A DNA stretch of 64,000 bases from Lichenostomus cassidix (lineage: Eukaryota > Chordata > Aves > Passeriformes > Meliphagidae). The notes beneath the pieces are model-generated. The model made no database searches. It was not told the DNA's origin and was given only the letters and a program-made list of their open reading frames with translations. The stretch spans positions 150,945,858 to 151,009,857 of the forward strand of contig CM039182.1 of the NCBI GenBank assembly GCA_008360975.2, read 5' to 3'. This document shows positions 1-64,000 of the stretch, in pieces (position 1 is the first letter of the stretch; each line of letters starts with the position of its first letter). Both the position numbers and the translations under genes were made by a program.

Positions 1-2520
1 TGGAAAAACCTTTTTTCTTTTTTTTCTCTTTGGAAAAAGATTGCTGTGGGAGGGCCAGTGTGATCCTCTTTCCTCCTCTGTCATGGTGCAGGTGTCTCTT
101 TGTGGAATTCTGTGATTCCATGTCCTTGTCTAGAGGCCTTGTCCATCTTACATTCATGGCACTTTTTAATTGTGAAGCAAGGATGCCAATAGATTGGTAT
201 TGTTTTGCATCAGACAGCAGAAGATGCCAGAAAGCCTACAGGAACTGGAGTGTCACGAGTGAGGTCATGCCATAGAACTCTCACAACATCTCCTTTGTCC
301 ATTCTTCCCTCCTGGCTAAAATAATCCTTGCTGGTCTCTGATTTCTAATCCCAGCAGAGACCACAGTATTTTTGGTCACCTTCTTCCTGTCCCTGCTCTG
401 TTCTTCCACAAGTTGATGTCTTTCTTCCACTGCAGAGCCCAGCACATCACCCCAAATCAGATATCCTTGTCTCTGGGGAGAGAGGAAGCCTCAATTTGCT
501 GGAAACCCCTTTCCAGAAGTTCTTTTGCTGCAAAGACACATGGCCATCTCTTGATCCATTTGATCTTTGCCAGGACAGTGACGACATGCTCATGTCTCCA
601 ACTGACCCCCAGCCATTCCTGCTAGCAACACGCCTTTCTGTGCAGCCCAGGATATGACTGGTGTTCTGGGCTGAAAATTCACACTTCTGTTCCCTGTTGA
701 GACTTTAGCTCACCAGAACCCTCAGGTCTTTCTCTGTGGACCTGCTCTCAAGGAGTTCCTCTCCCAAGCTGAGCTCCTGTCTGGGATTGCCCCAATGCAG
801 GTGCAGGATCTTCCACTTGGAATTGTAGAACCTCAAGAGGTTCTTAGGTTCTCAACATTCCCTGTGCCCTCCTGATGGGATCCCTATATATTCTGGTGTC
901 AACTGCACAGCTCAGCTACTTGTAACCTGCAAACATGATGAGGATGGTCTCAATCTTGCTACTCATGTCCTTGATAAAGATGTTCAAGAGCACCTGTCCA
1001 TGGCACAGCCATGAAGGATTCAACACCAGCCTCCACCTGTACAGAGAGCCATTGACCAGCACTCTCTGGCTCTTCCTCATCCATTGATTAACCAACCCAT
1101 CAAACCCGTGTGTCTCCAGTTTAGAGAGCATGATGTCCTGTGGGACTGTGTTAAAGCCCTGACAGAAGTCCCATTCCCTCGGCAACCAAAGTGTTCCAGC
1201 AGGGAAGGACCTTGTGCTCCTGGTGGAGCATCAATGGGTGAGGAGGTGGCCATGTCCCCTTTGTGCTAAAAAGCTCTAGCAGCTACCAGGACAGGATTAG
1301 GAAAATAAATACAAGCAGATGGAGGGAGTTGATCTTCCTGTTCCCCAGCACTGGTGGGGCTGCACAGTGGAGCAACGACATGGGCACGGGTGACCAAGAC
1401 CAGTGCAGGGAGACCATGACACTGTCAGGACTGGAGTATCCTTTAGACGAGGAGAAGCAGAGAGCTGGGAGTTTCTTCAGGCAGGAGGCAAGAATGCAAA
1501 TGGGACATGTCAATATGCCATGGCATGACCTCACTGAAGACACCCCAATCCTTGTAAATTTTGCTTGAATGTTTTACATGTCCTGGCATGCACCATCAAC
1601 AACACACATTGGTCTCTAATTTTAGCAACTAAAACCTACCACCAAAGTCAGAAGGACATGGCCTCAGGAGCAAGACATGAAATTGCAGAATTCCACAAAG
1701 GAACAACCAAACCATGACAAAGAAGGAAAGAGGAGCTCACTGAATGTCCGTTAGTAATTATTGGGTTTTGCTCAAAGGAACACAACATTAAGTCTTATGA
1801 CTTATAAGTTATGAAACCTTGTGTCTTGAATGCGGAATAAGTGAATTGACGTCAAAGATTGGCTTGGGAAAGAAGGGATCAGGTCCTTTTCGGTTTTTGT
1901 TATTGCACTTTTTTAACAAGGCAAATAAGTCTACTTTTAAATGACAGAGTAAATTTTCATGTAAATTTCAGAAATCAAACTGGACTGTAACACTACAAGT
2001 TCATCCTGAGCAACCTCTACTTTTCCAGTTCCTCTCCCTTGATACCATTCAAGACATAAGACCACAAGCTCTTTTTCATTCATCATGAAGCATTCCCAGG
2101 CACTGGAATCTTTCCAAGCTCTTGCAGAGTGACCTCCCCAGGACATCAGCAGCTCCCTCAACATTCCTGTTTGCAACACAATGGCTGAAGGACATCAAGT
2201 CACACCAAACAGAGGCCCAGTCTTCACAAGACACCCACAAACCACAGCAAATAAGTGCCACAACATGACCTCACTGAGGACATTGCAAAACTCTTGGGCA
2301 GTGGTTGTTTATACAGCCCTCCCAACATGCATCGAAAAATCAAATCCTCCCAAATACCAACTCATGAAAGTTGCCGCCAAGGTCAAATGGACAAGGAATT
2401 GCAGACTTCTCTGAAAGAAAACACTCCTCATCTCATGACTCACCAGGCTGGGCCAGGCAAGAGAGGTTGCCTGCAAAATGCCCCAAGGCCATGGGACAAA
2501 GCTGTCCCGCCTCCAAAGGA
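1..2520. promoter_or_regulatory. Left-edge spacer upstream of keratin gene 1
   Basis: No keratin gene is visible here. The segment is a mosaic of the spacer blocks that separate head-to-head keratin genes elsewhere in the window: bases 1-200 resemble a P1-side spacer piece in reverse, 1440-1720 resemble the P2-side piece found at 15000-15250, and 2305-2400 is a clear P1 block next to gene 1. A CR1 fragment lies inside (640-1290). A divergent partner gene probably lies left of the window; that is inference from the pairing pattern. Confidence 0.5.
640..1290 (-). repeat. CR1 LINE fragment, antisense
   Basis: The minus-strand frame 916-1185 reads as a decayed piece of CR1 reverse transcriptase, with an aspartate-phenylalanine-cysteine...TVPQDI...LETHGFDG...QWMRKSQRVLVNGS pattern typical of CR1 ORF2. 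Flanking bases back to about 640 also look like antisense CR1 but are less clear. CR1 is the dominant LINE of bird genomes. The fragment is 5'-truncated and non-coding today. Confidence 0.6.
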
Positions 2521-2815
2521 CCAGCATAAAAGCCAGCCCAGAGCCTCTCTCCCTCACACACTTCTCCTCAAGCCTTCTCCTCCTGCTCCTGGACAACAAC
2601 CAGGTGAGTCTCAAACCCCTGACTGTCCTGCTCCTACACCCCTGGCTGCTATCTTCCTGCATACCCAGCCCCAGCCTCAGCAACCTTCACACCTCCCCAC
2701 AGACCTACAACAGTCCCCACACTCCCTCACCCCCCTGCATTCACCACCCCTCACACTCACACCACCCTTCCCTGCCTCACTACCCTCTCTTCCAGGGACC
2801 CTCCACACTGCAACC

Positions 2816-3151
2816 ATGGCCTGCTACGACCTCTGCCGCCCCTGTGGACCCACCCCGCTGGCCAACAGCTGCAACGAGCCCTGTGCCCTGCAATGCCAGG
2901 ATTCCCGCGTCATCATCAACCCTTCCCCTGTGCTGGTGACCATGCCAGGACCCATCATGACCTCCTTCCCCCAGAGCACTGCTGTCGGATCCACCTCCGG
3001 GGCTGCTGTTGGGAGTGAGCTCAGTGCCCAGGGACAGCCCATCTCTGGTGGATTTGGTGGCTTTGGCTATGGCCTTGGCTATGGCCGTGGATTTGGCTAT
3101 GGGCTGGGAGGCCTGGGCTGCTATGGCAGAAGGGGTGGCTACATCTGCTAA
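2816..3151 (+). CDS. Corneous beta-protein (feather-keratin-like), gene 1
   Basis: 111-residue structural protein that should assemble into beta-keratin filaments of cornified epidermal cells. The N-terminal domain has cysteines at 3, 7, 10, 19, 23 and 27 for disulphide cross-linking. Residues about 31-64 are the Pro/Val-rich beta-sheet core ([20 protein letters not shown]), and 78-111 are a Gly/Tyr tail ending GGYIC. TATA box CATAAAAG is at 2525-2532, the intron is 2604-2795, and AATAAA is at 3560-3565. The ATG is 20 bases after the acceptor; longer upstream open frames run through the intron and are not used. The gene has a P1-type promoter block (2305-2400). Its convergent neighbour is gene 2. 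Subfamily naming (feather versus feather-like) is uncertain. Confidence 0.93.
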
Positions 3152-3989
3152 GGATCTTCAGCACCACTCCTGACACCACCCACCCACTCCCTGGAACACA
3201 CCCCGGGCATTGAAGAAGCCTCTCTGAGCCAAGGTTCTCAAACAGGCTCAGCACGTCCAGCTCCTGCTCTCCAGGCTTGAAGCAAGGCAGCAGCCAAGGG
3301 GCCAGCCTGGGCTGACTGCAAACTTGGCCCATCTGCCTCCTGCTCTTCTCCTGCTCCCTGTTCTGCATTGAGTCTCTTCTGGACAAACCCCTTCTCCCAA
3401 GGCTGAGACCATTGCGCACCTCTGCAGGGCAGGGCATGATGGCCTTGAGGCTCTGGCAAAAACTTCTGCAAGAAAAAGGCCTCAGCCTATGGCCACCCTA
3501 CCTGCACCTCTGACTGCTTCTTTCCACTGGCTTCGCATGACCTTTCAGTCTTCTAGTTCAATAAAATGTTCCTGCATCACAACTTCCAATGACTCCTTCT
3601 TTCTCCTACAAGGTCATTTCCAGCCTAACTCAGCACAAATCTAGGGTTGTAGAGGTCTCTAGTGTGTGCAAAGAAGTGCACCAAGACCTCTTTTAGGAAA
3701 TATTTCCCATTCTACTACACACTGGCACAGTTTGCTCTTCCAGTACATCACACAAATCCTTTAGCTTCTGAATCACAGGTTTGGATACACTCATGCTATC
3801 ACTGCCCCTTGAGGATGGTGTGTTCACTTTGGCTGGACACCAGTTGGTCCTGACCCTCATAAATTTGCAGTCCTAATGGCTGATCTACTCAAGCATGGTA
3901 GGTCCATGTCTTTCTTGTCTTTGGGGACTCAGAATTCAACAAAGATGTCTATTCTCAGTACAGGAGAGCAGAAGGCCAGATTCCTCGCG

Positions 3990-4210
3990 TCTCGTGTCCT
4001 GCCCACACTGTGTGGATGAGTTCTAGACACAGTGGGGTTTCTTGTCAGCACTTTCACAGGGTGGAGCACATCATATTCTTCATCCACCAACACCCCTTGG
4101 GGCTGCTCTCAATCCCCTCATCACCCAACCTGTATCCTGCATGTTTGGGATTGCTCCAATCCAGGTGCAGCAGATGCTGCCCCTCTGCTCCTCTCTGGTG
4201 ATACTGGAGA
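3990..4210 (-). repeat. CR1-like fragment, antisense
   Basis: Bases such as 'catccaccaacacccc' and the following stretch match the antisense of the CR1 3' coding region also seen, in sense orientation, at 5160-5230 and 11830-11900. The piece is short and decayed, with no intact frame. Confidence 0.45.
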
Positions 4211-4689
4211 ATTCTGTTAATCTCTGGGTTATTGGGAACAAGGAAGACAAGATTCTGCTGGAGAAGATCTGAAGAGTATGGCCTTGAGGATGATCCAGGG
4301 CTGAATGTTTGGGACAGCCTTGGCCCATGGCATTGGGGCATTTTCCAGGCAGAAGCTCTTGCCTGGCACAGCTAGGCAAGTCATGAGGTTGGGAGTATTT
4401 TTCTTCCCACACCACAACAGTCCCATGTTCTGCTCTTGAGACTGTGTCCAGCTGACCATGTAGGATGCCTTGATGAGTTGGTATTGGTACCAGCATTGTT
4501 GGAAGAGGGAAGTGGGACCAATATCCAGGTTTGACCCCGACTAAACGCCAGGCACCTTGACTCTTGCTGCAACAAAACAAACTGCAAAAACACACACCAA
4601 TCTTGTGAGTCAAATGAGATAGGACACTGGTAGGAGGACGCACAGAAGAAAAAAAAAGAGGGTGAACAGGCTCCAACTTAATGTTGCAA

Positions 4690-5480
4690 AAAGTGATTTA
4701 ATTACCTAACAGAGGTAGCTGGATTTGTGCAAAGCCTTTTTTACCTGTGCCAGAAAGCATCTTTGTCTCTAATGTGGAGAGATGTGGAGTTGATAGTTGG
4801 ACCATTTGGTATATAAGGAATGGGCAGGATGGTCTGACTCAAAGAGTTGTGGTCAATGGTTCTATGTCTCTGTGTGGAGATCAGGGATGAGTAGTGACCC
4901 TCAGAGACTGATATTGGGACCATTATCACTTCCAATCTTTGTCGGGCACATGGACAGTGGGTTTGAGTGTCCCCTCAGAAAGATTGGGAATGACACCAAA
5001 GTGAATGGTGTGGTTGATGGTCTGAGGGAAGGGATGGCATCCAGAGGGTTCCAGACAGGTTGTGGAGATGGGTTGGTGTCAATGTCATGAGGGCCAACAG
5101 GTCCAAGTGCAAGATCTTGCACCCAGATTGGAGCAATCTCATTAATGGTTGTTAGATGGGCCATGAGTTGATTAGGAGCATGCCCGAGGAGGAGGACTTG
5201 GGAGTGTTGGTGGATGAAGAATTGGACATGCCTTGGCAATGTGAATGCACCAACAAGAAACTCACTATGTCCTGTGCTCATCCCTACACTGTGTGCAGTG
5301 GGTGAAGGGGGGAATTTTGCCCCTCTACTTCACTCTGATGAGACTGGAGTTGTGCTTTCAACTCTGGGATCTGAAAATAAGGATGACAGCCTAATTGGGC
5401 AAATCTGTAAATGGGCTTGTGAGATAATGATGGATTGGAGCAACAGGAGTTCAGCCAAAGTGAAAACACCACCCAGGAGG
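4690..5480 (+). repeat. CR1 LINE fragment, sense
   Basis: The frame 4797-5090 carries a degraded CR1 reverse-transcriptase C-terminal region (pattern NGS..SVWRSG...GPLSLPIFVGHMDSG.EC...IGNDTKV.GVVD). Sequence to about 5480 continues as the CR1 3' region. It aligns by eye with the copy at 11080-12120. Stops and indels make it non-functional. Confidence 0.65.
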
Positions 5481-6076
5481 GACTTGTGTCAGAGGCAGGA
5501 ATTGACTTGCATTACTGTATCCAAGCTTTTGATTCAGTACTTGAAAGGTTTCTGTAATGCGGTGGAAGAGAAAAGTGTGCCAGTGTGTGCCAGTGAAGGA
5601 AGAGAAGACATCTCAGGTGGTGATGCAAGCGAAATTTATTGATGCAAAAAAACCTGAAACATCATGATCAGCAGAAAAGAACAGTCTGAGGTAGAAGTAG
5701 GGCAACGATCAGCTGAGGTCCTTTGCTTGCAGTGGGTTTTGCCAGAGCATCAAAGCCTTCTGGCTCTGCAGAGGGGGCAGCCCACAGGAGGTGCCTGATG
5801 GTCTCTGGCTTGGCAGAAGACTTTTGTAGAGGAGGGGACTGGACAGAGGAAAAGAAGCAATGCAGGCCAAGGAGCAGGAGAAGAGCAGGAGGCAGATAGC
5901 CTGTGTTTGCAGGCAGTCCAGGTTGACCCCTTGGATGCTGCCTTGCTTCAAGCCTGGAGAGCAGGAGCTGGAAGCACTGAGCCTGTTTGAGAGCCTTAGC
6001 CCAGACAGGCATCCTCAATGGCTGCAGAGTGTTCCAGGGAGCGGGTGAATGGCATCAGGATTGGTGCTGAGGATCC

Positions 6077-6412
6077 TTAGCAGATGTAGCCTCCCCTTCT
6101 GCCATAGCAGCCCAGGCCTCCCAGCCCATAGCCAAATCCACGGCCATAGCCAAAGCCATAGCCAAAGCCACCAAATCCACCAGAGATGGGCTGTCCCTGG
6201 GCACTGAGCTCACTCCCAACAGCAGCCCCAGAGGTGGATCCAACAGCAGTGCTCTGGGGGAAGGAGGTCATGATGGGTCCTGGCATGGTGACCAGCACAG
6301 GGGAAGGGTTGATGATGACACGGGAATCCTGGCATTGCAGGGCACAGGGCTCGTTGCAGCTGTTGGCCAGTGGGGTGGGTCCACAGGGGCGGCAGAGGGT
6401 GTTGCAGGCCAT
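6077..6412 (-). CDS. Corneous beta-protein, gene 2
   Basis: 111 residues, nearly identical to gene 1 in the beta core and tail (ends GGYIC), but residues 4-5 are Asn-Thr instead of Tyr-Asp (start MACNTLC, shared only with gene 16). The second tail repeat reads [14 protein letters not shown] is at 6691-6698 and the intron 6433-6624 has a GTAAGC donor, differing from the usual GTGAGT. AATAAA (minus strand) is at 5635-5640. It is convergent with gene 1 and head-to-head with gene 3. It has a P2-type upstream block (6835-6895). Confidence 0.93.
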
Positions 6413-6698
6413 GGGTGTGGTGTGGAGGGTCCCTGGAAGAGAGAGGGGTGTGAGGCAGGGCTGGGGGTGGGGGTGTGAGGGGTGGTGATGCAGGGGGGCA
6501 AGGGAGTGTGGAGGCTGTTGTGGGTCTGTGGGGAGGCATGAGGGCTGCTGCGGCTGGGGCTGGGAGTGCTGGAAGAGAGGGGCCAGGGGTGTAGGAGCAG
6601 GAGGGTCAGGGGCTTGTGGCTTACCTGTTGTCAGGAGCAGGAGGAGAATGTGTGAGGAGAAGTGTGTGAGGGAGAGAGGCACTGATCTGGCTTTTATG

Positions 6699-8831
6699 CT
6701 GGTTCTGGAGGGGCGGGACAGCCTAGTTGCATGTCCTTGGGCATTTTGGAGGCAGCGTATCTTGGCTGGCCCAGCCTGTTGAGTCATGAGCTGGGGAGTG
6801 TTTTCATTCATGCATTTCTGCAATTTCATGTTCTGACTTTAAGGCTGTGTCCATCTGGTTTTCGTGGCACCTTTTAATGGCAAGAATTAGACCATTTTCT
6901 TTTCCTGGCTCATTTCTGAACATATAGATGATTCAAAAAAATCTGAGGACAACTGAGGTGTCATCAGTGAGGACGTGCCATGGCATAATGACAACACATC
7001 CCTTTTGCCCGTTTTTCCTCCTCCCTGAACAACACACAGCTCTCTCAACTTCTCGTTTTAAGGATACTGCAATCCTGTCCATGTCATTTGTCTCTCAGCA
7101 CTTCTCTTAGTCAACAGTATCCATATCCTTGTTCCACCATGCAACCCCACCAGTGGTGCATGACAGGACAATCAACTTCCTCAACCTCATTGTATTTCTT
7201 TTCCTAATCATGTCCTGGTAACTGCTGGAGCTTTTTAGCACAAAGGGGACATGGCCACCTCATTATTCATTTCTGCTCCTCCAGGAGCACAAGGTCCTTC
7301 CCTGCTACATCACTTTGGTTGCCAAGGGAAGGGCAACTGGTGTCAACTGTTAACATAGTCTCACATAATATCCTACTCCCTAAAATGCAGAAACATGGGT
7401 TTGATGGGTGGACTAATCAATGGATGAGAAATTGTCCTCCTCACACATCTTCTTCTCTTTATTCTCCACCAGGTTTCCTTTCCATGTGTAAGCCAGAGCC
7501 CAACACTGGGACCCCAAAGGGTGACCTTACTGGGCCGAGCTGAGGTGAGCGCTACAGATGAAACAATATAAGACTGTGGGAAGCAAAGGACACGTCCCTA
7601 AGTCATAAGGATTGATTTCCCATCTCCAGTGGAAAAGGCCAGGAATATGGACAAGGCTGGAGAGATGGAGCCAAGGTAGGGAGGAAGAGAATGTGATCAA
7701 AGGGGCAAACTGCCATCCCCAGAACACCTGCAAAGCTTAGAGCAGCCTGAAAGTGCTGTGAGGAAATGGGGTCCCTCTTCGCCACAGCACATGAGTGCCA
7801 TGGGGGGACCTCACTGATGACACCCCATCTCCCCAAAGCTTTGGTCACATCTTCAACCCATCCTGACATGAACCATCAAGACCAGCATTTAACCTCTAAT
7901 GCTCACACTTAAAAGCTGCTGCCAAGGTCAAATGGACACGACCTCAAGAGTAGGACATGAAATCGCAGAATTCCACAAAGGAACACCCACACCATGAAAG
8001 AGAAGGAAAGAGGAACTTGCTGACTGTCCATTAGTAATTATTGTTTTTTGCTAACAGGACCACATTATTGCGACTGACAGGATATAAGCTATGAAACCCT
8101 GCGGCTTGAACAAGGAATAAATGGATTGACATCACAGACCAGGCTGGGCATAAAGGGATGGGCCTGCGTTTATTGTTTGTTTAATGAATTTCTGAATGAG
8201 GTCAAGATATACACTTTAAATTATAGAGTAGATTATTGGGCAAAATGAGAAATCTAAATGGATAATAACACTGGAAGAAGTTCAGCCTGTCCAGCCTCTA
8301 TTTTTCAAAATCCTCGCTCTTGCACCCATTCAAGATGCAAGAGCAGGACCTCATTTTCATCCATCATGAAGCACTCCCAGGCACTGGAACTTTTCAAGTG
8401 CTTGCAGAGGGCAAACATCAGGACATCAGCAGCTCCCTCAGCGTTCCTCGGTGGTGACTCACATAATGACTGATGGACATCCATTGACACAGAAGAGGAG
8501 CCCACTATTCATAAAGCACCGACAAACCACAGCACACGCGTGCCAGAAAATTACCAGTGATAGCATTGCACCTCTGCTGGACTCAGGTTGTTTATTCATC
8601 CTACCCTGACACACATCTAACAACCAAATCCTCCCAAATACCAACTCTCACTTTAATATTGCCACCAAGATCAGATGGACACAGCCTCAAAACCAGGACA
8701 TGACACAGCAGCATTCCATGAAGGAAAACACTCCCCAGCTCATGATTCACCAGGCTGGACCAGCAAGGAGCTGCTGCCTCCGAAATGCCCTAAGGCCATG
8801 GGCGAAAGCTGTCCCGCCCCTCCAGGACCAG
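6699..8831. promoter_or_regulatory. Head-to-head spacer of genes 2 and 3 (flipped orientation)
   Basis: Shared promoter region: P2 block beside gene 2 (6835-6895) and P1 block beside gene 3 (8585-8690). The middle holds a CR1-like piece (7200-7520) and the inverted-repeat element TTTCCC-N9-(C/G)GGAAA type at 7616-7636. The block order on the plus strand is P2 then P1, opposite to spacers 4/5, 6/7, 8/9, 10/11 and 14/15. Confidence 0.55.
7200..7520 (+). repeat. CR1-like fragment, sense
   Basis: The frame 7319-7543 preserves a TVN/IVSHNILLPKMQKHGFDGW.NQWMRN pattern, a decayed CR1 reverse-transcriptase motif equivalent to those at 1160-1080 (minus) and 41180-41290 (plus). The shared position within spacers suggests it was present before the spacers were duplicated. 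Confidence 0.55.
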
Positions 8832-9120
8832 CATAAAAGCCAGCCCAGTGCCTCTCTCCCTCACACACTTCTCCTCACGCCTTCTCCTCCTGCTCCTGCT
8901 GACAACCAGGTGAGTCTCAAGCCCCTGACCCTCCTGCTCCTGCACCCCTGGCCCCTCTCTTCCAGCACTCCCAGCCCCAGCCTCAGCAGCCCTCATGCCT
9001 CCCCACAGCCCCACAACATCCTGCACAAACCCTCGCCCCCCTGCATCACAGCCCATCGTACCCCCACACCCCTGACCTGTCTCACCTCCCTCTCTTCCAG
9101 GGACCCTCCACACCACAACC

Positions 9121-9456
9121 ATGGCCTGCTACGATGCCTGCCGCCCCTGCGGACCCACCCCACTGGCCAACAGCTGCAACGAGCCCTGTGCCCTGCAATG
9201 CCAGGATTCCCGTGTCATCATCAACCCTTCTCCTGTGCTGGTGACCCTGCCAGGACCCATCATGACCTCCTTCCCCCAGAGCACTGCCGTCGGATCCACC
9301 TCCGGGGCTGCTGTTGGGAGTGAGCTCAGTGCTCAGGGACAGCCCATCTCCAGTGGATTTGGTGGCTTTGGCTATGGCCTTGGTTATGGCCGTGGATTTG
9401 GCTATGGGCTGGGAGGCCTGGGCTGCTATGGCAGAAGGGGTGGCTACATCTGCTAA
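9121..9456 (+). CDS. Corneous beta-protein, gene 3
   Basis: 111 residues, start MACYDAC (Ala at 6, shared with genes 4, 11 and 12), core with [13 protein letters not shown], tail of two [14 protein letters not shown] units ending GGYIC. TATA is at 8832-8839, the intron is 8910-9100, the coding exon begins 20 bases after the acceptor, and AATAAA is at 9897-9902. It is paired head-to-head with gene 2 through a flipped spacer and carries a P1-type block. Its 3' flank is closely like that of gene 1. Confidence 0.93.
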
Positions 9457-10189
9457 GGACCCTCAGCATTACTCCTGACAGCACCACCCACTCCCCAGAA
9501 CACATCCCAGTCATTGAGGACACCTCTCTGGGCCAAGGTTCTCAAACAGGCTCAGTGCTTCCATCTCCTGCTCTCAGGGCCCCAAGCAAGGCAGCATCCA
9601 AGGGGCCAGCCCGGGCTGCCTGCAAACATGGCCCATCTGCCTCCTTCTCTTCTCCCACTCCATGCTCTTCATTACTCCTTTGGCTCTGTCCAGTCCCCTC
9701 TGGACAAACGCCTTCTCCCAAGCCAGAGACCATCAGGCACCTCTGCTGGCCTGCTCCATCTGTAGGGAAGGAAGACACTGATGGTCTGGCCAAAGCTACT
9801 GCAGGCAAAGAATGTTGGCTGATGGTTGCCCTACTTGTACCTCAACCCAGTGCCCTTCCACTGGATGCTCATGACTGTTCACTGTTCTTGTAACTCAATA
9901 AAATTCTCTTGCATTGCAGCCTAAGATGTCTCTTCTTCCTTTACTGGCACACACTGGCACACTTTGCCTTTCCAGTGCATCCCACATACTTTCACTTGCT
10001 TGATTCAAGGCCTGGATGCAGTCATTCTGGTCTATGGTTTCCTGTGATTCAAGCCACACTTTGGTTGTCTTTTCACTTTGGCTGGATCCTCATCATGCCC
10101 CTGGCCCCTCTCCAGCTCTGCTTCAGCCGCTCCATGTCTTCAATATCCTTGGGGGCCAGCGGTAAATACACAACTGCAGTCTCCCTAAA

Positions 10190-10760
10190 GCAGAGCTGAG
10201 GGTCTGAGACCATGCTGCTTATTCCTTATCCACCCATCACCTCCACAGCTGTCCAGATGAAAGACAAGACTGTTTACTGACAAAGAAGCAAATGCTTTGC
10301 ACAAGTCCAGGTACAGGATATCAGATGCTCTTCCCTCATTCATCAGTGCTGGAACTCCATCACAGAAGGGCATGAAATTTGTCAGGAACAATTTGTCTTT
10401 CATGAATCTGTGATGAGTGTCAGTAATCAACCTGCAGGTTTCCATATGCTCTACCACATTTTCCAAAGGGATCTGCTCCATGATATTCCCATACACAGAG
10501 GGGACATTGCCCAGATTGTACTTCAGCCCTCTCTTCCATTTTTTATCTTCTTAAAAATGGGGGTTCTCATCTGCTGTGTGTCTGAGGGCACACTCATCCC
10601 ACTGCCCAGCTCATTAATCAGGATTTTGAACAGACTTGGCCCCACAGATCCAACTCCTGAGTTGCAGCACTGAAGATTCAGTTCCAGCTGCACTTTGGGC
10701 CACTAATCATTAGCCTCTGGGCCCAGCCCCTCAGCCATTTGCAGGACACTCACTGAAATC
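10190..10760 (-). repeat. CR1 LINE fragment, antisense
   Basis: The minus-strand frame 10185-10496 includes a recognisable but decayed CR1 reverse-transcriptase segment (RASDILYLDLCKAF motif). The segment to about 10760 continues as antisense CR1-like sequence. It is interrupted by stops. Confidence 0.6.
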
Positions 10761-11079
10761 TCAGGTGACCCAGACTTGCTTGGATGCTCTGGGAGCAGGA
10801 AATGGGAAAGAGCCTCAAAGGCTTTACAAAAGGATCAAGTTCAACACCATCCACAGTTCTCTCCTCTTGCCCAGGCTGAGTCACCAGCACAGAGCAGACA
10901 CAGACCTCAGCCAAGCACCATTTCCTTCTGGGAAATCCTTCAAGAGAAGTGGCCTCAGCCCTCAGCACTAACCACAGCTCAAGACCCCAAAGGCCTTGGC
11001 TGACCCTGCTGCTGTTCCCATTTTCATGACCCTGCTGCTGTTCCCATTTTCATGAAGGGCAAATACTTCCTGAAAAATT

Positions 11080-12120
11080 TGATGGCATTTCAACATTGGT
11101 GAAAGAGGAAAGAGCATCTGATATAATGTACTTGGACTTGTGCAAAGCATTTGTTCCTGCGGTAGGAAATATCCTTATGTCTAATCTGGAGAAATGTGGA
11201 GTCGATGGTTGGAATATCAAATGTGGGATGGGAAATGGGCAGGATGGTCTGACTCAAAGGGTTATGGTCAACAGCTCCATGTCTGTGAGGAAAACAGGGA
11301 AGAGAGATGACCCACAGAGACTCATATTGGGACCATTATCAATTCCAATCTTTGTCAGGGACAGGAACAGTGCAATTGAGTGTTCCCTCAGAAAGATTGG
11401 GAATGACCCGAAGGTGAGTGGTGTGGTTGATTGTATGGAGGGAAGGGATGGTATCCAGAGGGCTCCACACAGGCTGGGGAGATGGGCTGGTGTGAATGTT
11501 GTGAAGGTTGATGTCGCTGTTGAGCCGCTAGCAGAGAAAGAAGACCCAGATTCTCAGTGTGGCATAAAAAAGAGAGCTTTTATTATTTAATTCCAATTTA
11601 TATAGATTTTTCAGAGGTCACTCAGATTGCTCAGTCAGAAACGTCCCCCTAGGACTGATTGGCCAGGCCTGAACTGTCCAAATCTCGAGACACTGTTTAT
11701 AATAACATCCAAACTTTATCTTTGTTTATAAAACACAGGAAAAAATTCTCATGGGAAAGACCTGTGCTAGCCACAGCTCAACAGGACCAAGTGCAAGATC
11801 CTGCACCTGGATTGGAGCAATCTCAGTAATGGATATTGGATGGGCCATGAGTTGATTAAGAGCATGCCTGAACAGAAGGACTTATGGGTGTTGGTGGATG
11901 AAGAATTGGACATGCCCCAGCCATGTGAATGTACCAACCAAAAACTGCCCAGGCTATGGCTTCACGGCCACAGGGCAAACAGCAGGTGAGGGAGGATTCT
12001 GCCCCTCTGTCAGCTCTGCTGAGACAGGAGTTATGTACTCTGCTCTGGGTCCTCTAGGACAAGGACCTGATGGTGTAGATCTGGATATGGGCTAAAGAGA
12101 TAGTGAGGGTCTGGAGCAAA
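11080..12120 (+). repeat. CR1 LINE fragment, sense, split by an LTR
   Basis: The frame 11096-11590 carries degraded CR1 reverse transcriptase (RASDIMYLDLCKAF ... DGLTQRVMVNSSMSV ... LILGPLSIPIFV). The CR1 sequence resumes after the LTR at about 11784 ('ggaccaagtgcaagatc') and runs to about 12120. The continuity on both sides shows that the LTR inserted into an existing CR1 copy. Confidence 0.7.
11511..11783 (-). mobile_element. Solo LTR inside a CR1 element
   Basis: The inner ends are inverted: TGTTGAGC at 11518-11525 and GCTCAACA at 11776-11783. On the minus strand there is a TATATAA box (plus 11597-11605) followed by an AATAAA cluster (plus about 11575-11586), as in a retroviral U3-R. No internal coding sequence is present, so this is a solo LTR. 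No clean target duplication was found; the left end may lie a few bases further out (11511). The family cannot be named from sequence alone. Confidence 0.65.
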
Positions 12121-12742
12121 TGGCGTCCAGACAAAGTGAAAACACCATCCAGGAGGGTTGGAGCCTGGGATAGACCTGTATGAGTGTATCCAGGCCTGGA
12201 ATCAAGCAAGTGAAAGTTTTGTGGGATTCACTGGAAAGGCAAATTGTGCCAGTGTGTGCCAGTAAAGGAAGAGGAGACATCTTAGGCTGCAGTGCAAGAG
12301 ACTTTTATTGAGGCAAAAGAGCAGTGAAACATCATGAGGAGCAAGTGGAAGGGAGCCGAGCTGAGGTGCAAGGAGGCAACTGCCAGACGAGGCCCATTAG
12401 CTTGCAATATTTTGGCCAGAGCACCAAAGTCTTCCTGGCCTACAGTGGGAGCACTGCACCAGAGGTGTCCAAGAATGTCTGGCATGGGAGAAGGGGTTTG
12501 TCCAGAGGGGACTGTAAACAGCTAAAGGGGCGATGCAGAGCAGGCAGTGGAAGAAGAGCAGCAGGAATAGGGGCCATGTTTGCAGGCAGTCCAGGCTGGC
12601 CCCTTGGCTGCTGCCTTGCTTGGGGCCCTGAGAGCAGCAGCTGGAAGCACTGAGCTTGTTTGAGAGCCGTGGCCCAGAGAGGCATCCTCGATGCCTGGGC
12701 TGTGTTCCGGGGAATGGGTGGTTGGAGTGGTGCTGAGGGTCC

Positions 12743-13114
12743 TCAGCAGATGTAGCCTCCCCTTCTGCCATGGCAGCCCAGGCCTCCCAGCCCATAGCCA
12801 AATCCACGGCCATAGCCAAGGCCATAGCCAAAGCCACCAAATCCACCAAAGCCACCAAATCCACCAAAGCCACCAAATCCACCAGAGATGGGCTGTCCCT
12901 GCACACTGAGTTCAGTGCCCACGGCAGCCCCAGAGGTGGATCCAACAGCAGTGCTCTGGGGGAAGGAGGACATTAGAGGTCCTGGCAGGGTCACCAGCAC
13001 AGGGGAAGGGTTGATGATGACACGGGAATCCTGGCATTGCAGGGCACAGGGCTCATTGCAGCTGTTGGCCAGTGGGGTGGGTCCGCAGGGGTGGCAGGCA
13101 TCGTAGCAGGCCAT
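12743..13114 (-). CDS. Corneous beta-protein, gene 4 (GGF-expanded tail)
   Basis: 123 residues. The first part matches gene 3 except His8 for Arg ([10 protein letters not shown]), and the core has GPLMSSF. The tail contains a run of five to six GGF triplets before [10 protein letters not shown], where other genes have two or three, and reads GLGCHGRR with His for Tyr. It ends GGYIC, with stop TGA rather than TAA. TATA is at 13395-13402. The intron 13134-13327 has an AAG acceptor rather than CAG. AATAAA is at 12304-12309. It is convergent with gene 3, and head-to-head with gene 5. It carries a P1-type block (13550-13650). Confidence 0.92.
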
Positions 13115-13402
13115 GGTTGTGGTGTGGAGGGTCCTTGGAAGAGAGGGGGGTGAGGCAGGGCAGGGTGGTGGGAGTGTGAGGGATAGTGATGCAGGAGGGT
13201 GAGGGAGTGTGGAGGTTGTTGTGGGTCTGTGGGGAGGCATGAGGGCTGCAGAGGCTGGGGCTGGGAGCGTGACGGAAAAGAGGGGTCAGGTGTGCAGGAG
13301 CAGGATGGTCAGTGGCTTGAGACTCACCTGGTTGTTGTCAGAAGCAGGAGGAGAAGCTGTGAGAAGTGTGTGAGGAACAAAGGTGCTGGGCTGGCTTTTA
13401 TG

Positions 13403-15356
13403 CTGGTTCTGGAGGGGTGGGACAGCCTTGTCCCATGGCCTTGGGGCATTTTGGAGGCAACAGCTCTTGCTTGGCCCAGCCTGGTGAATCATGAGGTGGG
13501 GAATGTTTGACTTCATGCAATTCTGCAGTGTCATGTCCTGATTTTGAGGCTGTGTCCATCTGACCTTGGTGGCAACATTAAAGTGGGAATTGGTTTTTGG
13601 GAGGATTTGATTGTATCGATGTGTGTCAGGGTGGGCTGAATAAACCCCCAAAGCTCTGGTGAGGTGCAATGTCATCAGTGAAGTTATTTTGTGGCACTCA
13701 TGATCTTTGGTTTGTGGTTGTCTTGTGATGACTGGGCACATCTTCTGTGCCACTGGATGTCCATCAGTCATTTTGTTGCTCCCAGGAATGCTGAGGGAGT
13801 TGCTGATGCCCTTGGGAGGTCATGCTGCAATAACTTGCAGATGTTATAGTTTATTGGAGTGTTCCTATATATGAAAAATGGCTCATGGCATTTTGTCTTG
13901 AATGGGATCAGAAGAGACAATCTGGAAATGCAGAGACCGGACTGGCTGAACTTGTTCTGGTGTCGTGGTCCATCTGGATTTCTCATATTTAGAAGACATA
14001 GTACTCTGTCATTTAAAGTGCATTCCTTGACCTCATTAAGAAAATCATTAAACAAAGAACCAGCCTGGTTTGATCTCTTTTTTCCCAGGCTGGCCTGTGA
14101 CGTCAATTCATTTATTCCTCCTTCAAGCTGTAAGGTTTCATATCATACATCCTTCTAGTCTTAATAATCTGTTCCTGCTAGCAAAATATGATTAATACTA
14201 ATGGATGGTCAACGTGGTCTTCTTCCCTCCTCTGTCATGGTGCGAGCGTTTCTTTGTTGAATTGTGTAACTCCATGTCTTTCTTTTGAGGCTATGTCCTT
14301 CTGACCTTGGCAGCAGATTTCAAGTGTATTAGAGGCTAAAGGCAGATGTTGATGGTGTGTGTCATGGTGGGCTGAAGATGTGACCAATGCTTTAGGGAGA
14401 TAGGGTGTCATCATTGAGGTCACCCCAAGGCACTGGTGTGTTCTGTTTTTTTAGTGCATTGTGAAGAGGGGTCCCAAACCATCACAGCACTGTCAGGCTG
14501 GTCTGGCTTTACAGAGGCACTGCTTGTGAGGGGCTGCCCTTTCCGTGATGTTCTATCCCTCTCCACCATGTTGCCATTTTTCAAAGCCTGTCTATATTTC
14601 TAGCCTTTCCCGTTGGAGATGGGAAAGCAATCCCTGTGATTTAGAGACGTCTCCCATGCTCCCCAAAGTCCTATATTGATTCATCCATAGTGCTCATCTT
14701 GGCTGGGCTCAGTAAGGTCACACGGTGGGGTCCCAGTGCTGGACTGTGACTGACACATGGAAAGAAAAAATCATGAAGGATAAGGAGAACAAGACACATG
14801 ACGAGCACAATTCCCCATCCGTTGAATAATTCACCCTTCAAAGCCATGTGTCTGCTCTTTAGAAAAGTTTAGGGAATGGACTGTCCTGGTCCCCACCACG
14901 GGTGGGGCTTAACAATGGAACAATGACATTGACATGGTTGACCAAGAGGCATGCAGGGTGACCATGAAACTGACAGAATTGGAGTATATATGATGTGAGC
15001 AGAAGCTGAGAGAGCTGGGAGTTCTTTCAGGAGGGTGGAAAGAATGCCTATGGAACTTGTCAATATGCCATGGCATGATCTATGTGACAGCACTACACTT
15101 CAACCAAAGCTTTGGTTGAATATTCTACGCGTCCTGACATGCGCCATCAACAAGATAATAATCACTAATTCTTGCCATTAGAGGTACCGCCAACATCAGA
15201 AGGACACAGTCTCAAGGTCAGGACATGGAATTGCAGAATTGCATGATTGAAAACACTCCCCAGCTCATGACTCACCAGGCTGGGCCACCCAAGAGCTGTT
15301 GCCTCCAAAATGCCCCAAGGCCATGGGACAAGGCTGTCCCACCCCTCCAGAACAAG
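13403..15356. promoter_or_regulatory. Head-to-head spacer of genes 4 and 5
   Basis: P1 block beside gene 4 (13550-13650), P2 block beside gene 5 (15150-15230). The central inverted-repeat element TTTCCC-N9-GGGAAA is at 14606-14626. A decayed antisense CR1 piece lies near 14800-14890. The same organisation, by eye strongly alike in sequence, recurs in the 6/7, 8/9 and 10/11 spacers. Confidence 0.55.
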
Positions 15357-15645
15357 CATAAAAGCCAGCCCAGCACCTTTGTTCCTCACACACTTCTCCT
15401 CACACCTTCTCCTCCTGCTCCTGACAACAACCAGGTGAGTCTAAAGCCCCTGACCCTCCTGCTCCTGCACCCCTGGCGCCTCTCCTCCTGCACTCCCAGC
15501 CTCAGCCTCAGCAGCCCTCATGCCTCCCCACAGACCCACAACAACCTCCACACTCCCTCACCCTCCTGCATCACTGCCCCTCCCAGCCCCACCAGCCTGC
15601 CCTGCCTAACCTCCCTCTCTTCCAGGAACCCTCCACACCACACCC

Positions 15646-16095
15646 ATGGCCTGCTACGACCTCTGCCGCCCCTGTGGACCCACCCCGCTGGCCAACAGCT
15701 GCAACGAGCCCTGTGTACGACAGTGCCAGGATTCCCGTGTCATCATCAACCCTTCTCCTGTGCTGATCACCCTGCCAGGACCCATCATGACCTCCTTCCC
15801 GCAGAGCACTGCTGTCGGATCCACCTCTGGGGCTGCCGTGGGCACTGAACTCAGTGTGCAGGGACAGCCCATCTCTAGTGGATTTGGTGGCTTTGGCTAT
15901 GGCCTTGGCTATGGCCGTGGATTTGGCTATGATCTTGACTTTGGCTACGGCAGGGGATTTGGCTATGGGCTGGGCTATGGCCGCAGATTTGGCAATGGGC
16001 TTGGCTATGGCCATGGATTTGGCTATGGGCTGGGCTATGGCTATGGCCTGGGAGGCCTGGGCTGCTACGGCAGAAGGGGCTACTACACTTACTAA
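15646..16095 (+). CDS. Corneous beta-protein, gene 5 (long Gly/Tyr tail)
   Basis: 149 residues. The N-terminal domain has [10 protein letters not shown], the common feather-keratin form, whereas most genes here have [10 protein letters not shown]. The tail carries four ten-residue-type repeats ([10 protein letters not shown], a [12 protein letters not shown] variant, a GRRF unit and a [10 protein letters not shown] unit), then [28 protein letters not shown] is at 15357-15364, the intron is 15435-15625, and AATAAA is at 16244-16249. The terminal Cys found in genes 1-4 is absent; the protein ends in Tyr. It has a P2-type promoter block and is convergent with gene 6. Confidence 0.93.
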
Positions 16096-16249
16096 GGGAT
16101 CCTTGTATCACCCTTGACACCACCAGCTTGGCCCCCTGGCAACAGCTCCTGCAAGAAAAGCCCACCAGCTGATGGTTGCCCTGCTTGCTCCTCTCACTGG
16201 ATCTCTTCCAATTCTTTCTTCTTAATTTTTATTCTTTTGCCTGAATAAA

Positions 16250-18788
16250 GTTTTCTTGCATCAAAGCCTGAGATGCTTCCTCTTCTTTTTGGATTCAAAT
16301 GCCCTCACATACTCTCCAAGCACAGTGCCATACAAGCCCTTACGTTGGATGGAAAAGAGGCACAACACCTCTTGTACCTGATATATCACCACCAGTAACA
16401 ACCAAGACAGGTACAGGAAGCAGGGGAGGAGGGCACACCTTCCACAGCATGGCACAAGCCCAGGACCTGCTGCCTCAAAAGGCTTGACACATTAATGTTC
16501 TCCTGTGTATGGCTCTGGCAAAGTCTCTCCATGCCAGCACACACTTGAGAAAATCTCTTCCAAAAAGGAGTCTTGAACCCACCCAGCAAATAGGAGAAAC
16601 AACACCAAACACTTGGGTAGGATTTCTGGAGTGGACGGGCTTCAACTTCTCTGCTCAAGCAAGAGCAGCATTTCCAGGACCATGGCCAGCTCAGTTTTCA
16701 ATCTCCCAGCTCTGACACTCCACCAGCTTTTCCACTCTGCGACTATACTCATATTGAGAAATTCTTCCTTTCTTGGCATATGGAATTTCATCTCTTTCCT
16801 CTTGTAGCCTTCCCCCTTTTCTTTCATGTGTGTGCACTGCTGAGAACAACCAAATTCCCTTGACTTCATTCCCTGCCATCAGCGATTTGAGCACACTTAG
16901 GACACAGCCCTATCCATCCTTCTCTCCTGGCAGTACCACCTTTCTCAACCTCTCTCCTAGGAAAGGTTCTCCAGTCCTTTCAGTGTCTTGCTTTCCCTGA
17001 GCTGCTCGTGTTTCACTAAGCCCTTGTGCATCTTTCCCTGGGCAGCCTAGAACTGCTCAAACCTCTCCACAAGGGACCCCACCAGTGCTTGAAAGAGAGG
17101 AAAGGCCACCTCTCCTGACTTCATGCCAAGAATTTTCAGGAATCTATGTAGAGGAGTAGTGATGCTTTTTCAAGAAAGAAAAGGATTGGATTTTTGTTCT
17201 CTACCAGCACCACAGGGTCATGCCCAACAAAGCTGCTTTCAGGCCTCTCAGCCCCCAGCATGACCAGAGGCCCCACTGGCATTGCTTCCCAGATGAAGAA
17301 CGACACATTCACATTTCTGGAACTTTAGGAGATTCCTCAGTCTCCAGCTCCCTCTGAGTGGTTGCACAGCCACCCAGTGCCCCAGTCACTGCATCATTGG
17401 CAATCTCACTGAGGGGGAAACAGTCCTACTGCCCACATAATTGTTCAGAAAGATGAACAGTGTTGGTCCTGTGCTTTCAACTCCTTACCAGGGAGTGGGA
17501 AGGAGTCTAAAAGGCTTCACAAAATGGACAAGTTCAACAACATCCACAGTTCTCTCCTCATGCCCAGGCTGAGTCACTGGGACAGAGCAGACACTGAGCT
17601 CAGCCAAGCACCATTTCCTCCAGGGAAATCCTCCAAGAGAAGTGGCCTCAGTCCTGTGCACTTCCCACAATTCAAGACCCCAAAGGCCTTGGCTCACCCC
17701 TCCCATGCTGCCACTCCCATTTGACCTCTGCTTCCTCTCACAGGTGACACCAACACCCATGGATTGGTAAAAAAGGTCTATGAAATCTACCACTAAAGGA
17801 TCATATCGGTGAAACAATTATTGTTGCGGTTTAGAGGATGTTGCAGCAGACTTTACCCTAGAGCTTCTCTACCCAGCCCAGTTCAGCGCCTCAGTGCTCC
17901 AAACCCTCTGTCCCAGGCCTGGACACTGCACTCTCGCCAGCCAGGGAGCCATAAGGCTAGCTCTGGTTCGTCTGCTTCCACAACCGGCAGTGATAAAGAA
18001 GGCGAGGAGGGTCTATGCGTTATGTCCATGGAAGATGTTTATTCGCATGGTGCAGCAGAGGTCAACGACCTCCCCGAGGCAGAGATGCCTCGAGGGCGAA
18101 GGCCTCACATGCTCAGCACATGTGGAGCATAGACACGCGTGGAGCATAGACAGCAAGATGGCGGAGGGTAAGGGGTTTTATAGGGAAACAGAGCGGGGCA
18201 GGGACAGGACACAGGCCCAGTGACCTCTGGGTACAGGGGAGGTACAGGGGCGGAGTTAGGAGTACAGGAACCAATAGGGGAAACCTGAGGGAGTGGCCAG
18301 GGCCACGTGGGGTTAGGGTATAGGAACCAATAGGGAAAACTGGGGGCGTGGCTAGGACTATGTGGAGTAGGGAAGGTAGGACAATAGGTGACAAGTACAG
18401 TCGATAAGAAAGGGGTGTGGGGAACTTGCAGCTATTATCACAATAAATTATGTTGCAGAAGATCGAAATTTAAAATATCAAGTCTAATCACTCCTTCGGC
18501 TCCACCAAGGCCACCACTAACTCATATTCCCAAGAGCAACATCCACAGGGATATTAAATCCTTGCAGGCACGATGACTCCACCACCACCCTGTGCAGTCT
18601 GTGCCACAAATGACAGCCCTGTCCATGAAGGAGACTTCTGTGATATCCAACCTAAATATCTCCTGAAGAAACTTGAACTCTAGATTCCTCCTCTCCTATG
18701 GTGCAGTGAAAGGAAAACTGGTTTCACACCCCCTTCATTACCACCTCCATTCAATTAACAGCCATTTGAGGTTAGGATGCATGAAAAC
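16250..18788. other. Convergent spacer between genes 5 and 6
   Basis: Unique-looking intergenic sequence that recurs by eye at 22745-24690, 30903-33439 and 37555-39463, so it belongs to the duplicated module. It contains one solo LTR (17822-18445), also present in the third module but not the second or fourth. No gene was seen; short open frames here are weakly conserved among copies and lack any recognisable domain. Confidence 0.5.
17822..18445 (-). mobile_element. Solo LTR, copy A
   Basis: 624 bp with ends TGTTG and CAATA (one mismatch to a perfect inverted end), flanked by a perfect 6-bp target duplication AATTAT at 17816-17821 and 18446-18451. On the minus strand a TATAAAA box (plus 18176-18182) precedes AATAAA (plus 18038-18043) by about 140 bases, as expected for U3-R. 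The empty site is visible at 39105-39125. A 6-bp duplication fits a class II (ERVK-like) element, which is inference. Almost the same element with the same duplication lies at 32475-33095. Confidence 0.8.
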
Positions 18789-19222
18789 TTTATTGAGGCA
18801 AAATATTGAAAAAGCAGAAGCCAGCAGAAGGGAACTATTTTGAGGTACAATGAGGGTGAGCATTTGCCAAGGTCCTTTGCTTGCAAGAGGTTCGGCCAGA
18901 GATCAATGCTTTCCTGCCCCACAGTGGGAGGAGCACACCAGAGGTGCCCAACGGTCTCTGGCTTGGCAGAAGGGGTCTGCAGTGCAGGGGAGTGGACAGA
19001 GCCAAGGGGGCAATGCAGAGCAGGGAACAGAAGAAGGAGGCAGGAGGCAGATGGGGCATGTTAGCAGGCAGCCCAGGCTGGCCCCTTGGCTGCTGCCTTG
19101 CTTGGAGCTGGAGCTGGAAGGGCTGAGCCTGTTTGAGAACCTTGGCCAAGAGAGGTGTCCCCTGTGCCTGAGGTGTGTTCTGAGGAGCAGGTGGTTGGTG
19201 TCAGAAATGGTGCTGATGGCCC

Positions 19223-19579
19223 TTAGAAGTTGTAGTAGCCAAATCCACGGCCATAGCAGTCCAGGCCGCCCAGCCCATAGCCATAGCCCAGCCCATAGCC
19301 AAATCCACGGCCATAGCCAAGGCCATAGCCAAAGCCACCAAATCCGCCAGAGATGGGCTGTCCCTGGGCACTGAGTTCACTCCCAACAGCAGCCCCAGAG
19401 GTGGATCCAACGACGGTGTTCTGGGGGAAGGTGGTCATGATGGGTCCTGGCAGGGTGACCAGCACAGGAGAAGGGTTGATGATGACACTGGAGTCCTGGC
19501 ACTGTCGTACACAGGGCTCGTTGCAGCTGTTGGCCAGCGGGGTCGGTCCACAGGGACGGCAGAGGTCGTAGCAGGCCAT
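19223..19579 (-). CDS. Corneous beta-protein, gene 6
   Basis: 118 residues. It has [10 protein letters not shown] in the Cys-rich domain and [30 protein letters not shown] in the core region (Ser31 for Arg). The tail is [10 protein letters not shown] plus [25 protein letters not shown]. The RGFGYYNF end without terminal Cys is shared with genes 8 and 10. TATA is at 19852-19859, the intron is 19600-19790, and AATAAA is at 18789-18794. It is convergent with gene 5 and head-to-head with gene 7. It has a P1-type block (20010-20110). Confidence 0.93.
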
Positions 19580-19859
19580 GGTTGTGGTGTGGAGGGTCCC
19601 TGGAAGAGAGGGGAGTGAGGCAGGTCATTGTGGTGGGGTTGCAAGGGATGGTGATGCGGGAAGGCGAGGGGGTGTGGAGGTTGTTGTGGGGCTGTGGGGA
19701 GGCATGAGGGCTGCTGAGGCTGGGGCTGGGAGTGCTGGAAGAGAGGGGCTAGGGGTGCAGGAGCAGGAGGTTCAGGGTCTTGAGACTCACCTGGTTGTTG
19801 TCAGGAGATGGTGTGAGAAGAAGTGTGTGAGGGAGAGGGGCACTGGGCTGGCTTTTATG

Positions 19860-21816
19860 CTGGTCCCGCAGGAGTGGGACAGCCTTCTCCCACGGCCTTG
19901 GGGCAATTTGGAGGCAACAGATCTTGTCTGGCCCAGCCTGGTGAATCATGAGCTGTGGAATGTTTGACTTCATGCAATTCTGCCATGTCATGTCCTGCCC
20001 TTCAATCCATGTCCATCTGACCTTGGCAGCAATTTTGAAGTGAGAGCTGATATCTGGAAGGATTTGATTGTTTCAATGCGTGTCATGGAGAGCTGAATAA
20101 ACACCCAAAGCCATAGAGAGGTGCAATGTCATCCATCAACTTATTTTGAGGCACTCGTGTGCAGTGGTTTGTGGAGGTCTTCTGAAGAGTGGGCACTTCT
20201 TCTGTACCACTGGATGTCCATCAGCCATTTTGGTGCTCCCAGGAATGCTGAGGGACATGCTGATATTGTTGGGAGATCAGTCCACAATACCTTGGAAATG
20301 TAATAGTGCTTAGTAGCATTCCTATAGATGAAAAATGGCTCATGGCATTTTGTCTTGAATGGGATGAGAAGAGAGGATATGGAAATGTAGGGACTGGACT
20401 GGCTGAACTTGTTCTGGTGTCATGGTCCATCTGGATTATTTTGCATATTTACACAACATCATACTCTGTCATTTGAAGCGTATTCCTTGACCTCATTAAG
20501 AAAATCATTAAACTAAGAAACAACCTGGTTTGATCTCTTTTTTCCCTGGCTGGCTTGTGACGTCAATTCATTTATTCCTCCTTCAAGCTGTAAAGTTTCA
20601 TGTTTTATATCCTTCTAGTCTTAATAATCTGTTCCTGTTAGCAAAATATGATTAATACTAATGGATGGTCAACATGGTCTTCTTCCTTCCTCTGTCGTGG
20701 TGCGAGAGTTTCTTTGATGAATTGTGCAACTCCATGTCTTTCATTTGAGGCTATGTCCTTCTGACCTTGGCAGCAGATTTCAAGTGTATTAGAGGCTAAA
20801 GGCAGATGTTGATGGTGTGTGTCATGGTGGGCTGAAGATGTGACCAAAGCTTTAGGGAGATAGGTTGCCATCAGTGAGGTCACCCCAAGGCACTGGTGTG
20901 TTCTGGTTTTTAGTGCATTGTGAAGAGGGGTCCCAAACCATCACAGCACTGTCAGGCTGGTCTGGTTTTACAGAGGCACTGCTTGTGAGGGGCTGCCCTT
21001 TCCGTGATGTTCTATCCCTCTCCACCATGTTGCCATTTTTCAAAGCCTGTCTATGTTTCTAGCCTTTCCCGTTGGAGATGGGAAAGCAATCCCTGTGATT
21101 TAGAGATGTCTCCCATGCTCCCCAAAGTCCTATATTGATTCATCCATAGTGCTCATCTTGGCTGGGCCCAGTAAGGTCACACGGTGGGGTCCCAGTGCTG
21201 GACTGTGACTGACACATGGAAGGGAAAAATCATAAAGGATAAGGAGGACAAGACACATGACGAGCACAATTCCCCATCCGTTGAATAATTCACCCTTCAA
21301 AGCCATGTGTCTGCTCTTTAGAAAAGTTTAGGGAATGGACTGTCCTTGTCCCCACCACGGGTGGGGCTTCAAGGGTGGAACAATGACATTGACATGGTTG
21401 ACCAAGAGGCATGCAGGGTGACCATGAAACTGACAGAATTGGAGTATATATAATGTGAGCAGAAGCTGAGAGAGCTGGGAGTTCTTTCAGGAGGGTGGAA
21501 AGAATGCCTATGGAACTTGTCAATATGCCATGGCATGATCTAAGTGACAGCACTACACTTCAACCAAAGCTTTGGTTGAATATTCTACGTGTCCTGACAT
21601 GCGCCATCGACAAGATAATGATCACTAATTCTTGCCATTAGAGGTACCGCCAACATCAGAAGGACACAGTCTCAAGGTCAGGACATGGAATTGCAGAATT
21701 GCATGATTGAAAACACTCCCCAGCTCATGACTCACCAGGCTGGGCCACCCAAGAGCTGTTGCCTCCAAAATGCCCCAAGGCCATGGGACAAGGCTGTCCC
21801 ACCCCTCCAGAACAAG
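19860..21816. promoter_or_regulatory. Head-to-head spacer of genes 6 and 7
   Basis: P1 block beside gene 6, P2 block beside gene 7 (21610-21690). The central TTTCCC-N9-GGGAAA element is at 21065-21085. By eye it is the same spacer as 13403-15356 with scattered substitutions and single-base indels, marking a recent duplication. Confidence 0.55.
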
Positions 21817-22105
21817 CATAAAAGCCAGCCCAGCACCTTTGTTCCTCACACACTTCTCCTCACACATTCTCCTCCTGCTCCTGACAACAACCAGGTGAGT
21901 CTCAAGTCCCTGACCCTCCTGCTCCTGCACCCCTGGCGCCTCTCCTCCTGCACTCCCAGCCTCAGCCTCAGCAGCCCTCATGCCTCCCCACAGACCCACA
22001 ACAACCTCCACACTCCCTCACCCTCCTGCATCACTGCCCCTCCCAGCCCCACCACCCTGCCCTGCCTAACTCCCCTCTCTTCCAGGAACCCTCCACACCA
22101 CAACC

Positions 22106-22585
22106 ATGGCCTGCTACGACCTCTGCCATCCCTGTGGACCCACCCCTCTGGCCAACAGCTGCAACGAGCCCTGTGCCCTGCAATGCCAGGATTCCCGAGT
22201 CATCATCAACCCTTCTCCTGTGCTGATCACCCTGCCAGGACCCATCATGACCTCCTTCCCGCAGAGCACTGCTGTCGGATCCACCTCCGGGGCTGCCGTG
22301 GGCACTGAGCTCAGTGTGCAGGGACAGCCCATCTCTGGTGGATTTGGTGGCTTTGGCTATGGCCTTGGCTATGGCCGTGGATTTGGCTATGATCTTGACT
22401 TTGGCTACGGCAGTGGATTTGGCTATGGGCTGGGCTATGGCCGCAGATTTGGCAATGGGCTGGACTATGGCCGTGGATTTGGCTATGGCCTTGGCTATGG
22501 CCGTGGATTTGGCTATGGGCTGGGCTATGGCTATGGCCTGGGAGGCCTGGGCTGCTACGGCAGAAGAGGCTACTACACTTACTAA
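22106..22585 (+). CDS. Corneous beta-protein, gene 7 (long Gly/Tyr tail)
   Basis: 159 residues, orthologous in position to gene 5 in the next module but with [10 protein letters not shown], so the two differ in the Cys-rich domain while their tails are alike. Residue 8 is His (LCHPC). The tail has five ten-residue repeats, one more than gene 5, then [28 protein letters not shown] is at 21817-21824, the intron is 21895-22085, and AATAAA is at 22735-22740. It has a P2-type promoter block and is convergent with gene 8. Confidence 0.93.
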
Positions 22586-22740
22586 GGGATCCTTGTACCA
22601 CCCTTGACACCACCAGCTTGGCCCTCTGGCAACAGCTCCTGCAAGAAAGGCCCACCAGCTGATGGTTGCCCTGCTTGCTCCTCACACTTGGATCTCTTCC
22701 AATTCTTTCTTCTTAATTTTTATTCTTTTGCCTGAATAAA

Positions 22741-24690
22741 GTTTTCTTGCATCAAAGCCTGAGATGCTTCCTCTTCTTTTTGGATTCAAATGCCCTCACA
22801 TACTCTCCAAGCACAGTGCCATACAAGCCCTTACGGTGGATGGAAAAGAGTCACAACACCTCTCGTACCTGATATATCACCGCTGTTAACAACCAAGACA
22901 GGTACAGGAAGCAGGGGAGGAGGGCACACCTTCCACAGCATGGCACAAGCCCAGGACCTGCTGCCTCAAAAGGCTTGACACATTAATGTTCTCCTGTGTA
23001 TGGCTCTGGCAAAGTCTCTCCATGCCAGCACACACTTGAGAAAATCTCTTCCAAAAAGGAGTCTTGAACCCACCCAGCAAATAGGAGAAACAACGCCAAA
23101 CACTTGGGTAGGATTTCTGGAGTGGATGGGCTTCAACTTCTCTGCTCAAGCAAGAGCAGCATTTCCAGGACCATGGCCAGCTCAGTTTTCAATCTCCCAG
23201 CTCTGACACTCCACCAGCTTTTCCACTCTGCGACTATACTCATATTGAGAAATTCTTCCTTTCTTGGCACATGGAATTTCATCTCTTTCCTCTTGTAGCC
23301 TTCCCCCTTTTCTATCATGTGTGTGCACTGCTGAGAACAACCAAATTCCCTTGACTTCATTCCCTGCCATCAGCGATTTGAGCACACTTAGGACACAGCC
23401 CTAGTCATCCTTCTCTCCTGGCAGTACCAGCATTCTCAACCTCTCTCCTAGGAAAGGTTCTCCAGTCCTTTCAGTGTCTTGCTTTCCCTGAGCTGCTTGT
23501 GTTTCACTAAGCCCTTGTGCATCTTTCCCCGGGCAGCCTAGAACCGCTCAAACCTGTCCACAAGGGACCCCACCAGTGCTTGAAAGAGAGGAAAGGCCAC
23601 CTCTCCGGACTTCATGCCAAGAATTGTCTGGAATCTATGTAGAGGAGTAGTGATGCTTTTTCAAGGAAGAAAAGGACTGGATTTTTGTTCTCTACCAGCA
23701 CCACAGGGTCATGCCCAACAAAGCGGCTTTCCAGCCTCTCACCCCTAGCATGACCAGCGGCCCCACTGGCATTGCTTCCCAGATGAAGAACGACACATTC
23801 ACATTTCTGGAACTTTAGGAGATTCCTCAGTCTCCAGCTCCCTCTGAGTGGTTGCACAGCCACCCAGTGCCTCAGTCACTGCATCGTTGGCAATCTCACT
23901 GAGGGGGAAACAGTCCTACTGCCCACATTATTGTTCAGAAAGATGAACAGTGTTGCTCCTGTGGTTTCAACTCCTTACCAGGGAGTGGGAAGGAGCCTAA
24001 AAGGCTTCACAAAATGGACAAGTTCAACAACATCCACAGTTCTCTCCTCATGCCCAGGCTGAGTCACTGAGACAGAGCAGACACTGAGCTCAGCTAAGCA
24101 CCATTTTCTCCAGGGAAATCCTCCAAGAGAAGTGGCCTCAGTCCTGTGCACTTCCCATGATTCAAGACCCCAAAGGCCTTGGCTCACCCTCCCATGCTGC
24201 CACTCCCATTTGACCTCTGCTTCCTCTCACAGGTGACACCAACACCCATGGAATCAACTCAGCTGCAAAAGACCCTTGACACTAAGTCCCAATGGTAAGA
24301 AAGGACTCTGAAATACAACACTAAACAATCGGATCTTTAAAATATTTTTGATGCCGAAAATCTAAATTTGAAATTATGTCAAGTCTAACCACTCCTTCAG
24401 CACTACCAAGGCCACCACTAACTCATGTTCCCAAGTGCCACATCCACAGGGATATTAAATCCCTGCAGGCACGATGACTCCACCACCAGCCTGTGCAGTC
24501 TGTGCCATGAATGACAGCCCTGTCCATGAAGGAGACTTCTGTGATATCCAACCTAAATATCTCCTGAAGAAACTTGAACTCTAGATTCCTCCTCTCCTAT
24601 GGTGCAGTGAAAGGGAAACAGGTTTCATACCCACTTCACTACCACCTCCATTCAATTAACAGCCATTTGAGGTTAGGATGCATGAAAAAC
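22741..24690. other. Convergent spacer between genes 7 and 8
   Basis: The copy of the 16250-18788 spacer without the solo LTR. Near 24240-24360, where the LTR of the other copies sits, the sequence instead reads differently ('ggaatcaactcagctgcaaaag'), a version shared with 54405-54500. No gene was seen. Confidence 0.45.
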
Positions 24691-25124
24691 TTTATTGTGA
24701 CAAAATAGTAACAAAGCAGAAGCCAGCAGAAGGGAACCATTTTGATGTACAATGAGGGTGACCATTTGCCAAGGTCCTTTGCTTGCAAGAGGTTTGGCCA
24801 GAGATCAATGCTTTCCTGCCCCACAGAGGGAGCAGCACACCAGAGGTGCCCAACGGTCTTTGGCTTGGCAGAAGGGGTCTGCAGTGCAGGGGAGTGGACA
24901 GAGCCAAGGGGGCAATGCAGAGCAGGGAACAGGAGAAGGAGGCAGGAGGCAGATGGGGCATGTTTGCAGGCAGCCCAGGCTGGCCCCTTGGCTGCTGCCT
25001 TGCTTGGAGCTGGAGCTGGAAGGGCTGAGCCTGTCTGAGAACCTTGGCCAAGACAGTTGTCCCCTGTGCCTGGGGTGTGTTCTGAGGAGTGGGTAGTTGG
25101 TGTCAGAAATGGTGCTGATGGCCC

Positions 25125-25466
25125 TTAGAAGTTGTAGTAGCCAAATCCACGGCCATAGCAGTCCAGGCCTCCCAGCCCATAGCCAAATCCACGGCCATAG
25201 CCAAAGCCGCCATAGCCAAATCCACCAAATCCACTGGAGATGGGCTGTCCCTGGGCACTGAGTTCACTCCCAACAGCAGCCCCAGAGGTGGATCCAACTG
25301 CAGTGCTCTGGGGAAAGGAGGTCATGATGGGTCCTGGCAGGGTGACCAGCACAGGAGAAGGGTTGATGATGACACTGGAGTCCTGGCACTGTCGTACACA
25401 GGGCTCGTTGCAGCTGTTGGCCAGCGGGGTCGGTCCGCAGGGACGGCAGAGGTCGTAGGAGGCCAT
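25125..25466 (-). CDS. Corneous beta-protein, gene 8
   Basis: 113 residues. Cys3 is replaced by Ser (MASYDLC), as in genes 10 and 15. It has [10 protein letters not shown] and Ser31. The tail is short ([33 protein letters not shown]). TATA is at 25739-25746, the intron is 25487-25677, and AATAAA is at 24691-24696. It is convergent with gene 7 and head-to-head with gene 9 through a spacer carrying a retroviral insertion and an assembly gap. It has a P1-type block (25895-25995). Confidence 0.92.
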
Positions 25467-26777
25467 GGGTGTGGTGTGGAGGGTCCCTGGAAGAGAGGGG
25501 AGTGAGGCAGGTCATTGTGGTGGGGTTGCAAGGGGTGGTGATGGGGGAAGGCGAGGGGGTGTGGAGGTTGTTGTGGGTCTGTGGGTAGGCATGAGGGCTG
25601 CTGAGGCTGAGGCTGGGAGTGCAGGAGGAGAGGCGCCAGGGGTGCAGGAGCAGGAGGTTCAGGGTCTTGAGACTCACCTGGTTGTTGTCAGGAGATGGTG
25701 TGAGAAGAAGTGTGTGAGGGAGAGAGGCGCTGGACTGGCTTTTATGCTGGTCCTGCAGGGGTGGGACAGCCTTGTCCCATGGCCTTGGGGCAATTTGGAG
25801 GCAACAGATCCCTTCTGGCCCAGCCTGGTGAATCATGAGCTGTGGAATGTTTGACTTCATGCAATTCTGCCATGTCATGTCCTGCCCTTCAATCCATGTC
25901 CATCTGACTTTGGCAGCAATTTTGAAGTGAGAGCTGGTCTTTGGAAGGATTTGATTGTTTCAATGCGTGTCATGGAGAGCTGAATAAACACCCAAAGCCC
26001 TAGAGAGGTGCAATGTCATCCATCAACTTATTTTGAGGCGCTTGTGTGCAGTGGTTTGTGGAGGTCTTCTGAAGAGTGGGCACCTCTTCTGTACCACTGG
26101 ATGTCCATCAGCCATTTTGGTGCTCCCAGGAATGCTGAGGGACATGCTGATATTGTTGGGAGATCAGTCCACAATACCTTGGAAATGTAATAGTGCTTAG
26201 TAGCATTCCTATAGATGAAAAATGGCTCATGGCATTTTGTCTTGAATGGGATCAGAAGAGAGGATCTGGAAATGTAGAGACTGGACTGGCTGAACTTGTT
26301 CTGGCATCATGGTCCATCTGGATTATTTTGCATATTTACACGACATCATACTCTGTCATTTGAAGCGTATTCCTTGACCTCATTAAGAAAATCATTAAAC
26401 TAAGAACCAACCTGGTTTGATCTCTTTTTTCCCTGCCTAGCCTGTGATGTCAATTCATTTATTCCTCATTCAAGCTGTAAAGTTTCATGTCTTATATCCT
26501 TCTAGTCTTAATAATCTGTTCCTGTTAGCAAAATATAATTAATACTAATGGATGGTCAACATAGTTTTCTTCCCTTCTCTGTCGTGGTGCGAGCGTTTCT
26601 TTGATGAATTGTGTAACTCCATGTCTTTCTTTTGAGGCTATGTCCTTCTGTCCTTGGCAGCAGATTTCGAGTGTATTAGAGGCTAAAGGCAGATGTTGAT
26701 GGTGTGTGTCATGGTGGGATGAAGATGTGGCCAAAGCTTTAGGGAGATAGGTTGCCTTCAGTGAGGTCACCCCAAGG

Positions 26778-27277
26778 NNNNNNNNNNNNNNNNNNNNNNN
26801 NNNNNNNNNNNNNNNNNNNNNNNNNNNNNNNNNNNNNNNNNNNNNNNNNNNNNNNNNNNNNNNNNNNNNNNNNNNNNNNNNNNNNNNNNNNNNNNNNNNN
26901 NNNNNNNNNNNNNNNNNNNNNNNNNNNNNNNNNNNNNNNNNNNNNNNNNNNNNNNNNNNNNNNNNNNNNNNNNNNNNNNNNNNNNNNNNNNNNNNNNNNN
27001 NNNNNNNNNNNNNNNNNNNNNNNNNNNNNNNNNNNNNNNNNNNNNNNNNNNNNNNNNNNNNNNNNNNNNNNNNNNNNNNNNNNNNNNNNNNNNNNNNNNN
27101 NNNNNNNNNNNNNNNNNNNNNNNNNNNNNNNNNNNNNNNNNNNNNNNNNNNNNNNNNNNNNNNNNNNNNNNNNNNNNNNNNNNNNNNNNNNNNNNNNNNN
27201 NNNNNNNNNNNNNNNNNNNNNNNNNNNNNNNNNNNNNNNNNNNNNNNNNNNNNNNNNNNNNNNNNNNNNNNNNNNNN
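26778..27277. other. Assembly gap, 500 N
   Basis: Exactly 500 unknown bases, so a placeholder length rather than a measured one. It removes the rest of a provirus whose leader, LTR and gag start lie to the right. Open frames that appear to cross it are artefacts. Confidence 0.99.
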
Positions 27278-27959
27278 TCGGCGGGAAAGCCGAAGCAGCA
27301 GCGGGAACGGGAGGATTATAGGGAGAAGGGATGGGGGATGGGAAAGCCACGCGGCAGGCGCCATCCTGGTGCCAGCCGCCGCTCCTTTGTGGCTCTCCGG
27401 GGAGACAAAAGGAAACACGGCGGGGATTGCGGGGGACTACCAGGGACGAATCAACCCGGGAAGAGGGGTTAGGAGAGACAGAACCGGGGGTGCCCGAGAG
27501 GGTCGCGCGTTCTCCCTCCCAGGCAGGGGACGAAGTGACCACGGGGGCGCCGGAGACTAGATGAGAACTCCGCGTCCGCGGACGTTCTGAGCCGCCGCGG
27601 TCGCCTCGAGAAGGACAGGGGCTGGGGTTAGTTGAGGAACGGGCAGACGGGGAAGGGTTAGCAGGGACTCCCGCGCTCCGAAGGGAGGGACGGAAAGCGT
27701 GGAAAATCTGTGTTAAAATCCCGAAAAACTGGTCCACTCGCTTGTCCCCACGGGACAGAAGCTGGTTCATGCGCGAGCGGACCCCACGCCAAAAATCGAT
27801 GGAGTTAGCATCTTGGGGAGAAACATCGGGAAATTCGGCAAAAATAAATTTAACAAAGCGTTTTAGGAGCGGGGAGGGAAAAGAAAATTTCGCTACTCGG
27901 AGGGAGGTTTTAACGGAAACATAAAATTCTCGTTGCTTTTTGGTTAGGTTAACTCCCAT
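27278..27959 (-). CDS. Gag N-terminal fragment of the GC-rich ERV
   Basis: An open frame of 227 codons from ATG 27959 runs without a stop to the gap edge. It starts Met-Gly-Val, so a Gly2 myristoylation site is present, as in many retroviral matrix proteins. The first 90 or so residues are basic and helical in character with a central FWRGVRSRMNQLL-like stretch. The rest is Pro/Ser/Arg-rich, as in the spacer between matrix and capsid. This fits a class II-type matrix, but no catalytic motif is available to place it. The longer frame reported upstream begins at a GTG and is not the start. Confidence 0.6.
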
Positions 27960-28231
27960 CTTTTCCACCCGAGATAGAGGTTAGCCGAACCAAACTCTCA
28001 CCCGACCGATCCGAACGAAAAATTAAATGAAAAGAGGGTAAGCTAGGGGACCCCTTCCCCTACCAACTCACCCGAACACAAAGCGGCGCGGTCGGTTCAC
28101 GGGGCTCACGGGGCTGGCAGTGCCGGCGAGGAGCACCTCTCGATGTAGTCCAGGGAGGGTGCTGCAACTCGCCGGGTGGCGGAACAACAGATCTCCACTC
28201 TTCCCTTCCAAGGAGCGAAGGCAGGTTCGGA

Positions 28232-28251
28232 GGGTCACGTTAGCGGCGCCA
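28232..28251 (-). promoter_or_regulatory. Primer-binding site of the GC-rich ERV
   Basis: On the plus strand the sequence ends GCGGCGCCA, the reverse complement of a TGGCGCC-type primer site, two bases from the LTR edge. The matching tRNA could not be identified by eye. Confidence 0.5.
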
Positions 28252-28253
28252 CT

Positions 28254-29046
28254 TGAAGTTGTAAGGGTCGGCGGGGTCCGACCGCCTGGCCCCCAACGAG
28301 CTCGGGGCTTCAGAGGGAGGCCTCGGGGCCTCACCTGGCCCAAGCTCTCAGCCCTCCCGGCTGTTCAGCTCTGTCAGGCGGCTGCGGTCAGCCTCGGTAT
28401 TCCCCAGGAGTCGCTCCCTTGGGCGGCAGGGACACGCGGCGGAGCGGGTGCCTCCCGGGCAGGAACGCCGTGGAGTCGCTGGTCGCTTCCGTGATAAAGA
28501 GAGTGCTACGAGTTGAGAGTCAGCAGTGTGCAGTTTATTCAGGAGAGCGGCGCGGGGGAAGGCACACTGGGGGCTCTCGGGTGGGGGCGTGGTCCACGCA
28601 GCTGCCGGGCGCAGAACCCGGCGGGGCTGGGGTCGCGGCCACACCACGCCGAGAGAACAACGGGCGGGGGTTTTTAGGGGGAAATACGGGGTTTCCCGGG
28701 GAGGAACAACAGGGGCGGAGCCAACGGGGCTCCGGGACAACATGAGGGACAAGCGGGGGAGCAAATGAAATATAACTAGGGAGGGGATTACAAGCAACTC
28801 ATGGGGAAAGCCCGGCAGCAGAACATTCTAGTGAGGGCAAGCAGCGGGGGCGGTGCTAGGGGCGGGGAAGCGAACTTTAAACCAATAAGCTTAGGAAAAA
28901 CTTTCCAGGGGAGGGAGAGAGCGGTTTACGGCCTGGCCTCCTCCGAGTCCCAGGCGATGGCATCCTCGGCAGCGTCCCCGTGGATTACGCCGACCGCCGG
29001 CCTCGGGGACTCGGGATCTGCAGCATCGGGCCGCCGCCTGCCCACA
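28254..29046 (-). repeat. LTR of the GC-rich ERV
   Basis: 793 bp. Minus-strand ends are TGTGGGC and ACTTCA, i.e. TG...CA. A TATA-like CTAAAAA (plus about 28669-28676) is followed about 130 bases on by AATAAA (plus 28534-28539). The primer-binding site begins two bases beyond the U5 end. The right flank after 29046 reads ACCCCATGGCACTG, close to the uninserted site seen in other spacers. Confidence 0.65.
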
Positions 29047-30268
29047 ACCCCATGGCACTGAGCCTGTTCACAGTTTTAAAGTGCATTGTGAAGAGGGTCC
29101 CAAACCATCACAGCACTGTCAGGCTGGTCTGGTTTTACAGGGGCACTGCTTTTGAGGGGCTGCCCTTTCCGCGATGTTCTATCCCTCTCCACCATGTTGC
29201 CACTTTTCAAAGCCTGTCTATATTTCTAGCCTTTCCCGTTGGAGATGGGAAAACAATCCCTGTGATTTACAGACATCTCCCATGCTCCCCAAAGTCCTAT
29301 ATTGATTCATCCATAGTGCTCATCTTGGCTGGGCCCAGTAAGGTCACACTGTGGGGTCCCAGTGCTGGACTGTGACTGACACATGGAAGGGAAAAATCAT
29401 GAAGGATAAGGAGGACAAGACACATGACGAGCACAATTCCCCATCCGTTGAATAATTCACCCTTCAAAGCCATGTGTCTGCTCTTTAGAAAAGTTTAGGG
29501 AATGGACTGTCCTGGTCCCCACCACGGGTGGGGCTTAACAATGGAACAATGACATTGACATGGTTGACCAAGAGCCATGCAGGGTGACCATGAAACTGAC
29601 AGAATTGGAGTATGTATAATGTGAGCAGAAGCTGAGAGAGCTGGGAGTTCTTTCAGGAGGGTGGAAAGAATGCCTATGGAACTTGTCAATATGCCATGGC
29701 ATGATCTAAGTGACAGCACTACACTTCAACCAAAGCTTTGGTTGAATATTCTACACGTCCTGACATGCGCCATCAACAAGATAATGATCACTAATCCTTG
29801 CCATTAGAGGTACCGCCAACATCAGAAGGACACAGTCTCAAGGTCAGGACATGGAATTGCAGAATTGCATGATTGAAAACACTCCCCAGCTCATGACTCA
29901 CCAGGCTGGGCCACCCAAGAGCTGTTGCCTCCAAAATGCCCCAAGGCCATGGGACAAGGCTGTCCCACCCCTCCAGAACCAGCATAAAAGCCAGCCCAGC
30001 ACCTTTGTTCCTCACACACTTCTCACACCTTCTCCTCCTGCTCCTGACAACAACCAGGTGAGTCTCAAGCCCCTCACCCTCCTGCTCCTGCACCCCTGGC
30101 GCCTCTCCTCCTGCACTCCCAGCCTCAGCCTCAGCAGCCCTCATGCCTCCCCACAGACCCACAACAACCTCCACACTCCCTCACCCTCCTGCATCACTGC
30201 CCCTCCCAGCCCAACCACCCTGCCCTGCCTAACCCCCCTCTCTTCCAGGAACCCTCCACACCACACCC

Positions 30269-30748
30269 ATGGCCTGCTACGACCTCTGCCGTCCCTGTGG
30301 ACCCACCCCGCTGGCCAACAGCTGCAACGAGCCCTGTGCACTGCAATGCCAGGAGTCCCGTGTCATCATCAACCCTTCTCCTGTGCTGGTCACCCTGCCA
30401 GGACCCATCATGACCTCCTTCCCCCAGAGCACTGCAGTTGGATCCACCTCTGGGGCTGCTGTGGGCACTGAACTCAGTGTGCAGGGACAGCCCATCTCTG
30501 GTGGATTTGGTGGCTTTGGCTATGGCCTTGGCTATGGCCGTGGATTTGGCTATGATCTTGACTTTGGCTACGGCAGTGGATTTGGCTATGGGCTGGGTTA
30601 TGGCCGCAGATTTGGCAATGGGCTGGGCTATGGCCATGGATTTGGCTATGGCCTTGGCTATGGCCGTGGATTTGGTTATGGGCTGGGCTATGGCTATGGC
30701 CTGGGAGGCCTGGGCTGCTACGGCAGAAGGGGCTACTACACTTACTAA
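30269..30748 (+). CDS. Corneous beta-protein, gene 9 (long Gly/Tyr tail)
   Basis: 159 residues, counterpart of genes 5 and 7 in the third module. It has [10 protein letters not shown], where Glu29 replaces the usual Asp. Five tail repeats include the [16 protein letters not shown] and GYGHGF variants; it ends [12 protein letters not shown] is at 29983-29990, the intron is 30058-30248, and AATAAA is at 30897-30902. The first exon is 6 bases shorter than in genes 5 and 7 because of a small deletion in the CTCCTCA repeat. It has a P2-type block. It is convergent with gene 10. Confidence 0.93.
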
Positions 30749-30902
30749 GGGATCCTTGTACCACCCTTGACACCACCAGCTCGGCCCTCTGGCAACAGCT
30801 CCTGCAAGAAAAGCCCACCAGCTGATGGTTGCCCTGCTTGCTCCTCACACTGGATCTCTTCCAATTCTTTCTTCTTAATTTTTATTCTTTTGCCTGAATA
30901 AA

Positions 30903-33439
30903 GTTTTCCTGCATCAAAGCCTGAGATGCTTCCTCTTCTTTTTGGATTCAAATGGTCTCACATACTCTCCAAGCACAGTGCCATACAAGCCCTTACAGTG
31001 GATGGAAAAGAGGCACAACACCTCTCGTAGCTGATATATCACCATTGTTAACAACCAAGACAGGTACAGGAAGCAGGGGAGGAGGGCACACCTTCCACAG
31101 CATGGCACAAGTCCAGGACCTACTGCCTCAAAAGGCTTGACACATTAATGTTCTCCTGTGTATGGCTCTGGCAAAGTCTCTCCATGCCAGCACACATTTG
31201 AGAAAATCTCTTCCAAAAAGGACTCTTGAACCCACCCAGCAATTAGGAGGAATGACACCAACCACTTGGGCATGATTTCTGGAGTGGAATGGCTTCAACT
31301 TCTCTGCTCAAGCAAGAGCAGCATTTCCAGGACCATGGCCAGCTCAGTTTTCAATCTCCCATAGCAGACACTCCACCAGCTTTTCCACTCTGCGACTATA
31401 CTCATATTGAGAAATTCTTCCTTTCTTGGCACATGGAATTTCATCTCTTTCCTCTTGTAGCCTTCCCCCTTTTCTTTCATGTGTGTGCACTGCTGAGAAC
31501 AACCAAATTCCCTTGACTTCATTCCCTGCCATCAGCAATTTGAGCACACTTAGGACACAGCCCTATCCATCCTTCTCTCCTGGCAGTACCACCTTTCTCA
31601 ACCTCTCTCCTAGGAAAGGTTCTCCAGTCCTTGCAGTGTCTTGCTTTCCTTGAGCTGCTTGTGTTTCACTAAGCCCTTGTGCATCTTTCCCTGGGCAGCC
31701 TAGAACCGCTCAAACCTCTCCACAAGAGACCCCACCAGTGCTTGAAAGAGAGGAAAGGTGACCTCTCCTGACTTCATGCCAAGAATTGTCTGGAATCTAT
31801 GTAGAGGAGTAGTGATGCTTTTTCAAGAAAGAAAAGGATTGGATTTTTGTTCTCTACCAGCACCACAGGGTCATGCCCAACAAAGCTGCTTTCAGGCCTC
31901 TCAGCCCCCAGCATGACCAGAGGCCCCACTGGCATTGTTTCCCAGATGAAGAACGACACATTCACATTTCTGGAACTTTAGGAGATTCCTCAGTCTCCAG
32001 CTCCCTCTGAGTGGTTGCACAGCCACCCAGTGCCTCAGTCACTGCATCATTGGCAATCTCACTGAGGGGGAAACAGTCCTACTGCCCTCATAATTGTTCA
32101 GAAAGATGAACAGTGTTGCTCCTGTGGTTTCAACTCCTTACCAGGGAGTGGGAAGGAGCCTAAAAGGCTTCACAAAATGGACAAGTTCAACAACATCCAC
32201 AGTTCTCTCCTCATGCCCAGGCTGAGTCACTGGGACAGAGCAGACATTGAGCTCAGCCAAGCACTATTTCCTCCAGGGAAATCCTCCAAGAGAAGTGGCC
32301 TCAGTCCTGTGCACTTCCCACAATTCAAGACCCCAAAGGCCTTGGCTCACCCCTCCCATGCTGCCACTCCCATTTGACCTCTCCTTCCTCTCACAGGTGA
32401 CACCAACACCCATGGATTGGTAAAAAAGGACTATGAAAACTATCACTAAAGGATCATATCGGTGAAACAATTATTGTTGCGGTTTAGAGGATGTTGCAGC
32501 AGACTTTACCCTAGAGGTTCTCTACCCAGCCCAGTTCAGCGCCTCAGTGCTCCAAACCCTCTGTCCCAGGCCTGGACACTGTGCTCTCACCAGCCAGGGA
32601 GCCATAAGGCTAGCTCTGGTTCGTCTGCTTCCACAACCGGCAGTGATAAAGGAGGCGAGGAGGGTGTATGCGTTATGTCCTTGGAAGATGTTTATTCGCA
32701 TGGTGCAGCAGAGGTCAACGACCTCCCCGAGGCAGAGATGCCTCGAGGGCGAAGGCCTCACATGCTCAGCACATGTGGAGCATAGACACGCGTGGAGCAT
32801 AGACAGCAAGATGGCGGAGGGTAAGGGGTTTTATAGGGAAACAGAGCGGGGCAGGGACAGCACACAGGCCCAGTGACCTCTGGGTACAGGGGAGGTACAT
32901 GGGTGGAGTTAGGAGTACAGGAACCAATAGGGGAAACCCGAGGGAGTGGCCAGGGCCACGTGGGGTTAGGGTATAGGAACCAATAGGGAAAACTGGGGGC
33001 GTGGCTAGGACTATGTGGAGTAGGGAAGGCAGGACAATAGGTGACAAGTACAGTCGTTAAGAAAGGGGTGTGGGGAACTTGCAGCTATCACAATAAATTA
33101 TGTTGCAGAAGATCGAAATTTAAAATATCAAGTCTAATCACTCCTTCGGCTCCACCAAGGCCACCGGTAACTCATGTTCCCAAGAGCAACATCCGCAGGG
33201 ATATTAAATCCTTGCAGGCACGATGACTCCACCACCACCCTGTGCAGTCTGTGCCACGAATGACAGCCCTGTCCATGAAGGAGACTTCTGTGATATCCAA
33301 CCTAAACATCTCCTGAAGAAACTTGAACTCTAGATTCCTCCTCTCCTATGGTGCAGTGAAAGGAAAACTGGTTTCACACCCCCTTCATTACCACCTCCAT
33401 TCAATTAACAGACATTTGAGGTTAGGATGCATGAAAAAC
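30903..33439. other. Convergent spacer between genes 9 and 10
   Basis: Third copy of the module spacer, again with the solo LTR (32475-33095). By eye it matches 16250-18788 more closely than the adjacent copies at 22741-24690 and 37555-39463 around the LTR site. No gene was seen. Confidence 0.5.
32475..33095 (-). mobile_element. Solo LTR, copy B
   Basis: 621 bp, nearly identical to 17822-18445 and with the same AATTAT target duplication (32469-32474 and 33096-33101), so both descend from one insertion followed by segmental duplication. Small differences include a 3-base deletion near the right end (about 33085) and scattered substitutions. Confidence 0.8.
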
Positions 33440-33873
33440 TTTATTGAGACAAAATAGTAACAAAGCAGAAGCCAGCAGAAGGGAACCATTTTGAGGTACA
33501 ATGAGGGTGACCATTTGCCAAGGTCCTTTGCTTGCAAGAGGTTTGGCCAGAGATCAATGCTTTCCTGCCCCACAGAGGGAGCAGCACACCAGAGATGCCC
33601 GACGGTCTCTGGCTTGGCAGAAGGGGTCTGCAGCACAGGGCAGTGGACAGAGCCAAGGGGGCAATGCAGAGCAGGGAACAGAAGAAGGAGGCAGGAGGCA
33701 GATGGGGCATGTTTGCAGGCAGCCCAGGCTGGCCCCTTGGCTGCCGCCTTGCTTGGAGGTGGAGCTGGAAGGGCTGAGCCTGTTTGAGAACCTTGGCCAG
33801 GAGAGGTGTCCCCTGTGCCTGTGGTGTGTTCTGAGGAGCAGGTGGTTGGTGTCAGAAATGGTGCTGATGGCCC

Positions 33874-34230
33874 TTAGAAGTTGTAGTAGCCAAATCCACG
33901 GCCATAGCAGTCCAGGCCTCCCAGCCCATAGCCATAGCCCAGCCCATAGCCAAATCCACGGCCGTAGCCAAAGCCATAGCCAAATCCACCAAATCCACTG
34001 GAGATGGGCTGTCCCTGCACACTGAGTTCAGTGCCCACAGCAGCTGAGGAGGTGGATCCAACAGCAGTGTTCTGGGGGAAGGTGGTCATGATGGGTCCTG
34101 GCAGGGTGACCAGCACAGGAGAAGGGTTGATGATGACACTGGAGTCCTGGCACTGTCGTACACAGGGCTCGTTGCAGCTGTTGGCCAGCGGGGTGGGTCC
34201 GCATGGACGGCAGAGGTCGTAGGAGGCCAT
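33874..34230 (-). CDS. Corneous beta-protein, gene 10
   Basis: 118 residues, closest to genes 6 and 8: MASYDLC start (Ser3), [10 protein letters not shown], Ser31, core [15 protein letters not shown], then [15 protein letters not shown], where the Ser-Ser replaces Ser-Gly of all other copies. It ends [18 protein letters not shown] is at 34512-34519, preceded by GGCAGC rather than GGCCAGC context. The intron is 34251-34441 and AATAAA is at 33440-33445. It has a P1-type block (34670-34770) and is head-to-head with gene 11. Confidence 0.93.
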
Positions 34231-34519
34231 GGGTGTGGTTTGGAGGGTCCCTGGAAGAGAGGGGAGTGAGGCAGGTCATTGTGGTGGGGTTGCAAGGGGT
34301 GGTGATGCGGGAAGGCGAGGGGGTGTGGAGGTTGTTGTGGGGCTGTGGGGAGGCATGAGGGAAGCTGAGGCTGGGGCTGGGAGTGCTGGAAGAGAGGGGC
34401 TAGGGGTGCAGGGGCAGGAGGGTCAGGGGCTTGAGACTCACCTGGTTGTTGTCAGGAGCAGGAGGAGATGGTGTGAGAAGAAGTGTGTGAGGGAGAGAGG
34501 CACTGGGCTGCCTTTTATG

Positions 34520-36480
34520 CTGGTCCTGCAGGGGTGGGACAGCCTTCTCCCATGGCATTGGGGCAATTTGGAGGCAACAGATCTCGTCTGGACCAGCCTG
34601 GTGAGTCATGAGCTGTGGAATGTTTGACTTCATGCAATTCTGCCATGTCATGTCCTGCCCTTCAATCCATGTCCATCTGACCTTGGCAGCAATTTTGAAG
34701 TGAGAGCTGATATTTGGAAGGATTTGATTGTTTCAATGCGTGTCATGGAGAGCTGAATAAACACCCAAAGCCCTAGAGAGGTGCAATGTCATCCATCAAC
34801 TTATTTTGAGGCACTTGTGTGCAGTGGTTTGTGGAGGTCTTCTGAAGAGTGGGCACCTCTTCTGTACCACTGGATGTCCATCAGCCATTTTGGTGCTCCC
34901 AGGAATGCTGAGGGACATGCTGATATTGTTGAGAGATCAGTCCACAATACCTTGGAAATGTAATAGTGCTTAGTAGCATTCCTATAGATGAAAAATGGCT
35001 CATGGCATTTTTTCTTGAATGGGATGAGAAGAGAGGATATGGAAATGTAGGGACTGGTCTGGCTGAACTTGTTCTGGTGTAATGTTCCATCTAGATTATT
35101 TTGCATATGTACACGACATCATACTCTGTCATTTGAAGCGTATTCCTTGACCTCATTAAGAAAATCATTAAACTAAGAACGAGCCTGGTTTGATCTCTTT
35201 TTTCCCAGGCTGGCCTGTGATGTCAATTCATTTATTCCTCCTTCAAGCTGTAAAGTTTCATGTTTTATATCCTTCTAGTCTTAATAATCTGTTCCTGTTA
35301 GCAACATACAATTAATACTAATGCATGGTCAACATGGTCTTCTTCCCTCCTCTGTCGTGGTGCGATCGTTTCTTTGGTGAATTGTGTAATTCCATGTCTT
35401 TCATTTGAGGCTATGTCCTTCTGACCTTGGCAGCAGATTTCAAGTGTATTAGAGGCTAAAGGCAGATGTTGATGGTGTGTGTCATGGTGGGCTGAAGATG
35501 TGGCCAAAGCTTTAGGGAGATAGGGTGTCATCATTGAGGTCACCCGAAGGCACTGGTGTGTTCTGGTTTTTTAGTGCATTGTGAAGAGGGGTCCCAAACC
35601 ATCACAACACTGTCAGGCTGGTCTGGCTTTACAGGGGCACTGCTTTTGAGGGGCTGCCCTTTCCATGTTGTTCTCTCCCTCTCCACCATGTTGCCATTTT
35701 TCAAAGCCAGTCTATATTTCTAGCATTTCCCTTTGGAGATGGGAAAGCAATCCCTGTGATTTAGAGACGTCTCCCATGCTCCCCAAAGTCTTATGTTGGT
35801 TCACCCGTAGTGCTCGTCTCAGCTGGGTCCAGTAAGGTCACACTGTGGGGTCCCAGTGCTGGACTGTGACTGACACATGGAAGGGAAAAATCATGAAGGA
35901 TAAGGAGAACAAGACACATGAGGAGCACAGTTCCCCAGCCGTTCATTAATCCACCCTTCAAACCCATGTGTCTGCCCCTTAGAAAAATTGATAGAGTGGA
36001 CTGTCCTGGTCCCCACCACAGGTGGGGCTTAACAATGGAACAAGGACATTGACATGGTTGACCAAGAGCCGTGCAGGGTGACTATGAAACTGATGGGACT
36101 GGAGTATATTTAATGTCATCGGAAGCTGAGAGAGCTGGGAGTCCTTTCAGGAAAGAGGAATGAATGCCAGTGGGACTTGTTGTCAATATGCCATGGCATG
36201 ACATCAGTAAAAACACCTCAATTCAACCAAAGATTTGAATATTCTACATGTCCTGACACGCGCCATCAACAAGATAATGATCACTAATTCTTGCCATTAG
36301 AGGTGCTGCAAACATCAGATGGACACAGCTTCAAGGTCAGGACATAGAATTGAAGAATTGCATGAATGAAAACACTCCCCAGCTCATGACTCACCAGGCT
36401 GGGCCACCCAGGAGCTGTTGCCTGCCGCCAAAATGCCCCAAGGGCATGAGCCAAAGGCTGTCCCACCCCTCCAGAACCAG
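34520..36480. promoter_or_regulatory. Head-to-head spacer of genes 10 and 11
   Basis: P1 beside gene 10, P2 beside gene 11 (36270-36340). The central element is TTTCCC-N9-GGGAAA at 35726-35746 (inner bases differ by one from the other copies). A decayed antisense CR1 piece lies near 35930-36000. Confidence 0.55.
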
Positions 36481-36770
36481 CATAAAAAGCCAGCCCAGTG
36501 CTTCTCTCCCTCACACACTTCTCCTCACACCATCTCCTCCTGCTCCTTACAACAACCAGGTGAGTCTCAAGAACCCGAACGTCCTGCTCCTGTATCCCTG
36601 GTGCCTCTCTTCCAGCATACCAGCCCCAGCCTCAGCAGCCCTCATGCCTCCCTAGAGACTCACAACAGCTTCCACATTCCCTTGCCATCCTGCATCACCC
36701 CCCTTTCCAGCCCAACCACCATGCCCTGCCTAACCCCCCTCTCTTCCAGGGACCCTCCACACCACAACCC

Positions 36771-37400
36771 ATGGCCTGCTACGATGCCTGCCGCCCCTGC
36801 GGACCCACCCCGCTGGCCAACAGCTGCAATGAGCCCTGTGCCCTGCAATGCCAGGATTCCCGTGTTGTCATCAACCCTTCTCCTGTGCTGGTGACCCTGC
36901 CAGGACCCATCATGACCTCCTTCCCCCAGAGCACTGCTGTTGGATCCACCTCTGGGGCTGCCGTGGGCACTGAACTCAGTGTGCAGGGACAGCCCATCTC
37001 AGGTGGATTTGGTGGCTTTGGCTATGGCCTTGGCTATGGCCGTGGATTTGGCTATGATCTTGACTATGGCTATGGCCGTGGATTTGGCAATGGGCTGGAC
37101 TATGGCCGTGGATTTGGCTATGGGCTGGGCTATGGCCGTGAATTTGGCTATGGGCTGGACTATGGCCGTGGATTTGGCAATGGGCTGGACTATGGCCGTG
37201 AATTTGGCTATGGGCTGGACTATGGCCGTGGATTTGGCTATGGGCTTGGCTATGGCCGCAGATTTGGCAATGGGCTGGGCTATGGCCGTGGATTTGGCTA
37301 TGGCCTTGGCTATGGCCGTGGATTTGGCTATGGGCTGGGCTATGGCTATGGCCTGGGAGGCCTGGGCTGCTACGGCAGAAGGGGCTACTACACTTACTAA
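36771..37400 (+). CDS. Corneous beta-protein, gene 11 (largest tail expansion)
   Basis: 209 residues, about twice the usual beta-keratin length. The N-terminal domain is MACYDAC...[10 protein letters not shown], with Val34 (RVVINPSP). The tail has ten tandem ten-residue units of the form G-(Y/N)-G-L-(G/D)-Y-G-R-(G/E/R)-F, then [24 protein letters not shown]. The units are encoded by a 30-bp direct repeat spanning about 37020-37350. TATA is a variant with one extra A (CATAAAAAG, 36481-36489). The intron is 36560-36749, and AATAAA is at 37549-37554. It has a P2-type block and is convergent with gene 12. Confidence 0.94.
37020..37350 (+). repeat. In-frame 30-bp coding minisatellite of gene 11
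   Basis: About eleven tandem units of 30 bp (one of 36 bp), each beginning near TATGGCCGTG(G/A)ATTTGGC. Variants with GAATTT (Glu-Phe) and GGCAAT (Gly-Asn) alternate in a higher-order pattern, which suggests expansion by unequal exchange of pairs of units. Shorter versions are in genes 5, 7 and 9. Confidence 0.9.
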
Positions 37401-37554
37401 GGGATCCTTGTACCACCCTTGACACCACCAGCTTGGGCCTCTGGCAACAGCTCCTGCAAGAAAAGCCCACCAGCTGATGGTTGCCCTGCTTGCTCCTCAC
37501 ACTGGATCTCTTCCAATTCTTTCTTCTTAATTTTTATTCTTTTGCCTGAATAAA

Positions 37555-39463
37555 GTTTTCTTGCATCAAAGCCTGAGATGCTTCCTCTTCTTTTTGGATT
37601 CAAATGGTCTCACATACTCTCCAAGCACAGTGCCATACAAGCCCTTACAGTGGATGGAAAAGAGGCACAACACCTCTCGTAGCTGATATATCACCACTGT
37701 TAACTACCAAGACAGGTAGAGGAAGCAGGGGAGGAGGGCACACCTTCCACAGCATGGCACAAGCCCAGGACCTACTGCCTCAAAAGCCTTGACACATTAA
37801 TGTTCTCCTGTGTATGGCTCTGGCAAAGTCTCTCCATGCCAGCACACATTTAAGAAAATCTCTTCCAAAAAGGACTCTTGAACCCACCCAGCAATTAGGA
37901 GGAACGACACCAACCACTTGGGCAGGATTTCTGGAGTGGACGGGCTTCAACTTCTCTGCTCAAGCAAGAGCAGCATTTCCAGGACCATGGCCAGCTCAGT
38001 TTTCAATCTCCCAGCTCTGACACTCCACCAGCTTTTCCACTCTGCGACTATACTCATATTGAGAAATTCTTCCTTTTTTGGCACATGGAATTTCATCTCT
38101 TTCCTCTTGTAGCCTTCCCCCTTTTCTTTCATGTGTGTGCACTGCTGAGAACAACCAAATTCCCTTGACTTCATTCCCTGCCATCAGCGATTTGAGCACA
38201 CTTAGGACACAGCCCTAGCCATCCTTCTCTCCTGGCAGTACCACCTTTCTCAACCTCTCTCCTAGGAAAGGTTCTCCAGTCCTTGCAGTGTCTTGCTTTC
38301 CCTGAGCTGCTCGTGTTTCACTAAGCCCTTGTGCTTCTTTCCCTGGGCAGCCTAGAACTGCCCAAACCTGTCCACAAGGGACCCCACCAGTGCTTGAAAG
38401 AGAGGAAAGGCCACTTCTCCTGACTTCATGCCAAGAATTGTCTGGAATCTATCTGGAGCAGTAGTGATGCTTCTTCAATAAAGAAAAGGATTGGATTTTT
38501 GTTCTCTACCAGCACCACAGGGTCATGCCCAACAAAGCTGCTTTCAGGCCTCTCAGCCCCCAGCATGACCAGGGGCCCACAGCCATTGCTTCCCAGATGA
38601 AGAACATCACATTCACATTTCTTGAACTTCAGGAGATTCCTCAGTCTCCAGCTCCCTCTGAGTGGTGGCACAGCCACCCAGTGCCTCAGTCGCTCCATCA
38701 TTGGCAATCTCACTGAGGGGGAAACAGTCCTACTGCCCTCATTATTGTTCAGGATGTTGAACAGTGTTGCTCCTGTGGTTTTCACTCCTTACCAGGGAGT
38801 GGGAAGGAGCCACAAAGGCTTCACAAAATGGTCAAGTTCAACAGCAGCTAGAGTTTTCTCCTCATGCCCTGACTGAGTCATTTGGACAGAGCAGACATTG
38901 AGCTGAGCCAAGCACCATTTCCTCCAGGGAAATCCTCCAAGAGAAGTGGCCTCAGTCCTGTGCACTTCCCCCGATTCAAGACCCCAAAGGCCTTGGCTCA
39001 CCCCTCCCATGCTGCCACTCCCATTTGACCTCTGCTTCCTCTCACAGGTGACACCAACACCCATGGATTGGTAAAAAAGGTCTATGAAATCTACCACTAA
39101 AGGATCATATCGGTGAAACATTCATGTTGCAGAAGATCAAAATTTAAAATATCAAGTCTAACCACTCCTTCAGCTCTACGAAGGCCACCACTAACTCATG
39201 TTCCCAAGAGCAACATCTACAGGCATATTAAATCCCTGCAGGCATGATGACTCCACCACCAACCTGTGCAGTCTGTGCCAGAAATGAGAGCCCTGTCCAT
39301 GAAGGAAACTTCCATGACATCCAACCTAAACATCTCCTGAAGAAACTTGAACTCTAGATTCCTCCTCTCCTATGGTGCAGTGAAAGGAAAACTGGTTTCA
39401 CACCCCCTTCATTACCACCTCCATTCAATCAACAGACATTTGAGGTTAGGATGCATGAAAAAC
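37555..39463. other. Convergent spacer between genes 11 and 12
   Basis: Fourth copy of the module spacer, without the solo LTR: at 39100-39130 it shows the uninterrupted target site. No gene was seen. Confidence 0.5.
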
Positions 39464-39903
39464 TTTATTGAGACAAAATATTGAAAAAGCAGAAGCCAGC
39501 AGAAGGGAACAAGTCTGAGGTGCAATGACGGTGACCATTTGCCAAGGTCCTTTGCTAGCAAGCTGTTTGCCAGAGAATCAATGCTTTCATGACCCACAGT
39601 GGAAGGGGCTCACTAGAGGTGCCCAATGGTCTCTGGACTGGGAGAAGGGACTTGTCCAGAGAGGAGTGGACAGAGCCAAAGGGGTGATGCAGAGCAGGGA
39701 ACAGGAGAAGAGCAGGAGGCAGATGGGCCATGTTTGCAGGCAGCCCGGTCTGACCCCTTGGCTGTTGCCTTGCTTGGGGCCCTGAGAGCAGGAGCTGGAA
39801 GCACTGAGCTTGTTTGAGAACCTTGGCCCAGAGAGGTGTCCCCTGTGCCTGGGGTGTGTTCTGAGGAGCAGGTGGTTGGTGTCAGAAATGGTGCTGATGG
39901 CCC

Positions 39904-40260
39904 TTAGAAGTTGTAGTAGCCCCTCCTGCCATAGCAGCCCAGGCCTCCCAGCCCATAGCCATAGCCCAGCCCATTGCCAAATCCACGGCCATAGCCAAAG
40001 CCGCCATAGCCAAATCCACCAAACCCACCAGAGATGGGCTGTCCCTGCACACTGAGTTCAGTGCCCACGGCAGCCCCAGAGGTGGATCCAACAGCAGTGT
40101 TCTGGGGGAAGGAGGTCATGATGGGTCCAGGAAAGGTCACCAGGACGGGAGAAGGGTCGATGACAACACGGGAATCCTGGCATTGCAGGGCACAGGGCTC
40201 ATTGCAGCTGTTGGCCAGCGGGGTGGGTCCGCAGGGGCGGCAGGCATCGTAGCAGGCCAT
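39904..40260 (-). CDS. Corneous beta-protein, gene 12
   Basis: 118 residues. [17 protein letters not shown], and a core [21 protein letters not shown] with Asp35 and Phe43, a version shared with genes 13, 14 and 15. The tail is [42 protein letters not shown] is at 40539-40546, the intron is 40281-40471, and AATAAA is at 39464-39469. Its upstream block is P2-type (40675-40740), whereas the other minus-strand genes from 4 onward have P1; this follows from the flipped spacer. Confidence 0.92.
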
Positions 40261-40546
40261 GGGTGTGGTGTGGAGGGTCCCTGGAAGAGAGGGGGGTTAG
40301 GCAGGGCAGGGTGGTGGGGCTGGGAGGGGTGGTGATGCAGGATGGCGAGGGAGTGTGGAGGCTTTTGTGGGTCTGTGGGGAGGCATGAGGGCTGCAGAGA
40401 CTGGGGCTGGGAGTGCTGGAAGAGAGGGGTCAGGGGTGCAGGAGCAGGAGGTTCAGGGTCTTGAGACTCACCTGGTTGTTGTCAGGAGTAGAAGGAGAAG
40501 GCTTGAGAAGTGTGTGAGGGAGAGAGGCACTGGGCTGGCTTTTATG

Positions 40547-42672
40547 CTTGTTCTGGAGGGCGGGACAGCCTACTTGCATGGCCTTGGGGCATTTCGGAGG
40601 CAGCAGGTCTTGCTTTTCTGCGCCCAGTGCATCATAGAACTCTCTAATTCCATGTCCTGTCCTTGAGGCCATGTCCCTCTGAACTTCCAGTACACCTTAA
40701 TTGCTATAATGTTTGACCATTATCTTGTTGCTGATTGTGCTTTTCAGGACACGTAGAAGATGCAATAACAGCTTGGGACATCTGGGCAATCATCACTGAG
40801 GTTATGCCATTAGATATTGACAACATATCCCATTTGCATTCTTGCCTCTTCCTGAAAGAACTCCCAGCTCTCTCAGCTTCACCTCATATTAAGGATCCTC
40901 CATACCCCATCACTGTCATGGACTCCCTGCACTGCTCTTGCTCAACAAAGTCCATGTCCTTGTTGCCCTGTGCAGCCCCACCAGTGGTGGGGAACAGGAT
41001 GTTCAGCTCCCTCAACCTGCTTGTATTTCTTCTCCTAAACCTCTCCTAGTAACTGCTGATGGTTTTTATCACAAAGGATACATGGCCAGCTCACGATCTC
41101 TGTATGCTTGACCAGGACCACAAGGTCCTTCTGTACTTTAATGCTTTGGTTGCCATGTGCAGGACAAACGGTGCCATGTGCCTGGATTTCTGTCAGGGCT
41201 TTAACACAGTCCCACAGGACATCCTTCTCCCTGAATTGCACATACATGGATTTGAAGAGTTGACTAATGAATGGATGAGGAATTGTTCTGTCTTGCTGCC
41301 CTTATCCTTCAGCAGTTTCTTTGCCCTGTGTCAGTCACAGCCCAGCACTGGGACCCCACAGTGTGACTGTGGTGGGTCCAGATGAGACAGACAATACAGG
41401 CAAACCAACACAAGACTTAGGAGAGCATGGGAGGCCTCCCTAAACCAATGGATTGCTTTCCCATCTCCAATGGGAAAGGTCTGCTATATAAACACACCTG
41501 GAGAGATGGCAATATGGTGGGAAGGGAGGGAATGTGATGGAAGGAGCAGTCCCTCCCGAGCTGAGCTCCTGCAAAGCCAGAGCAACCTGACAGAGCTGGA
41601 ATAATTTGGGGCACATCTTCACAATGCACCCAGAAATCACAGCACCACTCCAAACCAAGAGTGACCTGGGGTGACCTCACTGATGACACCCAACCTCTCC
41701 AAAGCTTTGGTCGTGTCTTCTGCATGCCCTGACAAGGCCATTAACACCAGCCTTTCGTCTCTAATACTTGAATTTAAATATTGCCATCAAAGTCAGATGG
41801 ACAAGGCCTCAAGGAAAAAATGTGGAATCACAGAATTCCACAATGGATCACCAGCACCATGACATAGGAGGGAAGAGGAGCTTACTGACCATGCATTACT
41901 ACCAATTATTAGCTTCTGCGACCAGGAACAAAATATTAAGACTGAGAGGTTGCAAAATAGGAAACCCTGTGGTTTGAATGTGGTACAAGAGAATTCGCGT
42001 CAAAGACCAGCCTCGGCAAACACGAGTATGTTCTTCATTGGATTTATTAATGAAGTCAAGGAATAACCTTTAAATGACAGTGTATGATGTTGTGTAAATT
42101 TGAGAAATCCTAATGAACAATAACACTGGAAGAAGTTCAGTCTGAACAGCCTCTCCTTTTCCAGATCCTCTCACTTGGTCCCATTCAAGACAAAAGGCCA
42201 TGAGCTCTCGTTTGTCCATCAGGAAGCACTCCCAGGAATCAGGACATTGCCAAGAGATTGCTGATTGGCATCAGGAACTCCCTTGACACTCCTGGGTGCA
42301 ACACAATGACTGATTGACAACCTGTGGCACGGAACAGAGTCCCAGTCCTCACATGGAACCAAAAAACTAAAGCACACAAGTGACATGAAATGACAAAACT
42401 GATGACATTGTACCTCTCCTGGACTCTGATTGTTTATTCAGCCCTCCCAGACACACATCAAACAATCAAATTCCCCTAAATACCTACTCCTAATTAAAAG
42501 TTGCTGTCAAGGTCAAAGGGATATGGAATCAAAGGAAGGATATGGAATTGCAGAATTGAATGAATGAAAACACTCCCCACATCATGACTCACCAGGCTGG
42601 CCAAGCAAGTGCTGCTGCCTCCTAAATGCCCCAAGGCCATGAAACAAAGCTGTCCTGCCCCTGCAGGACAAG
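40547..42672. promoter_or_regulatory. Head-to-head spacer of genes 12 and 13 (flipped orientation)
   Basis: P2 beside gene 12 and P1 beside gene 13 (42425-42520), with the TTTCCC-N9-GGGAAA element at 41457-41477 in reverse. By eye the block 40640-42600 is the reverse complement of 55960-57960, including the CR1 piece, while the 3' flanks of the genes on either side are not inverted. Confidence 0.6.
41040..41390 (+). repeat. CR1-like fragment, sense
   Basis: The frame 41059-41385 carries CLDFCQGFNTVPQDILLPE, a decayed CR1 reverse-transcriptase motif. The matching antisense copy is at 57200-57560, in the inverted spacer. Confidence 0.6.
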
Positions 42673-42963
42673 CATAAAAGCCAGCCCAGTGCCTCTCTCC
42701 CTCACACACTTCTCCTCAAACCATCTCCTCCTGCTCCTGCTGACAACAACCAGGTGAGTCCCAAGCCCCTTACTCTCCTGCTCCTGCACCCCTGACCCCT
42801 TTCTTCCTGCACTCCCAGCCCCAGCCTCAGCAGCCCTCATGCCTTCCTACAGACCCACAACAGCCTCCACACTCCCTCGTCCTCATGCATCCCCACCCCT
42901 CCCAACTCCACGCCCTGCCCTGCCTCACCCCCCTCTCTTCCAGGGACCCTCCACACCACACCC

Positions 42964-43326
42964 ATGGCCTGCTACGACCTCTGCCGCCCCTGTGGACCCA
43001 CCCCGCTGGCCAACAGCTGCAACGAGCCCTGTGCCCTGCAATGCCAGGATTCCCGTGTTGTCATCGATCCTTCCCCAGTGCTGGTGACCTTTCCTGGACC
43101 CATCATGACCTCCTTCCCCCAGAACACTGCTGTTGGATCCACCTCTGGGGCTGCCGTGGGCACTGAACTCAGTGTGCAGGGACAGCCCATCTCTGGTGGA
43201 TTTGGTGGCTTTGGTGGCTTTGGCTACAGTGGATTTGGCTACAGCAGCTTTGGCCATGGCCGTGGATTTGGCTATGGGCTGGGAGGCCTGGGCTACTATG
43301 GCAGAAGGGGTGGCTACAACTGCTAA
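42964..43326 (+). CDS. Corneous beta-protein, gene 13
   Basis: 120 residues. The core has Asp35 and VTFPGP. The tail is the most divergent of the set: [43 protein letters not shown]. Ser and His replace Gly/Tyr, and the GLGCYG cysteine is a Tyr, but a terminal Cys is present. TATA is at 42673-42680, the intron is 42754-42943, and AATAAA is at 43473-43478. It has a P1-type block. Its convergent partner is gene 14, now 12 kb away because of the inserted provirus. Confidence 0.93.
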
Positions 43327-43478
43327 GGACCCTCAGCACCGCTCCTGAAACCAACCACCAGCTTCGGGACTTTGGCAACAGCTTCTGAAAGCAAAGCTCC
43401 TCAGCTGCTAGTCACCCTACTTGCACCTCACAACAGATTAATTAAACTTCGTTGTTTTCATTCTTTTGCCTCAATAAA

Positions 43479-44656
43479 CATTTCCTTCACCAAAACTTAC
43501 ACACCTCCTTATTTTTTTGTTTTCCAATGATCTCTCATCCTCACCCAGCACATTCCACAGCTCAACAGGCCATTTGGGTACATGGAAGAGGATAACAACA
43601 CTTTTCCTCACATATATGTCCAATCAACTAATAAGGAGTCTGGCACACAAAGCTGGGGAGGGGACACCTTGCAGAATATGTCACACACCTGTGAATTGCT
43701 ACACCAACAGCTTGGACACAACAATTCTTTCTTGGGTACAAAACTGGAAAGTCACTTCATGGCAGCCCACATGGAAAAAAAATCTCTTCCCTGCAGGACT
43801 CTTGAACCCTCTCAGCAAAAAAGTGGATGAGCAAAATCATCCACTCAGGCAAGAGCTCTGGAGTGGAAGTGCTTCATCTTCCATGCTCAGACAAGACCAA
43901 CGGGTGCAGGATTTCCGGGACCATGGTCAGCTCAGTTTTCAATCTCCCAGCACAGAGTCCACCAGCTTTTCCACTCTGCGACCATTCTCACACTGAAAAA
44001 TCCTCCCTTTCTTTGCACATGGAATTCCATCTGTTTCCTCTAGTAACCTTCCTCCTTTAACTTTCATGTGCACTGCTGAGAACAGCCGACCTTCCTTGAC
44101 TTCATTCCCTGTCACCTGCGAATTGAGCACACTCACAACACAGCCCAGTCTGTCCTCGTCTTCTGACAGTCCCACCTGTCTCAACCTCTCTCCTAGGAAA
44201 GATTCTTCAGTCTTTTCAGTGTCATGCTTGCCCTGTGCTGGTCTTGTTTCACTAAGCCCTTGTGCTTCTTCCCTCGGCAGCCCAGACCTGCCAAAACCTC
44301 CCCACATGGGACCCCACCAGTCCTTGAAAGCCACCTCTCCTGATTTCATGACAAGAATTGTCTGAAATCTATCTTGGACACTGATGATGCTTTTTCTAGG
44401 AAGGAAAAGATTGATACTTTGTTCTCCACCAGCACAACAGGGTCATGCCAACAAAGCCGCTTTCCAGCATCTCAGCTCCCAGCATGACCAGGGGCCCACA
44501 GCCATTGCTGCCCAGATGAAGAACTTCACATTTACCTTTCTTGAATTTCAGGAGATTTCTTTAACCCTCAGTCTCCAGCTCCCTCTGACTGGTGGCACAG
44601 CCATTCAGTGCCTCAGCATTCCATCACCTGCCAACTCTCTGAGGGGGAAACAGTCC
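43479..44656. other. Gene 13 3' flank up to the provirus
   Basis: Module-type convergent spacer, alike by eye to 58860-59500 for its first part and to 16900-17440 for its second. It is cut at 44656 by the provirus. It continues at 53935. No gene was seen. Confidence 0.45.
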
Positions 44657-45143
44657 TGTTGCCCGAACCGAGGAAACACAAAACAACCGAAGTTATTTTA
44701 TGCGGTGCTTTATTGAGGGCCCTGGGGACCTGAGGACTAATGTCCAAAGTCAGAGCCCCAAACCTGCTACAAATCACTGAGTATATATATGTTTTCTTTC
44801 CAAATTGCTTCATCTTAACGAATTTGATTTCTAGACACATCAACCTGATTTATGATTACATTGTGACTTTGTTTTTCGTTAACTGAACATTCTTTATCAT
44901 CATTAATCTACTACACCCTATTAGATAAGTCACACACTCCACTTAGCAGATTACTTAAATAAACAAACTGTTCTATAGCTACATTCCTTAGACAAGTCTT
45001 TCTCCCCTCATCAGTATGCTCTATTGATCCTTTTGATCGCTACTGGCAACTTCGCTACACAACAGTGTTTACACTCAGGCCTACTGATCCCTCCAAGCCT
45101 TAGCATGACTACTACTAAAGTTTTTATTCATAGTTTTGCAACA
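44657..45143 (-). repeat. 3' LTR of the Ig-env ERV
   Basis: 487 bp with perfect 6-bp inverted ends TGTTGC...GCAACA. On the minus strand TATATATA lies near plus 44782-44791 and AATAAA at plus 44709-44714, followed by a short U5. It has two substitutions relative to the 5' copy. Confidence 0.95.
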
Positions 45144-45146
45144 AGT

Positions 45147-45156
45147 CCCCCCTTTT
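45147..45156 (-). promoter_or_regulatory. Polypurine tract
   Basis: Minus strand AAAAGGGGGG three bases before the 3' LTR. This is the usual primer site for plus-strand DNA synthesis in retroviruses. Confidence 0.85.
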
Positions 45157-45196
45157 GAGCATTCTTCAATTTCCAAGTTGCAAGGATGCTCAAATC

Positions 45197-46660
45197 TCAA
45201 AGTCTTTCTTCTCTATTTGCTGGAGGAGGTGTGGAAGACGTTGCATTCCTGGTCATTGCATTGATCAGCCTTCGGGTATGTAGGCGCTCCCTTCCAATGG
45301 TTCCTAAAATACATTTATAAACTCCAAAAATAATTAGAATCAAAATCAAAAACATTATCGCATACTGAATCACCGATGATATCCATCCAGACACCTGGAG
45401 TCCTAAAGAGCTAAACACTTCTCCAATCCAATTATGTTCTGCTTCCCTTTCGAGATCTTTTGTTTTGTCTTCTATTTGTTCTAATTGTGAAATGTCCTTT
45501 TCCACATCAATAGTTACATTTGGGATATGGATGCAACAATGATCAATTCTCTGGCTCAAATATCCACACACTCCATGTTCCTTCAGTAAGAGCATGTCAA
45601 GAGCCATTCTATTTTGTAATGTCATTCTTGTGGTAGCCTGTAACTGAATATTGAAATCTTTAAATCCTTTCTTAGTGGCTGCTGCCAATCTTTCAGTCTG
45701 CCCCATTAGTTTGTAGAGCATATCCTTGTTCCGATATGAAGCTACAGGTGCAAACAAGGATTCCAAAGCCCACCCGAATTTAACTCCACTGGTTGGCTCA
45801 TGCCATTCGTTTTCATCATCCAAGTCTCGTTTAGTCCTAGCTGATTGTCGAGTCAAATTAGACTGTTTCCAAAACGGACATAAGGTCGGAATTCCTAAAG
45901 TAATTTGTGTGACAGGCCCATCTATTGGCATATGGGTGGTCCATTTTCCATGCCCCATAACCCAAACTAGGTTTCCTGGACTTCTGATAGTAGTAGATTT
46001 ACAACTGATGTTTCTCTTCCCATTTTTATCTCCTTGAATTTGGTCTGTAATTGTGTGGTTGTATCCTCGACATTCACATCCCCATTTTAGCAAGACTCTT
46101 ACTGGTACGAGCCCTATTTTATCTTGTGGTGTGTCACATGTGATTACTTGGGTACAATTCCAAATGTCTTTTTGGTCCCTCTTCTCCCGTCTGGTAGTCT
46201 GGAGGTTCATTACCTCAGTGTAAGTCTGGTTTTTACTTCCTGTCCATTGTATGCACCAATTAACTTGTCCTAAGTAGCTATATGTTTCTAAAAGGCTTGG
46301 TCCCCAAATTGTTCCCCATTCGTCTTCTAAAGACTGGGTCTGGGTAACATTTTGACAGACTTCTTCCTCTCTAATCTTTTGTTCCTTGAGAGTCACTTTG
46401 TTACACGGTTCTGAAACAGGCCCTGAAACAACACACTTATTACCTCTTGATGTTGTCAGCCATGCATAATATCCTGGCATCTGCCTGCATTGGTGTTCAG
46501 TAACCCTCCGGACCAACATACAACCCTCTTTCCAGTCATAGTACTCATTAGGAACCAATCTACAGCTCCAAGTTACATTTACATATGCCTCAGGCAAATC
46601 AGTGACGGGAACTATTCCCCATGGAATTGGTTCTCCGCTGCTCGAGGCAGAGGTAAACAA
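45197..46660 (-). CDS. Env, C-terminal part: SU remainder and TM
   Basis: An open frame of 487 codons with no ATG at its start (first codon is TTG). It continues the env gene after a frameshift in the 46612-46660 overlap. Residues 1-270 are a Cys- and N-glycosylation-rich surface domain. A furin-type site ARTKR ends at 278. The TM part has a GWALESLFAPVASY region, a heptad-rich stretch, an immunosuppressive-domain-like segment at 348-368, a cysteine loop C365...C375-C376, a second helical region (about 384-410) and a membrane anchor at about 431-449, then a 38-residue tail. This is a gammaretrovirus-type TM except for loop length: nine residues lie between the first Cys and the Cys pair. No SU CXXC motif was seen in this part. 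Confidence 0.85.
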   Translation of the reverse strand: MFTSASSSGEPIPWGIVPVTDLPEAYVNVTWSCRLVPNEYYDWKEGCMLVRRVTEHQCRQMPGYYAWLTTSRGNKCVVSGPVSEPCNKVTLKEQKIREEEVCQNVTQTQSLEDEWGTIWGPSLLETYSYLGQVNWCIQWTGSKNQTYTEVMNLQTTRREKRDQKDIWNCTQVITCDTPQDKIGLVPVRVLLKWGCECRGYNHTITDQIQGDKNGKRNISCKSTTIRSPGNLVWVMGHGKWTTHMPIDGPVTQITLGIPTLCPFWKQSNLTRQSARTKRDLDDENEWHEPTSGVKFGWALESLFAPVASYRNKDMLYKLMGQTERLAAATKKGFKDFNIQLQATTRMTLQNRMALDMLLLKEHGVCGYLSQRIDHCCIHIPNVTIDVEKDISQLEQIEDKTKDLEREAEHNWIGEVFSSLGLQVSGWISSVIQYAIMFLILILIIFGVYKCILGTIGRERLHTRRLINAMTRNATSSTPPPANREERL

Positions 46661-47775
46661 GCAGTGATTTTAGAAACATTCTGCATTTCTCCAAAGTCTC
46701 GAATTAAACCTACAATTAAGTTTTCTTGTTCTGGGTTATGGTGAAAAACCCAGGTTTTATTTCCAATTTCAACATCTCTAATTCTTCTTTTATTTATTCG
46801 TGCCCTAGTAAGGGATACCAAGGTCACAGCGTGTGTCCACCATGCATCTTGGGCAATCCAACACCAATATGTCCCTTCATCCTCTGGTTGAACATCCTGT
46901 ATCACTAAAGTTAACATGCCTCCTGATCGCTTCTCTAATTGGTATTTCCCCCCTTCCTGGACATTTCCTTTCTTAAACCACCATCCGAACTCAGAGAAAA
47001 CAATTCCACGCTCTGGTTGGCAAACTAAAACTACAGAAGTACCACGGACCGCCTGGTAAATTCCATGGGTAGGTCTTAACCCATCCATTAGATGACTTTT
47101 TCCTTGTACTTCTCTCTTCCCGTACCCCATCATAGAACCACAACTTATCACACAGAGATATAATCCCTCATTTTTCCCTACATGTGCCTGAGTATCATTT
47201 AACCATCCAATTCCACTATCGCTTCCTGCCTGCAGGTCACTCTTTCCTTCCGGCCTTTCCCACATTATCTGTCTAGCTAATTTCCACCAAGTAACCGTGA
47301 ACATGCTGCTACATTCATGTTGGGCTGTGAATGAGCAATTTATTTTTGAGGGTGGACCATCCCACATGTCAACTGATGCTTGGTAAGGTGAGACTTTTAT
47401 TGCCGAGTTGCTTTGCCATGTCATAACCCCTAGTGCGATTCGTTTATAATCAAAACTCCACCTAATTTTTACCAGACATGTATATATCCCAGCACTTTCC
47501 ATGCTAACGTTGGTAAGCTGTAATGTGGTATTGCCTCTTTGTGTGTCCTTATCCCAAAATGTACTATTGATAACATTAGTGAGTGTTTGCTCTTTTCTCC
47601 AATATGTACTTATCTCATCGACTCCAGCTCCCTGGTCATCAGTGATTTCACAAGTCAAGTTTACAGTCATTCCTTCCATTGCTCCGATTACAGGATCTGA
47701 AACAGTGACAAGTACATGTTCATCAACGGGTAATATTTTTAGCATAACCAGAAATACAGCAATTACAATTTTCAT
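46612..47775 (-). CDS. Env, N-terminal part: signal peptide plus three Ig-like domains
   Basis: 387 codons from ATG 47775, which overlaps the integrase stop by ATGA. Residues 1-16 are a hydrophobic signal peptide. Three tandem immunoglobulin-like domains follow, each with the Cys...Trp...(D/E)xGxYxC pattern: C42-W59-C100 (ESAGIYTC), C147-W163-C208 (KNEGLYLC) and C252-W265-C305 (EDEGTYWC). Many N-glycosylation sites are present. A basic RINKRR motif at 326-331 could be a protease site between the Ig block and the rest of SU, which begins about residue 335 and is cut by a frameshift at about 372-387. The third domain resembles CD300/pIgR-type V domains in its YWCW ending, which is inference. 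An Ig-built retroviral SU is unusual. An upstream GTG start (47823) is not needed. Confidence 0.85.
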   Translation of the reverse strand: MKIVIAVFLVMLKILPVDEHVLVTVSDPVIGAMEGMTVNLTCEITDDQGAGVDEISTYWRKEQTLTNVINSTFWDKDTQRGNTTLQLTNVSMESAGIYTCLVKIRWSFDYKRIALGVMTWQSNSAIKVSPYQASVDMWDGPPSKINCSFTAQHECSSMFTVTWWKLARQIMWERPEGKSDLQAGSDSGIGWLNDTQAHVGKNEGLYLCVISCGSMMGYGKREVQGKSHLMDGLRPTHGIYQAVRGTSVVLVCQPERGIVFSEFGWWFKKGNVQEGGKYQLEKRSGGMLTLVIQDVQPEDEGTYWCWIAQDAWWTHAVTLVSLTRARINKRRIRDVEIGNKTWVFHHNPEQENLIVGLIRDFGEMQNVSKITACLPLPRAAENQFHGE

Positions 47776-48655
47776 TTTGCTCGTAAAATCAATCGCGTGG
47801 GGGACACGACTTGGGATTCCCACTGAGTTGGCATCTTCTTGACTCGCGTGTAATGTATCCAGGAGTCAATTCCAGCCACTTTGATTGCTGTGAATGTTGT
47901 TAGTATCACCTGATACGGGCCGTCCCATGATTCTCTCAGTGGGTCTGTGAACCAGTTCTTCACGTATACTTGGTCTCCTGGTTGAACATCATGCACAGGA
48001 TTTTCCAGTGGAAGAGGTCTGTTCCACTGCAGGGTTCCACGCAAGGCACTGAGAACTCTATGCAGAGAAACAACATAATTATATACTGCCTGATCTCCTA
48101 CCACATGCGGGTCTCCTTTTAAAATAGTTGCATGGTAAGGTTTTCCATATAGTATCTCATAGGGGCTCACGCCTAACCTTTCCCTTGGCTTAATTCTAAT
48201 TCGGAGGAGAGCAAGTGGCAAAGCCTGAGGCCATTGTATTTTGGCTTCTTGACAGATTTTCTTAATTTGGCCCTTTAAAGTTTGATTCATTCTTTCTACT
48301 TGCCCACTAGATTGCGGTCTCCAAGGAGTATGGAGATTCCAAGCAATATCTAACATCGGTGCTACATCCTGCACAATATTAGCAATGAAGTGAGGACCCC
48401 TATCTGATGACAACCCCAAAGGTACTCCAAATCTGGGTATTATCTCTTTCAAGAGAGTTTTCACTACTTCTTTTGCCTGATTAGTCCTACATGGAAAGGC
48501 CTCTGGCCACCCTGAAAAGGTACACACATACACCAGGATATATTTATACCCTTGTGCTTTGGGTAATTCTGAAAAATCCACCTGCCAATAATCTCCCGGT
48601 TCTGGTCCTACTTGTAATTTTCCATCTGAATCTGTTTCCTGACAATAGGATTATT
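47772..48655 (-). CDS. Pol, integrase core and C-terminal part
   Basis: Open frame from about 48655 to the TGA at 47772-47774, without its own ATG. It encodes the retroviral integrase catalytic core: Asp in VDFSELP, Asp in LSSDRGPHF, and Glu in GQVERMNQTLK, i.e. the D,D(35)E triad. The C-terminal domain has a GDQVYVKNW...ESWDGPYQVILTTFTAIKVAG...WIHYTRVKK pattern as in gammaretroviruses. It is separated from the rest of pol by a frameshift. The env ATG overlaps its stop codon. Confidence 0.9.
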
Positions 48656-51028
48656 CTTTAAACAGACTGGGCACATTGCATTCACCCGTTTTGCCAACGT
48701 TAACATCTGATTGGAAATTATTTCATTCTTCAAAAATTTTACCAATGCTTCTGCTCCCCAATGACTTTTGTTATGTTCAGCTATGAGGATGGCTTTCATT
48801 ATCTGTATGGGAACAACTACTTGTCCTGTATTGGTTGTGTACCATCCTGTTGCTCCTTTCCGAGCTTTCAATAACATGGCTAGTTTCTCATCATCCTGTG
48901 AATACTTTGGAGCTTGTTGCATATAAGGTGTAACAGGGTTTACCTTAGTTGGTATAAGAGCCATCTGAGTCCATACTTGATGAGCTGCCTGCTTTGCAGT
49001 TACATCTGCTAAATGATTACCTTGGTAGATTTTTCCTTCTTCATTCCGATGTCCCCGGACATGCATAACGGCCACTCGCTCTGGTCGGTGTACAGCATCC
49101 AACAATGCTAACACTTCTGTGCGATGTTTTATTACAGCCCCTTGGGAATTAAGAAGTCCTCTTTCTTTCCATAGTGCTCCGTGAACATGCACCACACCAA
49201 AGGCATACTTGGAATCAGTCCAAATATTTACCGTTTTCCCAGTGCTCAATATCAAGGCTCGAGTAAGTCCAATGATCTCAGCCTTTTGGGCTGACGTACC
49301 TGGTGGCAAGGCTTGTGCCTCCACAACTCGAGTAACTGTAACCACTGAATATCCCGCATACCTGGTACCGTTTTCCATAAAACTGGAACCATCGGTAAAT
49401 AATTCCCAGTCTGGAGCATCCAGGGGTTCATTCTTCAAATCCGGTCGGCTCGAATAAACTTGTTCAATCACTTCCACACAGTCATGGGAGAGCTCATGTT
49501 CTTCCATCTCACTGTGGAGGAACTCTGCTGGATTAATATGATTAGTCGTTTGGAGTTCTATGTCATCTTGTTCTCTTAGAATAGCTTGATACTGCAGCAT
49601 TCTACTGGAAGATAGCCAATGACCCCCCTTTTGCTCCAAGACAGCTAGTACCATGTGGGGAACATACACCGTCATTCTTTTTCCCATGGTAAGTTTCCTG
49701 GCTTCCTGAATGAGAAGTACCGTAGCCGCAACGGCCCGCAAGCATGACGGCCAACCGGTACTTACAGTGTCCAGTTGTTTGGAGAAATATCCCACAGGCC
49801 TCTTCCAGGATCCCAACTTCTGGGTTAGAACTCCCAATGCTAGTTTCTGCCTTTCATTCACATATAATTGAAAGTCTTTGTTTAAATCTGGCAACCCCAA
49901 GGCCGGGGCTTCTTTTAATGCTTGTTTCAAATCCTGGAACGCCTTCTCCCTGTTTGGATTCCATTTCAATTGGGATTCTTTTAGAGCCTCATATAGGGGT
50001 TTTGCTATCAGGCCAAAATTCGGAATCCATAGCCTGCACCATCCAACCATTCCCAGAAAGGATCTTAACTCCTGGTGATTTCTAGGGAGTGGAATGGAGC
50101 ATATAGCTTCAATTCTGTTAACCCCCAAACGTCTGAGGCCTTGTGTTAGCTCACATCCTAGGTACAGGACACTTTCTCTGACCAGTTGTACTTTTTCCTT
50201 GGATACCTTGTATCCTGCTTGCCCCAACATATTTAATAATGCAACAGTTAATCGGAGGCATACCTTCTTGTCTTCTGTGGCCAAAAGAATATCATCTACA
50301 TACTGCAATACTACATAAGAATATGGAGATTCTCTCACCTGAGTCATTTTCCATTCTTCTAATTCCTTTGCCAATTGATTACCAAAGATGGTAGGGCTGT
50401 TTTTGAATCCTTGAGGCAGTCTGGTCCAGGTGAGCTGTTTCTTCCTTCCTGTCATTGGTTCTTCCCATTCAAAGGCAAAATACTTCATGCTCTCTATTGC
50501 CAGTGGGATGCAGAAGAAGGCATCCTTTAAATCAATCACAGTGAACCATTTAAATCGTTCCGATACAGATGTTAACAATGTGTAAGGGTTGGCAACCACT
50601 GGGTGAATGTCTTTAACTATCTCGTTTATAGCCCTTAAATCTTGAACTAATCTATACTTACCATTTGGTTTCTTCACCGGGAATATAGGAGTATTATACT
50701 CTGATTCACATTCCTTTAATAATCCTTGCACTGTAAACTGTGCTATCAGCGGAGCTACTCCCTGCCGAGCCTCTGCTTTAATGGGATACTGTTTTATCCT
50801 AACCGGTTTAGCTCCTTCTTTTAGCTCAACTACCACCGGCTGGGCAACCTTTGATTTTCCTGGAGTTCCCGCCTCCCAAACCCAGGGTACCACTGCATGT
50901 TCAATCTCTGTTGGGATCGGTGCCGGGTCCATTTCCTTTATTGCAAATATTTTCCCTATTTCTTCATCCGGAATTTCCAATTTAACTCGACCCTGTTCAA
51001 ATATAATTTTAGCATTTAATAGAGACAG
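48608..51028 (-). CDS. Pol: reverse transcriptase, RNase H and integrase zinc domain
   Basis: Open frame of about 806 codons directly following the UAG at 51029-51031 and in the same frame as gag-pro. Counting from 50980: LPQGFKNSP at 188-196 and the YVDD catalytic box at 227-230; RNase H with D530, E568, D589 and D659; integrase zinc-binding H736, H740, C770 and C773. The frame then ends at a TAG (48608) through a frameshift shortly after the zinc domain. LPQGFKNSP, YVDD and the RNase H layout place it with gammaretroviruses. No key residue is missing in RT or RNase H. Confidence 0.92.
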   Translation of the reverse strand: MSLLNAKIIFEQGRVKLEIPDEEIGKIFAIKEMDPAPIPTEIEHAVVPWVWEAGTPGKSKVAQPVVVELKEGAKPVRIKQYPIKAEARQGVAPLIAQFTVQGLLKECESEYNTPIFPVKKPNGKYRLVQDLRAINEIVKDIHPVVANPYTLLTSVSERFKWFTVIDLKDAFFCIPLAIESMKYFAFEWEEPMTGRKKQLTWTRLPQGFKNSPTIFGNQLAKELEEWKMTQVRESPYSYVVLQYVDDILLATEDKKVCLRLTVALLNMLGQAGYKVSKEKVQLVRESVLYLGCELTQGLRRLGVNRIEAICSIPLPRNHQELRSFLGMVGWCRLWIPNFGLIAKPLYEALKESQLKWNPNREKAFQDLKQALKEAPALGLPDLNKDFQLYVNERQKLALGVLTQKLGSWKRPVGYFSKQLDTVSTGWPSCLRAVAATVLLIQEARKLTMGKRMTVYVPHMVLAVLEQKGGHWLSSSRMLQYQAILREQDDIELQTTNHINPAEFLHSEMEEHELSHDCVEVIEQVYSSRPDLKNEPLDAPDWELFTDGSSFMENGTRYAGYSVVTVTRVVEAQALPPGTSAQKAEIIGLTRALILSTGKTVNIWTDSKYAFGVVHVHGALWKERGLLNSQGAVIKHRTEVLALLDAVHRPERVAVMHVRGHRNEEGKIYQGNHLADVTAKQAAHQVWTQMALIPTKVNPVTPYMQQAPKYSQDDEKLAMLLKARKGATGWYTTNTGQVVVPIQIMKAILIAEHNKSHWGAEALVKFLKNEIISNQMLTLAKRVNAMCPVCLKNNPIVRKQIQMENYK

Positions 51029-52285
51029 CTAATCCCGTCCAAACAGAGGCTGGGGGCAGTTTGGCATATACAAAAACTGATGATCCAGTTCCTTTCCTCC
51101 GAATTTTAAATTAAGGGGTTGTAGAAAAGGCCTTTCCTCCAATTGTCCTGTAGCTCCTATTACCTGTATAGTTGTGTCACTTATGGGTCCCAACCGTTTA
51201 TTTAAAACTGAGTGAGTAGCCCCTGTATCAACCATAAATTCCTGCTCCTGTCCGCCTATTTCTATTATCACCTTCAGATCCCGGTCTAGTCTGCTTTGAT
51301 CCCTATAGTTTCCTAACATCATTGCCTGTGCTTGTGTCTGGGCGCCATCTACCGGCGGTACGGGGAAACCTCCCATCAACCCTACATTACTCATCCCTAT
51401 CCCATTTCTTATCGGACACTCATTCTTCCAGTGTCCGAATTGATGACAAAATGCACACTGATTAGGACCCAACTGTTCCTGTCTACCCTGGCTCATCCCT
51501 GCAACTAAAAATCCTCCTCTCCCCCGAGCGAATCCTCCCCTTCCCTGTCCAATTCCCCTTCCTCCCCTTCCCCGGCCCCTTAACCCCCCCCGAACCGCAG
51601 ACTGCTGAATTACTGCAAGAATTCCGGCTTGTTGTCGTTTAGCCGTTTCCTTTTCTCTATTATTATAAACTTTCCAAGCTACCTCTAACAGCTTATCTAA
51701 GCGTCGTGTGTCTTCCCCTTCTAATTTCTGCAACTTTTTCCTAATATCCTCTTGTGACTGTCCCATAAACAACAATGCCAATTGTAACTGACCTTCTTCC
51801 TTCTCCACATCCAAACTAGTGAAACGCCGTGCTGCCTCTTTAAGTCTCTCTAAAAATGCTGAAGGGGATTCATTCTTTTCTTGTTTTATTGAGTATAGCT
51901 TAGACCAATTTAGGGTTTTAGGCATCCCAGTCCGGACGCCTTCAATCAATAATTCCTGATACCTTTTTAACCTCTGTAAACCTTCTAACTCATTTGGATC
52001 CCACTCTGGATCATCCCCAGGGACCAATTGATCTATTGTTTCCCCCATTATCAATCGTAACCGGAGTTGTTCCCTAGCTCGTTCTTTGGTTGCTCGTAAG
52101 ACCATCTCTTTTTCTGTAGAATCCATTAATGTATCTAATAACACTTGTAAATCATTCCAATCCGGATTCTGAGTTTTAATTATCATCTTCACCACCCTGG
52201 CCACCCGTTCGGGGTCCTCCCGATAACTCCCAGCTGATTGTTTCCAAATCACCAAATCCCCTGGAGAAAAGGTACTTTAATAATA
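51029..52285 (-). CDS. Gag capsid-nucleocapsid fused to protease
   Basis: Open frame ending at UAG 51029. From codon 52255: capsid with a gammaretrovirus-like major homology region (about 124-145); an RGG-rich stretch at 222-248 (RGGLRGRGRGGRG...); one zinc knuckle C267-C270-H275-C280; then the aspartic protease with DTGA at 343-346. No stop separates nucleocapsid from protease. The usual gammaretroviral readthrough UAG between gag and pro is absent, and the only UAG comes after protease. The frame lacks a start because of a frameshift from the upstream gag frame. Confidence 0.88.
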
Positions 52286-53028
52286 ACTTTCTCACCACGG
52301 GGGCCCATGGCTTCCCTTAAGGGGGCTATCATTCGGGGTTCCTCTTGATTCCGCCTTCCCTGTCTAGTCCGTGCCGCTATGGGGGTTCTTTGTATGCTTC
52401 GGGAGCTTGGGGAAGGAGTTTGGGGACGGAGGGTGACTGAGGTATGAATTACTCCAAGTCCTTCCGGGGATTGTATATTATTTTCCTCATTAGTCTCATC
52501 CTCATCAGTATCAGTATCATCTATGTCTCCCTCCCCACTTCTGCACGGCGCAGCAGAGGGAACAGGACAAGGGGGGGCAACCATTAAAGATAAATCTTCA
52601 CCTTGACTAGAAAACCGTACTGCACATTTCACACAGGTTTCACGCGCTTTGCACCCAATACATTCATTTTCATCAGTCCCTGCTTGCAACAATAGCATAC
52701 CACACTCCTTTTGCCATTCTGTTTTAGACCCCAAATAACGGAACAAATCCAAATAAGGTACCTCATCCCATTTCTCATTATCCCTTAGATAATACATCAA
52801 TGAATTAATTATGTTCTCATCAACAGTACCATTGACAGGCCATTCCGGTCCCCCCTCAGAAGCATAGAGAGGCCACACATGATTACAAAAATCTATCATT
52901 TTTCCTTTACTTAAGTCCTGGTAAAACCCAGCACTTTTCCATCTTCCCAGCAAACATCCTAATGGGGTGTTCCCCGGTACTTTACCATTAGCTTGCACCA
53001 ATGCTTTAAAGGTTTTAAAAGGCATCAT
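52249..53028 (-). CDS. Gag, matrix and p12-like N-terminal part
   Basis: 259 codons from a double ATG (53028). Residues about 1-110 resemble a gammaretroviral matrix (LGCLLGRWKSAGF...). The next part includes a CIGCKARETCVKC cysteine cluster, a PPCPVPSAAP proline stretch and an acidic run (DDTDTDEDETNEEN). The frame stops at 52249 by a shift in a short T run just before capsid. The second residue is Met, so no Gly2 myristoylation site is present at this start. Confidence 0.8.
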   Translation of the reverse strand: MMPFKTFKALVQANGKVPGNTPLGCLLGRWKSAGFYQDLSKGKMIDFCNHVWPLYASEGGPEWPVNGTVDENIINSLMYYLRDNEKWDEVPYLDLFRYLGSKTEWQKECGMLLLQAGTDENECIGCKARETCVKCAVRFSSQGEDLSLMVAPPCPVPSAAPCRSGEGDIDDTDTDEDETNEENNIQSPEGLGVIHTSVTLRPQTPSPSSRSIQRTPIAARTRQGRRNQEEPRMIAPLREAMGPRGEKVIIKVPFLQGIW

Positions 53029-53447
53029 GGCAAAACAGAAAGTAACATGCAGAGAATAACAGGTAACATGCAGAGAATACAGATTTCAACAGCACCAAGT
53101 ATAGAAAGAGGACAGCAACCAAACCAACCAACTTGCCACTTCTCGTCGCCGCGAGGGGCAAGTGCTGAACCTGCGTAGCTTTCGCTCCGTCTTATGGTCA
53201 GCGCCTAGGCATCCCCAAGACGTCTATAACCCAACCCTGCGAGGTTCGCCGCCTCATCTTATGGGCAGGTACCCAGTATTAAACAAATAAAGCACCTTAC
53301 GGGCTTACCTCCTGCAGTTGTCCGACAGGCGCGGGGGTCGGGCACGAACCGATGACTCCCCGAGAATCACCCGGTGCCGGCGTGGAGTAGATCAGGACGT
53401 GAACCGCCCCAGCCACCTTCGGAGTCCTGCCGCGGTCGCCAGAAAAC
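53029..53447 (-). promoter_or_regulatory. ERV leader with primer site and splice donor
   Basis: The primer-binding site abuts the 5' LTR region at about 53422-53441 (plus strand ends GGTCGCCA). The complement of this region fits the 3' end of a tRNA-Arg with a GACCGCG acceptor stem. A good splice donor GAGGTAAGC lies at plus 53303-53310 and would serve env mRNA. A short tandem repeat (AACATGCAGAGAATA, twice) is at 53045-53082. Confidence 0.6.
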
Positions 53448-53934
53448 TGTTGCCCGAACCGAGGAAACACAAAACAACCGAAGTTATTTTATGCGGTGCT
53501 TTATTGAGGGCCCTGGGGACCTGAGGACTAATGTCCAAAGTCAGAGCCCCAAACCTGCTACAAATCACTGAGTATATATATGTTTTCTTTCCAAATTGCT
53601 TCATCTTAACAAATTTGATTTCTAGACACATCTACCTGATTTATGATTACATTGTGACTTTGTTTTTCGTTAACTGAACATTCTTTATCATCATTAATCT
53701 ACTACACCCTATTAGATAAGTCACACACTCCACTTAGCAGATTACTTAAATAAACAAACTGTTCTATAGCTACATTCCTTAGACAAGTCTTTCTCCCCTC
53801 ATCAGTATGCTCTATTGATCCTTTTGATCGCTACTGGCAACTTCGCTACACAACAGTGTTTACACTCAGGCCTACTGATCCCTCCAAGCCTTAGCATGAC
53901 TACTACTAAAGTTTTTATTCATAGTTTTGCAACA
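53448..53934 (-). repeat. 5' LTR of the Ig-env ERV
   Basis: 487 bp, TGTTGC...GCAACA. TATATATA is at plus 53573-53582 and AATAAA at plus 53500-53505. It is followed on its right by the GTCC duplication and the resumed keratin spacer. Confidence 0.95.
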
Positions 53935-54845
53935 GTCCTACTATGAACATTATTTCTCAGGATGTTGAACAGTGTTGGTCCTGTGGATGCAACTCCTGAC
54001 CTTCTTCCCTTGAGACTTTACTCCCTATTGGCATTGGGCTGATGATCAGAAGCCTCTGACCCCAGCCCCTCAAGCACTTGCAGGCCACTCACTAAAATCT
54101 CAACAAACCCAGACTTGCTTGGATGCTCTTGGAGCAGGAAATGGGAAGGTGTCTAAAAGGCTTCACAAAAAGGTCAAGTTCAACAGCAGCCACAATTCTC
54201 TCCTCATGCCCTGACTGAGTCATTTAGACAGATCAGACACTGAGCTCAGCCAAGCACCATTTCCTCCAGGGAAATCCTCCAAGAGAAGTGGCCTCAGTCC
54301 TGTGCACTTCCCACGATTCAAAACCCCAAAGGCCTTGGCTCACCCTCCCATGCTGCCACTCCCATTTGAACTCTACTTCCTCTCACAGGTGACACCAACA
54401 CCCATGGAATCAACTCAGCTGCAAAAGACCCTTGACACTAAGTCCCAATGGTAAGAAAGGACTCTGAAATACACCACTAAACAATCGTATCTGTAAAACT
54501 TTTTGATGCAGAAAATCTAAATTTGAAATAACATCAAGTCTAACCACTCCTTCAGCACTACCAAGGCCACCACTAACTCATGTCCCCAAGTGCAACATCT
54601 ACAGGCATATTAAATCCCTGCAGGCATGATGACTCCACCACCACCCTGTGCAGTCTGTGCCAGGAATGACAGCCCTGTCCATGAAGGAAACTTCCATGAC
54701 ATCCAACCTAAACATCTCCTGAAGAAACTTGAACTCTAGATTCCTCCTCTCCTATGGTGCAGTGAAATGGAAACAGGTTTCACATCCACTTCATTACCAC
54801 CTCCATGCAGTTAACAGACATTTGAGGTTAGTATGCATGAAAAAC
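53935..54845. other. Resumed convergent spacer, provirus to gene 14
   Basis: Continuation of the module spacer after the provirus, alike by eye to 17400-17700 and 24240-24690. It carries the 24250-24360 version of the sequence at the solo-LTR site. No gene was seen. Confidence 0.45.
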
Positions 54846-55284
54846 TTTATTGAGACAAAATATTGAAAAAGCAGAAGCCAGCAGTAGGGAACCATTTTGA
54901 GGTACAATGAGGGTGACCATTTGCCAAGGTCCTTTGCTTGCAAGAGGTTTGGCCAGAGATCAATGCTTTCCTGCCCCACAGTGGGAGCAGTCCACCAGAG
55001 GTGCCCAATGGTCTCTGTCTTGGCAGAAGGGGCTTGACCAGATGGGAGTGGACAGAGCCAAAGGGGTGATGCAGAGCAGGGAGGAGGAAAAGAACAGTAG
55101 GCAGATGGGCCATGCTTGAAGGCAGCCCGGTCTGGCCCCTTGGCTTCTGCCTTACTTGGGGCCCTGAGAGCAGGAGCTGGAAGTACTGAGCCTGTTTGAT
55201 AACCTTGGCCCAGGAGGCATCCTCAATGCCTGCGGTGTGTTCTAGGGAGTGGATGGTTATTGTCAGGAGCAGTGCTGAGGGTCC

Positions 55285-55635
55285 TTAGAAGTTGTAGTAG
55301 CCCTTCCTGCCATAGCAGCCCAGGCCTCCCAGCCCATAGCCATAGCCCAGCCCATTGCCAAATCCACGGCCATAGCCAAAGCCACCAAAGCCACCAAATC
55401 CACCAGAGATGGGCTGTCCCTGCACACTGAGTTCAGTGCCCACGGCAGCCCCAGAGGTGGATCCAACAGCAGTGCTCTGGGGGAAGGAGGTCATGATGGG
55501 TCCAGGAAAGGTCACCAGCACAGGAGAAGGATCAATGACGACACGGGAATCCTGGCATTGCAGGGCACAGGGCTCGTTGCAGCTGTTGGCCAGCGGGGTG
55601 GGTCCGCAGGGACGGCAGAGGTCATAGCAGGCCAT
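55285..55635 (-). CDS. Corneous beta-protein, gene 14
   Basis: 116 residues. [17 protein letters not shown], core with Asp35 and VTFPGP. The tail is [39 protein letters not shown], with Lys in place of the usual second Arg. TATA is at 55922-55929, the intron 55656-55851 has a GTAAGT donor, and AATAAA is at 54846-54851. It has a P1-type block (56070-56180) and is head-to-head with gene 15. Its 3' flank resembles that of gene 12. Confidence 0.93.
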
Positions 55636-55929
55636 GGGTGTGGTGTGGAGGGTTCCTGGAAGAGAGAGGAGGATGAACCAGGGAAGGGTGGTGGAGGTGT
55701 GAGGGGCAATGATGCAGGAGGGCGAGGGAGAGTGAGGGAGGCTGTTGTGGGTCTGCGTGGAGGCATGAGGACTGCTGAGGCTGGGGCTGGGAGTGCAGGA
55801 AGAAAGGGGTCAGGGGTGCAGGAGCAGGAGAGTAAGGGGCTTGGGACTTACCTGTTTGTTGTCAGGAGCAGGAGGAGAAGGTGTGAGGAGAAGTCTGTGA
55901 GGGAGAGAGGCACTGGTCTGGCTTTTATG

Positions 55930-58045
55930 CTGGTCCTGCAGGGGTGGGACAGCTTTGTTTCATGGCCTTGGGGCATTTAGGAGGCAGCAGTTCTTGCTTG
56001 GCCAGCCTGGTGAGTCATGATGTGGGGAGTGTTTTCATTCATTCAATTCTGCAATTCCATATCCTTCCTTTGATGCCATATGCATTTGACCTTGACAGCA
56101 ACTTTAATTAGGAGTAGGTATTTAGGGGAATTTGATTGTTTGATGTGTGTCCGGGAGGGCTGAATAAACAATCAGAGTCCAGGAGAGGTACAATGTCATC
56201 AGTTTTGTCATTCCATGTCACTTGTGTGCTTTAGTTTGTTGGTTCCATGTGAGGACTGGGACTCTGTTCCGTGCCACAGGTTGTCAATCAGTCAGTGTGT
56301 TGCACCCAGGAGTGTCAAGGGAGTTCCTGATGCCAATCAGCAATCTCTTGGCAATGTCCTGATTCCTGGGAGTGCTTCCTGATGGACAAATGAGAGCTCA
56401 TGACCTTTTGTCTTGAATGGGACAAAGTGAGAGGATCTGGAAAAGGAGAGGCTGTTCAGACTGAACTTCTTCCAGTGTTATTGTTCACTAGGATTTCTCA
56501 AATTTACACAACATCATACACTGTCATTTAAAGGTTATTCCTTGACTTCATTAATAAATCCAATTAACAAACAACATAGCCGTGTTTGCCGAGGCTGGTA
56601 TTTGACGCGAATTCTCTTATTCCACATTCAAACCACAGGGTTTCCTATTTTGCAACCTCTCAGTCTTAATATTTTGTTCCTGTTAGCAGAAGCTAATTGG
56701 TAGTAATGCATGGTCAGTGAGCTCCTCTTCCCTCCTATGTCGTGGTGCTGGTGATCCATTGTGGAATTCTGTGATTCCACACCTTTTCCTTGAGGCCTTG
56801 TCCATCTGACTTTGATGGCAATATTTAAATGCAAGTATTAGAGATGAAAGGCTGGTGTTAATGGCCTTGTCAGGGCGTGCAGAAGATGTGACCAAAGCTT
56901 TGGAGAGGTTGGGTGTTATCAGTGAGGTCACTCTTGGTTTGGAGTGGTGCTGTGGTTTCTGGGTGCATTGTGAAGATGTGCCCCAAATTATTCCAGCTCT
57001 GTCAGGTTGCTCTGGCTTTGCAGGAGCTCAGCTCGGGAGGGACTGCTCCTTCCATCACATTCCCTCCCTTCCCACCATATTGCCATCTCTCCAGGTGTGT
57101 TTATATAGCAGACCTTTCCCATTGGAGATGGGAAAGCAATGCATTGGTTTAGGAAGGCCTCCCATGCTCTCCTAAGTCTTGTGTTGGTTTGCCTGTATTG
57201 TCTGTCTCATCTGGACCCACCACGGTCACACTGTGGGGTCCCAGTGCTGGGCTGTGACTGACACAGGGCAAGGAAACTGCTGAAGGATAAGGGCAGCAAG
57301 ACAGAGCAATTCCTCATCCATTCATTAGTCAACTCTTCAAATTCATGTGTGTGCAATTCAGGGAGAAGGATGTCCTGTGGGACTGTGTTAAAGCCCTGAC
57401 AGAAATCCAGGCACATGGCACCATTTGCCCTGCACATGGCAACCAAAGCATTAGGGACAGAAGGACCTTGTGGTCCTGGTCAAGCATACAGAGATCATGA
57501 GCAGACCATGTATCCTTTGTGATAAAAACATCAGCAGTTACTAGGACAGGATTAGGAGAAGAAATACAAGCAGGTTGAGGGAGCTGAACATCTTGTTCCC
57601 CACCACTGGTGGGGCTGCACAGGGCAACAAGGACATGGACTTTGTTGAGCAAGAGCAGTGCAGGGAGACCATGACAGTGATGGGGTATGGAGGATCCTTA
57701 ATATGAGGTGAAGCTGAGAGAGCTGGGAGTTCCTTCAGGAAGAGGCAAGAATGCAAATGGGATATGTTGTCAATATCTAATGGCATAACCTCAGTGATGA
57801 TTGCCCAGCTGTCCCAAGCTTTGGTTGCATCTTCTACGTGTCCTGAAAAGCACAATCAGCAACCAGATAATGGTCAAACATTCTAGTAATTAAGGTGTAC
57901 TGCCACGTTCAGAGGGACATGGCCTCAAGGACAGGACATGGAATTATAGAGTGCATTGACACCCTAGGCTGGGCCAAGCAAGACCTGCTACCTGTAACAT
58001 GCCTCAAGGCCATGGAACAAGGCTGTCCCGCCCCTCCAGAACCAG
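55930..58045. promoter_or_regulatory. Head-to-head spacer of genes 14 and 15
   Basis: P1 beside gene 14, P2 beside gene 15 (57860-57940), with the TTTCCC-N9-GGGAAA element at 57115-57135. It is the inverted counterpart of the 12/13 spacer and has the same orientation as the 4/5, 6/7, 8/9 and 10/11 spacers. Confidence 0.6.
57190..57570 (-). repeat. CR1-like fragment, antisense
   Basis: The minus-strand frame 57207-57446 reads CLDFCQGFNTVPQDILLPE, the same decayed CR1 piece found in sense at 41040-41390. Confidence 0.6.
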
Positions 58046-58334
58046 CATAAAAGCCAGCCCAGTGCCTCTCTCCCTCACACACTTCTCCTCACGCCTTCAC
58101 CTCCTGCTTCTGACAACAACCAGGTAAGTCCCAAGCCTCTGACCCTCCTGCTCCTGCACCCCTGGTCCCTCTCTTCCTGCACTCCCAGCCCCAGCCTCAG
58201 CAGCCCTCATGCCTCCCCACGGCCCCACAACAGCCTCCACACTCTCTCGCCCTCCTGCATCCCCACCACTCACACCTCCACCACCCTGCCCTGCCTCATC
58301 CCTCTCTTCTCCAGGGACCCTCCACACCACACCC

Positions 58335-58700
58335 ATGGCCTCCTACGACCTCTGCCGCCCCTGTGGACCCACCCCGCTGGCCAACAGCTGCAATGAGCCC
58401 TGTGCCCTGCAATGCCAGGATTCCCGTGTTGTCATCGACCCTTCTCCCGTCCTGGTGACCTTTCCTGGACCCATCATGACCTCCTTCCCCCAGAACACTG
58501 CTGTCGGCTCCACCTCTGGGGCTGCTGTGGGCACTGAACTCAGTGTGCAGGGACAGCCCATCTCTGGTGGATTTGGTGGGTTTGGTGGCTTTGGCTACGG
58601 CGGATTTGGCTACGGCCGTGGATTTGGCAATGGGCTGGGCTATGGCTATGGGCTGGGAGGCCTGGGCTGCTATGGCAGAAGGGGTGGCTACAACTCCTAG
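58335..58700 (+). CDS. Corneous beta-protein, gene 15
   Basis: 121 residues. MASYDLC start (Ser3), [10 protein letters not shown], Asp35 core with QNTAVGS. The tail is [44 protein letters not shown]. It ends in Ser with a TAG stop, where gene 13 ends YNC, so the terminal Cys is lost. TATA is at 58046-58053, the intron 58124-58314 has a GTAAGT donor, and AATAAA is at 58854-58859. It has a P2-type block. Its 3' flank is alike to gene 13 rather than gene 12, although its upstream block is like gene 12. It is followed in the same direction by gene 16. Confidence 0.93.
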
Positions 58701-58859
58701 GGACCTTCAGCACCACTCCTGACACCATCCTCCAGCTTGGGGACTTTGGCAATAGCTCCTGAAAGCAAAGCTCCTCAGCCTCTAGTCGCCCTACTTGCAC
58801 CTCACAACAGATTATTTACACTTCTTTCCCCAGACTTTTCATTGTTTTCCCTCAATAAA

Positions 58860-61814
58860 CATTTCCTTCACCAAAAGTTACACACCTCCTTATTTTTTTG
58901 TTTTCCAATGATCTCGCATCCTCACCCAGCACATTCCACAGCTCAACAGGCGATTTGGGTACATGGAAGAGGGTAACAACACTTTTCCTCACATATATTT
59001 CCAATCAACTAAAAATAAATTCTGGCACACAAAGCTGGGGAGGGGACACCATGCAGAGTATGTCACACACCTGTGAATTGCTACACCAACAGCTTGGACA
59101 CAACAATTCTTTCTTGGGTACAAAACTGGAAAGTCACTTCATGCCAGCCCACACTTGAGAAAAATCTCTTCTCAGCAGGACTCTTGAGCCCTCTCAGCAA
59201 ACAAGGAACAAAATCATCCACTTGGGCAGGATGTCTGGAGTGGAAAAGCTTAAACTGGACCGTTCAGTGTTGGATCTGCCAGGACAGAGACTCTGTCAGC
59301 TCTTCCAATTTCTGACCCTCCTCACAATGAAAAACACTTGTCTTCTTTGCCCATGGAATTCCCTCTGTTTTCACTTGAACCCAAGACCTCTTGTTCTGCA
59401 TGCGTGCACTGCTGAGAACAGCCAGGCTCTCTTGGATTCTTTCCCTTCCATCAAGGATTTGCACACACTGATGATAGCCCCCCATCAATCCTTGTCTCCT
59501 GAGACTCCCAGCTCTCTCAGTTACTCCTGTAGGAAACTTCCTTCAGCCCTTTAGAATCTTTCTAGCCTTGAAATGGTCTTGACTCACTAAATCTGCTTCA
59601 TTTCCCGTATGGGAAGCCCAGACCTGCTCATGACACCTCATATGGGACCTCACCAGTGCTCAGGAAACAGCAAGAGCTACCTCTCCCTGCTTGGTCATAA
59701 CAGTTTTCCCAACCTGCCATGGAAACTTGGGGTCCCTTTGTCGCACAATAGTACAGGGTCACCTCTTGTCCATTTCTGCTCAACCACAACAACAATGGCT
59801 TTTTCTCAGGAGGAAAAAATTGTTCCAATTGATACCCAGACATTCCTTCCTACCTGGGTGTCGGCATTTGAATTGGGGTCTCAGCCTGGTTCATGCAAAG
59901 TCTCATTTATTGAACAGAAAACATCATGTTTTATACTATTACAAACTTAACCGTTCTAAGAACTTGGTTTCCAGGGTTACATGTTTTACTTTCTTAATGT
60001 CAGAGATGATTGCTGTCATCATTCCCAATTCCTCCTGCTAATCACCCATGATTAAAGTACAGAGTCTTGGTCTTGCAATCAGCCTCAGCCCTTGCCAGGG
60101 GTGATTCACTTTATCTGTCACATTAACTGATGACAAAAGACTTCTGCAGCTGCTGGACTTCGCACCTAACACCCTGCACTCTGACACCTGGGCTCACTCC
60201 TTGCAAGAAACATGGCTTGGCAGCGGCCCTTGCTGAACTCCAGCACATGTCTAGCACCACTCAAGTTTTCAGTGTTGGCCCAATGGATCCTACTCCTGTG
60301 CTACAGCACTGGAGCCTTACTGCCATCTTGAATTTCAGACACTGACCACAAGCCTCTGGGCCCAGACCTTCAGACCCTTCTCAGGCCACCATGTTGGGCA
60401 TTGACACAACCTGGACTTGCCTGGCTTGTTGATGATCATGCAATGCTCTCCTCCAACAACATTTGGCAACCTTCAAATCCATTTTCTGACAATCACAAGT
60501 AGCCTGAGCCCTTGCCACTCAGTCCAAATCAAGTCCCAAAAGGCCCTGGATGTAAAGACCTTACAATCAAGAAGGACACCAAGACACCCACAGAGCAAAT
60601 TCAAAGGAAAACATCAGATCTAGTGTCAGAGTTAGCCAGGTGGGGTCAAGGTGGGGAGGGAAGGAATGTGAGGGAAGGGGAACACCTCCAGCACACCTGC
60701 AAATCCCAGAGCAGCATGAGAGGGTTGGAAGGGAATGGGTCCCCTTTTCACAGCAGAACCCACAAACCACAGCACACGAGTGCCACAGGCTGACCTCGCT
60801 GATGACAACCCCACCTCTCCAAAGTTTTGGTTGTTTACTCATCTCTCCCTGAAACTCAACTTCCATGCAACTCCTCCCAAACACAAACTGGTACTTAAAA
60901 GCTGCCATCAAGGTCAGAAGGACAGGGCCTCAAGAGAAGGTCATGTAATCATGGAATTCCATAAACACATACCCACATAATGACAGAGAGGGAAAGGGGA
61001 GCATGCTGATCATTAGTTAGTAATTACTGGGCTTTGTTCATGGGGACAAAATATTAAGATTTGCAGGATATAAATCATTACGAAACCTGGTGGCTTGAAT
61101 GAGGAACAAGGGAATTGACATCACATACCAGCCTGGGAACAAAGGAATCAGCCCCATTTGTTTTTGTTGTTGGATTTCTGAATGAAGCAAGGAATACACT
61201 TTAAATGACAGATTAGGTTGTCATCTAAATTTCAGAAATCCAAAAGGACCATAGCACTGCAACAGTATCAGCCTGAACATCCTCCGAATTACCAAATCCT
61301 CTTTTGTGATCCCATTAAAGACACAAGGGCACGACCTCACATTCATTCCTCAGGAAGTGCCCCCAGGCACTGGGATCTTTCCAAACTCCTGTAGAGTGAC
61401 CCCCCCAGGACAACAGCAACTCCCTCGGCATTGCTGGGTGCAACAAAATAACAGATGGACATCCAGTCACACAGAAAAAACGAGCCAACTATTCTCAAGG
61501 AACCCACAAACCACAGCACACGCGTCCCACAAAACGACCTCACTGATGACACTGCAGTTTTCCTGGCCTCTGGGTGTTTATTCAGCCTTCCCTGACACAC
61601 ATTGAAACAATCAGATACTCCCAAATACCAACTCATGAAAGCTGCCACCAAGGTCAGATGGACACAGCCTCAAGAGCAGGACATGGAATTGCAGAGTCAT
61701 AGAAAGGAAAACACTCCCCACATCATGATTCACCAGGCTGGGACAGGTAAGGGTTGCTGCCTTCAAAATGCCCCAAGGCCATGCAACTAGGCTGTCCCAC
61801 CCCTCCAGCACCAG
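58860..61814. other. Spacer between genes 15 and 16 (tandem pair)
   Basis: It starts with the gene 13-type 3' flank (58860-59500), then a solo LTR (59859-60186), possible antisense CR1 (about 60270-60440), and a P1-side upstream region of gene 16 from about 60650. The only same-direction neighbours in the array are genes 15 and 16; a minus-strand gene that the pattern predicts here is missing. Confidence 0.45.
59859..60186 (-). mobile_element. Solo LTR with 6-bp target duplication
   Basis: 328 bp, ends TGTC...GACA, flanked by CCTGGG at 59853-59858 and 60187-60192. On the minus strand TATAAAA (plus 59929-59935) is followed closely by AATAAA (plus 59906-59911) and a short U5. No internal coding part was seen. 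A 6-bp duplication fits a class II element, which is inference. Confidence 0.82.
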
Positions 61815-62094
61815 CATAAAAGCCAGAGCAGTGCCTCTCTCCCTCACACACTTCTCCTCACACCTTCTCCTCCTGCTCCAGCTGACTACCAGGTGAGTCT
61901 CAACCCCCTCACCCTCCTGCTCCTGCACCCCTGGCCCCTCTCTTCCTGCACTCCCAGCCCCAGCAGCCCTCATGCCTCCCCACAGACCCACAACCTCCAC
62001 AACCCCTCAGCCTCCTGCATCCCCACCACTCTCAACTCCACCACCATGCCCTGCCTCACCCCTCTCTCTTCCAGGGACCCTCCACACCACAACC

Positions 62095-62433
62095 ATGGCC
62101 TGCAACACCCTCTGCCGCCCCTGCGGACCCACCCCGCTGGCCAACAGCTGCAACGAGCCCTGTGCCCTGCAATGCCAGGATTCCCGTGTGGTTATCCAGC
62201 CTTCTCCTGTGCTGGTCACCCTGCCAGGACCCATCATGACCTCCTTCCCCCAGAGCACTGCTGTCGGATCCACCTCCGGGGCTGCTGTGGGCACTGAACT
62301 CAGTGTGCAGGGACAGCCCATCTCTGGTGGATTTGGTGGCTTTGGCTACGGCGGTTTTGGCTATGGCCGTGGATTTGGCTATGGGCTGGGAGGCCTGGGC
62401 TGCTACGGCGGAAGGGGTGGCTACAACTGCTAA
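62095..62433 (+). CDS. Corneous beta-protein, gene 16
   Basis: 112 residues. MACNTLC start, shared with gene 2. [10 protein letters not shown], then [15 protein letters not shown] with Gln35, the residue typical of feather keratins. The tail [35 protein letters not shown] has Gly for one Arg and a terminal Cys. TATA is at 61815-61822, the intron is 61893-62074, and AATAAA is at 62876-62881. It has a P1-type block (61565-61670). Confidence 0.93.
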
Positions 62434-62881
62434 GGACACTCAGCACCACTCCTGACACCAACCATCCACTCCCTGGCACACACCCCAGGCAATGAGGACA
62501 CCTCTCTGGGCCAAGTCTCTCTAACAGGCTCACCGCTTCCAGCTGCTTCTCTCAGAGCTCCAAGCCAGGCATCAGCCAAGGGGCCAGCCCAGGCTGCCTG
62601 CAAACTTGGCCCATCTGTCTTCTGCTCTTCTCCTGCTCCCTGCTGTGCATCACCCCTTTGGCTCTGTCCAGTTCCCTCTGGACAAAACCCCTTCTGCCAA
62701 GCCAGAGACCATCAGTCACCATCACCATTGGATTGCTCCCACTGTGGGCCAGCGAGGCCTTGATGATCTGGAAAAACCTCTTGTGAGTGAAGGACCCCAG
62801 CTGATGGTCACTCAAATTGTACCTCAGAGCAGCAAACCTCTATTAGCTCCTCATGACTTTTCAATCTTCTAACTCAATAAA

Positions 62882-64000
62882 ATTATCTTTCGCTGCAACC
62901 TGACATGTCCGCCTCACCTTCTTTCTGACATGGATGTGCCATCTACACTCAGCACTAATCCCAGATTACACAAGCCATTTGAGGAGGGTGCAAATTGCAC
63001 CAACACCTCTCTTAGGAATTAGTTCTGCAGTTCCACTACCAGGTAAGACACACTGACACAATTTGTGTGCATCACACAAAAGCATTCAGGTTGCTTAAAC
63101 ACACACCTGGATACAACAATGCAGGTCTATCCTTGCCTCTCACACAAACCCATCATAGGCAATGTGTTAACTTGGGCTGGACACCAGTTGCTCCAGACCC
63201 TCATTATCTTCCAGGCCCATCTAGAGATCTGCTCAAGCCGTGTCATGACTTCCTTATTTTCAGACACAGAGCTGAACACACAACTCCACTCTACCCAGTC
63301 CAGAGCAGAGCAGCAAAATCCTTCCACTCACCTTCTTTCCACAATGTGGGGATGAGCCCAGGACATGGAAAGTTCCTGGTCAGCACATTCACATGGCTGG
63401 GGCATGTCCAGCTGTTTATTCACCAACACCCCAAGTCTTTCTCCCCTGGGTTGTTCTCAATCCACTCATTGTCCACTCTGTGATCATGTTGGGCATGGCT
63501 CCAGACCAGGTGCAAGACCTTGCACTTGGCCTTGTTCAGCTTCATGACGCTGACAATATCCCACCTCCCCAAACTGTTCCAGACCCTCTGGATGCTATCC
63601 CTTCACACAACCAACCACACCACTCAGCCATTTCTTTTCCTGCTTTTACTCATCATCCCATTCAACCCCAGCAACCAGATCCCTGATAATAATACAAAAT
63701 TATAAGGGACCCAATAGGACTCTGATGATCACCACTCATCCTTTTCCTCCACACACACATGGAGCCATTGACTCCAAGTCTTTGAGTGAGACCATCCTGA
63801 CCAATCCTTCTCCACCAAATGGTCCAACCAACAGCTCCACTTCTCTCCAGGTTACAGATGAGCATATTGTCTGGCACAAGAACAAAGGACTTGCACAAGT
63901 CTGGCTACAGGATATTCATCTCTCTTCCACTCATGCTGGAACCAATCCCAATTCTTCAGAGCTGCTGCCAAGGTCAGAAAGGCACAACCCCAAGAGCACG
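62882..64000. other. Right-edge 3' flank of gene 16
   Basis: 62882-63120 resembles the 3' flank of gene 1 (3590-3800). From about 63130 the sequence is antisense CR1. No gene was seen. Confidence 0.45.
63130..63920 (-). repeat. CR1 LINE fragment, antisense
   Basis: The minus-strand frame 63662-63898 carries CKSFVLVPDNMLICNLERSGAVGW.I...GQDGLTQRLGVNGSMCVWR, a decayed CR1 reverse transcriptase. Sequence from 63130 onward continues into its 3' region. The fragment is non-functional. Confidence 0.65.

What the first reader, a model, noticed from the sequence alone, without database searches (positions are those of the whole stretch)
46612..47775. Retroviral envelope built with three tandem immunoglobulin-like domains
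The env gene starts with a signal peptide and three successive Cys-Trp-(D/E)xGxYxC domains (C42-W59-C100, C147-W163-C208, C252-W265-C305), then a basic RINKRR motif, then a more ordinary SU and a gammaretrovirus-type TM in the next frame. The env ATG overlaps the integrase stop, so the Ig block is in the normal env position. The simplest reading is capture of host Ig domains, or long divergence of an Ig-fold receptor-binding domain. I know of no well-described retrovirus with this SU layout, but I could not search for it. Functional consequences such as receptor mimicry or decoy are speculation.
Basis: partly seen in the sequence, partly recalled or inferred. Interest (0 to 1): 0.92.

Follow-up and report, generated by a model that had tools for sequence, protein, structure and literature searches.

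The report
Retroviral envelope with tandem immunoglobulin domains
A recently inserted retrovirus in what looks like a bird genome has an envelope gene whose front part is built like a host immune or adhesion receptor (immunoglobulin domains in a row), which suggests that the virus took a host surface protein into its entry protein.

Summary
A minus-strand provirus has 487-bp LTRs with 2 differences and a 4-bp target duplication. The env ATG overlaps the integrase stop. Env opens with a signal peptide and three C-W-C units. Two are Ig domains by profile (Pfam ig: whole ORF 4.4e-18; D1 1.4e-10, D3 2e-8). The middle one has the canonical residues but no significant hit. Of 200,000 residue shuffles none gave three such units. 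About 320 SU residues, an RTKR site and a gamma-like TM follow, mostly in another frame, so this env is broken; gag and pol are too.

Best reading: a class I retrovirus took up a host Ig-superfamily ectodomain and kept it in front of its SU/TM as an attachment or immune-decoy head. LTRs and target duplication bracket the whole element, so the block most likely arrived with it. Donor, other copies and function are untested: the genome and protein databases did not answer. Closest precedent: CrocERV31, where three-Ig nectin3 replaces env (PMC4299795). RINKRR is no R-X-K/R-R site; TM has CX9CC; no CXXC was found.

The parts
53448..53934 (-). 5' LTR of the provirus (487 bp)
   Evidence: alignment; ends; 2 substitutions against the 3' LTR
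44657..45143 (-). 3' LTR of the provirus (487 bp)
44653..44656 (.). target-site duplication GTCC, one copy (other copy 53935-53938)
52249..53028 (-). front part of gag (by position; Gag_MA only 0.14)
51029..52276 (-). gag capsid, one CCHC-like knuckle and protease in one frame
   Evidence: Gag_p30 7.5e-37, RVP 1.7e-9; zf-CCHC 0.06, below cut-off
48608..51028 (-). pol: reverse transcriptase and RNase H
   Evidence: RVT_1 2.2e-30, RNase_H 2e-23
47772..48650 (-). integrase, in another frame than pol
   Evidence: rve 3e-13, MLVIN_C 1.4e-16
46612..47775 (-). env ORF1: signal peptide, Ig block, start of the following SU
47719..47775 (-). probable signal peptide (about residues 1-19)
   Evidence: hydropathy; cleavage point not predicted
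47401..47715 (-). Ig domain D1 (C42, W59, C100)
   Evidence: Pfam ig 1.4e-10 for residues 21-130
47092..47400 (-). Ig-like unit D2 (C147, W163, C208; further cysteines 155 and 212)
   Evidence: canonical residues; no significant profile; low-confidence model with Ig-like strands
46801..47100 (-). Ig domain D3 (C252, W265, C305); first 9 bases shared with the D2 piece as searched
   Evidence: Pfam ig 2e-8, V-set 4e-8
46783..46800 (-). basic motif RINKRR
   Evidence: no R-X-K/R-R in ORF1
45197..46669 (-). env ORF2: rest of SU and TM; overlaps ORF1 by 58 nt in another frame
45827..45838 (-). RTKR, probable SU/TM cleavage site
45533..45568 (-). CX9CC motif of TM, after an ISD-like stretch
45290..45394 (-). 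membrane span of TM (ORF2 residues 426-460)
   Evidence: hydropathy

Best explanation
This is the env gene of a recently integrated class I (gamma-like) endogenous retrovirus. The ectodomain of a host Ig-superfamily surface protein (two clear Ig domains around a divergent third) was taken in between the signal peptide and the rest of SU, and the SU/TM machinery behind it was kept. In the working virus the Ig head would have sat on the outside of the Env spike and bound the partner of the captured host protein, either to attach the virus to cells that carry that partner or to occupy an immune receptor, while TM did the fusion. Shown: two Ig domains by profile, a third by its canonical residues, their place in env, a TM-type partner behind them, young and clean element borders. 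Inferred: host capture, passage through a spliced RNA (no intron interrupts the block), spike display, any binding. This copy cannot make the whole Env in one frame; its ORF1 would give a secreted protein with no membrane anchor.
For: Cellular Ig profiles hit ORF1 at 4.4e-18 and the retroviral SU profile TLV_coat is not among its 10 families. D1 and D3 each hit alone. Three C-W-C units in 0 of 200,000 shuffles. The nearest PDB sequences are host Ig proteins: CD276, PD-L1 and pIgR. D2 is 13% identical to D1 and 20% to D3, against a recent triplication of one domain. ORF2 has no signal peptide and its first Met is residue 51, so it must have been the rear of an ORF1-type protein. 974 nt lie between the Ig block and the end of RTKR, room for about 320 SU residues (positions). 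LTRs with 2 differences and a 4-bp duplication bracket the element. Precedent: an ERV with captured three-Ig nectin3 (PMC4299795, passages).
Against: No donor found: the PDB matches are weak, partial and spread over many Ig proteins. D2 is not significant by any profile or PDB search. Both structure models are of low confidence (35.7; 50.6). Base composition of the block equals that of the virus, so a recent capture is unlikely. Only one copy was seen and it is broken in gag, pol and env, so use by a replicating virus is not shown. Nothing here separates attachment from decoy.
Confidence: 0.55

Rival explanations
1. The block is an old retroviral receptor-binding region and no capture took place: gamma-type RBDs have a V-type Ig-like sandwich, and duplication plus long divergence gave domains that look canonical.
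For: The RBD of EnvP(b)1 is a beta sandwich with some similarity to a V-type Ig fold (PMC7683403, passages). The block sits where the RBD belongs, its base composition is that of the rest of the virus, and no close host relative was found.
Against: The canonical cysteine pair, Trp and xGxYxC are present in each unit and cellular Ig profiles hit at 4.4e-18 while TLV_coat does not hit ORF1. No retroviral Env is among the 60 best PDB rows shown for ORF1 (of 713), D1 (of 297), D3 (of 2517) or D1-D2 (of 73); the rows not shown were not seen. About 320 further SU residues follow the block.
Confidence: 0.2
2. A one-off chimera: a host mRNA joined to a defective provirus during one replication cycle, copied once or a few times with helper proteins, and of no use to a virus.
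For: Frame breaks in gag, pol and env; one copy known, none other in the 64-kb window; defective gene capture is known (PMC4299795 and PMC11905727, passages).
Against: The block is in frame at both borders for 387 codons, keeps the ATG/integrase-stop overlap, and has viral composition, which suggests long passage in the virus. With only 2 LTR differences the open frame itself says little about selection.
Confidence: 0.15
3. The Ig protein is a separate secreted product (an immune decoy) and not the head of the Env spike, as KIT-ligand is a separate ORF between pol and env in CrocERV29.
For: ORF1 has a signal peptide, its own stop and no membrane anchor; R-X-X-R (RRIR) follows the block; the CrocERV29 precedent (PMC4299795, passages).
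Against: ORF2 has no signal peptide and no Met before residue 51, so it could not work as env alone. ORF1 runs on for 62 residues beyond the Ig block and overlaps ORF2 by 58 nt. No R-X-K/R-R lies behind the block.
Confidence: 0.1

Closest known systems
CrocERV31 with captured nectin3 in Alligator (PMC4299795, passages seen)
   Same: An ERV with a three-Ig ectodomain of host origin in the env region.
   Different: There nectin3 is recognisable (about 76% identical to the host protein) and replaces env. Here SU/TM is kept behind the block and no donor is recognised.
CrocERV29 with KIT-ligand ORF between pol and env (PMC4299795, passages seen)
   Same: A host-type surface or cytokine gene gained next to env without loss of a viral domain.
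   Different: A separate ORF, not fused to env; no Ig domains are mentioned in the passages seen.
Gamma-type Env (PMC9967133, passages seen)
   Same: Signal peptide, SU, R-X-K-R site, TM with an ISD-like stretch and CXnCC, membrane span.
   Different: Tandem canonical Ig domains in front; n = 9 where 6 is typical; no CXXC found in the SU parts read.
Avian gamma-type Env of alpharetroviruses (PMC3758190, passages seen)
   Same: No CXXC in SU (alpharetroviral trait per PMC9967133); the fusion peptide is not obviously at the TM N-terminus, by eye.
   Different: No cysteine between RTKR and the CX9CC motif, so no cysteine-flanked fusion peptide; CX9CC and not CX6CC; pol is of class I type.
B7 family (CD276, PD-L1) and pIgR as host Ig proteins
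   Same: Best PDB sequence matches of D1 (CD276, PD-L1) and D3 (pIgR).
   Different: Partial and weak matches, and cysteine spacings of 57, 60 and 52 residues, shorter than V-set spacing as I recall it. No orthologue identified.

Membership tests
Immunoglobulin superfamily | match to a curated Ig profile above its cut-off | tested here: met
   ORF1 and D1 and D3 alone pass ig, Ig_3, V-set and I-set cut-offs; D2 alone does not
Immunoglobulin superfamily | Ig fold in a structure model | tested here: inconclusive
   pLDDT 35.7 and 50.6; the D2 model's first 20 Foldseek rows are 19 from antibody, nanobody, VNAR or TCR entries and 1 IL1RAPL1, none below E 0.001 of 532, and the model was made with D1 and D3 in the alignment
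Class I (gamma-like) retrovirus | gamma-type gag capsid, RT and integrase C-terminus | tested here: met
   Gag_p30 7.5e-37, MLVIN_C 1.4e-16; best PDB row for pol 2.1e-196, rows named MMLV or XMRV far above rows named HIV; no tree made
Class I (gamma-like) retrovirus | two LTRs and a 4-bp target duplication (4 bp recalled as usual for gammaretroviruses) | tested here: met
Gamma-type Env | TM with ISD and CX6CC | tested here: not met
   TLV_coat 2.9e-5 and an ISD-like stretch aligned to ERV S71 TM, but the motif is CX9CC
Gamma-type Env | CXXC in SU (absent in alpharetroviruses) | tested here: not met
   no C..C in ORF2; ORF1 cysteine positions give none
Avian gamma-type Env | internal fusion peptide flanked by two cysteines | tested here: not met
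   no Cys between RTKR and the CX9CC motif
Host gene captured by a retrovirus | an identified host donor gene | tested here: inconclusive
   only PDB sequences could be searched; no donor
Host gene captured by a retrovirus | sister elements without the block | not testable with these tools
   The genome search unanswered 10 of 10 times
B7 family (D1-D2) | IgV-IgC ectodomain orthologous to a B7 gene | tested here: inconclusive
   D1 best rows CD276 5.3e-11 (sum of four stretches of 11.3 bits or less) and PD-L1 2.4e-6 over 40 residues; D2 no match
Nectin3 capture (CrocERV31 type) | similarity to nectin3 | tested here: inconclusive
   no nectin among the 60 rows shown of 713 for ORF1; the other rows were not seen and no sauropsid nectin was compared

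The most novel reading that the evidence does not exclude
A replicating lineage of retroviruses carried an Env spike with a complete SU/TM and, in front of it, a captured three-Ig host receptor ectodomain, perhaps of the B7/pIgR-like immune kind. The virus would display, and from copies like this one secrete, a mimic of a host immune or adhesion molecule, for targeting or for immune modulation.
Probability: 0.4. Interest if true: 0.86.

Novelty: new variant of a known kind. Interest (0 to 1): 0.72.

Why it matters
Retroviruses are known to take cellular genes, usually at the cost of viral genes or as a separate ORF. A multi-Ig ectodomain built into the front of Env with the fusion machinery kept would show a natural route by which a retrovirus gains a new attachment or immune-modulating head. 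The element is young, so other copies in the same species and its relatives should show when the block was gained and whether selection kept it.

Tried and rejected
Structure: ORF1 alone gave pLDDT 35.7; Foldseek of that model put C2 domains first and had no row below E 0.001 of 1367. This is against the Ig reading at face value, but the model is too poor to count. D2 with D1 and D3 as alignment gave 50.6; Foldseek rows are mostly Ig V domains, none significant. Used only as weak support.

Related copies: no pattern match for ORF1 in viral contigs; 1 stretch for ORF2 and 5 for pol matched a pattern but were not confirmed; no match in phages; no second copy of ORF1, ORF2, pol or LTR in the window. 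None of these collections is a set of bird genomes, so absence says little. RINKRR as a strong furin site: rejected (no R-X-K/R-R in ORF1); a weak R-X-X-R remains. Programmed frameshift between ORF1 and ORF2: no canonical X XXY YYZ heptamer in the overlap, so I take the break as damage or assembly error; not proven. Recent copying of one Ig domain: D2 is 13% identical to D1 and 20% to D3; D1 against D3 gave only an 11-residue match. Rejected as recent.

Literature: ten searches listed no paper that I could recognise as describing an Env with tandem Ig domains in front; I judged by titles and abstract starts and looked for passages in nine papers. Only open-access text is held. Basta 2009 (fish retroviruses with cellular genes), seen only as a reference entry, Bolisetty 2012 and Henzy 2014 are not held and could contain something relevant.

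Full report
What is there. The window is part of a sauropsid genome, probably a bird: beta-keratin-type genes lie around the element (Pfam Keratin 2.8e-35 for 42964-43326, the one tested), and many frames of the same kind are listed across the window. That they are of avian type is recalled. On the minus strand lies a provirus. Its LTRs (44657-45143 and 53448-53934, 487 bp each) differ by two substitutions, and the flanks carry a 4-bp duplication GTCC. With recalled neutral rates of 1.9e-9 to 7e-9 per site and year this gives roughly 0.3 to 1.1 million years.

Genes. In order: a gag front part (52249-53028; by position, Gag_MA only 0.14), gag capsid with protease (51029-52276; Gag_p30 7.5e-37, RVP 1.7e-9), pol (48608-51028; RVT_1 2.2e-30), integrase (47772-48650; MLVIN_C 1.4e-16), env ORF1 (46612-47775) and env ORF2 (45197-46669). 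A frame change lies within gag, within integrase and within env, and an in-frame stop lies between protease and reverse transcriptase, so this copy looks defective. The best PDB sequences for pol score 2.1e-196; rows named MMLV or XMRV lie far above rows named Ty3 or HIV (60 of 213 rows shown).

The Ig block. ORF1 has 387 residues. The only strongly hydrophobic stretch is its first 25 residues. Pfam for the whole ORF: ig 4.4e-18, Ig_3 1.5e-17, V-set 9.2e-15, I-set 2.1e-11. One by one: D1 ig 1.4e-10, D3 ig 2e-8, D2 nothing above a cut-off. A loose C-W-xGxYxC pattern ends at three places; of 200,000 shuffles of the same residues 199,549 had none, 450 one, 1 two. D2 is 13% identical to D1 and 20% to D3. 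D2 has two further cysteines, 155 and 212, which could tie two loops together; that is a guess.

Nearest host proteins. The only broad host set available was the PDB. D1: CD276 5.3e-11, summed over four stretches of 11.3 bits or less, and PD-L1 2.4e-6 over 40 residues (60 of 297 rows shown). D3: pIgR 8.6e-8, also summed over several stretches, CEACAM1 8e-7, then muscle Ig proteins, antibodies and others (60 of 2517). D2: none at E up to 10. Whole ORF1: CD276 1.9e-6, titin 1.6e-5, myomesin, PD-L1, CEACAM1, pIgR (60 of 713). This says cellular-type Ig domains and names no donor. The B7 resemblance of D1 is a lead only.

What follows the block. RINKRR (residues 326-331), then 56 residues to the ORF1 stop, then ORF2 in another frame with a 58-nt overlap. 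From the end of the block to the end of RTKR are 974 nt. ORF2 has no signal peptide and its first Met is residue 51, so an ORF1-type frame must once have been its front. TM: TLV_coat 2.9e-5; PDB rows are GP2 of filovirus type, ERV S71 Env, syncytin-1 and MLV-type Env, best E 5.2e-4, 20 rows in all at E up to 10. The motif is CX9CC; one search aligns it to GP2 with three extra residues. No CXXC was found and no cysteine lies between RTKR and CX9CC. By the descriptions in PMC9967133 and PMC3758190 (passages) this Env is gamma-like but fits neither the gamma-type nor the avian gamma-type in full. Whether CX9CC is a trait of the family or of this copy cannot be told.

Capture or old SU. For capture: cellular profiles hit, TLV_coat does not hit ORF1, and uptake of a three-Ig ectodomain by an ERV is published (PMC4299795, passages). 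Against a recent capture: no close host relative and viral base composition. GC is 0.42 and A 0.32 in the block, against GC 0.40-0.45 and A 0.29-0.34 in the six other pieces of 600 nt or more; the one host gene compared, a keratin at GC 0.60, is no fair sample of host genes. For old SU: a gamma-type RBD has an Ig-like sandwich (PMC7683403, passages). I favour a capture old enough for the sequence to drift and take on viral composition. LTRs and target duplication enclose the whole element, so the block very likely arrived with the integrating genome and was not inserted later.

How it would work. The block is at the N-terminus, where gamma-type Envs carry the receptor-binding part (PMC9967133, passages). 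The likeliest role is binding of the captured protein's partner. I put attachment somewhat ahead of decoy, with no evidence that separates them. About 320 SU residues remain behind the block; as I recall this is near the size of a whole SU in some gamma-type Envs, which would make the block an addition and not a replacement. ORF1 of this copy would be secreted. No expression data were available.

Limits. The two resources that would have decided the matter did not serve: the genome search was busy 10 of 10 times and the large protein collection was off. Lineage, selection and donor remain open. The novelty statement rests on ten open-access searches, judged by listings, and on passages of nine papers.

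Noticed in passing
2255-62433, many places, both strands: A cluster of beta-keratin-type frames with glycine/tyrosine-rich tails surrounds the provirus; one was tested and matches Pfam Keratin.
   Followed up: partly
26739-27980, minus strand: A frame whose first part looks to me like a retroviral gag start, interrupted by a run of 500 N at 26778-27277; no Pfam match at E up to 1.
   Followed up: partly
41059-41385, plus strand: A short frame that resembles a CR1-type LINE reverse transcriptase by eye; RVT_1 only 0.053, below cut-off.
   Followed up: partly
45533-45568: The TM motif is CX9CC where CX6CC is the rule in the descriptions seen.
   Followed up: partly
46178-46189: A second R-X-K-R tetrapeptide (REKR, ORF2 residue 161) inside SU.
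   Followed up: no
53424-53441: A primer-binding-site-like stretch that begins with TGG, six bases inside the 5' LTR end (sequence); the primer tRNA was not assigned.
   Followed up: no
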